From NCBI RefSeq assembly GCF_900103165.1, contig NZ_FNKY01000001.1, forward strand, positions 930,001-994,000: a DNA stretch of 64,000 bases, written 5' to 3'. Shown piece by piece: positions 1 through 64,000 of the stretch. Numbering within the stretch: position 1 is the first letter of the stretch; every line of letters begins with the position of its first letter. The notes below the pieces were generated by a model. It did not search any database. It saw only the letters and a list, made by a program, of their open reading frames with translations, and was not told the DNA's origin. The stretch comes from Nitrosospira multiformis. Lineage in GTDB: Bacteria > Pseudomonadota > Gammaproteobacteria > Burkholderiales > Nitrosomonadaceae. Both the position numbers and the translations under genes were made by a program.

Positions 1-2
1 TA

Positions 3-770
3 CTCATCGTTGCCATTCCCGTGGGAATTATCAGTGGTGTACTTTCTATCTTCGTACGTCCATGGGCCTATGAAGAAAGCTATATCCTGAATGCGCAGGC
101 GGAGGCTGAATTAAATATGGATCGATTCCAGGCCGGGCGTTTCTATGGAAGCGAAGGCAGCGGCAGAGTCATCTATCTTCAGACCAAGGATAGCACCGGC
201 AAGGAGATGAAGAATGTATTTCATTACATCAGAAAGAAAGACAGCAGCGAGATTATTGTAGCCAAAGAGGCTCATCCGCAGGAGCCGGCAGCCGGCCAAC
301 GCCCTCAAATTAATTTGCTTGATGGCGCTACTTACCGGCTGATGCATTCCGAAACGAGAGATATGGTGGTCCGGTTCGAGAAGCTGGTATATTTTACCGA
401 TAGCGGCAATGTGCTGGATTACAAACGCAAGGCCGCCACCACCATGGTGTTGCAGAAATCTGATCAGCCACGCGATATTGCGGAATTCCAGTGGCGGCTT
501 TCACGTCCCATTGCCACCATTCTGCTGGCACTTATTGCCATCCCATTCAGCCGCGCCTCACCTCGCCAGGATAAGGGTGAAAAAACTTATTATGTTGCAG
601 CTTTGGTTTTTGCGATTTACTACATCCTGAATGGATTGGCTCAAACATGGGTGGAGCAGGGAGCCATCGGCAGAGTACCGGGTGTCTGGTGGCTTTACGT
701 CTTGATGTCCATGGTTGCGTTCAGCTTGCTATCGCCCGGTTTCTGGCGGAAGCTATTCCGGCGCCAATGA
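3..770 (+). CDS. lptF: LptF, LPS export permease (5' partial)
   Basis: Inner-membrane permease subunit of the Lpt ABC transporter that extracts lipopolysaccharide and passes it to the periplasmic bridge. The reading frame is open from the window edge, so the first third (N-terminal membrane segments) is missing; about 255 residues remain. Visible are the periplasmic beta-jellyroll region (about residues 30-150) and then C-terminal membrane helices around ATILLALIAIPFSR and a final WWLYVLMSMVAF helix, the order expected for YjgP/YjgQ proteins. The stop codon overlaps the lptG start in an ATGA, indicating translational coupling. The family assignment is secure from the downstream partner and the helix pattern. 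Confidence 0.9.
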   Translation, partial: LIVAIPVGIISGVLSIFVRPWAYEESYILNAQAEAELNMDRFQAGRFYGSEGSGRVIYLQTKDSTGKEMKNVFHYIRKKDSSEIIVAKEAHPQEPAAGQRPQINLLDGATYRLMHSETRDMVVRFEKLVYFTDSGNVLDYKRKAATTMVLQKSDQPRDIAEFQWRLSRPIATILLALIAIPFSRASPRQDKGEKTYYVAALVFAIYYILNGLAQTWVEQGAIGRVPGVWWLYVLMSMVAFSLLSPGFWRKLFRRQ

Positions 771-1831
771 AAATAATTAATCGCTACCTTGCCCTACAGG
801 TTTTAATGGGGCTGGGCATCGCTACCGCGGTACTCTTGCCGTTATTCAGCTTTCTCGACCTGTTGGATCAGCTGGACGATGTAGGAAAAGGGACTTATCG
901 CATCCAGGATGCGTTCCTGCATACCGCGCTATTGCTGCCACGCAGGTTTGTCCAACTTGCACCTTTTATTGCGCTGCTGGGCAATGTGATTGCGTTGGGA
1001 CGGCTGGCTGTTAACTCCGAACTGACCGCATTACGGGTAGCGGGTGTTTCTCCCATTCGTATCAGTCTCGCTCCACTGGGAGTTGGACTGATTCTCTTAT
1101 TATTCATGGCCGTACTGGAACAATTTGTCGCGCCGCAACTTCAGCAGAGGGCTATTTCGTCCCGTGCGGTTGCGCTTGACAAGAGCGCGGCTCTTGGCAA
1201 GAATTTGGGCATCTGGACCCGGGATGAGCGGAATATATTACGTATCGGTGAGATGCTGCATGCAAAAAAGGCTGCGGATATCGAGGTAATGCATTTTGAC
1301 GATAACGGGTTCCTGCTCACCTATACCTATGCCAAGTATGCGGATATCATCGCTGATCATCTATGGGAATTAAGCGACGTCACCATCAAGACATTTACTG
1401 AACAACGCATCGAGTCCGCGAGTACAAAATCGATGAACTGGAGATCATTTCTGAATCCGGATGATATTTCGACACTGACCAAGTCACCTGAGAGTCTTTC
1501 TCCCATCGAGTTGTTTCTGCATGTGCGTTTCTTGCGCGCGACCGGTCAGGAGGCGGATGCCTATGCACTGGCTTTGTGGCGGAAGGCGGGCGGAGCATTG
1601 ACAACCATTGCAATGTTGTTGCTTTCCATTCCCTTTGTTTTCGGATCGGTACGGACGGGCCTTGGCAATAAGCTGGTGCTCGCATCCATGCTTGGAATCA
1701 GTGTTTACCTGTTTGATCAGGTTATCGCGAATGTGGGTTTATTGCTGCATTTGAATCCTGCGCTAACTGCTCTCGGTCCTGGGCTACTGTTGATTGCCCT
1801 TGCTAATTTCTGGTTGCGGCGGGTTTTTTAG
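767..1831 (+). CDS. lptG: LptG, LPS export permease
   Basis: Second permease subunit of the LptB2FG complex, inner membrane. I place the start at the ATG inside the ATGA overlap with lptF, giving 354 residues beginning MKIINRYLALQVL, the usual length; a longer in-frame extension upstream only reads through lptF. N-terminal helices (about 10-120, with the conserved FSFLDLLDQLDD stretch after helix 1), a periplasmic jellyroll domain (about 140-270) and C-terminal helices ending in ALANFWLRRVF are visible. Probably co-transcribed with lptF. No other function seems plausible. Confidence 0.93.
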   Translation: MKIINRYLALQVLMGLGIATAVLLPLFSFLDLLDQLDDVGKGTYRIQDAFLHTALLLPRRFVQLAPFIALLGNVIALGRLAVNSELTALRVAGVSPIRISLAPLGVGLILLLFMAVLEQFVAPQLQQRAISSRAVALDKSAALGKNLGIWTRDERNILRIGEMLHAKKAADIEVMHFDDNGFLLTYTYAKYADIIADHLWELSDVTIKTFTEQRIESASTKSMNWRSFLNPDDISTLTKSPESLSPIELFLHVRFLRATGQEADAYALALWRKAGGALTTIAMLLLSIPFVFGSVRTGLGNKLVLASMLGISVYLFDQVIANVGLLLHLNPALTALGPGLLLIALANFWLRRVF

Positions 1832-2020
1832 CCGCTTGCTTATTATTTCCCATTAGAGTAAAAGGATTCGGCACTCGTTCCGGATGGCGTATTGCCGTGG
1901 CAGTGAGACGGCATATATTTCGATCTGTGCGTCCCTCCACACGACCAGCAGCCACTACGAACATAGCAGGTCATTCAATGATTTCAAATCCAGACACAGA
2001 CAACGACCCGGAATATCCCA

Positions 2021-3244
2021 GTGATAACCTACATCTATATCCTCGGAGATAGTGAGACGAATATCTGGGGCCTGAGTGGCCGCGAGCGACTGCAACGGAT
2101 GTTAAAGGCATTTAAGCAGACCAGAGTGATCGATAGTCCCGAGCAGATTCCAGCACGTGCGCCAGCATTATTCTTACGGGCAGATCATTTGTTTGATGCC
2201 AGAGTCCTGATGGCGTTAGTTAACACGCAAGTGAACCTGGTGCTTAGCAGTGACGCAGGCCAGCCGGTCGCAATCCGGATTACTGATGGAGATATGCACC
2301 ATGCGCTGGCGAGTTTCATGGACGGGGGGAAAGGAGAGTCTTTCTCCACCTTGCCTCGTTATACCCTAAGAGATTTGAATCTGTTGGGTCTTCAGCAAAC
2401 TCTCAAGAAAAGGGATCTGCCCTACCTATTACCTATCAGTAGAGATAACTGCCGGCGGCTGGAGTCAGAACTCTTTGCCCGATCGTACAAAGGCGTGACC
2501 GACCTCGTGACGAAATGGCTCTGGCCCATACCCGCATCCTGGGCTGTTCGCGTTTGTGTGCGCTTCGGTATACGGCCAAACCAGGTTACGCTGCTCAGTC
2601 TTGTGTTTGCAGTGCTGGCTGGGGTTGCCTTCTGGTACGGCCACTATGGCATAGGTCTGGTGATGGGATGGCTGATGACCTTTATGGATACGGTCGATGG
2701 GAAGCTGGCGCGAGTAACCGTCACCTCAAGCCGTGTTGGAGATGTGCTCGATCACGGCCTGGATATTATTCATCCACCGCTATGGTATATGGCCTGGGGT
2801 GTAGGCTTGACAGCAGCACTAACGCAGACAGCCGACTTGCCAATGATGTTCTCGTTGATACTCATCGGTTATGTGGGTGGCCGATTGTGTGAAGGAGTTT
2901 TCCAGTTTTGGATCGCATCATTTGATATTTTTATCTGGCGCCCACTGGATTCATTTAACCGGCTCATTACCGCACGGCGTAATCCTAACCTGATCCTGTT
3001 GACATTCGGCTGGTTTATAGACCGGCCGGACATCGGGCTCTGGTTGGTAATTATCTGGCATCTTCTCTCCACCCTCTTTCTTGCTGTTCGGGTAATGATG
3101 GGTTGGCAAGCACGGCGGGCGCACGGGCCTTTACGATCATGGTTTGAGGACATTGTACCTGGCGAGGATGAAGGGAAACTGGCGGTTCGTATTTTTGCAC
3201 CCTTGGCAGTTAGGAAAAATGATAGAAAATTCACGGATAGATAG
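2021..3244 (+). CDS. CDP-alcohol phosphatidyltransferase with N-terminal extra domain
   Basis: Predicted membrane enzyme that joins a CDP-activated lipid (or alcohol) to an alcohol acceptor. The full family signature D-G-x2-A-R-x8-G-x3-D-x3-D is present: D226, G227, A230, R231, G240, D244, D248, inside a block of about six membrane helices (residues 175-400). Residues 1-160 form a soluble N-terminal domain; the layout resembles archaeal/bacterial di-myo-inositol-phosphate-phosphate synthases, but the N-terminal nucleotide-binding GxGxR motif is not visible, so that part may be degenerate. The GTG start has no clear Shine-Dalgarno and an in-frame stop lies at 1979-1981; the next ATG is residue 27, so the start is uncertain. 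First gene of a three-gene lipid cassette. The acceptor alcohol cannot be told from sequence. Confidence 0.82.
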   Translation: MITYIYILGDSETNIWGLSGRERLQRMLKAFKQTRVIDSPEQIPARAPALFLRADHLFDARVLMALVNTQVNLVLSSDAGQPVAIRITDGDMHHALASFMDGGKGESFSTLPRYTLRDLNLLGLQQTLKKRDLPYLLPISRDNCRRLESELFARSYKGVTDLVTKWLWPIPASWAVRVCVRFGIRPNQVTLLSLVFAVLAGVAFWYGHYGIGLVMGWLMTFMDTVDGKLARVTVTSSRVGDVLDHGLDIIHPPLWYMAWGVGLTAALTQTADLPMMFSLILIGYVGGRLCEGVFQFWIASFDIFIWRPLDSFNRLITARRNPNLILLTFGWFIDRPDIGLWLVIIWHLLSTLFLAVRVMMGWQARRAHGPLRSWFEDIVPGEDEGKLAVRIFAPLAVRKNDRKFTDR

Positions 3245-3263
3245 ATTGAGATCTGGGGGGGCT

Positions 3264-4232
3264 ATGATCGGATTGCTTTTCAATCCTCTCAGCGGACGTA
3301 TTCGCAAGCGCAAGGATGCAATAAGGCGGGTACTCGCCGAGATTCCGGGTGCAACCTGCAGTGAAGTCACGAACGAACCTGAGATTAACGCATCGGTGGA
3401 TGCTTTTGTACGGGCAGATGTTGATTTGCTGGTAATTATTGGTGGAGATGGTACCGTACAGGGAGTCTTGTGTCATTTGTTTGCAACGCAACCACTCGCA
3501 AGATGGCCTGCACTAACGATTATCCCGGGCGGTACCACCAACATGACAGCGCTGGATCTGGGTATCTGCGGTAAACCGGAATTTATTCTCCAGCAATTGA
3601 AGGGGGATCTGCTGAAGCAAATCCCCCCGGTATTTTTACAGCGCCATGTGCTGTGCATTGAACAAGCCGGGGTGGCAAAGGTTTATGGAATGTTTTTTGG
3701 TGTCGGATTGATTGCCCGCGCTGTGATATTTTCTCAGAGCAAGATAAAACAGTTGGGCATTACCGGAGAAATTTATTCAGGTCTTATTACAGTTGTTTAT
3801 CTTATTGGCCTGATTTTCGGGCGTCGTCACGGAGCCTGGGCACCGGTCCGGATGTCAATTATCGAGAGGAATATTGAGCTGCATCATGGAACCTATGCAT
3901 TTCTCTTCGCCAGCACCCTGGATCGCTTGTTGTTTGGCATGCGTCCGTACTGGGGAAAAGAGGAGGAACCGCTTCATATAACATTTGTTCGGCAGAAACC
4001 GAATCGTCCCTTACGTTCGCTATTGGCGCTACTTTCAGGCCACGGAGGCTCCCTTAAAGAGCAAGACGGTTATCATAGTTGCAATACCGGGGCGCTGGAG
4101 CTGTTGATCGATGACGATTACATCGTCGATGGCGAATCCTACCGGGCATCAAGCGAGAATGGACCATTGCGTATTACAGCAGCCGGTCCAATTACCTTCT
4201 TGGGAGCCGGTAAGGTAAACTCACAGTCATGA
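3264..4232 (+). CDS. Diacylglycerol kinase-like lipid kinase
   Basis: Member of the DAGK catalytic family (DgkB/YegS/BmrU type) that phosphorylates a lipid alcohol, most simply diacylglycerol to phosphatidate. I choose the ATG at 3264, after a run of six G, giving 322 residues and the typical opening MIGLLFNPLSGR. Motifs: NPLSGR (7-12), the nucleotide-binding GGDGT at 60-64, and IIPGGTTNM near residues 88-96, all in the usual order; the C-terminal beta-sandwich ends in AAGPITFLGAGKV. It follows the CDP-alcohol transferase after 19 bp and its stop overlaps the next gene (ATGA), so the three proteins are probably made together. Sphingosine or ceramide-like substrates are possible alternatives. 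Confidence 0.82.
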   Translation: MIGLLFNPLSGRIRKRKDAIRRVLAEIPGATCSEVTNEPEINASVDAFVRADVDLLVIIGGDGTVQGVLCHLFATQPLARWPALTIIPGGTTNMTALDLGICGKPEFILQQLKGDLLKQIPPVFLQRHVLCIEQAGVAKVYGMFFGVGLIARAVIFSQSKIKQLGITGEIYSGLITVVYLIGLIFGRRHGAWAPVRMSIIERNIELHHGTYAFLFASTLDRLLFGMRPYWGKEEEPLHITFVRQKPNRPLRSLLALLSGHGGSLKEQDGYHSCNTGALELLIDDDYIVDGESYRASSENGPLRITAAGPITFLGAGKVNSQS

Positions 4233-5212
4233 CAGACCACGCCTCGATATTTGATCAACCCATTCCCAACAATCTAGTCGCCGAGATTGCTTCGCTGAGC
4301 TCAAGGGCTGTATCAGCGGATTTTCTTGTTCTGGTTGAAGCATTGAAATCACGGTTCGGCTCATCGCTGGAGGCCGTTCTCCTTTATGGATCCTGCCTGC
4401 GGTCCGATGATCTTGGTGATGGCGTCGTGGATTTCTACGCTATCGTAAACAGCTACGGTAAAGCTTACCCAGAGCGTTATCTTGGATACCTTAATGCGTG
4501 GTTGGCACCCAATGTGTTTTATCTCGAGGTATCCGCACCGGGACATACGCAGGAAAAGAAATTCCGCGCCAAATACGCCGTAGTCTCAATGACAGATTTC
4601 GAGCAAGGCACTTGGCGCTGGTTTCATCCGTATCTGTGGGCACGCTTTGCCCAACCTTCCCGATTGTTGTACGTGCGTGACGAGACCATCCGCAAGCATA
4701 TTTACACTGCGCTGGCCCGCGCTGTCGTGACATTTCTGAAATCCAGTCTTCCCATGCTGAACTCGTCCGTGGCGAACGTTGAAGCAATCTGGGTCAACGG
4801 TTTGACGCAGACCTATGCAGCCGAACTGCGGCCCGAACGTGCGACGCGAGCGCAACAGCTTGCCCAGATCAATCTGGATGATTACACACGGTTGACCGAG
4901 CATGCGGCGCCGGTATTAGTGGGCATGCTGGAGATGTTGCCGGACGGGGACTATCGATGCCTGATCAATGCAGCGGACCGTCGGCGTGCGCAATGGCGCT
5001 GGCGATTACGCCGCTGGCAGGGCACGGTCCTGTCGGTGCTACGGCTGACAAAGGCGGCATTTACCTTCAGCGACAGCATTAGTTATGCTGCATGGAAGAT
5101 CGAACGCCATACTGGAGTGCGCGTTGAGGTGACGCCCATGTTACGGCGGCATCCGGTGCTATGGGGTTTTAAGGTTTCGTGGCAATTGTTGCGGCGTGGA
5201 GTAATACGCTGA
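4229..5212 (+). CDS. Tam41/Mmp37-like phosphatidate cytidylyltransferase (predicted)
   Basis: Soluble 327-residue protein with a nucleotidyltransferase core: LLYGS (51-55) followed by the acidic residue of VVDFYAIV (D68). Remembered features of mitochondrial Tam41 recur in order: the core, KYAVVS (115-120, Tam41 has KYGVIS), LWARFAQPSRLL (136-147, matching LYIAGRLQKPV), the segment VNGLTQTYAAELR (189-201, matching IAGLSYSGDFRM) and a C-terminal KAAFTF...ISYAAWKI stretch. Tam41 makes CDP-diacylglycerol from phosphatidate and CTP. Coupled by ATGA overlap to a lipid kinase and sitting with a CDP-alcohol phosphatidyltransferase, that activity would complete a pathway from diacylglycerol to phospholipid. 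The homology is recognised by eye, not computed; the function is inferred from it and from context. Confidence 0.65.
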   Translation: MTDHASIFDQPIPNNLVAEIASLSSRAVSADFLVLVEALKSRFGSSLEAVLLYGSCLRSDDLGDGVVDFYAIVNSYGKAYPERYLGYLNAWLAPNVFYLEVSAPGHTQEKKFRAKYAVVSMTDFEQGTWRWFHPYLWARFAQPSRLLYVRDETIRKHIYTALARAVVTFLKSSLPMLNSSVANVEAIWVNGLTQTYAAELRPERATRAQQLAQINLDDYTRLTEHAAPVLVGMLEMLPDGDYRCLINAADRRRAQWRWRLRRWQGTVLSVLRLTKAAFTFSDSISYAAWKIERHTGVRVEVTPMLRRHPVLWGFKVSWQLLRRGVIR

Positions 5213-5240
5213 TGTAGCTGTTATCTACAAGCAACTACTA

Positions 5241-7898
5241 TTAAGGATTTTTACCCAAATACCCCTGTGCAATGCGGTAATATATCCGCCGCAATGGTTT
5301 GCCGTCAGGTGTGGCTACTCGCTGTTCCTGTATCGGTCCAGGCTGTACGAGCATCCGGCCAATGTCAGGGATTCTTCGGGTACGCTCGAGCTCGTGGTCC
5401 CTCATTCCCACCAGGATGATTGGCAGGGACGTGGGCGGCTCCGATGGATACCAGAAATCGTACATGGCGCCGCTGTCGCCAAACATATTGCGCGAGCGTA
5501 TCTCCATTGGTTTGCCGCTGCGATTGTAAAAGGAAAGGGAGGCGGCCACCGACCATTTACTCATTCCTACCACAATGGGCTCTTGCCCCGTTCGTTGTCG
5601 AACTTCCGCTACAACCTGCTCGATTTCCCTAGTGGCCTCCCGCCAGAAATAGTGTTCCGACAAAAAGTTATAGGGGATGCCGGGGATGCCGAGCACCACG
5701 TAGTGCAGTACAAATGCGTAGAGAAAGATGCAAACTGCAATGGTAGGTTTCCAGGCCGCTTTCACACGGCGTGCGAGGGTACTGAAATCGCCCGCCTGAC
5801 CCATCAACCAAGCCATGGTTGGCAGCAGCGCAAGCCATGCCGGTCCAGTCCAGTGAAACCGCTGCGACTCGGAAATACTGAGAACGAAGAACACTGCCAG
5901 CGGCACGCCGGCGAATACTCGTACGAATAGTCGGCGCCTGCGTGCATAGGTGCTGGAGTCGCGCTCGGTTCGCGGCCAGACCGCCATGATTGCGGCAAGC
6001 AAGCCCACCGGCGTCAACAGGACCATAAGATGGAGAAATAATAGATGTGCCGCAAATTGATCTTCACTTCCTCCCTTGACCCGGTTTGACTGGAACATGA
6101 TCGACGCCCAATTATTGTCCATATTCCAGATAATGACGGGCGAGAACATCAGAAGGGCAAGCGCGGCGGCGAGGTATGGCTGCGGACGGCGTAGCCAGCG
6201 GCGTGAGGCGGGGTCTAGAATCACGAACAACAGCGCCGCCGGTCCCAGCAGGCCCAGCGTATACTTGGACAGTATCCCCAGGCCGAATGCAATGCCCATA
6301 CCCAGCCAGGCTGAACGTTGATCAGCGATCAATGCCCGTTCCATGTAGTACAGTGTCGCGGCCCAGGCGGCCACCAGCGGCGCATCCGTTGTCATCACCA
6401 TGCCGGTGGAAAAATAAAACGGCAGTATGGCCAACAGCAGCACTGCGCGCATGCCGGTGGATTTGTCGTACAGGTTGCGTGCCAGCGCATATAGGTAGCC
6501 CATTGTTATCAGGCCGCAGATGAATGCACCGATGCGAACGCCGAACTCCGTATCGCCGAAGATGGCGGTGCCCAGCCAGATCAGCCACGCCACCATGGGT
6601 GGGTGATCGTAAAAGCTCAGTTCCATGTGCTGGGCATAATTCCAGTAGTAGGCCTCATCGGGAATCAGCTGTGCCTGGCCCAGGTAGATCAGGCGCAGCA
6701 ATACGGCAAAGGCGACAATGCCGAGCGAGGCTACCCGCCAGCGCACATCCGCCGAGGGAAGGTCCTGCTGGACAGGGAACACGTAGAAGGCGCTACCGAG
6801 ATACTGGAGGGCGGCCGTGACTGCGACAGCGGGAAATATCGCCAGCATGGGGGCCATATGCCAGCCATAGACCAGCCATGCCAGGACCCCGCCGCGCATC
6901 AGCAAGGTGAATAGCCCCATCGTCAGGAAACGGCCAAAATGAGACCATCGCGGATAGCCTGCGGGGGGAGGCTGGAACGTCCATTTCGAGTTGAGCGGGT
7001 AATTCACCGCGGCGGCGGCGAAGAAACTCACGATGTGCGCCAGCGCGAGGCCGGCACCCCGGCTCATGAGCCACTGGAACAGGAGGATGTCGATAACGAG
7101 ACCCAACAGCCCCACCGCCGCAAACCGGCCGGTGCTGCCGAAGGAAACCGTGCCGCCAGCCAGTGTCACCAGGCGTTTCAGATCAATCCATTGGGAATGG
7201 AACGATAGCCTGGCGGTGCCATGTGTGCGCTGCTGAAAGCAAACAGGCACTTCCACGACTCTAAGCTTGCCCTGGCCGGCCATGAGCAGTTCGAGCAGGG
7301 TTTTATATCCGCGAGCGCGTTCGGTGAGAGTGGCGGCCAGTTCCCGGCGGAAGGCAAAGAATCCCGAAGTGGTGTCACTCACATCACAGAGAGAGCGGGC
7401 ACACCAGTCCCCCAGGCGCGACAGCCATTGGCGGTGTGGCCATCCCCCGGTGCCGCCGCCTGGCACATGGCGGCTCCCGACAGCCACGTCATGGCTGCCG
7501 TCCAGCAGCGGGGCCACCAGAGCGGGCAGTCGCTCAGGCGGATGACTCGGATCCATCACGACGATGACATCACTCTGCGCCAGCGCCACACCCGCCAGAA
7601 TCGATCCTGCCAGGTCCGGCTGCTCATGCCGCTCGATCAATCTCACGTTCGCCTGCGCCTCCCAGGCGCGCACCCGGCTGGGAGTTCCATCGCGCGAACC
7701 ATCATCGACAAAAATGACTTCAAAACTACCCGATGCCAGATCCAGTGCAAACAGACGCGTCAGTAATGGATCTATGTGGTCTGCTTCGTCAAGCGTGGGA
7801 ATCACCACGGAAAATCGTGTCAAGAATACCTCTGAAGATTGAGCAACAGACCTGCCTGCCTGCAAGGTGGCAACATTATGCCGGGTGAAATACTGCAT
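5241..7898 (-). CDS. GT2-GtrA-GT39 three-domain membrane glycosyltransferase
   Basis: An 885-residue fusion. Part 1 (about residues 27-245) is a dolichyl-phosphate-mannose-synthase-like GT2 domain: FSVVIPTLDEADH, IFVDDGSRDGT, VVMDPSHPPE and the conserved SGFFAFRR. Part 2 (about 255-375) is a GtrA-like four-helix module starting at GRFAAVGLLGLVIDILLF. Part 3 (about 385-885) is a multi-pass GT39/ArnT-like domain with DEAYYW and FYDHPPMVAW, typical of enzymes that use polyprenyl-phosphate sugars. Together they suggest making a polyprenyl-phosphate sugar, flipping it and transferring it to a periplasmic acceptor such as lipid A, lipid or protein. It converges with the lipid cassette, with 28 bp between stop codons. 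The exact start is uncertain; the domain begins only at residue 27. Confidence 0.85.
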   Translation of the reverse strand: MQYFTRHNVATLQAGRSVAQSSEVFLTRFSVVIPTLDEADHIDPLLTRLFALDLASGSFEVIFVDDGSRDGTPSRVRAWEAQANVRLIERHEQPDLAGSILAGVALAQSDVIVVMDPSHPPERLPALVAPLLDGSHDVAVGSRHVPGGGTGGWPHRQWLSRLGDWCARSLCDVSDTTSGFFAFRRELAATLTERARGYKTLLELLMAGQGKLRVVEVPVCFQQRTHGTARLSFHSQWIDLKRLVTLAGGTVSFGSTGRFAAVGLLGLVIDILLFQWLMSRGAGLALAHIVSFFAAAAVNYPLNSKWTFQPPPAGYPRWSHFGRFLTMGLFTLLMRGGVLAWLVYGWHMAPMLAIFPAVAVTAALQYLGSAFYVFPVQQDLPSADVRWRVASLGIVAFAVLLRLIYLGQAQLIPDEAYYWNYAQHMELSFYDHPPMVAWLIWLGTAIFGDTEFGVRIGAFICGLITMGYLYALARNLYDKSTGMRAVLLLAILPFYFSTGMVMTTDAPLVAAWAATLYYMERALIADQRSAWLGMGIAFGLGILSKYTLGLLGPAALLFVILDPASRRWLRRPQPYLAAALALLMFSPVIIWNMDNNWASIMFQSNRVKGGSEDQFAAHLLFLHLMVLLTPVGLLAAIMAVWPRTERDSSTYARRRRLFVRVFAGVPLAVFFVLSISESQRFHWTGPAWLALLPTMAWLMGQAGDFSTLARRVKAAWKPTIAVCIFLYAFVLHYVVLGIPGIPYNFLSEHYFWREATREIEQVVAEVRQRTGQEPIVVGMSKWSVAASLSFYNRSGKPMEIRSRNMFGDSGAMYDFWYPSEPPTSLPIILVGMRDHELERTRRIPDIGRMLVQPGPIQEQRVATPDGKPLRRIYYRIAQGYLGKNP

Positions 7899-8115
7899 GC
7901 CTTGCTACACATTTCAGGCATGATACCGTTTGGCTTCCGAAGTAAGCTTGTTAATCCAATTCAAATTTTTGACGAACACGGCTAGGCGGCTTGCGACCGT
8001 TGAAACACACCGGGATTTATGTTCGGCACCTATCGCTATTCCGGCTATCGCCTGTTACCGGGAAGGCCAGAGCATAGAGCTTCCAGGAAAGCTAAGCTTG
8101 GTACTGAACATGTGA

Positions 8116-8817
8116 CTACGCGGACTGGCGATCAGCATAGTAATGCTGAACAGGACCCAGTTCATGATCAAGGTTGTATACCAACGGACGTCCCGTTGCT
8201 ATGGATAATTTCATGAGTTGGGAAACGGACAATCCATCCAACTGCATCATCAATGAGCGTAAGACGTGCCGGTGAGATACGACGAGAACCCGCTTCCCAC
8301 GCAGGATCTCGGGTACGATGGTTTCCTGCCAATAAGGCAAGACCCGTGAATGAGTCTGCTGCATGCTCTCCGCAAGCGGCAATTCATTCTTGTCAACATC
8401 TGAATAACGGAGCTGATTTCCTGGACAACGGGCATCATCGGGACCCAGTGGGGGAGGTACTGCAGTAAACCGCAACTGGGGGCTCAGGACGGGCCATATG
8501 CCAAATTTCCCGATAGCATTAATACGATGAACTCCCTCCAGCGCGCCATAGTGGCGCTCATTCAAGCGCCAGCTCTGCCGTGTGGTCAATCCGTCAAGCC
8601 CCATCGCCGACAATACGATACGCGATGTGTCAGTGGCTCGTCTAAGTTCCGAAGTAAAACATATGTCGAACTCACAGCCCGCCTCTTTGAGCAGCCGACC
8701 GGCCTGCTCCGCCTGATGCTCACCCCGGTGACTCAATGCGACATCGTTCCAGCCGGTAAAATACCCATCCCGGTTCGAGATGCTTTCCCCATGTCGCAAC
8801 AAAACAAGTTGTATCAT
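8116..8817 (-). CDS. GpmA-like 2,3-BPG-dependent phosphoglycerate mutase, divergent
   Basis: Histidine-phosphatase-superfamily protein of 233 residues. It shows LLRHGES (H9 would be the phosphohistidine), [17 protein letters not shown] (E87), a PPPL segment and PLAES, in the order and at nearly the length of GpmA (about 230-250). The second active-site block, normally AAHGNSLRAL, reads [10 protein letters not shown] here (H182 kept, GN replaced by RH), and the middle segment [14 protein letters not shown] also departs from the usual sequence. It may be a functional mutase or a related phosphatase with changed specificity. It stands alone between non-coding stretches, near the carbohydrate genes. 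Confidence 0.8.
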
Positions 8818-9381
8818 CGTTGACTCATTTCACAAATCATATCGGTGGTGTCCCGTTAAAGGTTTAACAAATTTAATTGGTTGTTAACTGGTTGTTGAAG
8901 CCGGTCTGTCCGGGAATGTCGCCAGTGGCTGTGAAGACTTACTGTAGCCGGGTTCTCTCGAATACAAAGATCCGCAGGATTTGCAGCAATGTGTAGAGCG
9001 AAGCATCAACTGGAAGTTCCTTTTCGACGATAGCAAATCAGTACGCAGGCTGCGCGAACATAGCATTACCCGAATTCATAAGCAACCCTGAAGAATTAAT
9101 TTCGGAAAATTATTCGAAAATGAATCAATTTACTTTAAATCGGCACCAAGATAACCTGCTTGAGAATCCTCGCCAGCGCTTGATCTCCACGTACTCACTG
9201 CTGTTTTAACCGGATACCATTGAAATCAATTGTTGTTTGTTAGCGGCCTCGAGTTGCAAATCCAGCAAACCATAAAATCGCAATAGACTTGTGCGCTCCC
9301 CGCCATATAAATCCCGACTTGCCTGAAATGTTTGTTTTTATCGAGTTTAGGCTCTTTTCCCCTATCACGGTGGCGTGACGC
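8818..9381. other. Intergenic stretch without a supported gene
   Basis: AT-richer DNA. An open stretch on the + strand (8951-9091, stop at 9089) could encode about 45 residues containing FLFDDSKSVRRLREHS, which looks protein-like, but it has no start and is preceded by stops; it may be the end of a decayed gene. Nothing else is seen. Confidence 0.3.
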
Positions 9382-9843
9382 TTATGTCCAGCGGGGCAAA
9401 ATGTAATCGATGATATGCTGGTTAGTTTCAGCATTGGTTTCATTTGGCCGATGGAAATCAGGCGCTCCAGGCCAACCGAAGTCGATAAACTCCAGGCCAT
9501 GAAAATTCTTTGCCTTTGCGTAACGCGGAATAACATGGAAATGTACGTCTGGATCAACCATCATGAGCATCAGATAATTAAGTTTGTCGTAATTAAACGC
9601 TTTTGCTAAAGCAGGTTCCAGCTGCGCTGTTATTTTGTGAAGCTCGGTAAAGCTCTCTTGACTAAGCTTGGAGAATTTATGAACCGGCTCATGAGCGACC
9701 AGAACCAGGGAACCAAGCGTTAACTGCACTGGCCGGAGCATGACGCTCCAGTATTGATATTGATGAATGATTGTTTGGGGTGCCCCAAACTTTCGCATTG
9801 TTGCGTTAAAGATCGGGGCATCCGGCGGCGGCGAACTAACCAT
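9382..9843 (-). CDS. HIT-family nucleotide hydrolase/transferase
   Basis: 153-residue HIT-fold protein. The signature region is DPDVHFHVIPRY at 97-108, so the last two histidines (H101, H103) of the usual His-x-His-x-His motif are present while the first is Asp (D99); the conserved LGSLVLVAHEPV (43-54) fits the beta-strand and helix before it. HIT proteins hydrolyse or transfer nucleoside monophosphates (for example Ap4A, adenylated or sugar-linked nucleotides). It lies 56 bp downstream of the nucleotidyltransferase gene on the same strand, so it probably belongs to the carbohydrate group. The substrate is unknown. Confidence 0.8.
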   Translation of the reverse strand: MVSSPPPDAPIFNATMRKFGAPQTIIHQYQYWSVMLRPVQLTLGSLVLVAHEPVHKFSKLSQESFTELHKITAQLEPALAKAFNYDKLNYLMLMMVDPDVHFHVIPRYAKAKNFHGLEFIDFGWPGAPDFHRPNETNAETNQHIIDYILPRWT

Positions 9844-9899
9844 TCAAAAATCCCTATACTTTGCGAGGAACTCGTAACGCGCTGGCAAATTAGAAGTGA

Positions 9900-10691
9900 C
9901 TAACCTGTGCAAAGACGGTTATGCAGCACTTTATCTTGATTTATTTTGCTAAAAAGTGCCTCCGCCTTTTCCAGGTCCCCGGCAAAATCAATTTCACATG
10001 AGAAGTGCTCGGACACAAAACACGTATTCACTAATTGCTTGGCTGCCAGAGCATCTATGATGGAGAGATACCAGAATTTAAGCTTTTCTTGATCCCGCAG
10101 TGCCTCTTCGACCGCATTGCGAAACAGTTGTGGCCCGTGCTCCCGAAAAAAAATAAGTCCGATGGACTCGCAGTCGATTTGATTCGCGGATAAGCTCTTA
10201 CTTACATGCTTGACCCATCCCCTCTTGTCCAACTGAACCTTCATGTCGTCTGCATCGTAGATGGGTTTGTGACTTACGCTGAGGGTAATGGGTGCGGAGG
10301 CCGAGTTCAACACCTGCATCAGTAGCGCCTTATCAAAAATAGTATCTCCATTCATGAGCAGAAAATCACGATCCATGACAGAGCGTGCAATCCAGCAACT
10401 GGCCAGATTGTCCGCAACCTCGAAGAACGGATTAAAAATCGTATGAATCCGTGCTCGATTTTCATAGCTTTGCAACAGGGCTTCAACCAGACTGGATTTA
10501 AAACCGGTGACGACAGCGATGTCATGAATTCCGGCAGCGAGTAACGCATCAATCTGCCATTCAATAATTGGCCTGCCCCCGATTGGTAACAAACACTTTG
10601 GAATGTTTTCAGTTAGCGGCAGCAATCGCCGCCCCTGACCCGCGCTGAGAATAATCGCTTTGATAGGGCTTTTTTCTTTGTTGCCAGTCAT
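9900..10691 (-). CDS. Nucleotidyltransferase of sugar/alditol/choline-phosphate type
   Basis: 263-residue GT-A-fold pyrophosphorylase. The N-terminal AIILSAGQGRRLLPLT (about 13-28) and PKCLLPIGGRPIIEW are the NTP-binding and substrate-binding signatures; LLMNGDTIFD holds the metal-binding aspartate, and CEIDFAGDLEKAE near the C-terminus resembles the metal motif of LicC-like choline-phosphate cytidylyltransferases and some sugar-phosphate uridylyltransferases. Short length argues against a bifunctional GlmU-type enzyme. Reads in the same direction as the upstream sugar operon but is separated from it by an IS remnant; an original single operon is plausible. Confidence 0.8.
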   Translation of the reverse strand: MTGNKEKSPIKAIILSAGQGRRLLPLTENIPKCLLPIGGRPIIEWQIDALLAAGIHDIAVVTGFKSSLVEALLQSYENRARIHTIFNPFFEVADNLASCWIARSVMDRDFLLMNGDTIFDKALLMQVLNSASAPITLSVSHKPIYDADDMKVQLDKRGWVKHVSKSLSANQIDCESIGLIFFREHGPQLFRNAVEEALRDQEKLKFWYLSIIDALAAKQLVNTCFVSEHFSCEIDFAGDLEKAEALFSKINQDKVLHNRLCTG

Positions 10692-10842
10692 ATCCGGTAG
10701 CCCTCTGAATATTCAAAAATGCCACAAACTATGCGTACTGAATCATTTTCCGCGTCATCCATGCAAGTCTGGGGCCAGCCTGCATTCCTTAACGCTTCAC
10801 GCCCAGATTAAACTGGGGTTGGTTTAAAGGCATCATTCACCC

Positions 10843-10942
10843 CGTAGCGGCTTCACCCAAAGAATGAAAGTCAAAATGGTACGAAATATTGTTATTTATC
10901 ATAACACTGATCTATCAAATGAGCGATAATTACCGGATTTAG
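10843..10942. repeat. Dispersed repeat R1, left-truncated copy
   Basis: Carries the R1 internal block GTAGCGGCTTCACCCAAAG (10843-10861) and the right end TGAGCGATAATTACCGGATTTAG. The left end CCTAAATCCGG found in the other copies is not seen. Compare copies at 18347, 40229, 60757 and 62658. Confidence 0.6.
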
Positions 10943-11059
10943 TTGGATCTATTATAATCAATAACTGACTGATCATAATAGATTAATTGTTGAATTGTGG
11001 CGGCTGGATGTGCCGGTTCCTGATAAAATCGGTGTAATTTCTTGCAAATATAGCGAGGG

Positions 11060-11290
11060 TTACATGGGCCCAAAGCCGAATACGCCGCGAGTAATGACTT
11101 GTTCCGCCAGCGGTTGGATGAACTGGTTAACCCGAGGCACCCTCTGGCGCAGCTCGCGCAGTACATCGACTGGCGCATGGTATGGAGTGGTTACTGGCCT
11201 AGATCATCAGGGCGGCCGCATCGGCCCGACGACACACAAGGAAGGGCTGATGTCGGCATGCGTACCATTAGAACAGCAGCAGATTGATTT
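11060..11290 (+). pseudogene. IS transposase N-terminal remnant
   Basis: A decayed transposase start. From the ATG at 11064 the protein reads MGPKP, then a missing base near 11078 shifts the frame, after which 11078-11160 encodes EYAASND and FRQRLDELVNPRHPLAQLAQ followed by YIDW. This is the typical opening of IS5/IS1182-type transposases, where RHPL is followed by LA-x-x-IDW. The rest breaks down into stops and the catalytic domain is absent. It lies between the HAD and nucleotidyltransferase genes, interrupting a likely operon. Confidence 0.6.
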
Positions 11291-11293
11291 TTC

Positions 11294-11935
11294 TCAGGTG
11301 AGCAATGGACTCAGATCGGGTAACGTATTGACCTCTGCCGGAAAGGGGTTGTCATCCCCTGGGCGTACTCTTCCCAGAAATGCTATCTTGTTCGCCTGCG
11401 CACTCTGATAATCAATCAGCGCATCCCCTATCATCAGTACCCGTTCAGGAGAAAGGGCGTGGGACGACAGAATATCCGCGATGAGCATTTGTTTTGGCGT
11501 AGGGGAACCGCGCACCGCGGTGAAATAGGGTGCCAGGCCGCGACGCATAACAATCGTCTTAAGCTCTGCTTCCGGCGTACCGGATGCGATAAATAAAGGT
11601 ATTCTTGCGGCCTCTTTACGAATCAACTCGGCTGCACCAGGGACGGTCTCGCTGGCAATGACCGCCTCGACCACCAATTCGGAGAAACGTTGATCCAGTA
11701 GCTGCTCTTCATCTGGTGTCAGCGGAGGTTTCTTCAATAAGTGTTGTTGAAAATAATGAAATTTCTGGTAACGGGACATTCCGCCGTTTGCGCTGTGATA
11801 CTGCATCACCGCGGTCATTACCGTTTCACCATAGGTCCGATAGAGATTGCCGAAGGCTTGTGTCTTGATGTTTCCAGACTCAACCACCACACCATCGAAG
11901 TCGAAAATGATGGCTTGCCAGTGCGCTGTCTTCAT
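11294..11935 (-). CDS. HAD-superfamily phosphatase
   Basis: 213-residue haloacid-dehalogenase-like hydrolase. Motif I FDFDGVVVES (nucleophile Asp in the D-x-D-G form), motif II LFIASGTP, the lysine of SPTPKQM and motif IV MIGDALIDYQSA are all visible, with a helical cap of subclass I (about residues 18-90). It probably removes a phosphate from a sugar or sugar acid made by the neighbouring enzymes. Its start codon overlaps the stop of the epimerase gene (ATGA), so it is coupled to that gene. The exact substrate is unknown. Confidence 0.85.
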   Translation of the reverse strand: MKTAHWQAIIFDFDGVVVESGNIKTQAFGNLYRTYGETVMTAVMQYHSANGGMSRYQKFHYFQQHLLKKPPLTPDEEQLLDQRFSELVVEAVIASETVPGAAELIRKEAARIPLFIASGTPEAELKTIVMRRGLAPYFTAVRGSPTPKQMLIADILSSHALSPERVLMIGDALIDYQSAQANKIAFLGRVRPGDDNPFPAEVNTLPDLSPLLT

Positions 11936-12861
11936 GCCTTATTGTCGGATGCCAAAGGTGTGGCCTCGTCATCTTCGCTGGAGTGATGCATGGCTTTGTG
12001 AATGTCCCTGAGGCAATCAAGCAGGCCTTGGCCAAGATCGACATGCTCATTAAGCACCAATTTGCGACCGATGCGGGGTTGAAACGCGTAGGGAGTCACC
12101 TCATAGTGATGCACTGCACTGCCCTCGTCGAAATTCAATGCTATTTCCCAGGGCATGATCTCCGAGATCATCTTCATGACGTCCCTGATCCGTAGTCTTT
12201 CCTGTCCGGTCAGGATCAAATGGCGATTGGCAAACTCCGGTGCCAGCACCTGTACACTCATGCGCGCCGCGTCTTCCACATGGATGTATTCGCGAAGCGC
12301 TTCACCCGTACCATGGTAGGTTATCGAATGCCGTTCAACGGCTTCATGCAGCATCCGGTAGATCCCGTTGCGGGCATCGGCACGCCTGCCGTACAGAGAT
12401 CCATAGCGCAAAATACTATAGTCCAGTCCATAGCGCTCATGGTAGGTTTCTATAAAACGCTCCGCCGCCTGCTTACTGGCACGGTAAAACGAACCAGACT
12501 CGGAATAAACATAAATCGTGCTGGCGAAGACGAAGCGGCGAGCTCCAGCAAGACGAGCAGCTTCCAGCGCATGCATATTACCCAATACATTGATCGTGGC
12601 GGTAGCCAGCGGCTTGTCATGAGCTTCATCGATATCCGCGATCGCGGCAAAATTATAGACGACGTCCGCGCCCTTGGCCGCTTCCGTCACCTGATCAAGA
12701 TCCATGATGTCGCCAATGATCATTTCCTGATCGTGACCCTGATAGCGTGATGGGCACCGGTCAAACAGGCGTACCCGGTAGCCGGCGGCGGATAATGCGT
12801 CAGCAACATGGCTGCCAAGAAAACCACTGGCGCCATACACGATAGCGATTTCGTTAGCCAT
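11932..12861 (-). CDS. NAD-dependent sugar epimerase/dehydratase (extended SDR)
   Basis: 309-residue extended short-chain dehydrogenase/reductase. The NAD-binding GASGFLGSHV is at residues 10-19, NFAAIADID and FASTIYVYS carry the active-site Ser/Thr region, and YRASK supplies the catalytic Tyr-x3-Lys. LRYGSLYGRR and REYIHVEDAA are the usual substrate-binding landmarks of nucleotide-sugar 4-epimerases. It starts 7 bp after the dehydrogenase stop and overlaps the HAD gene, inside the five-gene operon. It could act on an NDP-sugar or on a CMP-linked intermediate. Confidence 0.85.
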   Translation of the reverse strand: MANEIAIVYGASGFLGSHVADALSAAGYRVRLFDRCPSRYQGHDQEMIIGDIMDLDQVTEAAKGADVVYNFAAIADIDEAHDKPLATATINVLGNMHALEAARLAGARRFVFASTIYVYSESGSFYRASKQAAERFIETYHERYGLDYSILRYGSLYGRRADARNGIYRMLHEAVERHSITYHGTGEALREYIHVEDAARMSVQVLAPEFANRHLILTGQERLRIRDVMKMISEIMPWEIALNFDEGSAVHHYEVTPYAFQPRIGRKLVLNEHVDLGQGLLDCLRDIHKAMHHSSEDDEATPLASDNKA

Positions 12862-12868
12862 TCCTGTA

Positions 12869-13807
12869 TTACCCGTCTTTCATTAAACCAGCTTTAATCA
12901 GGCCTTGCCACAGATTCTCCGCCGCCTCGATTTCCATGCGCAGACGCGATTCCCTGGCAAGCGAACCAATATGTGAGGTGAGAATAGCGTTGTCACATTT
13001 GATCAATGGACCGTGATAAGGTTCCTGCTCGAAAACGTCGAGTGCGGCCGCACCTAGCTGCCCGGAAGTCAGAGCCTCAGCCAGGGCGGTTTCGTCAATA
13101 AGGCCGCCACGGGCCGTGTTTATTATCACGGCGCCGGGTTTCATGCGTGCGAAAGTCTCCCCATTCAGCAAATGGTGAGTGTCGGCGTCATAAGTCAGGT
13201 GCAGGCTCACGATATCCGACTCTGCCAGAAGCTTCTCTAGCGGTACCAGCTCTATTCCTTGCGGCGACTGGTTTACATAGGAATCATGCGCCATAACCCT
13301 GGCATCAAAAGCCTGGCATAAACGGGCAACCCGCCGGCCGACGCGCCCCAAGCCAATGATGCCTACCGACTGGGCAGCGAGCAGCTGGCCCTGAGTCCTT
13401 GGCCATTCTCCCGCGCGCAGTTGTCGATCAATCTGGCATATCCGACGCAACGCAGCCAATATCAAACTCATGGTAAGTTCAGCCACCGCCTGGGCTGGCG
13501 CCTCCGGGGTATTAAGCACCGCGATCCCGTAGCGTTTCGCCGCCGCCAGATCGACACTATCCAGGCCGCTCCCGCAGCGGGAGACCACTTTCAGTTTTTT
13601 TGCGGATGCGAAAACACGTTCCGTCAGAGGCTCTATGCCAGCTATCATCCCGACAGTCTCCGTACCCAGCAATTCAATAGTTTCATCTTCGGTCAGCTTG
13701 CGTTTATAGGGATTACCGGCAATATGCATTCCCTCGTTTTGCAAATGCTGGATATGGGGATTGTTGTCCACATCAAACGATGAGGTGGAAATAACAAGCT
13801 TGTTCAT
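12869..13807 (-). CDS. D-isomer-specific 2-hydroxyacid dehydrogenase
   Basis: 312-residue NAD-dependent dehydrogenase of the SerA/GyaR family. The Rossmann motif VGIIGLGRVGRRVARL, the Arg of INTARGGLIDE, a glutamate in DVFEQEP and the catalytic His in TSHIGSLARE are visible. The start is the ATG at 13807, which overlaps the aldolase stop (ATGA); a longer frame upstream only reads into that gene. Family members reduce or oxidise 2-keto/2-hydroxy acids such as hydroxypyruvate, glyoxylate or 4-phosphoerythronate. In this operon it may process a keto acid linked to the aldolase step. Confidence 0.85.
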   Translation of the reverse strand: MNKLVISTSSFDVDNNPHIQHLQNEGMHIAGNPYKRKLTEDETIELLGTETVGMIAGIEPLTERVFASAKKLKVVSRCGSGLDSVDLAAAKRYGIAVLNTPEAPAQAVAELTMSLILAALRRICQIDRQLRAGEWPRTQGQLLAAQSVGIIGLGRVGRRVARLCQAFDARVMAHDSYVNQSPQGIELVPLEKLLAESDIVSLHLTYDADTHHLLNGETFARMKPGAVIINTARGGLIDETALAEALTSGQLGAAALDVFEQEPYHGPLIKCDNAILTSHIGSLARESRLRMEIEAAENLWQGLIKAGLMKDG

Positions 13808-14565
13808 AATGATGCCCTTATATTCTGCATATGACCGCGGCAAAGTGTGTCGAGGATGCGAATGTCCAAACCATAGCCAAGAAAGTTGAAACCAGCGTCA
13901 ATATTGCGCCGCAATGCCTCCGGGTCCGGCTCGACCACGTGAATGCCTCCAGGTTTGCCTAATCGGCGTCCAGCCTCCCTGACTTTTTCTATCGCAGATT
14001 GAACGTCCGGATAATCGAGCTCGCCCGGCCGTCCCATGGAACCCGACAAATCGTAAGGGCCGATGATATAGGCATCAATGCCGGGAACGGAAAGAATGGA
14101 ATCAATGTCATTGACCGCATCTATATGTTCAATCATGGCCACGATGATGGCGTTATCTTCCAACCAGTGACGGTATTCTTGAAATCTTGCACCATAACCT
14201 TGAGCGCGCGCCAGGCCGACTCCGCGCCGGCCTCGGGGCGGATAATAAACAGCTTGTACCGCAGCCTCGGCGTCAGCGGCGGTTTTGACCATGGGCACCA
14301 TCACACCCGCTGCGCCGGCGTCCATAACCCGCTTGATCTGGTCAGGGTGATTCGACGTCAGTCGTACGATCGCCGGGCACTGTTGACCGTCGAGCACCTG
14401 GATCAGCATTTGAACTTCGCTGAGCTCCAGAACACTGTGCTCCATATCCAGTACCAGCCAATCAAACCCTGCGGCAGCCATGATTTCGGCAATTGCCGGA
14501 TGTCCTAACGTAACCCATGAGCCGATGGTTAGGGCATTCCGGGCCAGTTTTGATTTTAATTGCAT
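13804..14565 (-). CDS. HpcH/HpaI-family class II aldolase
   Basis: 253-residue metal-dependent aldolase of the HpcH/HpaI (2-keto-3-deoxy sugar acid aldolase) family. Visible are GFDWLVLDMEHS, the substrate-binding Arg of PAIVRLTSN, the metal ligand Glu in VAMIEHIDAV and the Asp in YIIGPYDLSGSMG. Such enzymes join or split pyruvate and an aldehyde, giving 2-keto-3-deoxy acids. It sits 50 bp after the KdsB-like gene and overlaps the dehydrogenase gene. That context suggests a biosynthetic role in making a 3-deoxy-ulosonic acid rather than catabolism, though this is inference. Confidence 0.85.
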   Translation of the reverse strand: MQLKSKLARNALTIGSWVTLGHPAIAEIMAAAGFDWLVLDMEHSVLELSEVQMLIQVLDGQQCPAIVRLTSNHPDQIKRVMDAGAAGVMVPMVKTAADAEAAVQAVYYPPRGRRGVGLARAQGYGARFQEYRHWLEDNAIIVAMIEHIDAVNDIDSILSVPGIDAYIIGPYDLSGSMGRPGELDYPDVQSAIEKVREAGRRLGKPGGIHVVEPDPEALRRNIDAGFNFLGYGLDIRILDTLCRGHMQNIRASL

Positions 14566-14615
14566 AGGTATTCCTTATGGTAACTACTTGAACGCGTGTT
14601 GGGAGAGTACCTGGT

Positions 14616-15383
14616 TCAATACGAGCTTAGCAGAGGATCGGCTGCCATCAATCCGGCTACACGTTCCAGATCGGCCTGCGTGTCCACCGCCTGAGTATTG
14701 AAGCTCGTTCTCACCATCTTCACGCGATAGCCATGCTCCAGCAGTCGTAGCATGTCCACGGACTCCAATTGTTCTAATGGAGTGGGCGGCAACCGGGAGA
14801 ACTCGATCAATGTTTCACGCCGGAATGGGATAATGCAAACTTGTTTATAGGCGCAGGTATGCACAAAATTTGATTGAGCAAGTTGAGCGGAAGCAGGAGC
14901 GGTCGGTATCGGCTGCCGTGACATATATATGGCATCACCCTGTTGATTCATCACTACTTTAATGGTGTTGACGTCATAGAAGTCAGCCTTGTTATCGATA
15001 CTGCGCACCAGGTTGACACAGCCCAGTTGCGGATCATGGCGGAATGGCTCCACCGCGGTGTCGATCATTTCCGGATGGGTCATCGGTTCATCGCCCTGTA
15101 CCATAACAATCAGTTCTGCATCAATCCCGGCGGCAGCCTCGGCAACCCGATCACTGGCGCGTTCATGGGTGTCAGCGGTCATTATCACGGGGGCGCCAAA
15201 ATCCTGCGCCGCTTGCCGGATTTCCTCGTCGCAAGTGGCTATGTAAGTAGCATCGAGAGAGTTACTCAGGGCAACGCGCTTGTAAACATGTTCCAGCATG
15301 GTCCGGCCTAATAGCCTTGAGAGCGGTTTGCCGGGAAAACGTGACGAACCCATCCGGGCCGGTATTACAGCGATTGTTTTCAT
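14616..15383 (-). CDS. KdsB-like CMP-ulosonate cytidylyltransferase
   Basis: 255-residue enzyme of the CMP-KDO synthetase family, which activates 3-deoxy-2-keto acids with CTP. The nucleotide-binding IPARMGSSRFPGKPL (7-21), HERASDRVAEA, MVQGDEPM and a C-terminal VDMLRLLEHGYRVKM region match KdsB. It is the first gene of a five-gene operon with an aldolase and a HAD phosphatase, rather than next to lpxK as housekeeping kdsB often is, so it may activate a different ulosonic acid. Whether the genome has a second kdsB cannot be seen here; therefore no gene symbol is given. Confidence 0.85.
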   Translation of the reverse strand: MKTIAVIPARMGSSRFPGKPLSRLLGRTMLEHVYKRVALSNSLDATYIATCDEEIRQAAQDFGAPVIMTADTHERASDRVAEAAAGIDAELIVMVQGDEPMTHPEMIDTAVEPFRHDPQLGCVNLVRSIDNKADFYDVNTIKVVMNQQGDAIYMSRQPIPTAPASAQLAQSNFVHTCAYKQVCIIPFRRETLIEFSRLPPTPLEQLESVDMLRLLEHGYRVKMVRTSFNTQAVDTQADLERVAGLMAADPLLSSY

Positions 15384-15912
15384 TGGTTATTTCACATTCT
15401 ATTGGAGTTTGTATTTGTAGAGATGCCCTTCTCCATCTGACCGCCAATTGTTTAGCCTTGTGCGTCAGTGGTAATGGAGTTCGCGTGCCCTGGTCGCTAT
15501 CCTACCATCAGAGGAGATACTCTGTAATAATTTGAAAAAGTTTCCACCTTATGGAATTGCTGAATATGCCTTCCATGGAGCGGATATCGGGAGATTTTTT
15601 TGCCAGTTGGATACAGAATTGCAAAACAGTGATCAAAGTGCCGTTATGCTCATTACGCGTTGTGGCCTATGACTAAAATATGCGTATCCATGCGCCTCGA
15701 TCGATGCCCATTCAGTCATGATTGTGCCACCGAATATGGCTTAGGTTGATTATATAGCCATACTTCCGACACCATTCAGACGCCTGTACTGGTAAACGAA
15801 TATCCGCGAGTGTACAATTACGCCCTTTTCGCCACTCAAGATTTATCTGATTATTCAATTAAATGATGGATATACTGTCTGTCCTTAACATCCCGGAGCT
15901 AAACGTCCGGGT
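15384..15912. other. Divergent intergenic region with hairpin at the + strand gene
   Basis: 529 bp between the KdsB-like operon (- strand) and the glycosyltransferase pair (+ strand); promoters for both must lie here but no convincing -35/-10 pair could be singled out. CCCGGA (15892-15897) and TCCGGG (15906-15911) form a hairpin ending 2 bp before the next ATG. No protein-coding stretch is convincing. Confidence 0.4.
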
Positions 15913-17244
15913 ATGAAAGCTCTTTTTTTTCTCCGTCATTATAACGACATTGATCATATTACCCCGGTCATCTACAAGTGGGTTGATTCGGGTCATACGT
16001 GCGATATTGTGCTGATAGGCAAGTCGCGGTTTCGCAATGACTACCGCATTGAATTTCTGCGCAAGCTCGATGGCGTGCGCATGGCCCACATCAGAGACCT
16101 GTTGCCGCCGGTTGAATTTGTCCGCTGGTTTCTGCAGACGCTGATACTGATCCGCAACGTGCGCCGCCCTTACCTGGCGCCGATAACGGCAGCCCTGGCG
16201 AAGTCATATGATGCCGGACGGCGCGCACCGGTGTGGCACAGCACTGCCCAGCGCCTGCTGAAGCGCAGCTTCGGCGGGCCCCATGAAGGTGCCTCCGAAG
16301 GCGTGGTGGTATTTGACTGGATAGAAAGGAACTCCTCCATCTGCGTGGAATGGGTAGCGGTCATGCTCTCGACAGCACGCGCCATGGGACTTGGCACCGT
16401 ATCGCTGCCGCATGGAGACAGCCCGCATGCGAGCCAGCTGATCCGGCGGCGAGAACTGCGCCTGGAGCCTGATACCACCTTTGCCAATGCGGGGATATTC
16501 GACAAAGTGGTAGTGCCGAATGAACTGTGCTCGGTGCGTTTCCGGCCCTTCATGGACAACCGGAAGCTGGCCGTCCTGGGCTCGCCGCGCTACTGCGACG
16601 AATGGCTCGCCAAGCTGGCCACCCTGATGCCGCCCTCGCCGCTGACCCGCTCCGATAGCCGGCTCAAAGTCGTCATCTTCCTGAGAAAGAGCAACTTTTC
16701 CACATTCTGGGAAGAAGTGGGTGAAGTGGTACGCATCGTGGCCGGCTTCCCGGGCGTAGAACTGATCATCAAACCGCACACTCGCGGCGGCTTGCAGCAA
16801 TCCCTGACCAAGGACGCCTCTCTGCGGCGTTTGCCGAACGTGAGCGTGGCCGGTGACATCCACTCCATCTACCTCATGAACTGGGCGGACGTCATCATCG
16901 ACCTGGCCACCTCGGTGGTATTTGAAGCGGTCAAAGCCAAGAGACCGGTGCTGGCGGGGGATTACCTGCATGCGGGACGCTCCGCGCTGGCGGAATATCT
17001 GCCCGAGACGGAACTGCGCTGCCGGGATGATGTTTACCGGCAGATCGAAGGATTTCTTAGCCACGGCTGCGACAATTTTTACATTGAAGCGCACCACCAG
17101 CGCTTTGTGAAGGAAATGATCGATGTGGGAGACCCGGACGTACTATCCCGCTATGTGGCGTTGCTGGAAGGGCAAGGGCGGCCACCAGCCAGCCAGGATC
17201 AGTCTTGTCCGGACGAACGTGCCGTGAATCTCGCCGTTGGATGA
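15913..17244 (+). CDS. GT-B-like polysaccharide/CDP-glycerol-type transferase
   Basis: 443-residue protein without signal peptide or membrane helix. Features resemble capsule polysaccharide and CDP-glycerol glycerophosphotransferase families with a GT-B fold: VSLPHGDSPHASQ in the middle, GSPRYCDEW, VVIFLRKSNF opening the second Rossmann half, LIIKPHTRGG, and a C-terminal ADVIIDLATSVVFEAVKAKRPVL block like the donor-binding region. It probably transfers a sugar or polyol phosphate to a surface glycan at the inner face of the membrane. The annotated start is the only early ATG; its Shine-Dalgarno (GGAG at 15895) would lie within a small hairpin. Followed by a GT2 gene 45 bp later. Confidence 0.7.
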   Translation: MKALFFLRHYNDIDHITPVIYKWVDSGHTCDIVLIGKSRFRNDYRIEFLRKLDGVRMAHIRDLLPPVEFVRWFLQTLILIRNVRRPYLAPITAALAKSYDAGRRAPVWHSTAQRLLKRSFGGPHEGASEGVVVFDWIERNSSICVEWVAVMLSTARAMGLGTVSLPHGDSPHASQLIRRRELRLEPDTTFANAGIFDKVVVPNELCSVRFRPFMDNRKLAVLGSPRYCDEWLAKLATLMPPSPLTRSDSRLKVVIFLRKSNFSTFWEEVGEVVRIVAGFPGVELIIKPHTRGGLQQSLTKDASLRRLPNVSVAGDIHSIYLMNWADVIIDLATSVVFEAVKAKRPVLAGDYLHAGRSALAEYLPETELRCRDDVYRQIEGFLSHGCDNFYIEAHHQRFVKEMIDVGDPDVLSRYVALLEGQGRPPASQDQSCPDERAVNLAVG

Positions 17245-17289
17245 CCTCATGACTTGGCAGGGTCTTTTTCAAGGAAATTACTAAGCGTC

Positions 17290-18330
17290 ATGCCGATCCC
17301 GTCGTCGGTTATGCCTTTGTCCAACCCCTCCATTGACGTGGTAATCCCGGTCTATAACGCGCCCGAACTGACGCGGTGCTGCATTGATTCCGTCGTGACT
17401 TGCCTCGGCCGGTCCATAGAATATATTTATATTCAGGATGATGCATCCGACCCTGAAACACATCAGATGCTTGATAGCTTGCCTTATGAGCATATCCATG
17501 TCCACCACGCGCCAAAAAACCAGGGCTTTGGCGCATCTGTAAACGAAGCGATTAAACGATCCAGCGCATCCTGTGTGCTGGTGCTCAACTCGGATGTCGA
17601 AGTCAGCGAAAATTTTCTGCCGCTGTTGTATACGGCGCTAGCGACTGACCCGCAGCTTGCGGTGATCATTCCCGCCGGCAACGACTACGCCAAGCATGAT
17701 CTGGAGCAATATTTGCGCAGGCCCGGTGGCTACATTCCAACGCAGCGCCTGCAAGGCCACGCGTTTCTGGTTCGGCGCGACGTTTTTCTGGAGATCGGTG
17801 GTTTCGACCCGGCATTCGGTCGAGGATATTATGAGGACATAGACCTCGGCCGGCGGCTAGACCTGGGAGGGTGGCGCCTCGGCGTGCATCCCGATGCTCA
17901 TATATACCATAAAGGCGGCGGGTCGTTCGGACGCGGGCGCGCATTCAGGGAACTGGCACGCCGCAACCGCAATCTTTACTACTCGCGTTATCCCAATGCA
18001 CGGCGCAATGTGCTGCTTCTCTCAGGTAATTCCATACCGGCGCATTTCCCCCCGAATCTCATGGATGCAATCGAGAACGTGTTTCACGCAGGAGGATACG
18101 TTCATTGGCTTGCGCCAATGCGCCCCGCGCGATTGATTCCGTGTTTACAAATGCGGCATGGTTTCAGTATAGAGCTCATGCTGCGAGGCTGGCGTGCCGA
18201 CAAGCGCGTCGCCGAAGTCTGGGTTTTATCGGATGCTCCACGCGTGTGGCGTGCTTTGCTCGATTTTTGGGCACGCATCCACGGCCTTAAAGTACTATTA
18301 TGGGAAGAGATCGCTTCAACGGAGGTTTAG
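17290..18330 (+). CDS. GT2-family glycosyltransferase (rhamnosyltransferase-like)
   Basis: 346-residue cytoplasmic glycosyltransferase. The GT-A landmarks are IDVVIPVYNAPELT (15-28), QDDASDP, the D-x-D-like LVLNSDVEV, GHAFLVRRDVFLEIGGFDP and the acidic GYYEDIDLGRRL. This order matches WbbL/rhamnosyltransferase-like enzymes that add sugars to O-antigen or capsule. I choose the ATG at 17290; two further ATGs follow before the domain, so the start is not certain. The C-terminal 80 residues lack family landmarks. Forms a two-gene unit with the preceding transferase. Confidence 0.8.
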   Translation: MPIPSSVMPLSNPSIDVVIPVYNAPELTRCCIDSVVTCLGRSIEYIYIQDDASDPETHQMLDSLPYEHIHVHHAPKNQGFGASVNEAIKRSSASCVLVLNSDVEVSENFLPLLYTALATDPQLAVIIPAGNDYAKHDLEQYLRRPGGYIPTQRLQGHAFLVRRDVFLEIGGFDPAFGRGYYEDIDLGRRLDLGGWRLGVHPDAHIYHKGGGSFGRGRAFRELARRNRNLYYSRYPNARRNVLLLSGNSIPAHFPPNLMDAIENVFHAGGYVHWLAPMRPARLIPCLQMRHGFSIELMLRGWRADKRVAEVWVLSDAPRVWRALLDFWARIHGLKVLLWEEIASTEV

Positions 18331-18346
18331 GCACGTTAATCTTTAA

Positions 18347-18468
18347 CCTGCATCGGGTCGTGACAAGCTGATTGGAAGGTGAAAATCAAACGATGCAGAA
18401 AATCTTTGTAGAGCATAGCGCCGAACTTGAGAATGAGTGAAAAATAAGCGTTTAACTGCCGGGTTTGG
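18347..18468. repeat. Dispersed repeat R1, diverged copy
   Basis: The left end CCTGCATCGGG is a degraded form of CCTAAATCCGG, and the right end AACTGCCGGGTTTGG is close to the inverted left end. Internal GAGTGAAAAATAAGCG matches the AAATGAGCGAT block of other copies. It fills the gap between the GT2 gene and the next coding region. Confidence 0.5.
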
Positions 18469-18510
18469 TTTCAATCTTTAGCAGGTAATCTAAAAGGATC
18501 GGGGGGTAAA

Positions 18511-19275
18511 ATGCGCATAACCATACTTGGATGCACCGGCGGTGTGGCGGCGGATTTAAGAAGCACTTGCCTGATGCTGGACGATGACATTCTGGTTGAT
18601 GTGGGTACTGGCGCGGGTGATTTAACGGTGAGCCAGATGCTGCAGATTGATACGGTATTTCTTACCCACTCCCATCTTGACCATGTAGCACTGCTGCCGA
18701 TGCTGGCTGACGTTGTGGGGCCGCGCCGGGATATGCCACTCACGGTTTATGCCCTACCTCAAACAATCGCCATACTCAAGCAAGATATGTTCAATTTTCG
18801 GCTTTGGCCGGATTACACCATCCTGCCTTCGCCGGAGAAACCCTATGTCGTGTTCGAGCCCATCGTGGTAGGACAGATAGTGGAGTTATCAGGAAGAAAA
18901 ATCACTCCACTGCCGGTGCGGCATGCTGTGCCTGGTGTGGCCTATCAACTTGACAGCGGCAAGGCAAGCTTTGTCTTCAGTGGTGATACAACCTACCATG
19001 AGCCGTTCTGGAATGCGCTGAATGCAATCAGCAATCTGCGCTACCTGATGATCGAGGCAACGTTTCTCAACTACAACACGGCGGGCGCGGAGGCCTCCGG
19101 CCATATGCGCCCGGAACTGCTGGCAAAGGGTTTAGATCAACTCAATAAAACGGTACGTCTTTTGATTACGCATATGGAACCCGGCAATGAGGATGCCACG
19201 ATGGCGGAAATTGAGACAGTGGCAGGAGAATTCAAACCGGAAAGATTGAAGCGCGGGCAGGTATTCGAGCTTTAA
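18511..19275 (+). CDS. MBL-fold hydrolase, class II cyclic-nucleotide phosphodiesterase-like
   Basis: 254-residue metallo-beta-lactamase-fold protein with the metal motif THSHLDHVALL, later aspartate in FSGDTTYHE and the histidine of LLITHMEPGNED. The early GCTGGVAADLRST and the spacing of motifs are closest to class II 3',5'-cAMP phosphodiesterases (CpdP/PDE1 type) and RNase Z relatives. A strong GGGGGG element precedes the ATG. It stands alone between a repeat and the convergent corA gene. A cyclic-nucleotide substrate is a family guess, not proven. Confidence 0.75.
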   Translation: MRITILGCTGGVAADLRSTCLMLDDDILVDVGTGAGDLTVSQMLQIDTVFLTHSHLDHVALLPMLADVVGPRRDMPLTVYALPQTIAILKQDMFNFRLWPDYTILPSPEKPYVVFEPIVVGQIVELSGRKITPLPVRHAVPGVAYQLDSGKASFVFSGDTTYHEPFWNALNAISNLRYLMIEATFLNYNTAGAEASGHMRPELLAKGLDQLNKTVRLLITHMEPGNEDATMAEIETVAGEFKPERLKRGQVFEL

Positions 19276-19365
19276 CGAACTTCTGACCAAGCTTTCCGCT
19301 CTGGGCGGGTGACACGTTCCGCGAGGATCTATTCAACGGTTTCCAAGTTTGGGCCGCTCACTTTG

Positions 19366-20436
19366 CTACAACCATTTCTTCCAGCGAAACAAGGCCAGCA
19401 TTCCCACGCTGATTGTGACCATAACCCCCAGCACCACAAAAAACCCCCACTCCCATTCGAGTCCCGGCAGGTGCCTGAAGTTCATGCCGTAGATGCCGGC
19501 AATCAATGTCAGCGGCATGAATATGGTGGTGATAACGGTGAGAACTTTCATCACTATACTGATGCGGTAGCTCACGCTGGACACGTAGATATCGAGCATG
19601 CCTGCTGTCAAGTCGCGCAAGGACTCGACCGACTCGATAATGTGAATGATGTGATCGTATACGTCCCGCAGATAAAGTAATGTATTGCGGGTGAACAGCG
19701 GCGAATCCCCCCGTTGCAATGAACTGATGACTTCACGTAGCGGCCACAGCGATTTTCGCAGGAAAACCCCTTCACGCTTCAGGCGGTAAATTGAATGCAG
19801 GGTACTGGGTTGAGGGTGGGTTATCAACTCTGTCTCCAGCACTTCAGTTTTCTCGTCGAACTGCTCAAGAGTGACGAAGTAGCTGTCAACAATGGAATCA
19901 ATCAGGCTATACATCAGAAAATCCGCGCCTGACTGCCTGATCTGGCCTTTGCCGGCACGTAATCGCTCACGCACCGCCCCGAAGTGGGTATCATCCGTTT
20001 CAAGAAACGATAGTACGAAATTTTTTCCCAGTACCAGGCTGATCTGATCTGAATCTATTCTTTCTTCCGTTCCGTTGTATTCACAACTAAAGATTTTCAG
20101 CACCACGTAGAGATAATCGCCGTAATCCTCCAGCTTGGAACGCTGGTCGGTGTTGAATATGTCCTCCAGCACCAATGGATGGAGGTCAAAACAAGCACCG
20201 ATTTGTTCCATCATGCGGGTATCACCCAATCCATGAACGTTGATCCACTGGATACCGTGCGCAAATCTGGTTTTATCAGCCAGATCCGCAGTGGTTATCT
20301 CTGACTCGCGTACACCATTGTCGTCATAGTCGAGCAAAATGATGCGGGGGGTGACATTTTTCTTTTTGCCAATATGCACCAGTGTGCCCGGCGGCAATCC
20401 TGCTTTAGTGGATCTCTTTTTTGAATGGGATGCCAT
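19366..20436 (-). CDS. corA: CorA-type Mg2+/Co2+ transporter
   Basis: 356-residue CorA channel/transporter. A large N-terminal cytoplasmic domain (about 1-290) is followed by two C-terminal membrane helices, the first ending in the diagnostic YGMNF motif of the selectivity loop, then FFVVLGVMVTISVGMLALF and a basic tail RWKKWL. It takes up magnesium (and cobalt or nickel) down the membrane potential. I use the ATG at 20436, one codon inside a TTG. It begins 15 bp after the ppx stop, so the two are probably co-transcribed. Confidence 0.9.
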   Translation of the reverse strand: MASHSKKRSTKAGLPPGTLVHIGKKKNVTPRIILLDYDDNGVRESEITTADLADKTRFAHGIQWINVHGLGDTRMMEQIGACFDLHPLVLEDIFNTDQRSKLEDYGDYLYVVLKIFSCEYNGTEERIDSDQISLVLGKNFVLSFLETDDTHFGAVRERLRAGKGQIRQSGADFLMYSLIDSIVDSYFVTLEQFDEKTEVLETELITHPQPSTLHSIYRLKREGVFLRKSLWPLREVISSLQRGDSPLFTRNTLLYLRDVYDHIIHIIESVESLRDLTAGMLDIYVSSVSYRISIVMKVLTVITTIFMPLTLIAGIYGMNFRHLPGLEWEWGFFVVLGVMVTISVGMLALFRWKKWL

Positions 20437-20450
20437 CAACCTTATCCGGG

Positions 20451-21995
20451 CTATACACCGATTGTGCTTCTGACTGTTTTACAGCCCATGTTTCCTTCCA
20501 GCCGCTCCTTGATACGGAAATTAAAGCCAAGAGTCGCCCATTCTTCGATTTCGGCGGACAGCGCGGTATCGGTTAACGGATTGCGTTGCAGCCATCCCTG
20601 CTCGGTAATCAGCTCGAATTCCGTATTGTCCATACGCACATTGAGCTGAGGCAACTCGATATCGCAGCGGCTGCGGTGAAATAATGTTGCCAGACGCAGC
20701 GCGAACAGCAGGGCAAAATCCAGCGGTTCGACAACAACCCCCCGCACTTTGCCGATAAGGCCCCGATGAGCAAGCGTAAGCAGACTCAGGCGCTCCTGCT
20801 CCATCCGTGAGAAGCCGGGCATATCCGCGTTACCGAGGATATATGCCGAGTGTTTGTGATAGCCGGAATGAGCCACTGAAATACCGACTTCATGTAGCCG
20901 TGCCGCCCATGACAGGCTTTGGAGCATTTCTTCCATGTCATCAGGGAAAGCCGTCAGCAATTGCGTTCCCAGCAGTAGCGCCGACGTTTCCACCCGCCTC
21001 GCTTGAGCGGAATCCACCCGGTAACGTTGCATGAATTGTCTCACGGTCATTTCGCGCATATCCTGATTATGGAAACGTCCCAGCAAATCATAGAGTACGC
21101 CTTGGCGCAATGCTCCCATAGCCTGTGACATGCGGCGAATGCCTAGCTCGGAGAACGCGGCGGACATGATGGCGAACCCGCCAGGGATGACAGGCGCCCG
21201 GTCAGTACGCAATCCGGCAATTTCCAGCTTTTTAATATCGCCAGCCCTGAGCAGATAGTCGCGAAAATTGTCCAGCCCTTCCGGGGTGATGTCACCATCG
21301 CTACCGCTTGCATCGAGATTGTTCAGTTCTATTATTTCACCCAGTGCGCGCGCGGTGCCGGATGAGCCGAATGCATCCTGCCAATGGGTACTGGAGAATT
21401 CGGCGGCGATAGCCTGTACTTCGCTTCGCGCCGCGAGTTCAGCCCGCTTCATCGCACCTTTGGTGATCTTGCCATCCGGAAAAAAAAGCAGGCTGTAACT
21501 GACACAGCCCATATAGAGACTTTCCAGTTTAACGGGCTTCAGCCGTCTGCCGATGATAAATTCGGTAGAGCCCCCGCCGATGTCCATAACCAGACGATTG
21601 CTGGTGGAGGCTGGCAGGCTGTGCGCGACGCCCAGGTAGATGAGCCGTGCTTCCTCGCGCCCCGCGATAACTTCGATCGGGAATCCGAGGGCAGCTTCCG
21701 CTTTTTTTAGAAAAGCCGATCCATTCTTCGCGACTCTTAGCGTATTTGTTCCGACTGCTCGAACGGAGTGCGGTGGAAAACCACGCAGACGCTCACCAAA
21801 GCGTTTCAAGCAATCCAATGCGCGTGCCTGGGAATCTTCGTCCAGCCGCTTGTCGGCAGTCAGGCCGGCGGCAAGCCGTACCATTTCGCGTAAGCTGTCC
21901 AGCGGATAGATCTGTTTGCCTACCACCCGCGCTACCTGCAAACGAAAGCTGTTTGAGCCAAGGTCTACTGCCGCAAGGGTGGAATATTCGAGCAT
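20451..21995 (-). CDS. ppx: Exopolyphosphatase (Ppx/GppA family)
   Basis: 514-residue ASKHA-fold phosphatase that removes phosphate from polyphosphate ends or converts pppGpp to ppGpp. The N-terminal AAVDLGSNSFRLQVARV and the second phosphate loop VMDIGGGSTEFIIG are both present, followed by a C-terminal HD-like helical domain (about 310-514) with the usual SWAARLHEVGI segment. Length agrees with Ppx rather than short GppA. It is next to phoU on the same strand, with a 187-bp repeat element between them, so it belongs to phosphate homeostasis. Confidence 0.88.
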   Translation of the reverse strand: MLEYSTLAAVDLGSNSFRLQVARVVGKQIYPLDSLREMVRLAAGLTADKRLDEDSQARALDCLKRFGERLRGFPPHSVRAVGTNTLRVAKNGSAFLKKAEAALGFPIEVIAGREEARLIYLGVAHSLPASTSNRLVMDIGGGSTEFIIGRRLKPVKLESLYMGCVSYSLLFFPDGKITKGAMKRAELAARSEVQAIAAEFSSTHWQDAFGSSGTARALGEIIELNNLDASGSDGDITPEGLDNFRDYLLRAGDIKKLEIAGLRTDRAPVIPGGFAIMSAAFSELGIRRMSQAMGALRQGVLYDLLGRFHNQDMREMTVRQFMQRYRVDSAQARRVETSALLLGTQLLTAFPDDMEEMLQSLSWAARLHEVGISVAHSGYHKHSAYILGNADMPGFSRMEQERLSLLTLAHRGLIGKVRGVVVEPLDFALLFALRLATLFHRSRCDIELPQLNVRMDNTEFELITEQGWLQRNPLTDTALSAEIEEWATLGFNFRIKERLEGNMGCKTVRSTIGV

Positions 21996-22018
21996 GGCTT
22001 TCCAATTCAGAATTATTG

Positions 22019-22205
22019 CTAGGGCCTGTTAACACTTATTTTGCACCCGCGACGGCGACGGATTTCATCCAGCACGAGGCATGAGCCGCGCGGCGGAGCA
22101 GGCCTCCGTAAGCGGCGAATAACGACGGGCTGGATGAAATCCGTCCCGTCCCTTCGGGTTGCGCACAAAAAACGCGGATGCGAAATAAGTGTTAACAGGC
22201 CCTAG
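22019..22205. repeat. R3, 187-bp MITE-like element with 23-bp perfect terminal repeats
   Basis: The ends 22019-22041 and 22183-22205 are perfect 23-bp inverted repeats (core GGGCCTGTTAACACTTA), each bordered by CTAG. A second inverted pair, GACGGATTTCATCCAG at 22057-22072 and its complement at 22130-22145, lies inside. There is no coding sequence. The structure fits a non-autonomous transposable element; the end sequence recalls IS5-group ends, but that is memory, not a search. Confidence 0.8.
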
Positions 22206-22211
22206 ACAGAT

Positions 22212-22919
22212 TTACTCTCTGACTTCACGTTCAATCTCTTCAACCGTCACATGCCGCACATCCTTGCCCTTAACCATATAGATTACGTACTCCGCCATAT
22301 TTTTGGCGTGATCGCCAATGCGTTCAATCGCTTTTGCCACAAACAGGATTTCCAGCGCGGTGGAAATTTTGCGTGGATCTTCCATCATGAAGGTAATGAG
22401 CTGGCGCATGATGGAGCGGAATTCCTCATCGACCTGTTCATCCTGGCGCACGACACGGGCGGCCGCCGCCAGATCCAGGCGAGCGAATGCATCCAGGGAT
22501 TTGTGCAGCATGTCCATCGCGATATTGGCGACATGCCTGATCTCGACAAACCGTGGCATATGCATGCGATCAGCTGCGTAAATCAGCTTGGCCATGCGTG
22601 CAATCTTTTCCGCTTCATCACCAATGCGTTCCAGATCGGTAATGGTTTTGATGACCGTCATAATCATGCGTAAATCGCCGGCGGCGGGTTGGCGGCGTGC
22701 GATGATCTGGCTGCAAATTTCGTCTATTGCCACTTCCATCGCATTCACCCGATGGTCATCGGCAACAATATTCTCGATCAGGCCTTCGTTACCGCTGGTA
22801 AGCGCCTCAATGGCTTTTTCGATCTGTTCTTCCACAAACCCACCCATATGCAGCACACGCGTGCGCACCGCCTCAAGATCAGTGTCGAACTGCTTGGATG
22901 TATGTTCACTGCTTGCCAT
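22212..22919 (-). CDS. phoU: PhoU, phosphate-signalling adaptor
   Basis: 235-residue all-helical cytoplasmic protein that links the Pst transporter to the PhoR sensor and damps the phosphate response. Two repeated three-helix PhoU units are visible, with the metal-binding E/D-rich motif in each: KTITDLERIGDEAEKIARM and VAKAIERIGDHAKNMAEYV. I start at the ATG of MASSEHTSKQFD (22919), the typical opening; a longer frame upstream has no support. The pst genes and phoBR are not in the window. Confidence 0.92.
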   Translation of the reverse strand: MASSEHTSKQFDTDLEAVRTRVLHMGGFVEEQIEKAIEALTSGNEGLIENIVADDHRVNAMEVAIDEICSQIIARRQPAAGDLRMIMTVIKTITDLERIGDEAEKIARMAKLIYAADRMHMPRFVEIRHVANIAMDMLHKSLDAFARLDLAAAARVVRQDEQVDEEFRSIMRQLITFMMEDPRKISTALEILFVAKAIERIGDHAKNMAEYVIYMVKGKDVRHVTVEEIEREVRE

Positions 22920-23001
22920 GGCGTAACCTGACTGGTTAGAAGAGACGAAAAATGATACTCGCAAGTTGTGACAGTTTTGTTGCTTTCCGTATTACATCAG
23001 A

Positions 23002-23661
23002 TCAGGTAACGATCGTCCGGGTGCCGGTATCGAGGCCCAGCAGCAACACATCGGCGCCGCGCTTCGCGAAAAGACCATTGGTCACCACACCCGTTATCTG
23101 ATTCAGTGCTGTCTCCAGTTCGACAGGGTTCAGAATTTGTAAACCATGCACATCCAGGATTATATTGCCGTTGTCCGTGATAAATCCCTGGCGCAGTACC
23201 GGTTCCCCTCCCAGTCGCGTGATCTCGCGTGCCACATAGCCGCGGGCCATAGGGATCACTTCCACCGGGAGCGGAAATTTGCCGAGCACTGGTACGAGCT
23301 TACCCTGGTCCGCTATGCAGATAAATTTTTTAGCCACAGCGGCGACAATTTTCTCGCGTGTCAACGCGCCGCCGCCCCCTTTTATCATGGCCAGATGCTC
23401 GGTAATTTCGTCTGTGCCGTCTACATATACCGGGAGTGCATCAATACTGTTCAGATCAATCACTTCGATGCCGTGTCCCCTCAGGCGCTGGGCTGTTGCT
23501 TCGGAGCTTGCCACCGCACCGTCGATCTTATGCTTGATATTGGACAGTTCATCTATGAAGTAATTTGCGGTGGAGCCGGTGCCCACTCCAACCACGCAAC
23601 CAGTGGGGATATGCTGGATAGCGGCTTGGGCGGCCGCGCGTTTCTGTTCGTCTTGCGTCAT
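23002..23661 (-). CDS. rpiA: Ribose-5-phosphate isomerase A
   Basis: 219-residue RpiA, interconverting ribose-5-phosphate and ribulose-5-phosphate in the pentose phosphate and Calvin cycles. [15 protein letters not shown] (20-34), [22 protein letters not shown] and [14 protein letters not shown] contain the phosphate-binding and catalytic Asp, Glu and Lys residues of the family. Length is typical. It is transcribed alone, separated from the divergent ilvA by repeat R2. Confidence 0.95.
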
Positions 23662-23734
23662 GATGTATTGTGTGAGTGAAAATAAGTTTTAGGATAATCC
23701 TATCCGTCAAATATAACAACGTGGCGGGCTGTCC

Positions 23735-23895
23735 AGCAGCCTGCCGGACTTAACGAAAATCGGCCGCAAGGTTTCCGGCCGGTTCATATTTCGCCACTTT
23801 TTCGGCTAATAGAACAATTATGAGCCTCAAAGCCGTCAAAATCTGTTCTCGCCGAATCTTTTTTTGCTTCGATTCTTCAAGTCGGACTGGCTGCT
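23735..23895. repeat. Dispersed repeat R2, copy 1
   Basis: 161 bp bounded by imperfect inverted repeats: AGCAGCCTGCCGGACTTAA at the left and a complement of AGCAGCCAGTCCGACTTGAA at the right. Internal blocks GGCTAATAGAACA, CGTCAAAATC and TTTTTTGCTTCGATTCTT recur in the copy at 50299-50474. Non-coding; occupies the rpiA/ilvA divergent spacer, ending 57 bp before the ilvA start. Confidence 0.7.
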
Positions 23896-23952
23896 AGAGC
23901 GCCCTCGGCATGCTAAAATCCGCAGTTTCCGACTTTGCGAACATAAGCAGCG

Positions 23953-25464
23953 ATGAAAAACGATTATCTCGAAAGAATTCTCACTTCTCAGGTTTATGAT
24001 GTGGCGGAAGAGACCCCAATGGAGCTGGCATCCAATCTGTCTGCGCGCATTCACAACTCCCTATTCCTGAAGCGCGAGGACATGCAGCCGGTGTTTTCAT
24101 TCAAAGTGCGCGGGGCCTACAATAAAATGGTCAAACTTTCTCCTGCGATGCTCAAGCGTGGCGTGGTGACCGCTTCCGCCGGCAATCATGCACAGGGGGT
24201 GGCGCTCGCGGCGCAGCGGCTTCATTGCCGGGCAACCATTGTGATGCCTGTTACCACACCACAAATCAAAATGCAGGCAGTAGAGGCGCGTGGCGCGACC
24301 GTGATTACCCATGGCGATTCCTACGATGAGGCCTATGCTCACGCATTGAAGTTTGCAACAGAGAAACGCGTGACTTTTGTGCATCCCTACGATGATCCTG
24401 ATGTCATTGCAGGACAAGGTACCGTTGGAATGGAGATCCTGCGCCAACATAGCGGTCCTATTCACGCCATATTTGCACCGATAGGCGGCGGCGGCCTTAT
24501 TTCCGGCATTGCCGCCTATGTGAAAAGACTGCGTCCGGAAATCAAGATTATCGGCGTCGAGCCTGTGGATGCGGATACCATGTACCAGTCGTTGCGTGCC
24601 GGGCGCCGAATCAAACTTGCCCAGGTGGGGCTATTCGCGGATGGCGTGGCGGTGAAGCAAGTGGGCGTGGAAACCTTCCGCTTGTGTCGTGAACTATTGG
24701 ACGAAATCATCCTGGTGGATACCGACACCATTTGCGCTGCGATCAAGGACGTGTTCGAGGATACTCGAACTGTCCTGGAGCCGTCGGGGGCACTTTCGAT
24801 CGCTGGCGCGAAAATTTATGCCAAGCGAGAAAATATTCGCGATAAAAGTCTGATTGCGATTGCCTCGGGTGCAAATATGAATTTCGATCGGCTGCGTCAT
24901 ATTTCCGAGCGAGCGGAACTGGGCGAACAGCGGGAGGCGGTGATGGCGGTTACCATTCCCGAGCAGCCAGGTAGCTTCAGGAAATTTTGTGCCATGCTGG
25001 GTACAAAAAGTATTACTGAATTCAACTATCGTTACGCTGACCCGAAAGAAGCGCACGTATTTGTGGCGGTATCGGTACGCAACCGCGATGAAGCGACAAA
25101 ATTGATCAGGAGTCTGGAGAAAAGCGGCCTGCGCACGGAAGATTTAACCGACAATGAAATGGCAAAACTGCATATACGCCATCTGGTGGGAGGGCGTGCC
25201 CGGGAAGTGAAAAATGAGCTCCTCTACCGCTTTGAATTTCCCGATCGCCCAGGAGCGCTGATGAAATTTCTGAACAGCATGGGTCATCACTGGAATATCA
25301 GCCTGTTCCACTATCGCAATCATGGTGCCGACTACGGCCGGGTACTGGTGGGTATGGAAGTGCCTCCAGAAGAGAAAGCCGAGTTCAAGGCATTTCTCAA
25401 GGGGATGGATAATCATTACTGGGATGAAAGCAGCAATCCGGCGTATAAATTGTTTCTTGCATAG
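23953..25464 (+). CDS. ilvA: Threonine ammonia-lyase, biosynthetic
   Basis: 503-residue PLP enzyme converting threonine to 2-oxobutanoate, the first step to isoleucine. The cofactor lysine is K51 in FSFKVRGAYNKM; SAGNHAQGVALAA and the phosphate-binding GGGGLISG are present. Residues about 330-500 carry two ACT-like regulatory domains (EQPGSFRKFC and PDRPGALMKFL), which mark the allosteric, isoleucine-inhibited long form rather than the short catabolic one. The gene is away from the ilvBHC operon at the other end of the window. Confidence 0.95.
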   Translation: MKNDYLERILTSQVYDVAEETPMELASNLSARIHNSLFLKREDMQPVFSFKVRGAYNKMVKLSPAMLKRGVVTASAGNHAQGVALAAQRLHCRATIVMPVTTPQIKMQAVEARGATVITHGDSYDEAYAHALKFATEKRVTFVHPYDDPDVIAGQGTVGMEILRQHSGPIHAIFAPIGGGGLISGIAAYVKRLRPEIKIIGVEPVDADTMYQSLRAGRRIKLAQVGLFADGVAVKQVGVETFRLCRELLDEIILVDTDTICAAIKDVFEDTRTVLEPSGALSIAGAKIYAKRENIRDKSLIAIASGANMNFDRLRHISERAELGEQREAVMAVTIPEQPGSFRKFCAMLGTKSITEFNYRYADPKEAHVFVAVSVRNRDEATKLIRSLEKSGLRTEDLTDNEMAKLHIRHLVGGRAREVKNELLYRFEFPDRPGALMKFLNSMGHHWNISLFHYRNHGADYGRVLVGMEVPPEEKAEFKAFLKGMDNHYWDESSNPAYKLFLA

Positions 25465-25665
25465 GGATGCTACGATTCCTTTTAATTTCGGTAAGCCGGG
25501 ATCCGGATGGACGGTTCCGGCGGAACGGCAGTTTATGAATGAATGTATTTTTATGTTTGAAAGAAGTAGTGGTGGATTAGTATTGTGTAATAGCGCACCC
25601 TAAAAATAATAATGATTTCTTTTTTTATCAGGTCCTTATGTCTAGGGAACTAAGGAAATTCACAA

Positions 25666-27008
25666 ATGAAATGTCTGCCCAAATGCAGAAGCCGAATGGT
25701 ATTTGCCATAGCAGGCAGTCTGTTATCAATTGTTATGACGGTCAGCAGTGCTTACGCGAATAACACTTATGCTAATAACCTGGTCAATTTTTTCAGAGAC
25801 AGCGGCATAAAGGTAGGAGGCTGGATCAACGCCGGAGCGACTTTCAATCCAAATTTTCCGGGCAATGGCTACAATGGCCCCGTCACTTTCGCTGACCGGG
25901 CGAATCGTTTTCAACTGAATCAGTTTAATATATTCATACAGCGTACCGTGTTAACCGAAGGTAAGTCGTTTGATATCGGGGGCCGCTTTGATTTCATGTT
26001 TGGTACCGATGCTATTTATACCCAGGCTTTCGGTATTCCTCCCTTTGATGTAAATTCCGGGCAACCATTGAACAGGGGAAACTGGGATCTGGATTTGTGC
26101 TGTTCTTCGACTCGTACCTACGGTATCGCACTCCCGCAGGCTTATGCGGAGGTCTACGTTCCAGTTGGTAACGGCCTGAACCTCAAGGTAGGCCATTTTT
26201 ACTCGCCAACCGGTTATGAGACTGTCGCCGCGCCTGACAACTTCTTTTATACTCACGCCTATACCTTTAATAATGGTGAACCGTTTACCCATACCGGGTT
26301 GATGGGTAATTACTCAATCAATAAGAATTGGTCGCTTATGGGTGGCGCAACCACTGGCAGCGCAACCGGTGGATGGGACGGGGGTTTTAACAAGCAGTTG
26401 GGTAACTGGGGGGGTTAGGCGGGATTACCTGGACCAGTAATGATATGAGAAGCTCGATTAATGTCACGGGCACCTACGCCGAGACCTCCACACGGAGCAA
26501 TCAGCCCTGGGGTATGTACAGCGTCGTGCTGCAACATAGGGTCACGACCAAAACACACTTTGTTTTGCACCACACACACGGTTATGCCGGGGGCGTTTTG
26601 TTGAATGGCTCACCTAAAAATGCGGAATGGTATGGTATCAGCACGCATTTGTATTATGACTTACTGGAAGATTTGTCTATAGGTGTCCGTGGAGAATGGT
26701 TTCATGACAGGGATGGTTTCCGTGTCTTTTCACCATTCCGGGTACTTGCCGCTACCAATCACACGGGATTCAGTTTTGCGGGTGCTTTTGCGCCCACCGC
26801 GGTGCCTGCTGATTATTATGCAGTCACCCTGGGCATGAATTGGAAACCGGCAAAAAGACTCAAAGTTGACTGGAAACCGATGCAAAAATTGAATATCCGT
26901 CCCAACATTCGTTATGACAGGGCAGATGGCATCGATCAGTCCTATCGGCCTTTCGATAGCAGAAAGGATCAATTCCTGTTTTCCGTGGACGCCACCATTC
27001 CGTTCTGA
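25666..27008 (+). pseudogene. BBP2-type outer-membrane porin, frameshifted in a G tract
   Basis: Paralogue of the intact gene at 28849. The first part (25666-26418) has a signal peptide ending in SSAYA and reads through to QLGNWGG, where a stop follows. The same protein continues in the next frame from about 26415 (GGITWTSND) to VDATIPF at 27008, the aromatic C-terminus of a beta-barrel protein. One extra G in the seven-G run at 26408-26414 would restore a single frame of about 447 residues. Either a recent inactivation, a phase-variable OFF state, or a sequencing error; the rest of the gene is intact and well conserved. Confidence 0.85.
26408..26414 (+). repeat. G7 tract at the porin frameshift
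   Basis: Seven G in a row where eight would keep the reading frame open. The paralogue at the same site uses mixed codons (TGG GGC GGT CTG), with no homopolymer. The site could slip during replication. Confidence 0.8.
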
Positions 27009-27067
27009 ACATTGATTGAGAGGCGAAAGTCGCGGTTTCTCATCATTTTAGGCGTGCTCTTAGGCAA

Positions 27068-27457
27068 TCATTCATCACGCGCGGCGTAATTATGTTGCGC
27101 TGCTTCCAGCGCCATTTGTCGATGAACAGCCGCTTCCTTCACGTGGGCTTCTGCGGTTTCCTCATATTTGCGTGCTAGCGCCCACGTATGAGATTTTAAA
27201 TCCTGGGCCCGTCGGCCATAGAGATAACTTTTCTCCTCATAGTGCTCTAGTAATTTCTTTTGCTCCTCGGCCTTTATTTGCATTTGCCTTGCGGCACCTT
27301 CAAAGTGATTCGTCAGCGCGTCATGATCGCTACGCGTTCTGGCATTCTGCACAGCCTTACGAATATTTGCATTCTGAATAACCTCGTGAGGGGTTATCTG
27401 AGCGCAGGCAGCCAATAAACCGAGGGAGAAAGCTGCGAAACAGGTTTTTAGTTTCAT
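27068..27457 (-). CDS. Small lipoprotein, function unknown
   Basis: 129-residue protein with a lipoprotein signal: basic start MKLKT, hydrophobic core and lipobox LLAAC (cysteine at about residue 19), so the mature protein is probably lipid-anchored in the outer membrane or periplasmic face. The rest is charged and mostly helical, rich in Glu, Ala, Lys and Gln, likely coiled coil. The ATG at 27457 is fixed by AGGAG eight bases upstream; a longer frame begins 36 bases earlier without such a site. No catalytic motif is seen. It lies between the two porin paralogues, converging with the first. Confidence 0.75.
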   Translation of the reverse strand: MKLKTCFAAFSLGLLAACAQITPHEVIQNANIRKAVQNARTRSDHDALTNHFEGAARQMQIKAEEQKKLLEHYEEKSYLYGRRAQDLKSHTWALARKYEETAEAHVKEAAVHRQMALEAAQHNYAARDE

Positions 27458-27537
27458 AACGGCTTCTCCTATAAATCTGAGCAATTTGCGCAAGATTCGT
27501 TATTTATTAAAATCCATTTTAATAGACTAATGACACT

Positions 27538-27567
27538 TTGTCAATTATTTTATGTTATAAGTATTAT
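27538..27567 (+). promoter_or_regulatory. Possible sigma-70 promoter of the regulator gene
   Basis: TTGTCA (27538-27543) and TATTAT (27562-27567) separated by 18 bases in a very AT-rich stretch, about 80 bases before the ATG at 27647. Recognised by eye only. Confidence 0.35.
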
Positions 27568-27646
27568 TGAATCGTATTGTGTTGATACTTATGTTGTATT
27601 ATGTTATCAATGAGCTTTAATTATTTAAAAGCGCAGGACGACTGAT

Positions 27647-28276
27647 ATGGGTGAACGACAGAAACAATTGCTTAAATTGCTGCGTGGCAGCAAGCCAGGT
27701 TTGAGTGTGGATGAGCTTTCAAAAGGGCTGGAGATTACGCGAAACGCGGTGCGGCAGCATCTTGCCTCCCTGGAAGCTGCGGGATTGGTGACGATCGGCA
27801 CGACGCGTCCCTCCGGAGGAGGGCGACCGCAGCAGCTTTATATCCTGACCGAGCTTGGTAAGGAAATGTCTCCGCGTCAATATTCCTGGCTTGCACAGCT
27901 GGTGGTGGCGTCGGTTCGGCGCGAAGAAGGTATGGAAAATATGGGTAAGCGCATGAATGAGATTGGTGCGAATGTTGCGCAGCAGATACGCAGCCAGTAT
28001 CCTTACTTGACCACGCACAAAGAGAAGGTTGAGAAGCTCACCGAGGTAATGGACCAGCTTGGGTATAACGCAAGGAATACGACAGTGTCTGGGGGTGAGG
28101 CGGTAATCGAAGCCGATAACTGCGTATTTCACACCATGGCTAAAAAGGATCTCGAGATTTGCCATCTGGATAGAGGGTTGATGGAAAACTTTACCGACAG
28201 CAAGGTTGAGCAGGATGAATGTATGGCGCGTGGCGGAAACGTGTGCCGGTTCAAGCTTACGTCCAACGTGGGCTAA
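27647..28276 (+). CDS. SufR-like winged-helix regulator with C-terminal cysteines
   Basis: 209-residue transcription factor. The N-terminal helix-turn-helix (about 1-70) includes LSVDELSKGLEITRNAVRQHLASL and a wing GTTRPSGGGRPQQLYILTE, typical of the DeoR-type domain in SufR. The C-terminal half contains four cysteines, C159, C172, C192 and C200, in the order NC-x12-C-x19-C-x7-C, which suggests an Fe-S or metal sensor. It is preceded by AT-rich promoter-like DNA and lies between two porin paralogues, which are candidate targets. Reads alone; no suf or isc genes are nearby. Confidence 0.75.
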   Translation: MGERQKQLLKLLRGSKPGLSVDELSKGLEITRNAVRQHLASLEAAGLVTIGTTRPSGGGRPQQLYILTELGKEMSPRQYSWLAQLVVASVRREEGMENMGKRMNEIGANVAQQIRSQYPYLTTHKEKVEKLTEVMDQLGYNARNTTVSGGEAVIEADNCVFHTMAKKDLEICHLDRGLMENFTDSKVEQDECMARGGNVCRFKLTSNVG

Positions 28277-28848
28277 TCCGTTCAAGTCGGTTTTCTTTCC
28301 CTGAATGTAATTTTCATCATACGGAATTTCACACAGCCGCATCGATCCATGCAGATTTGGAGTACCAATGGGCATAAATTATCGGCCTTCAAGAAATCCT
28401 CAAAAGCCGTCCCTTGCCCGCCCATTTCTTCGCTGCAATCCTATAATCCCCGCAGGCTGCCACAGAATCGAATCATTCATTCCACCTGCTTCTCGCAATA
28501 TTGCGTACTGCGACGAGGGAATAATCACCCACCGCAACATAAAAAAAGAAACAAGGTAATCGAATCGGGGTCATCAGGAAAATTTCATGAAATGTGTTCT
28601 ACCATTTCACCGAGGGATAATAAACAGTTAACGCCATACATACATGCTAGTTCAGATAAACACGACGATAATCATGCGCTGACCAAGTAATTTGCCCATG
28701 CCAGATGTTCATTCTCATCCCGATGCTACTAAATCTCAAAATTTCACAATTTCCTCACAATTTTTTCACAAGAAATTAATATATATCATGTTACGTTTCG
28801 AAGACAATACCAATTCTAACTGTAGTGTCTCTTCCGGGGGGATCCAAC
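28277..28848. other. Non-coding stretch upstream of the second porin
   Basis: 572 bp with no convincing gene. The last 150 bp are AT-rich and probably hold the porin promoter and a long 5' leader; GGGGGG before the ATG at 28849 is the likely ribosome site. Confidence 0.4.
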
Positions 28849-30282
28849 ATGACATGCCTGCCAGAACGCAGAGTCCAGATGCGGGTTGCCTTTATAGTAG
28901 GTAGCTTGTTTGCAACGGCCATGCATTTGCCCGAAGCCCATGCTAATCCTGCAGCTTATATTGCCGCCAATACCGCGGCTGATAACGCTGCAGCCGCCAA
29001 TATCGCAGCCGCTCCCGCAGCCGATACCGGATCTAACTCCGTAGTGGATTTCTTTAAAAAAAGCGGCATAAGGGTAGGCGGATGGATCAACGGCGGGGCG
29101 ACTTTCAATCCAAGCCATATTGACGGGTTCAATGGTCCGGTTACTTTTGGTGATCAAGCCAATCGATTTCAGTTGAATCAGTTTAATGTATTCTTGGAGC
29201 GCGCAGTGGTAGCGCAAGGCAGCAAGTGGGATTTCGGCGGACGTTTCGATGTCCTGTTTGGCACGGATGCCATTTTTACGCAGGCGTATGGCGTTCCCGC
29301 ATTTGATGTGAATTCCGGACAGCCTCTGGCAAGAAGCAATTGGGATCTTGATTTGTGCTGTGCCTCGACGCGCTACTATGGGATCGCGATCCCGCAGGCT
29401 TATGTGGAAGCTTATGTGCCAGTCGGTAATGGGCTGAACGTCAAGGTTGGCCATTTCTATACGCCAATCGGTTATGAGTCGGTTCCGGCCCCCAACAATT
29501 TCTTCTATTCCCATGCCTACACCATGCAGTATGGTGAACCCTTTACCCATACCGGGGCGTTGGGTAACTATTATATCAACAAGAACTGGATGCTTATGGG
29601 AGGCACGACCACCGGCAGCGCTACCGGTGGGTGGGATGGCGGTTTTGATAAACAGCTGGGTAATTGGGGCGGTCTGGCTGGTATCACCTGGACCAGCGAT
29701 GACCTGGGGAGCTCAGCCAATATCAGCGGGAGTTACGCCCAGACTTCCACACGAAGCAACGAGCCGTGGGGGATGTACAGCATCGTGCTGAAACACCGGA
29801 TCACGCCCAACACAAATTTCGTCTTGCAACACGACCATGGTTATGCCGGAGGGGTTTTGGTGAACGGGGTGGTCCAGAATGCCGAGTGGTATGGCATCAA
29901 CACGCACACGTACTATGACATCACGCCTGATCTATCGATAGGCGTCCGTGCCGAGTGGTTTCGCGATAGAGACGGTTTCCGTGTTTTTTCTCCCGGTCGC
30001 GTAAGTGCTGCCACCAACAATCAAGGACTGAGCTATGCGCTGGGATCGGGCCGGTTCGGCAACGCCACCAGTGCTCCCGCCGATTATTACGCGGTTACCC
30101 TGGGCATGAACTGGAAGGCAGCAAGAACGCTGAAGATGGACTGGAAGGCGATGAAACAATTTAACGTTCGCCCGAACGTCCGGTATGATGCGGCAGATGG
30201 CTTACATGGTGTAGACTACCGGCCTTTTGGCGGACATAAGGATCAGGTCGTCTTATCGCTCGATTTCATGTTGCCGTTCTGA
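28849..30282 (+). CDS. BBP2-type outer-membrane beta-barrel protein
   Basis: 477-residue outer-membrane protein. After a signal peptide (cleavage near EAHA) comes an alanine/asparagine-rich spacer (about residues 30-60), then alternating strands typical of the BBP2 family: VGGWINGGATFNPS, RFQLNQFNVFLERA, FDVLFGTDAIFTQAYG, and a final strand ending in MLPF with terminal Phe. The start at 28849 matches the start of the paralogue at 25666 and follows GGGGGGATCCAAC; an upstream GTG frame is less likely. Probably a channel for small solutes. It is the intact member of a pair, the other being frameshifted. Confidence 0.85.
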   Translation: MTCLPERRVQMRVAFIVGSLFATAMHLPEAHANPAAYIAANTAADNAAAANIAAAPAADTGSNSVVDFFKKSGIRVGGWINGGATFNPSHIDGFNGPVTFGDQANRFQLNQFNVFLERAVVAQGSKWDFGGRFDVLFGTDAIFTQAYGVPAFDVNSGQPLARSNWDLDLCCASTRYYGIAIPQAYVEAYVPVGNGLNVKVGHFYTPIGYESVPAPNNFFYSHAYTMQYGEPFTHTGALGNYYINKNWMLMGGTTTGSATGGWDGGFDKQLGNWGGLAGITWTSDDLGSSANISGSYAQTSTRSNEPWGMYSIVLKHRITPNTNFVLQHDHGYAGGVLVNGVVQNAEWYGINTHTYYDITPDLSIGVRAEWFRDRDGFRVFSPGRVSAATNNQGLSYALGSGRFGNATSAPADYYAVTLGMNWKAARTLKMDWKAMKQFNVRPNVRYDAADGLHGVDYRPFGGHKDQVVLSLDFMLPF

Positions 30283-30379
30283 TGCCGATTTAGTTGCGTA
30301 TCAATCCGGGCAGCTTTGGGCAAAAGCGGTAAAATGTTATTTCCAAGAAGATACTTCGGTTCTATCCAATCAAGCAGAC

Positions 30380-30808
30380 TTAGGATAACCATAAGCTCAT
30401 TCTTATGTGGGGGATTCCCGCATCCATGAACTCCTTTCCGGCCATCTGGAAGCCGAATTTGGCATAAAATCCGGAGGCGTATTGCTGCGCATTCAAGGTC
30501 ACCTGCTGAATTTCCTTTTTTCTTGCTTCTTCCAGTAGCCGCAGCAATAGGGCGCCGCCTACGCCCCTGCCGCGCCACTTCCTAAGCACGGCCATGCGTC
30601 CAATAACGCCGTCTGGTAACAGGCGACCCGTGCCGATAGCATTTTTCGCCGAATCCACCGCAAGCAAATGCAGGCAATTCATGTCGAGCCCATCCCATTC
30701 CAATTCCACAGGGACATGCTGTTCGTAAACAAACACCGTTTCGCGCACCCCACGCAGTGCCAAGCCATCATCTTGCCAATTTGCTATGCGTATGGTGTAG
30801 GCGCTCAT
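30380..30808 (-). CDS. GNAT-family acetyltransferase (ElaA-like)
   Basis: 142-residue acetyltransferase when started at MSAYTIRIANW (30808); a longer frame upstream lacks family sequence. The acetyl-CoA-binding motif A reads MAVLRKWRGRGVGGALL (R/Q-x-x-G-x-G/A pattern) and the C-terminal NAQQYASGFYAKFGF supplies the tyrosine typical of GNATs. The acceptor is unknown. The gene is at the downstream end of the purA group but 140 bp away from purA. Confidence 0.85.
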   Translation of the reverse strand: MSAYTIRIANWQDDGLALRGVRETVFVYEQHVPVELEWDGLDMNCLHLLAVDSAKNAIGTGRLLPDGVIGRMAVLRKWRGRGVGGALLLRLLEEARKKEIQQVTLNAQQYASGFYAKFGFQMAGKEFMDAGIPHIRMSLWLS

Positions 30809-30949
30809 CCAAATCGTATTGTAGGGTGATGCAAGGTCGGCTTCGCCACTAAACGGATCTAAAAGGCGGTCTGGCATACAGATACCCGCTATAGAATAGC
30901 GTTTGATCCGTAGTGAAGGACCGGGTTACGATACCGGCTATAACAGTTA

Positions 30950-32278
<1,329 letters not shown>

Positions 32279-32356
32279 TTACAATTAAGTCGGGATGATA
32301 TGAAAACCACGGCTCTCCGAGCAGGCATTCTCAAATCAACATGCTCGGAATTCAAG

Positions 32357-33526
32357 TCAGATGCCGATTACGGTCCAGCCCTGATCTTGCAGCACCAATT
32401 TCCTGTCACAGTTAAACGTACCCTGTCCGTTTTCATGCCCGGGCAACTCGACCACGACTATCTGTCCTTCACTGCGGAGCTGCGCGATTCTCTCTTCCAG
32501 TGCTCTGTTACCCTGGGCATAAGGTGCCAGGACTCCCTTGGGATAGAGATCAGATCTTACCAACCCAGCCAATTCCCGCAAGTCCATACTAAAGCCCGTG
32601 GCTGGGCGCGCTCTTCCAAATGCCTTGCCGATCTCGTCATAACGTCCACCCAGGGCGATCGCATTGGGGCAATTGGCGGTATAAGCGGCAAATACCATGC
32701 CGCTATGATAGTGATAGCCACGCAAGTCCGCCAGATCAAATGCCAGCGTATCCACCATGGGCTTCAATTGCAACGCCACTGTTTCCAACCCATCCAGCGC
32801 ACATAGGATCTCAGGGTATTCCGGCAGCGATTTACGCGCAAGGGCCAGTATCTTGTCGTCGCCATATAATTCCGGCAACAGCAACAACGCCTGCCGCGCA
32901 TGTGCGTCCACATTCTTACCCAACCCGGAGCAGAGCTCCTTCAATCCACAGATATCCTTTGCTTGCAGTACACCAAATAACTCTGTCTCCAGTTCGGCAG
33001 GAATTCCCGCGCCCCTGACCAGGCCGCGAAATACGGCGACATGGCCAAGATCGAGATGAATACCGCCTATACCGGCAATTGCCAATGTCTGCAGCATGAG
33101 CCGCTGCACTTCCAGATCGCTTTCCAGTCCGGTATGGCCATAAAGCTCCGCACCAATCTGGAGCGGCTCGCGGGTCCGCGTCAACCCCGACGGCAGGGCA
33201 TGCAGCACACTTCCCGCGTAACATAGGCGGGTAATCCCCTTGCGGTTCAGTAAATGGGCATCAATACGCGCAGTCTGGGGTGTCATGTCCGCGCGCAGCC
33301 CCATCATGCGCCCACTTAATTGATCCACAACTTTGAACATACGTAGATCCGTGTCGCCACCACTGCCCGAGAGCAAGGATTCCACATATTCCAACAGGGG
33401 CGGACCTACCAATTCATAGCCGTGCACCAAGAGCCAGTCGATAATACGACGGCGCATCATCTCGATGCGCAGCGCTTCGGCTGGCAGGATATCCTCGACG
33501 TATTCGGGAAGAATCCACTTACGCAT
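32357..33526 (-). CDS. hisZ: ATP phosphoribosyltransferase regulatory subunit
   Basis: 389-residue HisRS-like protein that lacks aminoacylation and instead activates the short form of HisG at the first step of histidine synthesis. It opens WILPEYVEDILPAEALRIE and shows class II aaRS-like motif 2 (LCYAGSVLHA) and a motif 3-like GGRYDEIGKAFGRARPATGFSMDL. The length below about 400 and absence of the HisRS anticodon-binding domain separate it from HisRS. Between the hfl genes and purA, its normal neighbourhood. Confidence 0.93.
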   Translation of the reverse strand: MRKWILPEYVEDILPAEALRIEMMRRRIIDWLLVHGYELVGPPLLEYVESLLSGSGGDTDLRMFKVVDQLSGRMMGLRADMTPQTARIDAHLLNRKGITRLCYAGSVLHALPSGLTRTREPLQIGAELYGHTGLESDLEVQRLMLQTLAIAGIGGIHLDLGHVAVFRGLVRGAGIPAELETELFGVLQAKDICGLKELCSGLGKNVDAHARQALLLLPELYGDDKILALARKSLPEYPEILCALDGLETVALQLKPMVDTLAFDLADLRGYHYHSGMVFAAYTANCPNAIALGGRYDEIGKAFGRARPATGFSMDLRELAGLVRSDLYPKGVLAPYAQGNRALEERIAQLRSEGQIVVVELPGHENGQGTFNCDRKLVLQDQGWTVIGI

Positions 33527-33675
33527 GTTAATGATTCAATTAGGTTTGAACAGAAGTGTGATGGTGCAGGAGCCTTAGCAGGCTGTCTGACTCAGTGGAA
33601 GTCTGCTGGAATGATCGTTAAAACTTATCTTCATCCAGCCATTCTGTCTTGGATATTTCAAACCCGGTACATTTC

Positions 33676-33861
33676 CTAGTTCACGAAATAAAGCAGCAGT
33701 AGTCCCGCCAGCATGGAAGTTAGACCAATGAAGCGTATCTGGCCGTCGCCAGCCTCGATCAGTTTCCTGAATGTCTCGCGCCAGACACCCGGCATCAGGA
33801 AAGGAAGAACCCCTTCTATCACCAGCATCAGCGCGAATGCAAGCAACAAAGTGTCCCACAT
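33676..33861 (-). CDS. DUF2065 small membrane protein
   Basis: 61 residues with two hydrophobic helices: WDTLLLAFALMLVIEGVLPFLMPG and FIGLTSMLAGLLLLYFV, separated by a charged loop with the conserved WRETFRKL. This is the DUF2065 family, usually found between hflC and hisZ, as here. Function unknown; likely inner membrane and possibly linked to HflKC. Confidence 0.85.
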   Translation of the reverse strand: MWDTLLLAFALMLVIEGVLPFLMPGVWRETFRKLIEAGDGQIRFIGLTSMLAGLLLLYFVN

Positions 33862-34048
33862 GTCGCCACAACCTTAGTAGACACCTCGATAAATTCACAA
33901 CGCTATATGAGCTTTTTTGCCACCCGAAAACAAGAATGCGACAATAAGGCGATAGCATGTGGCAATTTGTTGTTCAATAGATCTGTCACGAACATCAGAG
34001 TACAACGGCAAGCTGTCCAGGAACCGGAATAGTGGAATCACCCATATG

Positions 34049-34927
34049 CTATCTAGGGCTGCGGCCCGAATTTTTCAAATACTTGAAAAACTCTGAATTA
34101 GGCTCCAGAACCATCATATCCCCTTTGTTCTTGAAACTCTGCTTGTACGCTTCCAGGCTACGGTAAAAAGCATAGAATTCCGGATTCGGCTGGAATGCCT
34201 CAGCGTAAATTGCAGAAGCTTTGGCGTCACCCGCGCCCTTTACTTCCTGGGCTTGCCGATAAGCTTCCGCAAGGATAACTTCGCGTTGACGGTCGGCGTC
34301 GGCACGAATCTTCTCGGACTCCGCCGCACCAGTCGAACGCAACTCATTCGCCACACGTTTCCGTTCCGCTTCCATGCGGCGATAGACCGATTCGCTTACT
34401 TCCTGCGGTAGGTCTACTCGCTTCAGTCGCACGTCCACGACTTCCACTCCAATCTTACGGGCATCGGCATCCGCTTTCTGGCGCATGATTTCCATAATCT
34501 TGTCGCGTTCTCCGGAAACGACATCGTGCACCGTGCGATTACCGAATTCGTCACGCAAGCTGGAATTCACCGTTTGTGACAGCCGGGTCTGCGCCAGTAT
34601 TTCGTCTCCGCGAACACTAACATAATACTGCTTGACATCGACAATACGCCACTTCACGAACAAATCCACCAGTACATTCTTTTTTTCCGACGTGATGAAA
34701 CGTTCCGGCTCGGCTGTATCCATGGTCAGGATACGAGAATCAAAATAGCGTACGTTCTGCGCCAGAGGAATCTTGAAATAAAGACCCGGCGAAGTCTTGA
34801 CGTCGACCACTTCACCCAGCTGAAACAGGATCGCCTGCTGACGTTGATCTACGATATACAGTGATGAGCTGGCAAGAAGAAACAGGGCAACAATGGCGCC
34901 CAATATCATCGAGGTATAGTTTTTCAC
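34049..34927 (-). CDS. hflC: HflC, FtsH-protease modulator
   Basis: 292-residue SPFH-domain protein anchored by one N-terminal helix (about 7-27) with the bulk in the periplasm. With HflK it forms the large cage around FtsH that limits proteolysis of membrane proteins. VDQRQQAILFQLGEVV, the FKIPLAQNVRYFDSRIL stretch and the coiled-coil AEKIRADADRQREVILAEAY are diagnostic. It begins one base after the hflK stop codon region (adjacent, no gap), so the two are translated together. Confidence 0.95.
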   Translation of the reverse strand: MKNYTSMILGAIVALFLLASSSLYIVDQRQQAILFQLGEVVDVKTSPGLYFKIPLAQNVRYFDSRILTMDTAEPERFITSEKKNVLVDLFVKWRIVDVKQYYVSVRGDEILAQTRLSQTVNSSLRDEFGNRTVHDVVSGERDKIMEIMRQKADADARKIGVEVVDVRLKRVDLPQEVSESVYRRMEAERKRVANELRSTGAAESEKIRADADRQREVILAEAYRQAQEVKGAGDAKASAIYAEAFQPNPEFYAFYRSLEAYKQSFKNKGDMMVLEPNSEFFKYLKNSGRSPR

Positions 34928-36121
34928 TTATCTTGTCTCCCGTTCACGGCCGCGAAATGCCTCACGCGTACGAGCGGCGTCAGGGGCTGCCTCCGGCGCC
35001 GCCGAGGGCATCGCATCGGGCGCTAAAGTAGTGGGTGATGAAGGTCCGCTCATCTGGATCAGCTTATCCAGCGGCAGATAAAGTAAATTATTGCCATTTT
35101 TCTGATCGACAAGAATTTTGCTCGTACTGGAAAGCACTTGCTGCATCATATCCAGATAAAGGCGATCCCGGGTTACACCAGGCGCCTTGTTATATTCGAC
35201 GAGAACCTGTTTAAAGCGGCTGGCATCACCCTCGGAACTGACAATCACCCGTTGCTTGTATCCTTCGGACTCTTCCAGCAGACGGGCAGCGTTACCCTTG
35301 GCTTTCGGAATAACGTCATTCGCATAGGCCTGGCCTTCATTTTTCTGCCGCTCTCTATCCTGGCCCGCCTTGACGGCGTCGTCGAATGCCGCCTGCACCT
35401 GCTCAGGTGGCTGCGCATTCTGCATGGTGACTTTGCTGATGGCAATCCCTATTTTGTAACGATCGAGAATCCCCTGCATCAGCTGGGTCGCCTTTGCCGC
35501 TACCTGCTCGCGGCCTTCGTATAGCACGAAGTCCATCTTGCTTTTGCCGATAATTTCACGAATGGCGGTTTCAGCCGCCTGCAGCACCGCGTTTTCCGGC
35601 TCCCGGTTGTTAAACAGGAATTCCTCGGGATTCTTGAGGATATATTGCACGGCAAACTGAATATCAATGATGTTCTCATCGTCAGTCAACATCAGCGATT
35701 CCTTCAACACTTTGCTTCTCACATTGTTGCGATAGCCGATTTCCACCGTGCGAACCTGGCTTACATTAACGGTTTCCACTATTTCTACCGGATATGGCAT
35801 ATGCCAGCGCAAGCCCGCCTGGGTAGTTTCAACATACTTGCCGAAACGCAGAACAAGACCGCGCTGGCCTTCGTTGATAATGTAAAATCCGCTGGCTATC
35901 CACATCAGCAAGAGCATTCCGATCAGCATTCCAATGCTACCGCCATACCGCCTCGGCGTGCCGCCACCAGATCCTTCGCCACCGCCCGACCCGTTACCGG
36001 CACCGCCCTTACGTTTAAAAAGATTATTGAGTTTTTTATTAAAATTGCGCCACAATTGATCCAGATCAGGTGGACCGGAATTACCTTTTTTTCTCCCCCA
36101 CTGAGGATCGTTCAATCCCAT
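34928..36121 (-). CDS. hflK: HflK, FtsH-protease modulator
   Basis: 397-residue partner of HflC. I start at MGLNDPQWGRKKG (36121), the typical opening; an upstream extension is unsupported. A glycine-rich cytoplasmic N-terminus (about 30-65), one membrane helix (IGMLIGMLLLMWIASGFYI) and then the SPFH domain (VLRFGKYVETTQAGLRWHMPYPVE) and a coiled coil are visible. The proline/alanine-rich C-terminal tail is common in HflK. Located between hflX and hflC in the usual order. Confidence 0.95.
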   Translation of the reverse strand: MGLNDPQWGRKKGNSGPPDLDQLWRNFNKKLNNLFKRKGGAGNGSGGGEGSGGGTPRRYGGSIGMLIGMLLLMWIASGFYIINEGQRGLVLRFGKYVETTQAGLRWHMPYPVEIVETVNVSQVRTVEIGYRNNVRSKVLKESLMLTDDENIIDIQFAVQYILKNPEEFLFNNREPENAVLQAAETAIREIIGKSKMDFVLYEGREQVAAKATQLMQGILDRYKIGIAISKVTMQNAQPPEQVQAAFDDAVKAGQDRERQKNEGQAYANDVIPKAKGNAARLLEESEGYKQRVIVSSEGDASRFKQVLVEYNKAPGVTRDRLYLDMMQQVLSSTSKILVDQKNGNNLLYLPLDKLIQMSGPSSPTTLAPDAMPSAAPEAAPDAARTREAFRGRERETR

Positions 36122-36223
36122 GATGATTCCTATATTCTGTTTAATAGATACAACCATCAAACCCGCATCGGTAAAAAAACTGAATTCCATCTATCGTGGA
36201 ACTAAAGACCGGATTGCCTGCGT

Positions 36224-37414
36224 TTACTCAATAGAGTAGTTAAGCGCGGCGTATCCGCCAATTAAGCTTCCGGTTTCTGATGAACCTTCACACCGCTGCA
36301 AAATGCGCCGTTGCATTGCTTCCGATAGCGCCAGCTTAATGAATTCCACTCCCTCGCCGGTTTTCGCGCTCAATCGAATTTGCATGATTCTACCACACTC
36401 GTCGCGCCCATACCCCGTCGCGCCCGCTGATAAACTCATCAAATCTATCTTGTTTAGTACCAATATCTGCGGAATCGAATCGGCGCCGATTTCCTTCAGT
36501 ACTTTATTCACCTCGGCAATCTGTTCATCCCGATTGGAACTGCCCGCATCCACGATGTGAAGTAATATATCGGCCTGCACCGTTTCCTCCAGCGTCGCAC
36601 GGAATGCGGCAACGAGCGTATGTGGCAAGTCGCGAATGAAGCCTACCGTGTCCGAAATCACGAGTGAGTCGTGATCCGGAATAAATAGTTTGCGAGTGGT
36701 GGCATCCAGAGTGGCGAATAATTGATCGGCGACGTAGGTATGCGCACGGGTTAGCCGATTGAACAAGGTGGATTTTCCGGCGTTGGTATAGCCGACAATG
36801 GAAACCGACATCATCTGGGCGCGTTGCCTGGAACGGCGCTGCAACTCGCGCTGGTGCTGCAATTTTGCGAGTTTCTCCTTAAGCAGTTTGACCCGTTTGC
36901 CGAGTAAACGCCGATCGGTTTCCAATTGGGTTTCGCCGGGACCGCGCAAACCGATACCACCCTTTTGCCGCTCAAGGTGCGTCCACCCGCGTACGAGGCG
37001 AGTGGAGAGATGTTCAAGTTGCGCCAGTTCCACCTGCAATTTGCCCTCATGGCTTTTGGCGCGCTGGGCAAATATATCTAAAATCAGACTGGTGCGGTCA
37101 ATCACACGGCATCCAAGGTGCCGCTCCAGATTACGTTGCTGGGCGGGAGATAGATCGTGATTGAAAATCACCAGTGATGCGCCGGTTTGTTCCAATGCCA
37201 CCGTAATCTCGCCAACCTTGCCGCTGCCTGCGAATGTAGCGGGATCAGGCCGGGAGCGCCCTCCCTTGATTACTGCGCGGATTGCGAGTGCATCACTCGC
37301 GGCTAATTGCCGTAGTTCCTCCAGATTTTCGGCGTAATCGCCATCGTTAAAATCGAGGCTAACCAGTACAGCGGCGTTAGCTTCGGATGTGTTACCCGCG
37401 GGACGATCAAGCAT
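36224..37414 (-). CDS. hflX: GTPase HflX
   Basis: 396-residue ribosome-associated GTPase that rescues stalled or heat-damaged ribosomes. The N-terminal HflX domain includes the GSGKVGEI loop, followed by a basic helical linker ([14 protein letters not shown]), and the G domain: G1 [10 protein letters not shown]3 [11 protein letters not shown] and G4 NKID. I start at MLDRPAGN (37414), which overlaps the last bases of hfq by 8 bp; the longer frame would run deep into hfq. Confidence 0.95.
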
Positions 37415-37652
37415 CAGGTATAGCGGGCGCCTCAAATGGAATGGTGACTGCCCTGGCGGGGACAACGGTAGAGATTGCGTGCTTGTACACCATCTGCGTG
37501 ACGGTATTCTTCAGCAACACCACATACTGGTCAAACGAGTCAATATGACCTTGCAGCTTGATACCGTTTACCAGATAAATCGACACTGGAATATGTTCCT
37601 TTCGCAATGTATTCAGAAATGGGTCTTGTAACAATTGCCCTTTTGCGCTCAT
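37407..37652 (-). CDS. hfq: RNA chaperone Hfq
   Basis: 81-residue Sm-like protein that pairs small RNAs with mRNAs as a hexameric ring. Sm1 begins [19 protein letters not shown] and contains [19 protein letters not shown]; Sm2 has the hallmark YKHAIS followed by TVVP. A GGAG site six bases before the ATG fixes the start at 37652 rather than four codons upstream. First gene of the hfq-hflX-hflK-hflC group, overlapping hflX. Confidence 0.97.
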
Positions 37653-38020
37653 GGGAGACTCCATATTTTAATTATTCAAAAAGTAACTCTACTTGATTTT
37701 CAGGAGTAAATCCATATTCCTGTTCGAAAGGTAAAATAAAGAACATTCAATAAATTGAATCAGCCCGACGGACAATAATTTGCTTAACGTTAATTCGTAA
37801 AAATTGAATTAATGGAGGCTAAAAACAATACAGGAAAAATGACTGTTACTTTTACAAGCAGTCACGGCAATAATTGCCTGTTAGCGTGTAACTCGAAATC
37901 GAAGGTATTGAATTATCTGCTGCTTGAACTTGCCCAGGCCGCACTTCTCAGCCTGGACAAGTTTTAGAAATTATACCCGCAAAGCAGGAAACGCTACGAC
38001 GAGTATCACCCCTGTGCTAA
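37653..38020. other. hfq upstream region with an intrinsic-terminator-like hairpin
   Basis: 368 bp between hfq and the peroxidase gene. It is AT-rich and should contain the hfq promoter, which I cannot pinpoint. The hairpin at 37929-37965 is listed separately. Confidence 0.4.
37929..37965 (+). terminator. Hairpin followed by T4
   Basis: CTTGCCCAGGC (37929-37939) pairs with GCCTGGACAAG (37951-37961), an 11-bp stem with one mismatch, followed by TTTT on the + strand. It lies 56 bp past the peroxidase stop, which is on the opposite strand; the stem could also serve that gene although the T run is then on the wrong side. Confidence 0.45.
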
Positions 38021-39019
38021 TTACCCAAAGGGCTTGGGCCTTGGTGTTTCATTGGTGGAAGGTGGAAGGATGGGTAGTTTGAACTCGGGCTGTTTTCCGG
38101 TCAGTGTCTTCAAGAACGCCACGATTTTGGCATTTTCTTCCTTGCTGAAAGTGCGGCCCAGCTGTAGCCGGCCCATGGTGTCTACCGCTTCTTCCAGGGT
38201 CGCGGCAGCGCCGTCATGAAAATAGGGGTAAGTTAATTCCACGTTTCGCAGGGTCGGAACTTTGAACATGAAGCGGTCGGCGTCCTTGCCGGTCACTGCA
38301 AACCGGCCTTCGGCCTTGCTCGTCGTTTTGTAGGGTTCATGAACGCCAAATTTCTGGAATGAGCCGCCACCCACCGCAGCGCCATTATGGCAACCCGTGC
38401 ACCCACTCTCCTTGAATAGCTTGTAACCCTCCAACTCCGCTTGATTCAGGGCTTTTTTGTCACCTTTGAGCCATTTATCGAAACGAGAGTCAGGTGTCAC
38501 CAGAGTCTCTTCGAATGCCGCAATCGCATCGGTTACCATGCCGATATCGATCTTATCGGAGCGAAACAATTGCTTGAAACGGGTCCGGTACTCTGGAATT
38601 GAGCGTAATACATCCACTGCCAGTTCATGGGTGAATCCCATCTCACCAGGGTTTGCGATGGGTCCGCCTGCCTGTTCTTTCAGGTCCTTGGCGCGGCCGT
38701 CCCAGAATTGCGCCAGATTCATGCTGGAGTTCAATACCGTGGGCGCGCTGATCGGTCCCTCGTGCCACTTGTGGCCGATGGAGGTTGGCAGATTATCTGT
38801 ACCACCCATGCTCAGGTTGTGACAAGAGTTACAGGAAATGAACCCAGATTTCGATAGGCGCGGATCGAAAAAGAGCATCTTGCCCAGTTCCACCATATCT
38901 GCATTCTTTGGTTTCGCGGCTTCGATTGGCTGGATGGGTTCATTGGCAGCCAGCGCGGTGGCTGGGGCGGCAATGGCTCCAATGGATAGCAGCGATATGA
39001 TTAATGTCCGCATTATCAT
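38021..39019 (-). CDS. Di-haem cytochrome c peroxidase (CcpA/MauG family)
   Basis: 332-residue periplasmic protein. A signal peptide (cleavage near ALAA, residue 25) is followed by two c-type haem sites, CNSCH at 63-67 and CTGCH at 207-211, the hallmark of bacterial di-haem peroxidases that reduce H2O2 with electrons from cytochromes. SAPTVLNSSMNLAQFWDGRA and KVPTLRNVELTYPYFHDGAA are conserved landmarks. The ATG at 39019 follows AGGAGAT. Transcribed alone. MauG-like maturation roles cannot be excluded. Confidence 0.92.
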   Translation of the reverse strand: MIMRTLIISLLSIGAIAAPATALAANEPIQPIEAAKPKNADMVELGKMLFFDPRLSKSGFISCNSCHNLSMGGTDNLPTSIGHKWHEGPISAPTVLNSSMNLAQFWDGRAKDLKEQAGGPIANPGEMGFTHELAVDVLRSIPEYRTRFKQLFRSDKIDIGMVTDAIAAFEETLVTPDSRFDKWLKGDKKALNQAELEGYKLFKESGCTGCHNGAAVGGGSFQKFGVHEPYKTTSKAEGRFAVTGKDADRFMFKVPTLRNVELTYPYFHDGAAATLEEAVDTMGRLQLGRTFSKEENAKIVAFLKTLTGKQPEFKLPILPPSTNETPRPKPFG

Positions 39020-39376
39020 CGGTAATCTCCTAAAAACGCGGCTGTAGTGGCGCAGCCGATTACGCCTACAAACTATCCGTCAGGGCACCTCTTGGCGATA
39101 ATGGGCGCCTCTAAAAATTCAACGCTACAGGCAAGCTCGTTTTTTCATATTGGGATGAGAGCAAAAAAATCTAACCCGGTGTCCATATCGATATATGAGA
39201 AAAATATTTCTCATTCGGCAATTGAGGAGCGGTGAGAGAGGCGGCAGACGGGATGAGCAAGCAATCCATGAAGTGGATGCTCACAAAATTCAGAATTCTG
39301 AAGGAGCCCATCAGTGCCTTAACAGGCTGGAGATAACGTCGCACAATGTGCTTTTATTAAATTTTGTCATTTTTAT
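39020..39376. other. Intergenic region, peroxidase upstream DNA
   Basis: 357 bp; presumably the peroxidase promoter. No gene, RNA or clear repeat seen. Confidence 0.35.
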
Positions 39377-39937
39377 CTACTCGCTCCGCTTAGCGGGAGC
39401 GATCGCAGCCTGTTCCCTGCCGCCAGGATGAATGGATCCATCGTAACCGCTGCCATCAAACGGAGTGCGATTGAGCAGGCGAGCCAACTCGGTCAGTGCC
39501 TGCCGATAGACCTGGCGTTTGAATTCAACCACGGATTCCAATTCCACCCAATATTGATTCCAGCGCCAGGCGTCGAATTCCGGGCGAACGCTTGTACGCA
39601 GCGAAACGTCACAATCACGTCCGACCAGGCGCAGAAGATACCAGATTTGCTTCTGCCCTTTGTAATTTCCTCGCCAGTCGCGCCTTATCCACTGATCCGG
39701 TACTTCATAGCGCAGCCAGTCGCGTGTGCGGCCAATGATCTCGACATGCCGGGGGTGTAAGCCTACTTCTTCCGTCAGTTCCCGATACATCGCCTGTTCC
39801 GGACTTTCACCCGGCTTGATACCCCCCTGGGGAAACTGCCAGGAGTCCTGCCTGATGCGCTTGCCCCAAAAGACCTCATTCTTCGAGTTCAGTAGAATAA
39901 TACCGACATTGGAGCGATATCCGTTGCGGTCGATCAT
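39377..39937 (-). CDS. rppH: RNA pyrophosphohydrolase RppH
   Basis: 186-residue Nudix hydrolase that removes pyrophosphate from 5' ends of mRNA and so starts decay. It opens [17 protein letters not shown], has [14 protein letters not shown] and a complete Nudix box, [20 protein letters not shown] then VGL, and the conserved [16 protein letters not shown] start at 39937; eight more codons upstream are possible. It is divergent from proS, a common pairing in betaproteobacteria. Confidence 0.93.
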
Positions 39938-40228
39938 GCAATCACCCGTTTGATCCGTCACAAGAGGACAAATTTTTTCATATTTTATCCTAGATTGAAA
40001 GCTGTCACGAGATTAATAAACTTCATATTTAGCTAGTGCTTGCTTTTTGAGTTTATTGCGCTCCCTTGCCAGCCCTGTACCCACTCAACCACTATAGGCT
40101 TAACGCAGTTTGGGGTTGAACAAGCAGTCCTCTCCAGTGCGGCTTCACGTTGCTTGTCCCTCTTTGGAATCTGCGCCGAGAAACAATAGGCTTCACTAAC
40201 CGGGATTGCGGTTTTTCAGAGTAGAATT
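39938..40228. other. rppH/proS divergent spacer, left part
   Basis: About 290 bp with no gene; the remainder of the spacer is repeat R1 with its nested hairpin (40229-40468). Confidence 0.35.
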
Positions 40229-40468
40229 ATCCTAAATCCGGTAGTTGGACAGGGTGGAGTGTGCGGTTTTTGGGGTGCGGGGCAAGGCGCAACAACGCGA
40301 AATGGTTATTCCATTTCAAGGCGTTGCAACGCCGCCATGCGCCATAAAAACCGTGCGATCCGCCCTGTAGCGGACTCACCCAAAAGGTGAGCCTCAAATA
40401 ACACAGGAAATCTTTATGAATCATAGAACTAAACTCGTGAATGAGTGGTCAACTACCGGATTTAGGAT
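40229..40468. repeat. Composite repeat: R1 interrupted by a 120-bp hairpin element
   Basis: Outer 19-bp inverted repeats ATCCTAAATCCGGTAGTTG lie at 40229-40247 and 40450-40468. Inside, 40249-40368 is a near-complete hairpin: arms start with ACAGGG and end CCCTGT, and the centre is GAAATGG-TTATT-CCATTTC (40299-40317). The R1 sequence resumes with GTAGCGGACTCACCC at 40368. The hairpin is absent from the other R1 copies at this point, so it looks inserted. It ends 32 bp before the proS start. Confidence 0.75.
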
Positions 40469-40500
40469 TATTGTAATTCAATTGTTATAACGGAACGCAC

Positions 40501-42210
40501 ATGCGGGTATCAGGTTTTTTTATTTCTACCCTTAAGGAAGCGCCCGCCGAAGCGGAATTGGTGAGCCACAAGCTGATGTTGCGTGCTGGGCTCATAAAGC
40601 GCCTGGGAAGCGGCCTTTATACATGGATGCCGCTGGGGTTGAGAGTCCTGCGCAAGGTTGAAAATATAGTGCGGGAGGAAATGGACAAGAGCGGGGCGGT
40701 AGAACTTCTGATGCCCGCGGTGCAGCCCGCCGAACTATGGCAGGAAACCGGGCGCTGGGATGTATTCGGTCCACAGATGTTGAAAATCAAGGACAGGCAT
40801 CAGCGCGATTTCTGCTTTGGTCCTACGCATGAAGAAGTTATTACCGACATTGCGCGGCGAGAGATCAAGAGCTATCGCCAATTGCCGTTTACTTTTTATC
40901 AGATTCAAACCAAGTTCCGCGATGAGATCCGGCCTCGATTCGGTGTGATGAGGGCACGTGAATTTATCATGAAAGATGCCTATTCATTCCATGCCGGGAT
41001 TGACAGCCTGGAGAAGACTTACAGAATAATGCACGATGCCTACCAACGGATATTCACCCGCATGGGATTGAGATTTCGTGCAGTCACCGCGGATACCGGA
41101 GCGATAGGTGGAAGCGGTTCGCAAGAATTTCATGTTCTGGCGGATTCGGGCGAGGATGCCATCGTTTTCTGTCCGGATTCCGACTATGCCGCCAATATCG
41201 AAATGGCCGAGTCGCTGCGGCCGGCGCAGTCACGCGAAGCGGCGGATGGCATCATGCGGAAAGTCGAAACGACCGGCATAAAAACCTGTCAGGAGGTTGC
41301 GGCGTTTCTCAACCTCCCTGTCGAATACACGGTAAAAACCCTGGCGGTGATTGCGAATGACAGGATGTATTTATTGCTGCTGCGCGGCGATCATCATCTT
41401 AACGAGACGAAGGTCCGCAAAATTCCTTTCCTGACCGATTTCCGATTGGCGACCGAGGCGGAGATTCTTGCGGGAACCGATTCTCCCCCCGGATACATAG
41501 GACCTGTCGGCCTAAAGCTTCCGGTTATCGCGGACTACTCCGTGAGGGAAATGAGCAATTTTGTTTGTGGTGCAAACGAAGAGAACTATCATCTTACTCA
41601 CGTTAATTTCGACCGTGATGCGAAAGAGCCTGATTATACGCTGGACATCCGCAACGTGGTTTCCGGAGATCTGTCTCCGGATGGCGGAGGGCGGCTGGAG
41701 ATCTGCCGCGGCATAGAAGTGGGGCATATTTTCCAGTTACGCACCAAATATTCGGAAGCGATGAAAGCCGGCTATCTCGATGAATCCGGCCAATCAAAGC
41801 CAATGGAGATGGGATGCTACGGTATTGGCGTCTCGCGTATCGTGGCCGCGGCCATCGAGCAGAGCCATGACGAACGCGGCATTGTTTTTTCGGACGCAAT
41901 AGCGCCATTTCAGGTCGCCATTGTTCCCATCGGACTGAAGAAGAATACGCAGGTGAGAGTTGAGACGGAGAAGCTATACACGGAAATCGTTAATGCCGGC
42001 ATTGATGTTCTGCTTGATGATCGTGACGAACGTCCTGGCGTAATGTTTGCCGATATGGAATTGATCGGCATTCCTCATCGCATTGTGATCGGTGAGCGGG
42101 GCTTGAAGGAGGGAAATGTCGAGTATCAGGGACGACAGGATGAGAAGTCTCAGGCTGTCCCTTTGCAGGATATTATTGATTTCCTAAAAAAAGAGATAAC
42201 TAAAGCCTGA
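40501..42210 (+). CDS. proS: Prolyl-tRNA synthetase
   Basis: 569-residue class II aminoacyl-tRNA synthetase of the bacterial long type. The start [19 protein letters not shown] is typical; motif 1 around [13 protein letters not shown], motif 2 [21 protein letters not shown] as [10 protein letters not shown] plus REFIMKD, the editing (INS) domain (about 225-390) and motif 3 [17 protein letters not shown] are all present, with the C-terminal anticodon-binding domain last. Length fits the family. Confidence 0.97.
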
Positions 42211-42298
42211 CGTGTATATTCCACTTTTTTCCCATTTTGTTCAATTCTCTCTTCAGATTGGCGACCCTTAAACTGGTGCATGCTTAATTCCCATGAAT

Positions 42299-42808
42299 CT
42301 ATTTGCGCTTTCGTTGACTGGTCTCATCAGGACGCTGACTCTGAGAATCTGGGGAATTTTCCCGCATGAATTCCTCAATGCTTTCTCGCGAAATTAGCCC
42401 CACCTTATAGGCTGCCGGCTGACCGGCGGGATCGAATAAATAGGTGGTGGGCAGCATCGACACGGGACCGATTTGAGCGGCAATTTTTCTGTCACCCAGC
42501 ACGATGGGGTAGGAAATCGAGAGTGAGTCAACGAATTTCAGGACTGTCTTCGGATTTTGGTAGTCCATCGCGATGCCGATGACCATTACATCCTTGCGGC
42601 TCTCATAGAGCGACACGAGATCAGGAATTTCCTTGAGGCAAGGCGGGCACCAGGTGGCCCAGAAATTTATCAGGACCCACTTGCCTTTATAGTCGGCGAG
42701 AGTGAGCTTCTTGCCTGTGGAATCCGTAAACACGAAACCCTTCGCCTGGGCGCCGGGCGACAGGGAAAGCAGCACACAGAACAAGACGGCGAGTGTGCGT
42801 TGCATCAT
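42299..42808 (-). CDS. TlpA-like periplasmic thioredoxin
   Basis: 169-residue thioredoxin-fold protein with a signal peptide (MMQRTLAVLFCVLLSLSPGAQA). The redox motif WCPPC follows NFWAT, and the cis-proline is in SMLPTTYLFD, giving the TlpA/ResA type that reduces periplasmic disulfides, often for cytochrome c maturation. It starts one base after the stop of the YihY-type gene, so the two are probably an operon. The upstream part of the open frame overlaps that gene and is not used. Confidence 0.88.
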   Translation of the reverse strand: MMQRTLAVLFCVLLSLSPGAQAKGFVFTDSTGKKLTLADYKGKWVLINFWATWCPPCLKEIPDLVSLYESRKDVMVIGIAMDYQNPKTVLKFVDSLSISYPIVLGDRKIAAQIGPVSMLPTTYLFDPAGQPAAYKVGLISRESIEEFMRENSPDSQSQRPDETSQRKRK

Positions 42809-42809
42809 T

Positions 42810-44090
42810 TTACTGGGTGATTCCAGGTGAGGCGACGTTTTGGGCGAGGATGCTGTCCGGTTGTGGTGTCGAATTTCCGGACGCTTCTTCCGCAAAAAGT
42901 AGCGATAGCGGCACATTCATTTTCTCATTCATGCCGGTTGAGATGCCATCGAGCAACCGCTCCAGTTTTGCATCACCTGCCGCGGCGGGACGCACTGCCT
43001 CGGGACGAAATGTAAACAGCCGATAAATATCTGCAACCATAATTTTATCGGGATCAATTATCTGAACCCATCCTCCCGTTTTTACCTGCCGAACCAGATC
43101 GGCACGGCTCATCAGGTCAAGTATTTGTTCCATTTCTTCAAAACTTAACATGAGTTGCTTATGAAGGCTAGCGTACGTTTCAACCTTTCCGCTCCTGAGA
43201 GCCTCTCCGAGCGCCCGCAATAAACGCAGTGCGTCGAGGAATCGCCTACCGTGCGCTGCCGGACCATGTCGCCATTCGGAAAAATGCCAACTCGAGAGCG
43301 AAGCGGCAATCACCGCACCCAGCAACACCATCAGCCAGGAGAGATATACCCACAACAGAAAAATCGGGACGGTGGCGAACGCGCCATAGACTGCCTGATA
43401 TGTGGGAAAGTGGGTAATGTAAAACGCAAACCCTTGTTTCATTATCTCGAATCCCACCGCCGCGGCTACGCCGCCGGCAATCGCATGACGCCATGCGACC
43501 TGGCGGTTGGGCACAATGAGATAGGGAATTGAAAAGGCGATACTTGTCAGTAGCAATGGAGCCAGTTGCAGAAGCGCGACTTTGATGCCGGGAATATCCT
43601 CGGTTAGCCCCATGGATATTCTTATTAGCCAGGAAGTCAGCGACAGGCTCGCACCGATTAATAGCGGTCCGATGGTCAGCGTGGCCCAGTAAATAAGCAG
43701 GCGATGGAGGAACGGACGCAATCGGGTTACACGCCAAATGGCATTCAGCGCTTTATCGATAGTCAGCATCAGAGCAAGCGCCGTCGCACCCAGAAAAGCC
43801 GTGCCGATGGCAGTCAGTTGTACCGCATTATCGGCAAACTGCTGCATGTATACGGCGATGACCCGGTTCGCCGCTTCCGGCACCATGGTGGTGAGAATGA
43901 ATATTTTTATTTGGGTAGAATATTCCGCAAACGCCGGGAATGCGGCCACCACGGATAATCCGATAGCGATCAATGGCACCAGCGAAAGCAGCGTAGTGAA
44001 GGTAAGACTGGCCGCGACTTGGGTGCAGTTATGCTGGAAGAAGCGGACAAGGACATAATGTGCGAAATCCGGAAATTGGGAGGATTTCAT
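42810..44090 (-). CDS. YihY/BrkB-family inner membrane protein
   Basis: 426-residue protein of the YihY (UPF0761) family. About six membrane helices in the first 290 residues include LTFTTLLSLVPLIAIGLSV and LTIGPLLIGASLSLTSWLI; FLLWVYLSWLMVLLGAVIAA is the diagnostic last helix. The C-terminal 130 residues are soluble, with a winged-helix-like region. I start at MKSSQFPDFAHYVLVRFF (44090). Function uncertain; once called ribonuclease BN, which is now considered wrong. Confidence 0.88.
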   Translation of the reverse strand: MKSSQFPDFAHYVLVRFFQHNCTQVAASLTFTTLLSLVPLIAIGLSVVAAFPAFAEYSTQIKIFILTTMVPEAANRVIAVYMQQFADNAVQLTAIGTAFLGATALALMLTIDKALNAIWRVTRLRPFLHRLLIYWATLTIGPLLIGASLSLTSWLIRISMGLTEDIPGIKVALLQLAPLLLTSIAFSIPYLIVPNRQVAWRHAIAGGVAAAVGFEIMKQGFAFYITHFPTYQAVYGAFATVPIFLLWVYLSWLMVLLGAVIAASLSSWHFSEWRHGPAAHGRRFLDALRLLRALGEALRSGKVETYASLHKQLMLSFEEMEQILDLMSRADLVRQVKTGGWVQIIDPDKIMVADIYRLFTFRPEAVRPAAAGDAKLERLLDGISTGMNEKMNVPLSLLFAEEASGNSTPQPDSILAQNVASPGITQ

Positions 44091-44204
44091 GAGCGGAAAT
44101 GCCGGCTGACAGGATTGAGGGAAAAGCCCAATGTGCACTGAAGCAAAGTAGTTGATCTCTCCATCTGTTTTACGATGAGCTATTCTGCTCCGCCAGTTTT
44201 GCCG

Positions 44205-45737
44205 CTAAACCTGTGGGTGAGCCCGTTCCAGCTTGCTATGCAGCTTGTTGAGCGCACTGAGATAAGCCTTGGCGGAAGCCACCACGATGTCGGTGTCCGC
44301 ACCGTTTCCGTTGACGATGCGCCCCGATTTTTGCAACCGCACCGTCACTTCACCTTGTGAATCGGTGCCGCTGGTGATGGCGTTAACCGAAAACAGCTGC
44401 AAGTCGGCACCGCTGGCCAGAATTTTCTCGATTGCGCGGAAAGTAGCATCTACCGGCCCGCTGCCATCCGACTCGGCGCGCGACTCCTTGCCATCTTCGG
44501 CAATCACTATGCTGGCATACGGTGTTTCGCCTGTTTCGCTATGCGCAATCAGCGACAAAAGCTTGTAGTGTTCATGTAAGGTGATGGCATCTTCCGAAAC
44601 CAGGGCGTGCAGGTCTTCATCGAAGATATCATGCTTCTTGTCGGCCAGTTCCTTGAAGCGCATGAATGTGGCATTAAGCACTTCTTCCGATTCCAGTTCG
44701 ATACCGAGTTCCGCTAAACGGCTGCGAAAGGCATTGCGCCCCGAATGTTTGCCCAGCAGTAACTTATTTGCACCCCAGCCGACATCCTCGGCGCGCATGA
44801 TTTCGTATGTTTCACGATGCTTTAGCACGCCATCCTGATGTATGCCGGATTCATGGGCGAACGCATTTGCGCCGACTATAGCCTTGTTCGGCTGTACCGG
44901 AAAGCCGGTAATGCCTGATACCAGCTTGCTTGCTGGTACGATATGAGTGGCGTCTATGCGCGTCTCGCAGGGAAAGAAATCCTGACGCGTGCGTACCGCC
45001 ATCACGATTTCCTCCAATGAGGCATTGCCTGCCCGCTCGCCCAGCCCGTTTATAGTGCACTCCACTTGCCGAGCGCCGTTCATTACCGCCGACAATGAGT
45101 TAGCCACGGCCAGTCCAAGATCATTGTGGCAATGCACGGAGAACACCACCTTATCGGAATTGGGGATGCGCTCGCGCAGCGTATGGATGAGTCCGCCAAA
45201 TTGTTCCGGCATGGTGTAGCCAACGGTATCGGGAATATTCAGGGTTTTTGCACCCGCATTAATGACGGCTTCCAGAATACGGCAGAGGAATGTAATGTCC
45301 GAGCGGCCCGCGTCCTCAGGGGAGAACTCCACATCGTCCGTGTATTGGCGCGCCCATTTCACGGCTTTCACCGCCTGTTCTATCACCTGGTCTGGAGACA
45401 TGCGCAGTTTCTTTTCCATGTGAATCGGAGAGGTCGCAATAAAAGTATGGATACGCGCTGAATTGGCTCCTTGCAAGGCTTCGCCGGCGCGTTTGATATC
45501 GGCTTCGGTTGCCCGTGCCAGGCCACACACGGTGCTGTCCTTAATCGCGTCAGCCACCGCCTTTACCGCATCGAAATCACCGTTGGATGCGGCAGGAAAA
45601 CCGGCTTCGATTATATCCACCCGCATGCGCTCCAGTTGTCGCGCGATGCGCACCTTTTCTTCCCTGGTCATGGATGCACCGGGACTCTGCTCACCATCGC
45701 GCAGCGTGGTGTCAAAAATAATCAAATGATCTTTCAC
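44205..45737 (-). CDS. leuA: 2-isopropylmalate synthase
   Basis: 510-residue enzyme condensing acetyl-CoA with 2-oxoisovalerate, the first committed step to leucine. It opens with [16 protein letters not shown] (metal- and substrate-binding), has [20 protein letters not shown] with the metal-binding H-x-H/N-D pattern, [12 protein letters not shown], and the C-terminal leucine-feedback domain (about 385-510). Length fits type 1 LeuA. The gene is alone, away from ilvBHC. Confidence 0.96.
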
Positions 45738-46196
45738 TGGCTTCTCCGTTTCAGAAAGAATAATTACGTTGTGATACAGAATCCGGGAACAGATTCCACA
45801 GGGGGTAAAAACTTGGAGGAGGGGGGGTTAGTAGTTAGCGCGCAAAGCGCAGCAGTGGTCTCGCCAGAAGCGGCGGATGGCATAAAAAACGGAGCGGGAG
45901 AGTGGAGTAGGTCTGTTTCATGTGAGAAATATAAAGGGTTTCCCGAATTCGTGCAATAGTTTCCAGGAGTAAGGTAGGTGCTGGCCATTGTTATGAACCC
46001 TCACCTGTCAAGCCGTTGCAATCTCGATGGATCTCACAAATTCTTGAGATTATTGCGACGCTTTTTTCACATGACTTGTGCTAGCTTGCCTTGGATGCCT
46101 TATCTCTAGCGGGTTCGTTTTTTCAGACTCTGCACAATCGAATTGATTACGTTTGAATGAATTTGAGGTGAGGGATAACGAAGGGAGCGCAAGCCG
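45738..46196. other. leuA upstream / IS boundary region
   Basis: 459 bp without a gene. The left part must include the leuA promoter; the right part may be the upstream flank of the truncated IS5 element. No terminal inverted repeat could be assigned. Confidence 0.35.
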
Positions 46197-46838
46197 ATGC
46201 AAACGAGTTTTGGATCGATGAAAATGGAAGCGTGCGCGGGGGCTGATAGCGTGTTGATGAAAGCACACGCGCTGATTGACTGGGAGGGGCTTCGTGACCG
46301 GTTTGCGGGACTCAACAAATGTGATGCCAGCCGGATGGGAGGACAAGAGGTCATAGATCCATTAGTCATGTTCAAAGCAGTGTTGCTGGGGCAGTGGCAC
46401 AACTTATCGGACTCGGAACTGGGAGAAGCGTTGCGCGTGCGTATTGATTTCATGCATTTCTGCGGCATGGATTTCTCTGACAATGCGCCGGATGAAGCCA
46501 CGCTGCGCCGTTTTCGCAATCATTTGATCGAATCGGGCAGGCTCGCTGGATTACTCGCTGGCGTGAATTCAGCGTTGCAGACCCATGGCTTCTCGGTCGA
46601 GTGTGCCCAAGGTGCAATCATTGATGTCACGCTGGTATGGACTGCCGCTCGTCCCAGGCGTGACGAAACCATTGAGCTGGATGCCACAGGCGCGCCCAAA
46701 TTTCATGAAGACGGCACGCCGTGCAGCACGGCAATGACATCGCCTAAACAGGCCAATTATACTGGAACCCGGAGTACTGACCCGGACGCGACCTGGGTCA
46801 GGAAAGGCAAAAAAAATCCCTTTGGCTATAATCTATAA
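46197..46838 (+). pseudogene. IS5-family transposase, C-terminally truncated
   Basis: 213 residues of an IS5-type transposase. The N-terminal domain (KAHALIDWEGLRDRF, DPLVMFKAVLLGQWHNLSDSELG) and the first part of the catalytic core, with the first Asp in AIIDVTLVW, are clean. Reading stops at GKKNPFGYNL where other family members continue into the DDE core, so the second Asp and the Glu are missing and the protein cannot be active. No matching right end was found downstream. Confidence 0.8.
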
Positions 46839-46952
46839 CCGTTGCGTAAACGTGGCAGGCCCCATCTTAATCTTGCCGACTCATCACTCAATACGCAGAA
46901 GACACTAAATCGCGAAGGCATCCGCGGGAGGAAAAATGAGCGGATGTAATGA

Positions 46953-46977
46953 CCCGGGCCAGCCTCGCCGGCCCGGG
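46953..46977 (-). terminator. GC-rich hairpin downstream of the OprP-like porin
   Basis: CCCGGGCC (46953-46960) and GGCCCGGG (46970-46977) form an 8-bp perfect stem with a 9-nt loop, 30 bp past the porin stop. On that strand a T5 run follows only after about 15 bases, so the assignment is moderate. Confidence 0.5.
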
Positions 46978-47007
46978 AGATCAAATGAATAGAAAGAGAA
47001 ATACCTG

Positions 47008-48609
47008 TTAGAAAGCAATCTGATATTGCAAGACGAATTGATTTCTATTGGCAATCGTATTTCCGGCGGTATTGAATATCGGCCTATTTTGCCAATCGAA
47101 AGTAACCTTGCTGTTGTGGCCTTTTATCAGCCAGTTAAGTCCCAAGTTAAATACATTCATTTGATCACGCAAAGCCTCCCAATTCGCACTTGTTATCGAA
47201 GCGTAGGGTTGAAGCTGGCCATTCTTTCCCCCCAGCCAATCTATGGGTAGCAAATACCCTATCTGCGCATACCAGAGATCACCTGTACCAAACATCGGGA
47301 AGGTGTTGCCTGCTCCATTCAAGCTGCCGCCCGGACCGACCCCGTTAGCCGAGTTCTGGCCATTGCCGTTCATGCGAAGATAATTCGGCCCATAATTCAG
47401 ACTGGTGTATCCAATATAAGCGGAGATGGCTGTTTCCCTCACCTTATCCACCGGCGCATCCAGATAGCCCGCGACTGACCAGTGTGTCATATCATGAAAT
47501 CGAGCGTCCGCAGCAGAAGTGCCCGTCCACATGGCGTCTTTCTGTGTGGCAAAGCCGGCTTCAAGATTCAGTATGCTTTTCTTGCCCAGATAGGTTCCCT
47601 GCATATAAGGGTTGGTATTCGGTTCCGTCTCCCAGAAATTCCAGTAGAACATTCCCGTAAAATTCTTTTTATGGCCAACTTGGGCAAAATTGGAAACTGT
47701 GGGGGAAATAGCGCCGTCATTCGTTATTCCGTCGGTTGTTATCGGAAACGAATCATTAGCCGCTACGATATAGCGAAACTTGCTGATCTGGCCGCGAAGA
47801 TAGACGCCCAGCTGCCTATTAAACAAGGACGTCCGTTCCGTGGTGTACTGAAGACCAACCGGGACATCCATTGTCATAATGGTACTGACGCTAGGGGCAC
47901 TGAAGCGGGTGAGGCCATTAAACATGCCGAGCCCCCCCCCAAAAACCATTTGATGCCCCTCAGTCAACCGCAATTCACCGAAGGCGTCATGAAAATAGGC
48001 TTCAATATGTCGATTCCCGTTCATTTGAGACAGGAAGTTGAAATTATTCATCCCGTATTGGGTATAGAAGTATACCCGATCAGTGATTTGTCCTTGCAGG
48101 ACGAGACGAGTCCGGCGCAGTCCGATGTCGGTCGAATCATCCACGGGCTGGCCTTGTATCAATGATCCCGGATTATTTTGCTCATACCGTAACTGGACCT
48201 GGTTAAGAAAGCCAAATTTAAGATACTGGCTACCGTCTCCATTCAGATTCCACTTGAATGGGTCTTTCTCTTTCCAATCTGCGAAGCCAAACCCTCCTTT
48301 CGCCGTCTCTGCGACCACGCCTTTTGATTTGTCCGCAGGAGTTGCGCTTACCGGCGCACCTTGAGGAGCTTGGGCCACTCCGGCGTCCTTGCCAGTGGCC
48401 GGTGCTTGACCCGAATCCGCGCTGGAGGGTGGTTTCGCGGGTGTGTCAGGCACTTTTTCGAAAGAACCCATGCGTACACGCCCAGCCCCGGGCTCGGAAT
48501 AGATCTGTTTGGTTTTGGTATCCACATACAAATCGATAGCCTGAGCATATAGCGAGGTTGAAAATACACAACAGGACAGAAAAGTTAATGTAAGACTAGG
48601 TTTCATCAC
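47008..48609 (-). CDS. OprO/OprP-like outer-membrane porin with a G9 tract
   Basis: 533-residue outer-membrane protein. A signal peptide (cleavage near LYAQA) is followed by a periplasmic, proline/alanine-rich segment (about 45-105) and then a barrel region starting KFGFLNQVQLRYEQ, with DIGLRRTRLVLQGQITDRVYFYTQYG typical of phosphate-selective porin O/P-like proteins, ending in NQFVLQYQIAF with terminal Phe. The coding strand has nine G in a row (47932-47940) encoding Gly-Gly-Gly in VFGGGLGMF; the frame is intact. Substrate unknown; phosphate or pyrophosphate is a family guess. Confidence 0.8.
   Translation of the reverse strand: MMKPSLTLTFLSCCVFSTSLYAQAIDLYVDTKTKQIYSEPGAGRVRMGSFEKVPDTPAKPPSSADSGQAPATGKDAGVAQAPQGAPVSATPADKSKGVVAETAKGGFGFADWKEKDPFKWNLNGDGSQYLKFGFLNQVQLRYEQNNPGSLIQGQPVDDSTDIGLRRTRLVLQGQITDRVYFYTQYGMNNFNFLSQMNGNRHIEAYFHDAFGELRLTEGHQMVFGGGLGMFNGLTRFSAPSVSTIMTMDVPVGLQYTTERTSLFNRQLGVYLRGQISKFRYIVAANDSFPITTDGITNDGAISPTVSNFAQVGHKKNFTGMFYWNFWETEPNTNPYMQGTYLGKKSILNLEAGFATQKDAMWTGTSAADARFHDMTHWSVAGYLDAPVDKVRETAISAYIGYTSLNYGPNYLRMNGNGQNSANGVGPGGSLNGAGNTFPMFGTGDLWYAQIGYLLPIDWLGGKNGQLQPYASITSANWEALRDQMNVFNLGLNWLIKGHNSKVTFDWQNRPIFNTAGNTIANRNQFVLQYQIAF
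47932..47940 (-). repeat. G9 tract (C9 on + strand) inside the porin gene
   Basis: Nine identical bases after a T5 run on the coding strand, within codons for GGG. A tract this long can gain or lose a base, which would shift the frame about 42% into the gene. Confidence 0.85.
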
Positions 48610-49253
48610 ATGCTCCGGATTTCAGAATTGAATATGGCTAGGTTTTTAAGATTGCGAGCCTTGTAATTATGTCGTTGCAATAATTTTTATCGATGAGTTT
48701 CGATATTTGAAAGAAACTCATGTTCGTAGGAAAAATAGCATGGCGCGTGTCAAAGAAATGTCACGCAGATGTGAAAAATGCCGGAACATTCGTTAAAAGA
48801 ATGTCAAATGGAAGTGAAGAACCTGTCAAGAAATGCTGGTGTAATCAGACCATCCCTGCTTTTGCCAGAATTCAGCGATGGATGGATGTGATTGCAAGAC
48901 CATACCGGCAAAAGGGTTGCCGATAGTTGAATGTAGCGTTTTATGGAAGAGGTAAGCCGGTCACAGTTATGGTAGCCGTTGCAGCTAAGGCAGGTGTATG
49001 GCTGGATTGAGTATTTATCCTGGAGATCAGTGCTTTCAATTGCAGGCCTGCCGGGACCTCGCAGTAAATATTTTTACATCATTAATTTTCTTCTGGGGGT
49101 TGATCTAAATGGTTTTTCGGATGGACTTGACCGGTATGGATATATCCGATCAGCATTATGACATCAGTGTTATCCAATAAAGTTTGGTGAATGGGCCGCG
49201 ATGGAAACATTCACCTGATTCTTTGCCGCGTGCTTTGTTTTGCCAGGCGTGCG
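48610..49253. other. 644-bp non-coding stretch
   Basis: Between the porin and the first small exported protein. No frame on either strand looks like a protein and no repeat end from R1-R3 was recognised. It may hold the porin promoter and decayed DNA. Confidence 0.35.
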
Positions 49254-49643
49254 TTATCCTCCCCCTGCCCCCCCTGCGGAAATATTGGTGTCCACATCCC
49301 GGTTCGGTCCGGGGGGCGAGTCTCGTCCGAAGAATATCGTGATAATCTTTTGGAAAAGACTCTTCGGTTTAGGGGGAAGGTGCTCGTCCAAGCCGGTTTC
49401 CTGATCTGAAGGTAACGAGACGGATGGAGAGCCGGACTGATCGGGCGTGCCCTGCCCGGGCGTGGTGCTATCTTTTTTTAGCAGCGAACCTTCCTGACCT
49501 GACGCGGCGTCTTCCTGTCCGGATGGCGGCTGTTCTGCTGCCCCGCCGCCCTGGGCATAGATAGTCGTCATGGCGAAAATCGTGAGACCAGCAAGTACCA
49601 CCAACTGAATCGCGGCGTTTCTCAAAATGGAATAACGTACCAT
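49254..49643 (-). CDS. Small exported protein with NISAGGAGG tail (member B)
   Basis: 129 residues: basic N-terminus and hydrophobic helix (VVLAGLTIFAMTTIYAQ) forming a signal peptide, a low-complexity Ser/Gln/Pro/Gly middle, then a conserved end with KSLFQKIITIFFGRDSPPG followed by PNRDVDTNISAGGAGGG. The ATG follows AGAGGAA. Its closest relative is the next gene (49809-50240): the order signal peptide, disordered spacer, F-x2-I-x-I/R-I-F-F/Y-G-R-D-S, P-N-x-D-x-D-T/S-NISAGGAGG is shared. I do not recognise the family. The tail could be a sorting, processing or assembly signal. Confidence 0.75.
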   Translation of the reverse strand: MVRYSILRNAAIQLVVLAGLTIFAMTTIYAQGGGAAEQPPSGQEDAASGQEGSLLKKDSTTPGQGTPDQSGSPSVSLPSDQETGLDEHLPPKPKSLFQKIITIFFGRDSPPGPNRDVDTNISAGGAGGG

Positions 49644-49808
49644 GACAATTCCTCTTTCTATTTTTCCGCTAATCCAGCGAAATAGCGAAACGAATGCTGC
49701 ACAGATCTACGAACTTATCTGGATGTCCGCATCCGATTCAATGCGGAGATGATTGTTTCATCTGATCAATGCGACGCTGTCGACACTCCACAAGCTGGAA
49801 TATGGATC

Positions 49809-50240
49809 CTAGCCTCCCGCGCCTCCCGCCGAGATATTACTATCCATATCCTGGTTCGGTCCCCAGGAGTCGCGGCCATAGAAGATTCTTCTCATCTTGC
49901 AAAAAAAACTTTCTTGTTCCGGTGTGGCGTACCTGCACGAGCCAGACCCAGGCGCTTGTTCCACGGATGACCAGCTTGATGAAGAGTTTGCCTGATTGGG
50001 TGTGCCGGGTGTGGAGGCAGCGCTTGCGCTTTCGGGCGGCAAATCTTTTTGACCTGTCGCGGCGTCTCCCCATCTTTGTGAGAGCTGCGCTACGATCAAG
50101 GTACCCCGTACAGACATAGGACCAGACGGTGCCGCCTTGTTAGTCTGTGCATGAGATACGCTCATCAAGCCGAAAATAATGATGCCGGCAAGCGCCGCGA
50201 ACCTGGCCATGGCATTATCCAGAGTGAACTTGTGCTTCAT
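49809..50240 (-). CDS. Small exported protein with NISAGGAGG tail (member A)
   Basis: 143 residues from the ATG at 50240, preceded by a strong AAGGAGGAG site; a longer open frame upstream runs through repeat R2 and is not used. The signal peptide ends near SVSHAQ. A Ser/Pro/Asn-rich middle leads to two cysteines and the tail CKMRRIFYGRDSWGPNQDMD plus SNISAGGAGG at the C-terminus. Paralogue of the downstream gene, 165 bp away on the same strand; the two differ in the middle but keep both ends, the pattern of proteins whose ends are recognised by something else. Function unknown. Confidence 0.75.
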   Translation of the reverse strand: MKHKFTLDNAMARFAALAGIIIFGLMSVSHAQTNKAAPSGPMSVRGTLIVAQLSQRWGDAATGQKDLPPESASAASTPGTPNQANSSSSWSSVEQAPGSGSCRYATPEQESFFCKMRRIFYGRDSWGPNQDMDSNISAGGAGG

Positions 50241-50298
50241 GGTACTCCTCCTTATCCGGCTCAGAAAGATAGACAAATGAAATGTCTTGCCAAATCTT

Positions 50299-50474
50299 AG
50301 CAGTCTGTCGGGCTTAAAGGAAATCGGCTGCAGAAGCCTTGTAAACACATTGGGGCCGATCTCTATTGCGCCGCTTTTCTGGCTAATAGAACACCTATTG
50401 GCCTTAAAAATCGTCAAAATCCGTCCTGGCCTGGTAACTTTTTTGCTTCGATTCTTTGAGTCCGGCAAGCTCCC
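50299..50474. repeat. Dispersed repeat R2, copy 2
   Basis: About 176 bp, ends AGCAGTCTGTCGGGCTTAAAG and, at the right, the approximate complement ending near 50474. Shares GGCTAATAGAACA, CGTCAAAATCCGTC and TTTTTTGCTTCGATTCTT with the copy at 23735-23895. Lies between the TPR gene and small protein A. Confidence 0.65.
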
Positions 50475-50584
50475 AGAGTTTCTGCCACGAGGTTACAATA
50501 GCAAAATCACGCGTTTACAGCGTTACACTTTCAGGCACCGTCGACCGGACCATAATCACCGCTACTATTGTAGTGAATCTGTGA

Positions 50585-51808
50585 TCACCTGATTTCGCCA
50601 GAAACTCGCTCCATAGCGCTTCCTCCATTGGCGGCTAATATTCGTCTTTCCACCGCCGCTGCCTCTATTTCTCTGCCGGACTTTCTGTAGAATTCGGCGA
50701 CATTATTTAAACTTACGATCACATTGGGATGCGTCCGGCCAAGAGCTCTCTCCAGGATGGACAGGGAACGGATAAAGAGCGGCTCGGCCCCCGCGTATTG
50801 TCCCTGGGCCTCATAAAGTTTCGCAAGATTATTCAGGCTCAAGGCCACATGCGGATGATCAGGCCCAAGCGCTTTCTCCCAGATCGCCAGCGAGCGCTCA
50901 AAGAGCGGTATAGCCGCCTCGTATTTGCCCTCGGCATAATAAAGTTTCGCCAGGTTATTCAGAGCTGTTGCCACATTTGGGTGGTCGGATCCAAGTGCTT
51001 CCTCGCTGATCGCCAGCGAACGCTTTAAAAGTGGCTCGGCCAGGGTGAAGTCGCCGTCAGCGATATATAGCTCCGCAAGATTGTTCAGACCTTGGGCGAC
51101 ACTGGGATGATCGGGCCCGACCGCCCGCTCCCAGATCGCCAGCGAACGCTTGTAAAGCGGCTCGGCTCTGGCGTAGCTGCCCTGCGCGCGATAGAGTCCC
51201 GCAAGGTTATTCAGGCTAATGGCCACATCAGGATGATCGGGTCCGGCGGATTGTTCCCAGATTGCGAGGGAGCGTTGATATAACGGTTCGGCTTCCGCAT
51301 AATGCCCCTGGATCTTGTAGAGTAGCGCAAGATTATTGAGACTCGTGGCCACATCCGTATGGCCGGGCCCAAGTGTTTTTTCCCAGATTGCCAGCGAACG
51401 TTTGTAGAGCGACTCGGCCTGCGCATATCGTCCTTCGACGCGATAAAGCTCCGCCAGATTGTTCATCCCTTTAGCCACTGTGGGGCTATCGGGCCCAAGC
51501 GCCTTTTCCCAGATTGCCAGCGAACGCGTGTAGAGCGGCTCCGCTTGCGCGTACTCACCCTGACCATGAAAGATTAAGCCGAGATTGTTCAATGTCTGGG
51601 CCACATTGGGATGATCGGGGCCCCATTCCCTTTGAGCGATATCAAGCGCTCTTTTAACCAGCGCTACCGCCTGGTCGTATTGACCATTCTGATAGAGTGA
51701 CCTCGCTTCGGCGTTGAGACTTGCCCATTCCCCATTCTGGGCATGGATAAGAGATGAGAAAGCTAATAGAAAAGAAATAATGACGAACGGAATGACACGC
51801 GCTTTCAT
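50585..51808 (-). CDS. Exported TPR protein (kinesin-light-chain-type repeats)
   Basis: 407 residues. A signal peptide (cleavage near LIHAQ) is followed by eight to nine tetratricopeptide repeats of 42 residues with the pattern YAQAEPLYxRSLAIWEKALGPDHPxVAxSLNNLAxLY, highly alike to each other at the DNA level (about 126-bp period). Such solenoids bind other proteins. It is upstream of the twin small exported proteins on the same strand, with R2 between, and downstream of the carbonic anhydrase, so it may belong with either. No catalytic domain is seen. Confidence 0.85.
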   Translation of the reverse strand: MKARVIPFVIISFLLAFSSLIHAQNGEWASLNAEARSLYQNGQYDQAVALVKRALDIAQREWGPDHPNVAQTLNNLGLIFHGQGEYAQAEPLYTRSLAIWEKALGPDSPTVAKGMNNLAELYRVEGRYAQAESLYKRSLAIWEKTLGPGHTDVATSLNNLALLYKIQGHYAEAEPLYQRSLAIWEQSAGPDHPDVAISLNNLAGLYRAQGSYARAEPLYKRSLAIWERAVGPDHPSVAQGLNNLAELYIADGDFTLAEPLLKRSLAISEEALGSDHPNVATALNNLAKLYYAEGKYEAAIPLFERSLAIWEKALGPDHPHVALSLNNLAKLYEAQGQYAGAEPLFIRSLSILERALGRTHPNVIVSLNNVAEFYRKSGREIEAAAVERRILAANGGSAMERVSGEIR

Positions 51809-51945
51809 TTCACCGGACTACCAGGCTGTGGCAGAGACCAGCGGCGTATTTAATCTCCGCAAAGATCTCCGGTAAAGAATAATCAAGCACGAGAGAATCA
51901 TTAATTCGAGGGAATCTAGAGGGATCAGCAGATTCGTGTTTTAAT

Positions 51946-51974
51946 CTTCCACCATCCTTCCGGGATGGTGGAAG
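51946..51974. other. Perfect 12-bp hairpin between carbonic anhydrase and TPR genes
   Basis: CTTCCACCATCC (51946-51957) pairs exactly with GGATGGTGGAAG (51963-51974) around a 5-nt loop. It lies 39 bp past the carbonic anhydrase stop; an A7 run on the + strand side (51977-51983 area) means the T run precedes the stem on the coding strand, so it is not a standard terminator but may still end transcription or stabilise mRNA. Confidence 0.55.
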
Positions 51975-52012
51975 TAAAAAAAGCGTGCTGACTATTTCTT
52001 GCTTACGGAAAT

Positions 52013-52885
52013 TTATGCGACAGAACCCATAAAGCCCCCGTTAACAAGACGCCGTCTTGCCATAAAGCCTATCAGGCCCAGTCCCGCCAGCAGCATGGTA
52101 TAGGTTTCCGGTTCAGGAACCACCGCGACAGTAGCAAATCCCGGCACATCGGTGAGTATCGTTCGCCCATTGAGTGCCTGAATCTCACGTGCATCACCAT
52201 TGGGAAAAAGCGAACTGAAAGCATTAATTTGAGCCGCGGACATATCTAGCGGTTGCGCCAGGTCAACCCATTTTACGCCCTCCGAGAATGGAGGCGTTGT
52301 GAGTGATCCATCGTAGCGAAAGGAGTTCAGATTATCCGGAATCAGCGCATTCAAATTGAAGTGATCGACTGTGAGCGTATCCGTTACGGTCTGCGGCAAG
52401 TTAGAGAAAATCGGGTCAAGCGCCTGATTGAATGCCCCCTCCTCGACCCATCTGCCTACGACAAGCAAGTTATTTTTGGAATCGGCAAATACCATATGCA
52501 TCTCCATGGGAAATTTATAGCCGTTCTCCAAATGCTCCGCAGGTGCATGAAAGTGGAACTGGGACAACCTGTACGTATCACCGCCAACCGTCACCGATCC
52601 GGCACCTGGATCAACAAGATTGGCTCTGGCGGCGGTTTTGTCCACGCCAGGCGAGCCATTATTGATTACCTTCAGCTGAGTATCGGAATTCAACGTAAAT
52701 AAAAGAGGAGATAAGTTTTTGACAAAAGTTGTGTTATTCGTGGTGATGTTAATGGGGCTTTGTGCCTCCATCGCAGCCAGATTATCCGCCAGCGTATCTG
52801 CCTGCGCGGCAGGTAATGTGCAGAAAAAAACAGCGGAAACCAGTGCAGCCGATTGTGTCAATTTAAAATAAAATGATTTATTCAT
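52013..52885 (-). CDS. Alpha-type carbonic anhydrase with PEP-CTERM tail
   Basis: 290-residue exported zinc enzyme that interconverts CO2 and bicarbonate. Signal peptide (cleavage near AQA, residue 29); alpha-class landmarks QSPINI (42-47), the zinc ligands H111 and H113 in FHFHAPAEH, the third ligand H130 in MEMHMVF, and YDGSLTTPPFSEGVKW. The C-terminus has VPEPE (256-260), a hydrophobic helix and ARRR (276-279): a PEP-CTERM signal for exosortase processing, followed by an unusual 11-residue extension. No exosortase gene is in the window. Likely surface-attached supply of inorganic carbon; function by homology. Confidence 0.9.
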   Translation of the reverse strand: MNKSFYFKLTQSAALVSAVFFCTLPAAQADTLADNLAAMEAQSPINITTNNTTFVKNLSPLLFTLNSDTQLKVINNGSPGVDKTAARANLVDPGAGSVTVGGDTYRLSQFHFHAPAEHLENGYKFPMEMHMVFADSKNNLLVVGRWVEEGAFNQALDPIFSNLPQTVTDTLTVDHFNLNALIPDNLNSFRYDGSLTTPPFSEGVKWVDLAQPLDMSAAQINAFSSLFPNGDAREIQALNGRTILTDVPGFATVAVVPEPETYTMLLAGLGLIGFMARRRLVNGGFMGSVA

Positions 52886-53253
52886 AAGAAAGTCCTCGTA
52901 AGATTATGACATTCGATATGGAAGGACAGAAATGACGTTATGCAATCCAAAAATAACATGCGAACTGTGAAAAAAGCGTCGTCTTAATGTAAAAAATTCG
53001 TTAACCCTTCCGGTTATACGGAGATATCATTATTTCTCCATATATATCAGTAATATGTCGGATGAATATCATGATGGCGGTGTGCTTCATTCCGGATTCC
53101 AATTATCAAAAGCTCCCATTGGAACCGGATTTCAGCGGATTGCGTTATTGGAGAGATGGGTTTCTTGGAGGAATGAGCCGCAGCATGGGCCCGACATCGG
53201 CTTCTTATGCCATTGATGTCATAGTCAGTGCCGCGGCGCGGCGTAACAGCGCA
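52886..53253. other. Intergenic region upstream of carbonic anhydrase
   Basis: 368 bp; presumably the carbonic anhydrase promoter and the 3' side of zwf. No gene or repeat recognised. Confidence 0.35.
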
Positions 53254-54657
53254 TCAGATTCTCGACTCCGGGTTGTGCCAGCATCCATCTGGCGCGATGA
53301 GGGCCTCGGCTGCTTTGGGTCCCCAGCTCCCCCGTTTATAGGGAAGGGCCCGATGATGCGTTGTGAGAACGGGATCAAGCGTCGCCCAGGCAGCTTCTAC
53401 CGCTTCCTGGCGTGTAAACAGAGCACCATCGCCGATCATGGCGTCATGCAATAGCCGCTCGTAAGGCGATTCATGCCCGAAGTGTTCTTCGACCAGGCAG
53501 AGTTCCCGCTGATCGCCAATAAATTCCTTGCCGGCGCGCTTGACCCGGGCGGCAATGGCAATGGCGGAGAGGGGAGAAAGCCGGAAACGCAAGTAATTGG
53601 CGCTGCAATTTTCCGGTCCCGAATCGGCGAAAAGCCGTTGCGGGGGCGGCTTCAGTTGGACAATAACTTCCGCTGCCGTCTCTGCGAGAAATTTCCCCGA
53701 GCGCAAGTACCACGGAACGCCTTCCCAGCGCCAGGAGTCAATGAAAAGGCGCAAAGCGCAAAACGTCTCGACGTCGGAATCCTTGGCAACACCCGCTTCC
53801 TTGCGATAACCGGCATACTGTCCACGCACCACGTCGTCTGATATTACCGGGCGCATGGCCTGAAGAATATTGGCTTTCTCGCCCTGAACCGATCCAAAAC
53901 CCCTGTAGGAAGGGGGCTCCATGGCGAGCAGCGCGACGATCTGGAAAAGATGATTCTGTATCACGTCGCGAAGGCAGCCCGCGGATTCGTAAAATCCACC
54001 GCGGCCCTCCACGCCAAAATTCTCGGCGAGCGTTATCTGGACGCTGGCTACGTAGTTCCGATTCCATATCGGCTCAAGGAATGAATTGGCGAATCGGAAA
54101 TAGAGAATGTTCATGATCGCCTCCTTTCCGAGAAAGTGATCGATGCGAAAGATCGCGTTTTCTGGAAATACCGAGCGCGCGACGCGATTGAGCTCGCGCG
54201 CTGAGGCCAGGTCGCGTCCGAATGGCTTTTCAACGACTACTCGCGCATGATCCGCTAAACGGGCGGCGCCGAGGCCTTCTATGACAGTCGCGAAAAGAGA
54301 AGGCGGAATAGCGAGATAATGCGCCGGGCGCCGGGCATCACCCAGCGCCGCCTTGATAGTCTTGAACGTCTCCGGGCTATTGTAATCTCCACTTACATAC
54401 CGGAGCAGGGAAAGCAGGTGATTCAGCGCATTCTGGTCATCAATTTCTCCGGCCTTCCTGATGGCCGCAGCCGCTTTGTCGCGGAGTTGCGCGACGCTAT
54501 AATTCGAAGAGGCCACGCCGACCACGGGCACATTGAGAGAACCCTGCTTCGCCATCGCATAAAGCGCCGGAAAGATTTTTTTCTGGGCAAGGTCACCCGT
54601 TATCCCGAACAGCACCAACGCATCGGATGGGACCGCACTGCCGCCCGCCTCTTCCAT
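53254..54657 (-). CDS. zwf: Glucose-6-phosphate dehydrogenase
   Basis: 467-residue enzyme oxidising glucose-6-phosphate to 6-phosphogluconolactone. The NADP-binding [12 protein letters not shown], the active-site [15 protein letters not shown] (His-Lys pair) and the conserved [14 protein letters not shown] are present. I start at the ATG 54657, one base after the gnd stop, with GGGAGGG before it; a longer frame lies inside gnd. A cysteine-poor C-terminus and length are normal. Coupled to gnd; a pgl (lactonase) gene is not next to it. Confidence 0.95.
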
Positions 54658-54658
54658 C

Positions 54659-55678
54659 TCACCCTCCCGCTTTTTTCTCGCCATGGCCGCCAAATTGCTT
54701 CCTCATGGCAGAGAGCAGCCGGTCTGCATAGTCGGCATTGCCACGGGACTCAAAGCGGCTGAAAAGCGCGGCGCTAATCACTGGCACAGGCACACCTTCG
54801 TCGACTGCAGCCAGCGTTGTCCAGCGTCCCTCGCCGGAATCCGAGACGCGTCCCGAAAATTCGGTGAGTTCGGCATCGTCAATCAAAGCCTCGGCTGTCA
54901 GATCGAGCAGCCAGGACGCCACGACGCTGCCTCGCCGCCAGACTTCGGCGATTTCCGGCAAATCCAGCTCATATTGGTAAAATTCGGGATTGCGCATCGG
55001 CGTTGTCTCCGCATCCATGTCTTGCACCCGTTTGCCGGCATTGGCGCTATGCAGGATATTCAAACCCTCGGCATAAGCCGCCATGAGACCATATTCGATC
55101 CCATTATGGACCATCTTGACGAAATGACCCGCGCCATGCGGTCCGCAGTGCAAGTAGCCCTGCTCCGCCGTGCCATCGCTGTCTTGGCGGCCAGGCGTGC
55201 GTGGAGCCGCGTCAATGCCCGGTGCGAGGGCAGCAAAAATCGGGTCGAGGTGATCGACGATTTCTTTTTCACCTCCGATCATCAAACAATATCCACGCTC
55301 AAGGCCAGCGATGCCACCGCTTGTCCCGACATCGACGTAATGGATTCCGCGTGAACGCATCTCGGCGCCACGCCTGATATCGTCGTGGTAATAAGAGTTG
55401 CCTCCGTCAATAATGATGTCACCCGCCTCAACCAGCGACGCAATTTTCGAAAGAATCTCATCAACCAGTGCCGCGGGAACCATTAACCATATGACGCGCG
55501 GTGTAGCCAGACGAGCAACCAACTCCTCAAGCGAGGATGTTCCGACGGCACCTTGCGACCGTGAAGTCTGGACGGCTTCAGCGCGAGGATCGTAAACCAC
55601 ACACTCGTTTCCGGCCTTCATCAGACGTCCCACCATGTTAATACCCATGCGCCCCAAGCCGATCATCCCCAGTTGCAT
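54659..55678 (-). CDS. gnd: 6-phosphogluconate dehydrogenase, short (GndA/YqeC) type
   Basis: 339-residue decarboxylating dehydrogenase making ribulose-5-phosphate. The Rossmann motif [13 protein letters not shown] (8-20), [13 protein letters not shown], the substrate-binding [19 protein letters not shown] and the catalytic Lys/Asn block [15 protein letters not shown] are clear. At about 340 residues it belongs to the short class, which often prefers NAD+, rather than the 470-residue class. It is directly followed by zwf (one-base gap). Confidence 0.93.
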
Positions 55679-55908
55679 CTTGACCTCCTGTTTAAGAATT
55701 GAATTTAAGTGGCACTAGCGCAGAAGCAAAGGTCGGAAGAATCCATTAGGGAACTTCCGGGTGTTCCCACTCCCCAAGGTTGCCGGCAATGTGCTCTATA
55801 AGGGGCCTATTCAGAGATTCCGTAGTGTGGAATACATATAGCAGCGCATGATTGCAATCAGATTACTGGGTGTACGGGGTCTGCCACCCATTCGTTATCT
55901 GAGGTGGT
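55679..55908. other. gnd/pgm spacer
   Basis: 230 bp; no gene or clear signal. It separates the gnd-zwf pair from pgm, so gnd may have its own promoter here. Confidence 0.3.
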
Positions 55909-57588
55909 CTAGACATTCGTCGCCGTAGCAAGCGCGTCAGCAACTATTGTCTGTGCTTCCTCAAGAATACGGTGCAGATGATCGACACCACTGAAACTCT
56001 CGGCATAAACTTTGTAGATGTCTTCGGTACCGGACGGACGCGCTGCAAACCACCCATTCCTGGCTATCACCTTAATACCGCCAATAGGGGCATCATTGCC
56101 CGGTGCGTGGGTGAGAACGGTCTCAATTTTTTCGCCCGCCAAGTCTGCGGAACGTATTTGTTGTGGCGAAAGCCTGGCCAGAATCTTTTTTTGTTCCGGA
56201 GTGGCTGGCGCGTCAACACGTTCAGAGACGGATTTGCCAAACTCGCGCTCCAACTCCTGGTATAGCTCACCGGGATCACGGCCCATGCGCGCGGTAATTT
56301 CCGCCGACAGCAATGCCGGCGTGATTCCATCCTTATCCGTCGTCCAAGCCGTGCCGTCGAGGCGAAGGAAAGATGCGCCCGCACTTTCTTCGCCGCAGAA
56401 GCCGAGGAAGCCTTCGTGCAGACCCTCCACAAACCACTTGAAGCCGACTGGCACCTCATAGAGCCGTCGACCAAGTTTTGCGGTGATACGATCGATCATC
56501 TGGCTGCTCACTACCGTTTTGCCCACCGCTACGTTACCGTTCCACGCCGGGCGATGCTGAAAAAGGTAGTGAGTGCTGACGGATAGATAATGATCCGCCG
56601 GCAGCAGGCCCATACTCCGGGTAACGATCCCGTGCCGGTCATGATCGGTGTCGCAGGCGAAGGCGATGTCGAACTGATCTTTCAGATCAATCAGCCCATG
56701 CATGGCGTAAGGGGAGGATGGGTCCATGCGAATCCGGCCGTCCCAATCCAGTGTCATGAAGCGGAAAGTCGGATCGACGGCCTCATTGACAACGGTCAGA
56801 TTCAACCCATAGCGTTCCGCGATCGCACCCCAGTAGTGTACGCCGGCACCGCCGAGTGGATCCACCCCCATGCGGATATTCGCGCCACGTATGGCATCCA
56901 TATCAATGACCTGGCCGAGGTCATTGACGTAGGTATTGAGAAAGTCATACCGATGCGTTGTAGGGGCATGCAACGCCTCCTCGAAACGTTGCCTTTTCAC
57001 CCCGTCGAGTCCGTTCTTCAAAAACTCATTGGACATGGATTCGATCAAGGCAGTAATCTCGACACCCGCCGGGCCGCCGTGGGGCGGATTGTATTTAAAA
57101 CCACCGCTTTCGGGTGGGTTGTGGGAAGGGGTAATAACTATACCGTCGGAGAGTCCTTTCGTCCGCCCGCGGTTATAAGTCAATATTGCGTGAGAAACCG
57201 CCGGAGTGGGCGTATATTCCCCATTGGTGGACAGCATGACCTCGACCCCATTCGCGGCCAGTACCTCAAGTGCACTGGCATATGCCGGTTCGGAAAGAGC
57301 GTGTGTGTCGATACCCAGGAATAACGGACCATTAATATCCTGCTGTTTACGGTACTGACAAATAGATTGCGTGGCGGCAAGCACGTGCCATTCATTAAAG
57401 CTTGTTTCAAAGGCCGAGCCGCGATGCCCCGAAGTGCCGAATGCAACTCTTTGCGCCGGCACCGACCAGTCGGGGATTTGCGTGTAGTAGGCGGTAACAA
57501 GTCTGGGTACATTCAGCAGCATTGATGACTGGGCGAGTTTTCCCGCAAGGAAGCTGACTTTCCTGGTTGTCTTTTGATTTAGGATCAT
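55909..57588 (-). CDS. pgm: Phosphoglucomutase
   Basis: 559-residue alpha-D-phosphohexomutase interconverting glucose-1-phosphate and glucose-6-phosphate. FGTSGHRGSAF near the N-terminus, the phosphoserine loop VITPSHNPPESGG, the metal loop DTDHDRHGIV and the C-terminal ARPSGTEDIYKVYAES give all four sites of the family; the length matches the glucose-specific E. coli Pgm type. Lies between pgi and gnd on the same strand. Links glycogen or NDP-glucose synthesis to the central pathways. Confidence 0.95.
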   Translation of the reverse strand: MILNQKTTRKVSFLAGKLAQSSMLLNVPRLVTAYYTQIPDWSVPAQRVAFGTSGHRGSAFETSFNEWHVLAATQSICQYRKQQDINGPLFLGIDTHALSEPAYASALEVLAANGVEVMLSTNGEYTPTPAVSHAILTYNRGRTKGLSDGIVITPSHNPPESGGFKYNPPHGGPAGVEITALIESMSNEFLKNGLDGVKRQRFEEALHAPTTHRYDFLNTYVNDLGQVIDMDAIRGANIRMGVDPLGGAGVHYWGAIAERYGLNLTVVNEAVDPTFRFMTLDWDGRIRMDPSSPYAMHGLIDLKDQFDIAFACDTDHDRHGIVTRSMGLLPADHYLSVSTHYLFQHRPAWNGNVAVGKTVVSSQMIDRITAKLGRRLYEVPVGFKWFVEGLHEGFLGFCGEESAGASFLRLDGTAWTTDKDGITPALLSAEITARMGRDPGELYQELEREFGKSVSERVDAPATPEQKKILARLSPQQIRSADLAGEKIETVLTHAPGNDAPIGGIKVIARNGWFAARPSGTEDIYKVYAESFSGVDHLHRILEEAQTIVADALATATNV

Positions 57589-57675
57589 GCTATCTCACTG
57601 TGACGGTACCGGAAGCAAAATTGCGTGGGTGAATTTTACCTGTTCAGGTTTGGCTGCTTTGACGCGTGCCGACTT

Positions 57676-59304
57676 TCATGACGGCGCTCCCTTGAGTTTA
57701 CCGTAACGCCGCATCAGTGCGTTTGTCGAACTATCATGTGTCAATAGCGGCTCGCTTGGACTTTCCAGTTCCTGGACAATGCGCTGAGCGAGTGCTTTAC
57801 CAAGTTCAACACCCCATTGATCAAATGAATCTATATTCCAGATCGCCCCTTGCGTAAAAACGCTATGTTCATAGAGCGCAACCAACGTTCCAAGCGTATG
57901 GGGTGTCAGACGCTCGGCCAGGATGGTGTTGGTCGGACGATTACCTTCAAAGCTCCGATGCGGGCACAGCCAGTCCGGCGTACCCTCGGCTTTTACTTCA
58001 TCCATGGTTTTGCCGAACGCCAATGCTTCGGTCTGGGCGAACAGATTTGCCATCAGCAGGTTGTGATGATTATCCAGGGGATTCAGGGTCTGGCAGAAAC
58101 CGATGAAGTCGCAAGGGATCAGGCGCGTACCCTGATGGATAAGTTGATAGAATGAGTGCTGACCGTTGGTGCCGGGTTCCCCCCAGATGATGGGTGATGT
58201 TTGATAGTTAACACGCGAGCCATCGAGTGTCACGTGTTTGCCATTGCTCTCCATTGTCAATTGCTGCAGATACGCCGGAAAGCGCTTGAGATACTGATCA
58301 TAAGGCAGTACAGCTATCGTCTGGCTATGGAAGAAGTTGTTGTACCAGATCGCAAGCAGCCCCATGAGGACGGGCAAATTTTTGTCAAATGGCGCAGTGC
58401 GGAAGTGCTGATCCATTGCGTGAAAGCCCGCCAGCATGGCGCGAAAATTTTCGGATCCGATGGCAATCATGGTTGAAAGGCCAATTGCCGAGTCCATTGA
58501 ATAACGTCCGCCTACCCAGTCCCAGAAACCGAACATATTGGCGGGATCAATGCCAAAATTCGATACTTCCTTGACATTGGTCGAGACCGCGACGAAGTGC
58601 TTGCGTACGGCGCGGACATCATTGAGTTTATCCAGCGTCCATTGACGGGCCGCGTGCGCGTTAGCAAGTGTTTCGGTCGTGGTAAATGTTTTCGAACAGA
58701 CAATGAACAATGTTTCTTCGGGGTCGATGCCGGTTGTGGCTTCCTTGAAGTCCGTACCATCCACGTTGGATATAAAGCGGAAGACCATGTCACGCAAGCT
58801 GTAATGACGCAGTGCTTCATAGGCCATTACCGGCCCCAGGTCGGAACCGCCAATCCCGATATTGATGATATTGCGAATACGCTTGCCCGTGTATCCCTGC
58901 CACTGGCCGCTACGCAATTGATCAGCAAAAGCGGCCATCTGATTCAGCACCGCATGCACCGCAGGTACGATATTGAGCCCATCGACAACAATCAGTTCAC
59001 TTTCGGGTGCGCGCAAGGCGGTGTGAAGCGCGGCACGCTGTTCCGTCGAATTGATTTGCTGGCCGCTGAACATGGCATCAATGCGTTTACGCAAACCGCA
59101 TTCCCCGGCCAGCTGCACAAGCAGGCGCAGCGTTTCGCCGGTGATTCTATTTTTTGAGTAGTCAAGGTAAATGCCCGCGGCTTCTGCCGTGAGGTACTCG
59201 CCCCGCTTGGGATCATCAGCAAAAAGCTGACGCAAATGCAAATCCTTGATTACGTGGTAATGTGCTTCGAGTGCCTTCCAGGCGGGGTGCTCCGTCAGGG
59301 ACAT
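57676..59304 (-). CDS. pgi: Glucose-6-phosphate isomerase
   Basis: 542 residues, interconverting glucose-6-phosphate and fructose-6-phosphate. I start at [16 protein letters not shown] (59304), which matches the start of known Pgi and has GAGGGAG before it; the frame is open 132 bases further upstream. [35 protein letters not shown] as [13 protein letters not shown] and the C-terminal QWGVELGK are the family signatures. First of four sugar-phosphate genes. Confidence 0.95.
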
Positions 59305-59827
59305 AGCCGCTACTCCCTCGCTGCGCATGCCTGCCGCATCAGTCGTGCTTTCATCGTTCGCGCTCCTGTCGGCATGGCTTGTTAGATCAAAGCCGGTAAA
59401 ATTGCGATTCATACGTACATAAAGAGTTCCATGCACCCCATACTACTCACACCTACTTCATCCAAGCTTCGACAGCATGGAACAACGGTCTTAAAATCAT
59501 AGTTCATCCAGAACCGGTTTGCTCAGAAGATTTCCGGTCTCACACTATCCCGCCGGAAGCAACGGGAGATTAAAAATATAGCACAGCAAGCATTAGGGAA
59601 ATGTTAAGTAGTCGTGAGCAATTTTTAAAAGCCATGTGATAGGCCACCCGTTTGACGTCATGATTTACACCTGTCATGCATGCCCACAAACAGAGGGGTG
59701 CAGGGGTGCTCTAGCCCGTATATTTCACCGAAGGCTGGCGGCACAAACTGGATCGCAACGTTCTCATCAAATGCCATGATTCATAACGCCACGACAATTT
59801 TCAGGCCAGTTTGGTGAAAGATCCGGG
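59305..59827. other. Intergenic region upstream of pgi
   Basis: 523 bp between pssA and pgi. No gene or repeat end was recognised; it probably contains the pgi promoter near 59350-59500. Confidence 0.35.
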
Positions 59828-60598
59828 CTACGTAGCGGCTTCCGTCGTTTTTTTTCTTTTTATCAGGCGCCACAGCCACATAACATAACCAGAAAGGGCA
59901 TAAAGAAGGAATAGGCAAAATAGCACAACGGGAGGGTGGCTGGGAATCAGCACAAAGAAGAACAGCGCCAGAAACAGAACGGTAATGAAGGGTACGCTCT
60001 TGCGCAGATTAATTGCTTTGCCGCTGTAATAGGGGAGATTGCTGACCATTGTCAGTCCGGCAAACAGTGTGATACCCCACGCGAGCCATCGGATATCCGG
60101 CCCTGCTATTTCGAAGTCCAGCATTACCCAAACCAGTCCTGCAATCAGAGCGGCCGCAGCCGGAGTGGGCAGGCCTTGAAAAAATCGCTTGTCCACTATC
60201 TCTATGTTGGTGTTGAAACGTGCGAGACGCAACGCAGCACAGACACAGTAAATAAAAGCAGCAATCCAGCCCCACTTACCCATGCCCTTCAGGGCCCATT
60301 CGTATATCACCAGCGCGGGGGCAGCACCGAACGAAACCATGTCGGACAGGCTATCGTATTCCGCACCAAACTCGCTCTGGGTGTGTGTCAGCCGCGCTAC
60401 CCGGCCATCCAGCCCATCCAGCACCATCGCAATGAAAATTGATACTGCGGAGTGTTCAAAACGACCGTTCATCGCCTGTACGATGGCGTAAAAGCCGGCA
60501 AACAATGCGGCGGTGGTGAATAAGTTGGGTAGTAAGTAAATGCCCCGCCGGCGCAATTTTGATTTGAGCATGAGACGTGGCAAATGAGGATCATGCAT
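59828..60598 (-). CDS. pssA: CDP-diacylglycerol-serine O-phosphatidyltransferase
   Basis: 256-residue membrane enzyme making phosphatidylserine, precursor of phosphatidylethanolamine. The CDP-alcohol signature DGLDGRVARLTHTQSEFGAEYDSLSD has D-G-x2-A-R-x8-G-x3-D-x3-D intact. About seven hydrophobic helices are visible, with a basic C-terminus. The start could instead be MLKSKLRRRGIYLLPN (60571); neither has a clear ribosome site. Follows the ilvBHC genes, a common betaproteobacterial order (ilvC-pssA). Confidence 0.92.
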   Translation of the reverse strand: MHDPHLPRLMLKSKLRRRGIYLLPNLFTTAALFAGFYAIVQAMNGRFEHSAVSIFIAMVLDGLDGRVARLTHTQSEFGAEYDSLSDMVSFGAAPALVIYEWALKGMGKWGWIAAFIYCVCAALRLARFNTNIEIVDKRFFQGLPTPAAAALIAGLVWVMLDFEIAGPDIRWLAWGITLFAGLTMVSNLPYYSGKAINLRKSVPFITVLFLALFFFVLIPSHPPVVLFCLFLLYALSGYVMWLWRLIKRKKTTEAAT

Positions 60599-61058
60599 TA
60601 TATGTGCAATACCGAAGAAGACCGATGCATGGTAAACGGTTATCTGCCGCTGGTAAACAGTAGTGAAATGAATAAACTAATATACCGGCAGCCAGGGAAG
60701 ATGAGCGGCCCCACATCCGTGCGGATGCATGCGTGCTGTTGCGCGGATATTTCTAACCTAAATCCGGCAGCCGTAGCGAAATCATCCAAAGGGTGAAGGT
60801 AGAATGAGGTAAGAAACCATTGCTAGGCAAGTCGCTTAGTTGGCAAATGAGCTAAAAAAAAGCGATCAACCACCAAGCGCTTACGGTTCATTCCAGTCCG
60901 GCGATTCCGACGCGAAAATTATAACGACGGAGCATGGCGCCATCCGCCGGGCCACGATTCGAAGAGACGGAAGCCACCCATAAAACAAATAATGGGGGGC
61001 CTGCGGCGCTCGCTCCATAGCGTCCCGCTCCCGCTCATCTTCCGCTTTCCATCAATCC
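60599..61058. other. pssA/ilvC spacer containing repeat R1
   Basis: 460 bp. Apart from R1 (60757-60877), no gene or clear terminator was found. Confidence 0.35.
60757..60877. repeat. Dispersed repeat R1, copy in the ilvC-pssA spacer
   Basis: Left end CCTAAATCCGGCAG (60757-60770), internal GTAGCGAAATCATCCAAAGG, then GCAAATGAGCTA and AGCGATCAAC (60862-60870); the right terminal repeat is degraded to CACCAAG. Confidence 0.65.
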
Positions 61059-62650
<1,592 letters not shown>

Positions 62651-62657
62651 TTTTTAA

Positions 62658-62784
62658 CCTAAGCCCGGCAGTGGTAGCGAACCCACCAAAAAAGTGGAAG
62701 TAAAGTGATGTAAAAAGTTATTGTGGATCATTTGCTAAAGTTGAAAAATGAGCGATCAGCTGCCAAAAGCTGCCAAAGGTAGGT
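62658..62784. repeat. Dispersed repeat R1, copy inside the ilv operon
   Basis: Left end CCTAAGCCCGGCAG (62658-62671), internal GGTAGCGAACCCACC and AAATGAGCGATCAGCTGCC, right end GGCAG...CCTACC type, complementary to the left. It occupies almost all of the ilvB-ilvH spacer and directly abuts the ilvB stop at 62785. Confidence 0.7.
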
Positions 62785-64000
62785 TTATACCAGAATCATT
62801 TCAGAGAGGCCTTTGCCGCCAGGTACCATCGGGAAGACATTCTCGGTCTGGTCGGTAATGAAATCCATGAATACCAATCGGTCCTTGAGTTTAAACGCTT
62901 CCTTTAACGCACCTTCGACATCGCCGGGTTGTTCGATTTTCATGCCGACATGACCATAACTCTCGGCCAGTTTGACAAAATTCGGCAGTGCATCCATGTA
63001 AGATTCAGCATAGCGGTTACCATGGAAGAACTCCTGCCACTGACGCACCATTCCCATGTAGCGATTATTCAAATTAACGATCTTGAGGGGAAGGTTATAT
63101 TGCTTGCAGGTGGACAGCTCCTGTATACACATCTGGATGCTGGCTTCGCCAGTCACGCAGGCTACCGCACCCTTAGGGTTGGCGAACTGCACCCCCATTG
63201 CTGCCGGAAGACCAAAGCCCATGGTTCCCAAGCCGCCGGAATTGATCCATCGGCGCGGCAAATCGAATTTGTAAAACTGCGCCGCCCACATCTGGTGCTG
63301 GCCGACATCCGAGGTAATGAAAGCGTTTCCCTTGGTCACTTTATAGAGTTTTTCAATCACCATCTGCGGCTTGATGATGGTGCTTGCACGATCATACTTG
63401 AGACAATCGCGCGCACGCCACAAATCAATCTGCGCCCACCATGCGTCAAGAGCGGATTGATCAAGCTTCTCTTTACCAGCCGTAAGTAATTTTATGAGTT
63501 CATCCAATACGTCGGAAATACTGCCGACAATGGGAACATCCACCTTCACGCGCTTGGAAATGGACGATGGGTCAATATCTATGTGTATGATCTTACGGTC
63601 TTCGTTGTAGAAATGCTTCGGGTTGCCGATCACACGGTCGTCGAAACGGGCGCCAACGGCCACTAGCACGTCGCAATGCTGCATGGCCATGTTGGCTTCG
63701 TAGGTACCATGCATTCCCAGCATCCCGACAAACTGTTTGTCGGTGGCGGGATATCCGCCCAGTCCCATCAATGTATTGGTGCAGGGAAAACCCAGCATGC
63801 GTACCAGATCAGTCAACCGTGTGGCGGCATCGCTCAAAATGACCCCGCCACCCGTGTACATCATCGGACGCTTGGCGCCCAATATGAGTTGTACCGCTTT
63901 TTTGATCTGCCCGGAATGCCCCTTGGTGACAGGATTGTAGGAGCGCATGCTGACCGTTTCCGGGTAAGTAAATCCGGTCTTCTGCTGGCTCACGTCTTTC
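62785..64000 (-). CDS. ilvB: Acetolactate synthase large subunit (5' partial)
   Basis: ThDP-dependent catalytic subunit condensing two pyruvates (or pyruvate and 2-oxobutanoate). The frame is open to the window edge, starting inside IPKDVS-x-QK-type sequence; about 404 C-terminal residues are present, so some 160-170 N-terminal residues including the catalytic Glu of the Pyr domain are outside. The middle domain (PMMYTGGGV, HGTYEANMAM) and the ThDP-binding region (GLGTMGFGLPAAMGVQ, the G-x-G-E...N motif here TGEASIQMCIQEL then NNRYMGM) are clear. First gene of ilvBHC. Confidence 0.95.
   Translation of the reverse strand, partial: KDVSQQKTGFTYPETVSMRSYNPVTKGHSGQIKKAVQLILGAKRPMMYTGGGVILSDAATRLTDLVRMLGFPCTNTLMGLGGYPATDKQFVGMLGMHGTYEANMAMQHCDVLVAVGARFDDRVIGNPKHFYNEDRKIIHIDIDPSSISKRVKVDVPIVGSISDVLDELIKLLTAGKEKLDQSALDAWWAQIDLWRARDCLKYDRASTIIKPQMVIEKLYKVTKGNAFITSDVGQHQMWAAQFYKFDLPRRWINSGGLGTMGFGLPAAMGVQFANPKGAVACVTGEASIQMCIQELSTCKQYNLPLKIVNLNNRYMGMVRQWQEFFHGNRYAESYMDALPNFVKLAESYGHVGMKIEQPGDVEGALKEAFKLKDRLVFMDFITDQTENVFPMVPGGKGLSEMILV

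Follow-up and report, generated by a model that had tools for sequence, protein, structure and literature searches.

Gene content of the locus

The window analysed here, a stretch of 64,000 nucleotides from Nitrosospira multiformis, carries near its start three packed genes (henceforth genes 1, 2 and 3), for a phosphotransferase, a GGDGT kinase and a nucleotidyltransferase. All three ORFs lie on the + strand where the initial annotation had placed them, in the following setting:

1-770, + strand: lptF, 3' part; the start is upstream of the window (whole ORF L097:7695-8771)
767-1831, + strand: lptG, overlapping lptF by ATGA
2021-3244, + strand: gene 1, cpgA-like CDP-alcohol phosphotransferase, 407 aa, GTG start; PF01066
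3264-4232, + strand: gene 2, cpgB-like (ceramide) lipid kinase with a GGDGT motif, 322 aa from ATG; PF00781
4229-5212, + strand: gene 3, cpgC-like candidate cytidylyltransferase with a Tam41 fold, 327 aa
9900-10691, - strand: cpgD-like cytidylyltransferase (LicC/IMPCT type), candidate CDP-glycerate synthase; PF00483

The mechanical ORF of gene 2 begins at 3144, with the ATG at 3264. Its stop overlaps the start of gene 3 as ATGA at 4229-4232, just as first reported. Gene 1 scores 38.2 bits against PF01066 (Pfam cut-off 22) and gene 2 scores 59.6 bits against PF00781 DAGK_cat (Pfam cut-off 23.6). The housekeeping gene pssA, said to be elsewhere in the window, was confirmed at 59828-60598 (121 bits against an NCBIfam equivalog cut-off of 107). 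Scans for promoters and terminators gave chance-level results only.

Genes 1 to 3 close a seven-gene run on one strand: a ceramide-synthase-like gene and a CC_1153-like nucleotidyltransferase (NTase) gene, both directly upstream of the window, then lptF, lptG, cpgA, cpgB and cpgC. LptF and LptG exceed their equivalog cut-offs (330.4 bits for TIGR04407, cut-off 230; 326 bits for TIGR04408, cut-off 240) and PF03739 has no match in the genome besides these two; that the family's single LptF/LptG pair sits in this cluster is a new observation. The ceramide-synthase-like protein of this genome has no Pfam or NCBIfam match and was labelled as such by its place next to the CC_1153-like gene, which mirrors that of CC_1154, by the GNAT match of a homolog and by the GNAT-like character of bacterial ceramide synthases. 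An aasR-cerR-acpR-spt-like row (AMP ligase, CerR-type, ACP, Spt-type) lies elsewhere, at about 348-352 kb (G000:C1). The ceramide backbone genes spt, cerR, acpR, aasR and cerS are thus all present by family and order, cerS being assigned by position and by homology to cluster genes in other genomes.

Downstream, the protein encoded at 9900-10691 has LicC as its best PDB match (1JYK, E 4.7e-15), matches IMPCT as well (4JD0, E 2.1e-4), and contains GRR, PKCL and NGD motifs, candidates for the conserved R, K and D of CpgD-type enzymes and read without alignment to CpgD itself; among 18 class loci, seven include a homolog. A search of the genome for a CC_1158-type phosphoesterase, run without a positive control, gave no match. 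The nearby GT2-GtrA-GT39 protein had been thought to fit glycosylation of a lipid. It is a neighbour in just 3 of 29 family loci (L002, L004 and partly L060), some of the 29 stopping no more than about 0.7 kb from gene 3, and we set a role for it aside on this count.

Conservation of the trio and co-occurrence with ceramide genes

Gene 3 is present in 60 of 61 family genomes, and the kinase gene adjoins it in all 29 family loci that we read, which represent 29 of those 60 genomes. Given this constancy, the arrangement is not a matter of chance, and the view of the three genes as a conserved functional group holds. Beyond the family, the kinase is present in 24/24 gene 3 loci of the phylum outside the class; no kinase turned up in seven of the 18 class loci. 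In nine of the 61 family genomes the kinase and gene 3 are fused, and the tree forces two origins for these fusions. Among the 60 family genomes having gene 3, 16 yielded no gene 1; the trio is therefore no obligate CDP-diacylglycerol route, which counts against the complete three-gene path to phospholipid proposed initially.

We compared the distribution of gene 3 with that of the synthase-like gene in 369 class genomes, using a 100-bit line chosen after the scores were seen: 19 have both, one has gene 3 only, five have the synthase-like gene only and 344 have neither (Fisher p 2.8e-26). Leaving out the own family, the only correction for kinship made, gave p 6e-24. Of the 20 class genomes with gene 3, 19 thus have the synthase-like gene as well, although as neighbours the two may co-occur as one cluster whatever the substrate. 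The single genome with gene 3 alone (G065) carries a version of 29% identity and is 62% complete. Of the 24 phylum loci outside the class, each about 4 kb long, 13 contain an spt-like gene.

Family relationships of the encoded proteins

The initial annotation described gene 3 as a Tam41 relative, to be checked against Pfam and the known fold. By itself the gene 3 protein scores 13.4 bits against PF09139 (E 0.051), below the cut-off of 24, but 31 of 41 relatives match this family at E <=0.1 (best 4.9e-11). A phmmer search of the PDB with the single protein found no relative; a profile of the 41 homologs did, with Tam41 as best match (6IG2, E 4.8e-9), in which D68 and K115 align to Tam41. These two residues are invariant in the homologs, as are G54 and R139. 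Foldseek searches with the predicted structure returned Tam41 at ranks 1-5, in loose overlays (TM 0.46-0.59, rmsd 5.8-7.1). Profile and predicted structure thus agree on Tam41 as the closest PDB relative. A PF09139 scan of the own genome gave no match and, no control having responded, is uninformative by itself. Nor is a bacterial Tam41 a novelty, since a Firmicutes Tam41 structure already exists (7ECD).

Residues 223-248 of gene 1 read D-x2-D-G-x2-A-R-x8-G-x3-D-x3-D, invariant in 26 sequences; the CDP-alcohol phosphotransferase motif is D-x2-D-G-x2-A-R-x7-8-G-x3-D-x3-D. An N-terminal cytidylyltransferase-like domain occupies about residues 1-140, and the predicted structure matches AF2299 over almost its full length (E 7.1e-12). 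CDP-DAG-using PIP synthases top the profile search, and NCBIfam gives weak matches, far under cut-off, to archaetidylinositol and PIP synthases. An inositol lipid, first prompted by these weak matches and the IPCT-like neighbour, was rejected, since the ceramide genes and CpgD as published account better for these findings.

A predicted ceramide phosphoglycerate module

In Caulobacter crescentus, CpgA, CpgB, CpgC and CpgD (CC_1159, CC_1160, CC_1161 and CC_1152) belong to a published pathway in which cpgA-cpgB-cpgC build ceramide (di)phosphoglycerate. CC_1160 and CC_1161 are required for CPG, and CC_1159, CC_1153 and CC_1152 for CPG2, while the CC_1158-type phosphoesterase contributes without being essential. 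CpgB is a demonstrated ceramide kinase, and nearly all cpgB-bearing genera make or encode sphingolipids. We propose, with a probability of about 0.83, that the trio is the cpgA-cpgB-cpgC head-group module of this proteobacterial phosphosphingolipid pathway in a Nitrosospira-like genome. The module looks like one that turns ceramide into an acidic outer-membrane lipid, not like a new route to ordinary phospholipids. After the kinase, the Tam41-like protein would move CMP from CTP to ceramide phosphate, yielding CDP-ceramide, and glycerate or phosphoglycerate would displace CMP to give ceramide phosphoglycerate. The CDP-alcohol phosphotransferase would then add a second phosphoglycerate from CDP-glycerate, supplied by the CpgD-like protein (9900-10691), to form ceramide diphosphoglycerate, as proposed for Caulobacter. 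Its transport to the outer membrane may be aided by the neighbouring LptF/LptG.

Published authors suggested an NDP-activated ceramide for the CpgC step; the Tam41 fold and the kinase-CpgC fusions of two origins favour CpgC making CDP-ceramide, which, for this step alone, we hold to be somewhat better than an even bet. Within the same ceramide module, the Tam41-like protein might instead attach glycerate or phosphoglycerate directly to ceramide-1-phosphate, as Zik and colleagues first proposed. Deletion does block conversion of ceramide-1-phosphate to CPG and a separate condensation enzyme is not known, yet the protein has the fold of a CTP-using cytidylyltransferase with the Tam41 conserved positions, and the 2024 authors judged that attaching glycerate directly would not be very favourable energetically. 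We consider direct attachment unlikely; as it replaces step two only, its odds overlap those of the main reading.

A further reading is that in vivo the module accepts diacylglycerol as well as ceramide, also yielding a glycerophospholipid analogue of ceramide phosphoglycerate. In vitro, Caulobacter CpgB does phosphorylate DAG with activity comparable to that on ceramide, but phosphatidate (PA) is unchanged in the cpgB deletion, and gene 3 co-occurs with the synthase-like gene, which makes a dual substrate improbable. Least probable, and rejected, is the route drawn initially, a CdsA-independent one in which phosphatidate, formed from DAG by the kinase, is turned into CDP-DAG by the Tam41-like protein and then into a special glycerophospholipid by the phosphotransferase. 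In its favour, CDP-DAG is the product of both Tam41 and a bacterial Tam41, the kinase has a DAGK domain, its Caulobacter counterpart accepts DAG in vitro, and PIP synthases that use CDP-DAG are among the matches of gene 1. Against it, the trio is linked to ceramide synthesis genes, one of them in the same run, gene 1 is not found in so many gene 3 genomes of the family, PA is unaffected by cpgB deletion and CPG forms without CpgA. Nor does a phosphotransferase using a CDP-lipid fit, since CpgA works after the CpgB and CpgC steps with CDP-glycerate as its proposed substrate. What probably stands of the first interpretation is a special head-group lipid made apart from pssA; its ordinary DAG-based route is unsupported.

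On the ceramide phosphoglycerate reading, the trio belongs with bacterial sphingolipids instead of ordinary phospholipid synthesis, and acidic sphingolipids are to be expected throughout the ammonia-oxidising Nitrosomonadaceae. More tentatively, two ideas might hold jointly: that CpgC is a CTP:ceramide-1-phosphate cytidylyltransferase, with CDP-ceramide as the sphingolipid counterpart of CDP-diacylglycerol and the fused enzymes channelling the kinase product, and that the single canonical LptF/LptG of ammonia oxidisers exports both LPS and sphingolipid. Were CpgC such an enzyme, bacteria would use a Tam41-type enzyme for CDP-ceramide; the Tam41 fold and the two-origin kinase fusions narrow the CpgC question to one reaction, CTP + ceramide-1-phosphate.

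Gene 3 shares with the CDP-DAG synthases Tam41/TAMM41 (6IG2, 6IG4 and Firmicutes 7ECD) its predicted fold and aligned YGS...D and KY motifs, and differs in its 12-14% identity over the structural match, its single-sequence Pfam score below cut-off, and its linkage to ceramide genes and a ceramide-type kinase. Gene 1 has the CDP-AP motif of AF2299/IPCT-DIPPS and PIP synthases, and the match of its model to AF2299 extends to the N-terminal cytidylyltransferase-like domain, whereas its context indicates CDP-glycerate and a sphingolipid acceptor rather than inositol phosphate. The system itself is essentially known, as orthologs were already listed in Nitrosomonas eutropha in 2024 (PMC11324152), where a CC_1158-like gene is absent, just as none was found here; the kinase-CpgC fusions of two origins and the single family LptF/LptG pair within the cluster are new. 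By family, order and context rather than direct alignment, the trio corresponds to Caulobacter CC_1159-CC_1160-CC_1161, with the same A-B-C order, a run that also includes a synthase-like gene, a CC_1153-like NTase and LptF/LptG, and an spt-type row in the genome. It differs from Caulobacter in that this row lies at a separate place, cpgA is not found in some relatives, there is a single LptF/LptG pair, in contrast to the second copies (LptF2/LptG2) described for Caulobacter, and some relatives fuse the kinase to CpgC.

Conservation of the trio and fusion of its last two genes

The three ORFs of the initial annotation were confirmed at their positions in this 3.5 Mb genome (G000), as was the ATGA overlap of the last two at 4229-4232. 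Pfam assigns gene 1 to the CDP-alcohol phosphotransferases and gene 2 to the DAGK-type lipid kinases, and gene 3 has its nearest named relatives in Nitrosospira:

2021-3244, + strand: gene 1, cpgA-like CDP-alcohol phosphotransferase
3264-4232, + strand: gene 2, cpgB-like GGDGT lipid kinase
4229-5212, + strand: gene 3, cpgC-like, Tam41-like nucleotidyltransferase

The expectation that the three genes stay together held within the family for the kinase and gene 3, and less well for gene 1. Gene 3 is present in 60 of 61 Nitrosomonadaceae (family) genomes, 20/369 Gammaproteobacteria (class) genomes and 27/398 Pseudomonadota (phylum) genomes, three of these 27 (G000, G003 and G073) being already in the class set. 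Among the 29 family loci read (L001-L007, L047-L067 and L086, from the 60 genomes with gene 3), the kinase adjoins gene 3 in all 29, while gene 1 is found in 21, one of the other eight (L002) stopping at a contig edge. Genome-wide, gene 1 occurs in 44/61 family genomes, so that 16 of the 60 gene 3 genomes, some of them incomplete, gave no match to it; it is present in 40/50 family genomes with completeness of at least 90% and contamination of at most 5%, and lies at a separate place in G002, G022 and G034. Six gene 1 matches in family genomes have one stop; in the two of these that were read (L047 and L059), an ORF spans nearly the whole match. In the class loci outside the family (L068-L085, n=18), window queries at E 1e-4 found the kinase in 11, gene 1 in seven and all three together in five, and the kinase is present in 24/24 phylum loci outside the class. 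A three-part GT2-GtrA-GT39 glycosyltransferase (5241-7898, - strand) adjoins the trio in 3/29 family loci.

In nine of the 61 family genomes gene 3 sits in an open frame of 665-709 aa, and at each of the nine loci (L047-L055) a single ORF of 664-699 aa holds both the kinase and gene 3. In a 47-protein tree of gene 3, eight fused proteins fall in one clade and one (from G050) in the genus of the window; the fusion label needs two changes, and well-supported branches force two. Fusion of the kinase with gene 3, and not with gene 1, fits an action of gene 3 on the kinase product.

Predicted folds of genes 3 and 1

Searched alone, gene 3 scores 13.4 bits against PF09139 (cut-off 24), and the proposed Tam41 match did not stand at this level; a profile of 41 homologs and the structural model favour it. 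The best PDB matches of the profile are Tam41 6IG2/6IG4 (E about 5e-9), with Firmicutes Tam41 7ECD at E 0.0012, followed by one nucleotidyltransferase (E 0.009) and then chance-looking matches. PF09139 is found at E <=0.1 in 31 of the 41 profile members (best 4.9e-11). Comparison of the AlphaFold model (mean pLDDT 88.5, pTM 0.87) bore out the proposal: its five top-ranked matches are all Tam41 chains (E 1.8e-8 to 2.3e-7, TM 0.46-0.59, rmsd 5.8-7.1), and those that follow are mostly aminoglycoside nucleotidyltransferases with TM <=0.36. Invariant columns include G54, D68, K115 and R139, and in the profile alignment D68 and K115 fall on the Tam41 YGS...D and KY motifs. By profile and model, gene 3 is a remote Tam41 relative. 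PMC11646218 reports from Kimura et al. 2022 that both Firmicutes and proteobacteria have homologs of Tam41 and that CDP-DAG is the product of a bacterial Tam41.

The gene 1 model (mean pLDDT 83.7) matches AF2299 over nearly its full length, N-terminal domain included (E 7.1e-12). PIP synthases and IPCT-DIPPS come next, whereas stand-alone cytidylyltransferases give weak matches, at E 0.08 or worse. A single-sequence PDB search favours cholinephosphotransferases and the profile favours PIP synthases. The modelled fold does not separate a CDP-lipid from a CDP-head-group donor.

Ceramide or diacylglycerol as substrate

Just upstream of the window lies a ceramide-synthase-like gene, so named for its place, for the GNAT match of a homolog and for the GNAT-like nature of bacterial ceramide synthase; Pfam and NCBIfam searches of the protein from this genome gave no match. 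A beta-ketoacyl-ACP synthase identified by eye just upstream of it (L097:3443-4669, - strand, in the region running upstream of the window start) could provide a special acyl chain. The synthase-like protein was used as a query on the same 369 class genomes, with presence set at 100 bits, a line drawn after the scores were seen: 24 genomes have the gene, and a further six with matches under 42 bits did not count as having it. Both genes occur in 19 genomes, gene 3 only in one (G065), the synthase-like gene only in five (G152, G170, G216, G287 and G327) and neither in 344 (Fisher p 2.8e-26; 6e-24 without the family itself). The two are at most 15 kb apart in 57/59 family genomes with both, and on separate contigs in G025 and G060. 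Beyond the class, an spt-like gene (E <=1e-30) lies within about 4 kb in 13 of the 24 phylum loci.

The initial annotation read the trio as a route from diacylglycerol through CDP-DAG to phospholipid. That diacylglycerol, and not ceramide, is the substrate of the kinase and gene 3 could draw on a passage of PMC10331486 in which CpgB takes DAG in vitro, and co-occurrence of neighbouring genes is expected whatever their substrate. This reading gives way to one tying gene 3 to ceramide, because 19 of the 20 class genomes with gene 3 also have the synthase-like gene and spt stands beside gene 3 in other orders.

Possible lipid export and likeness to the Caulobacter pathway

The lptF and lptG genes beside the trio exceed the NCBIfam LPS-export-permease equivalog cut-offs, lptF with 330 bits (cut-off 230) and lptG with 326 bits (cut-off 240):

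1-1831 (L097:7695-9832), + strand: the genome's only LptF/LptG pair, canonical by NCBIfam cut-offs, inside the sphingolipid cluster

PF03739 matches only these two in the genome. Exactly two LptF/LptG-family genes exceed the cut-off in 58 of the 59 family genomes having any, and three in G034; the family genome search found none over the cut-off in G021 and G028. In 59/59 family genomes, at least one of them is no farther than 10 kb from the synthase-like gene. At G034:C1:210206-215650, the third gene of G034 lies about 3 kb from the relocated cpgA, away from the main cluster. The window KdsB, over its subfamily cut-offs and under the TIGR00466 equivalog cut-off, suggests that LPS may be made. 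The Caulobacter cluster, as described in part of PMC11324152 (the only paper found for LptF, sphingolipid and Caulobacter in open-licence literature), carries second copies, LptF2/LptG2, whereas the Nitrosospira cluster holds the single canonical pair; with LPS suggested by KdsB, it is therefore a fair guess that LptF/LptG are an export route common to LPS and sphingolipid. Separately, the spt-type gene is followed directly by an MsbA-like ABC exporter (L090:9529-11277), a candidate sphingolipid flippase. Its homologs include one of 63% in G004, inside the kinase/CpgC cluster (L060:8163-9842), and one of 48% in G194, near CpgABC (L075:724-2445).

The open-licence papers searched included none on CDP-ceramide together with bacteria and, by title and abstract, only papers on other matters for sphingolipid with Nitrosospira. 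The Caulobacter pathway is described in portions of PMC11324152, PMC12275187, PMC10331486, PMC13228409 and PMC9386255. There, CpgB (CC_1160) is a ceramide kinase (PMC10331486); ceramide phosphoglycerate (CPG) requires CpgC (CC_1161) together with CpgB, and ceramide diphosphoglycerate (CPG2) requires CpgA (CC_1159, a CDP-alcohol phosphotransferase), CC_1153 and CC_1152, and partly CC_1158 (PMC11324152). CpgC has an InterPro CDP-DAG-synthase domain, and CC_1152 is CpgD, a demonstrated CDP-glycerate synthase. A phosphoglycerate mutase (8116-8817, - strand) lies near the cpgD-like gene (9900-10691, - strand); phosphoglycerate is the CpgD substrate, a link by position only.

In protein families and gene order the trio agrees with CpgA-CpgB-CpgC, and upstream of it on the + strand, mostly outside the window, are the synthase-like gene, a CC_1153-like NTase and lptF. 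Elsewhere in the genome, one row of genes encodes an AMP ligase, an epimerase-family protein of CerR type, an ACP and an aminotransferase-family protein of Spt type. The row follows the published gene order of N. eutropha and Caulobacter, which PMC9386255 gives for aasR, acpR and spt. Since part of the 2024 paper PMC11324152 already reports good orthologs of at least 13/17 cluster genes in N. eutropha, which should form CPG and CPG2, the trio is probably a further member of the known ceramide phosphoglycerate system.
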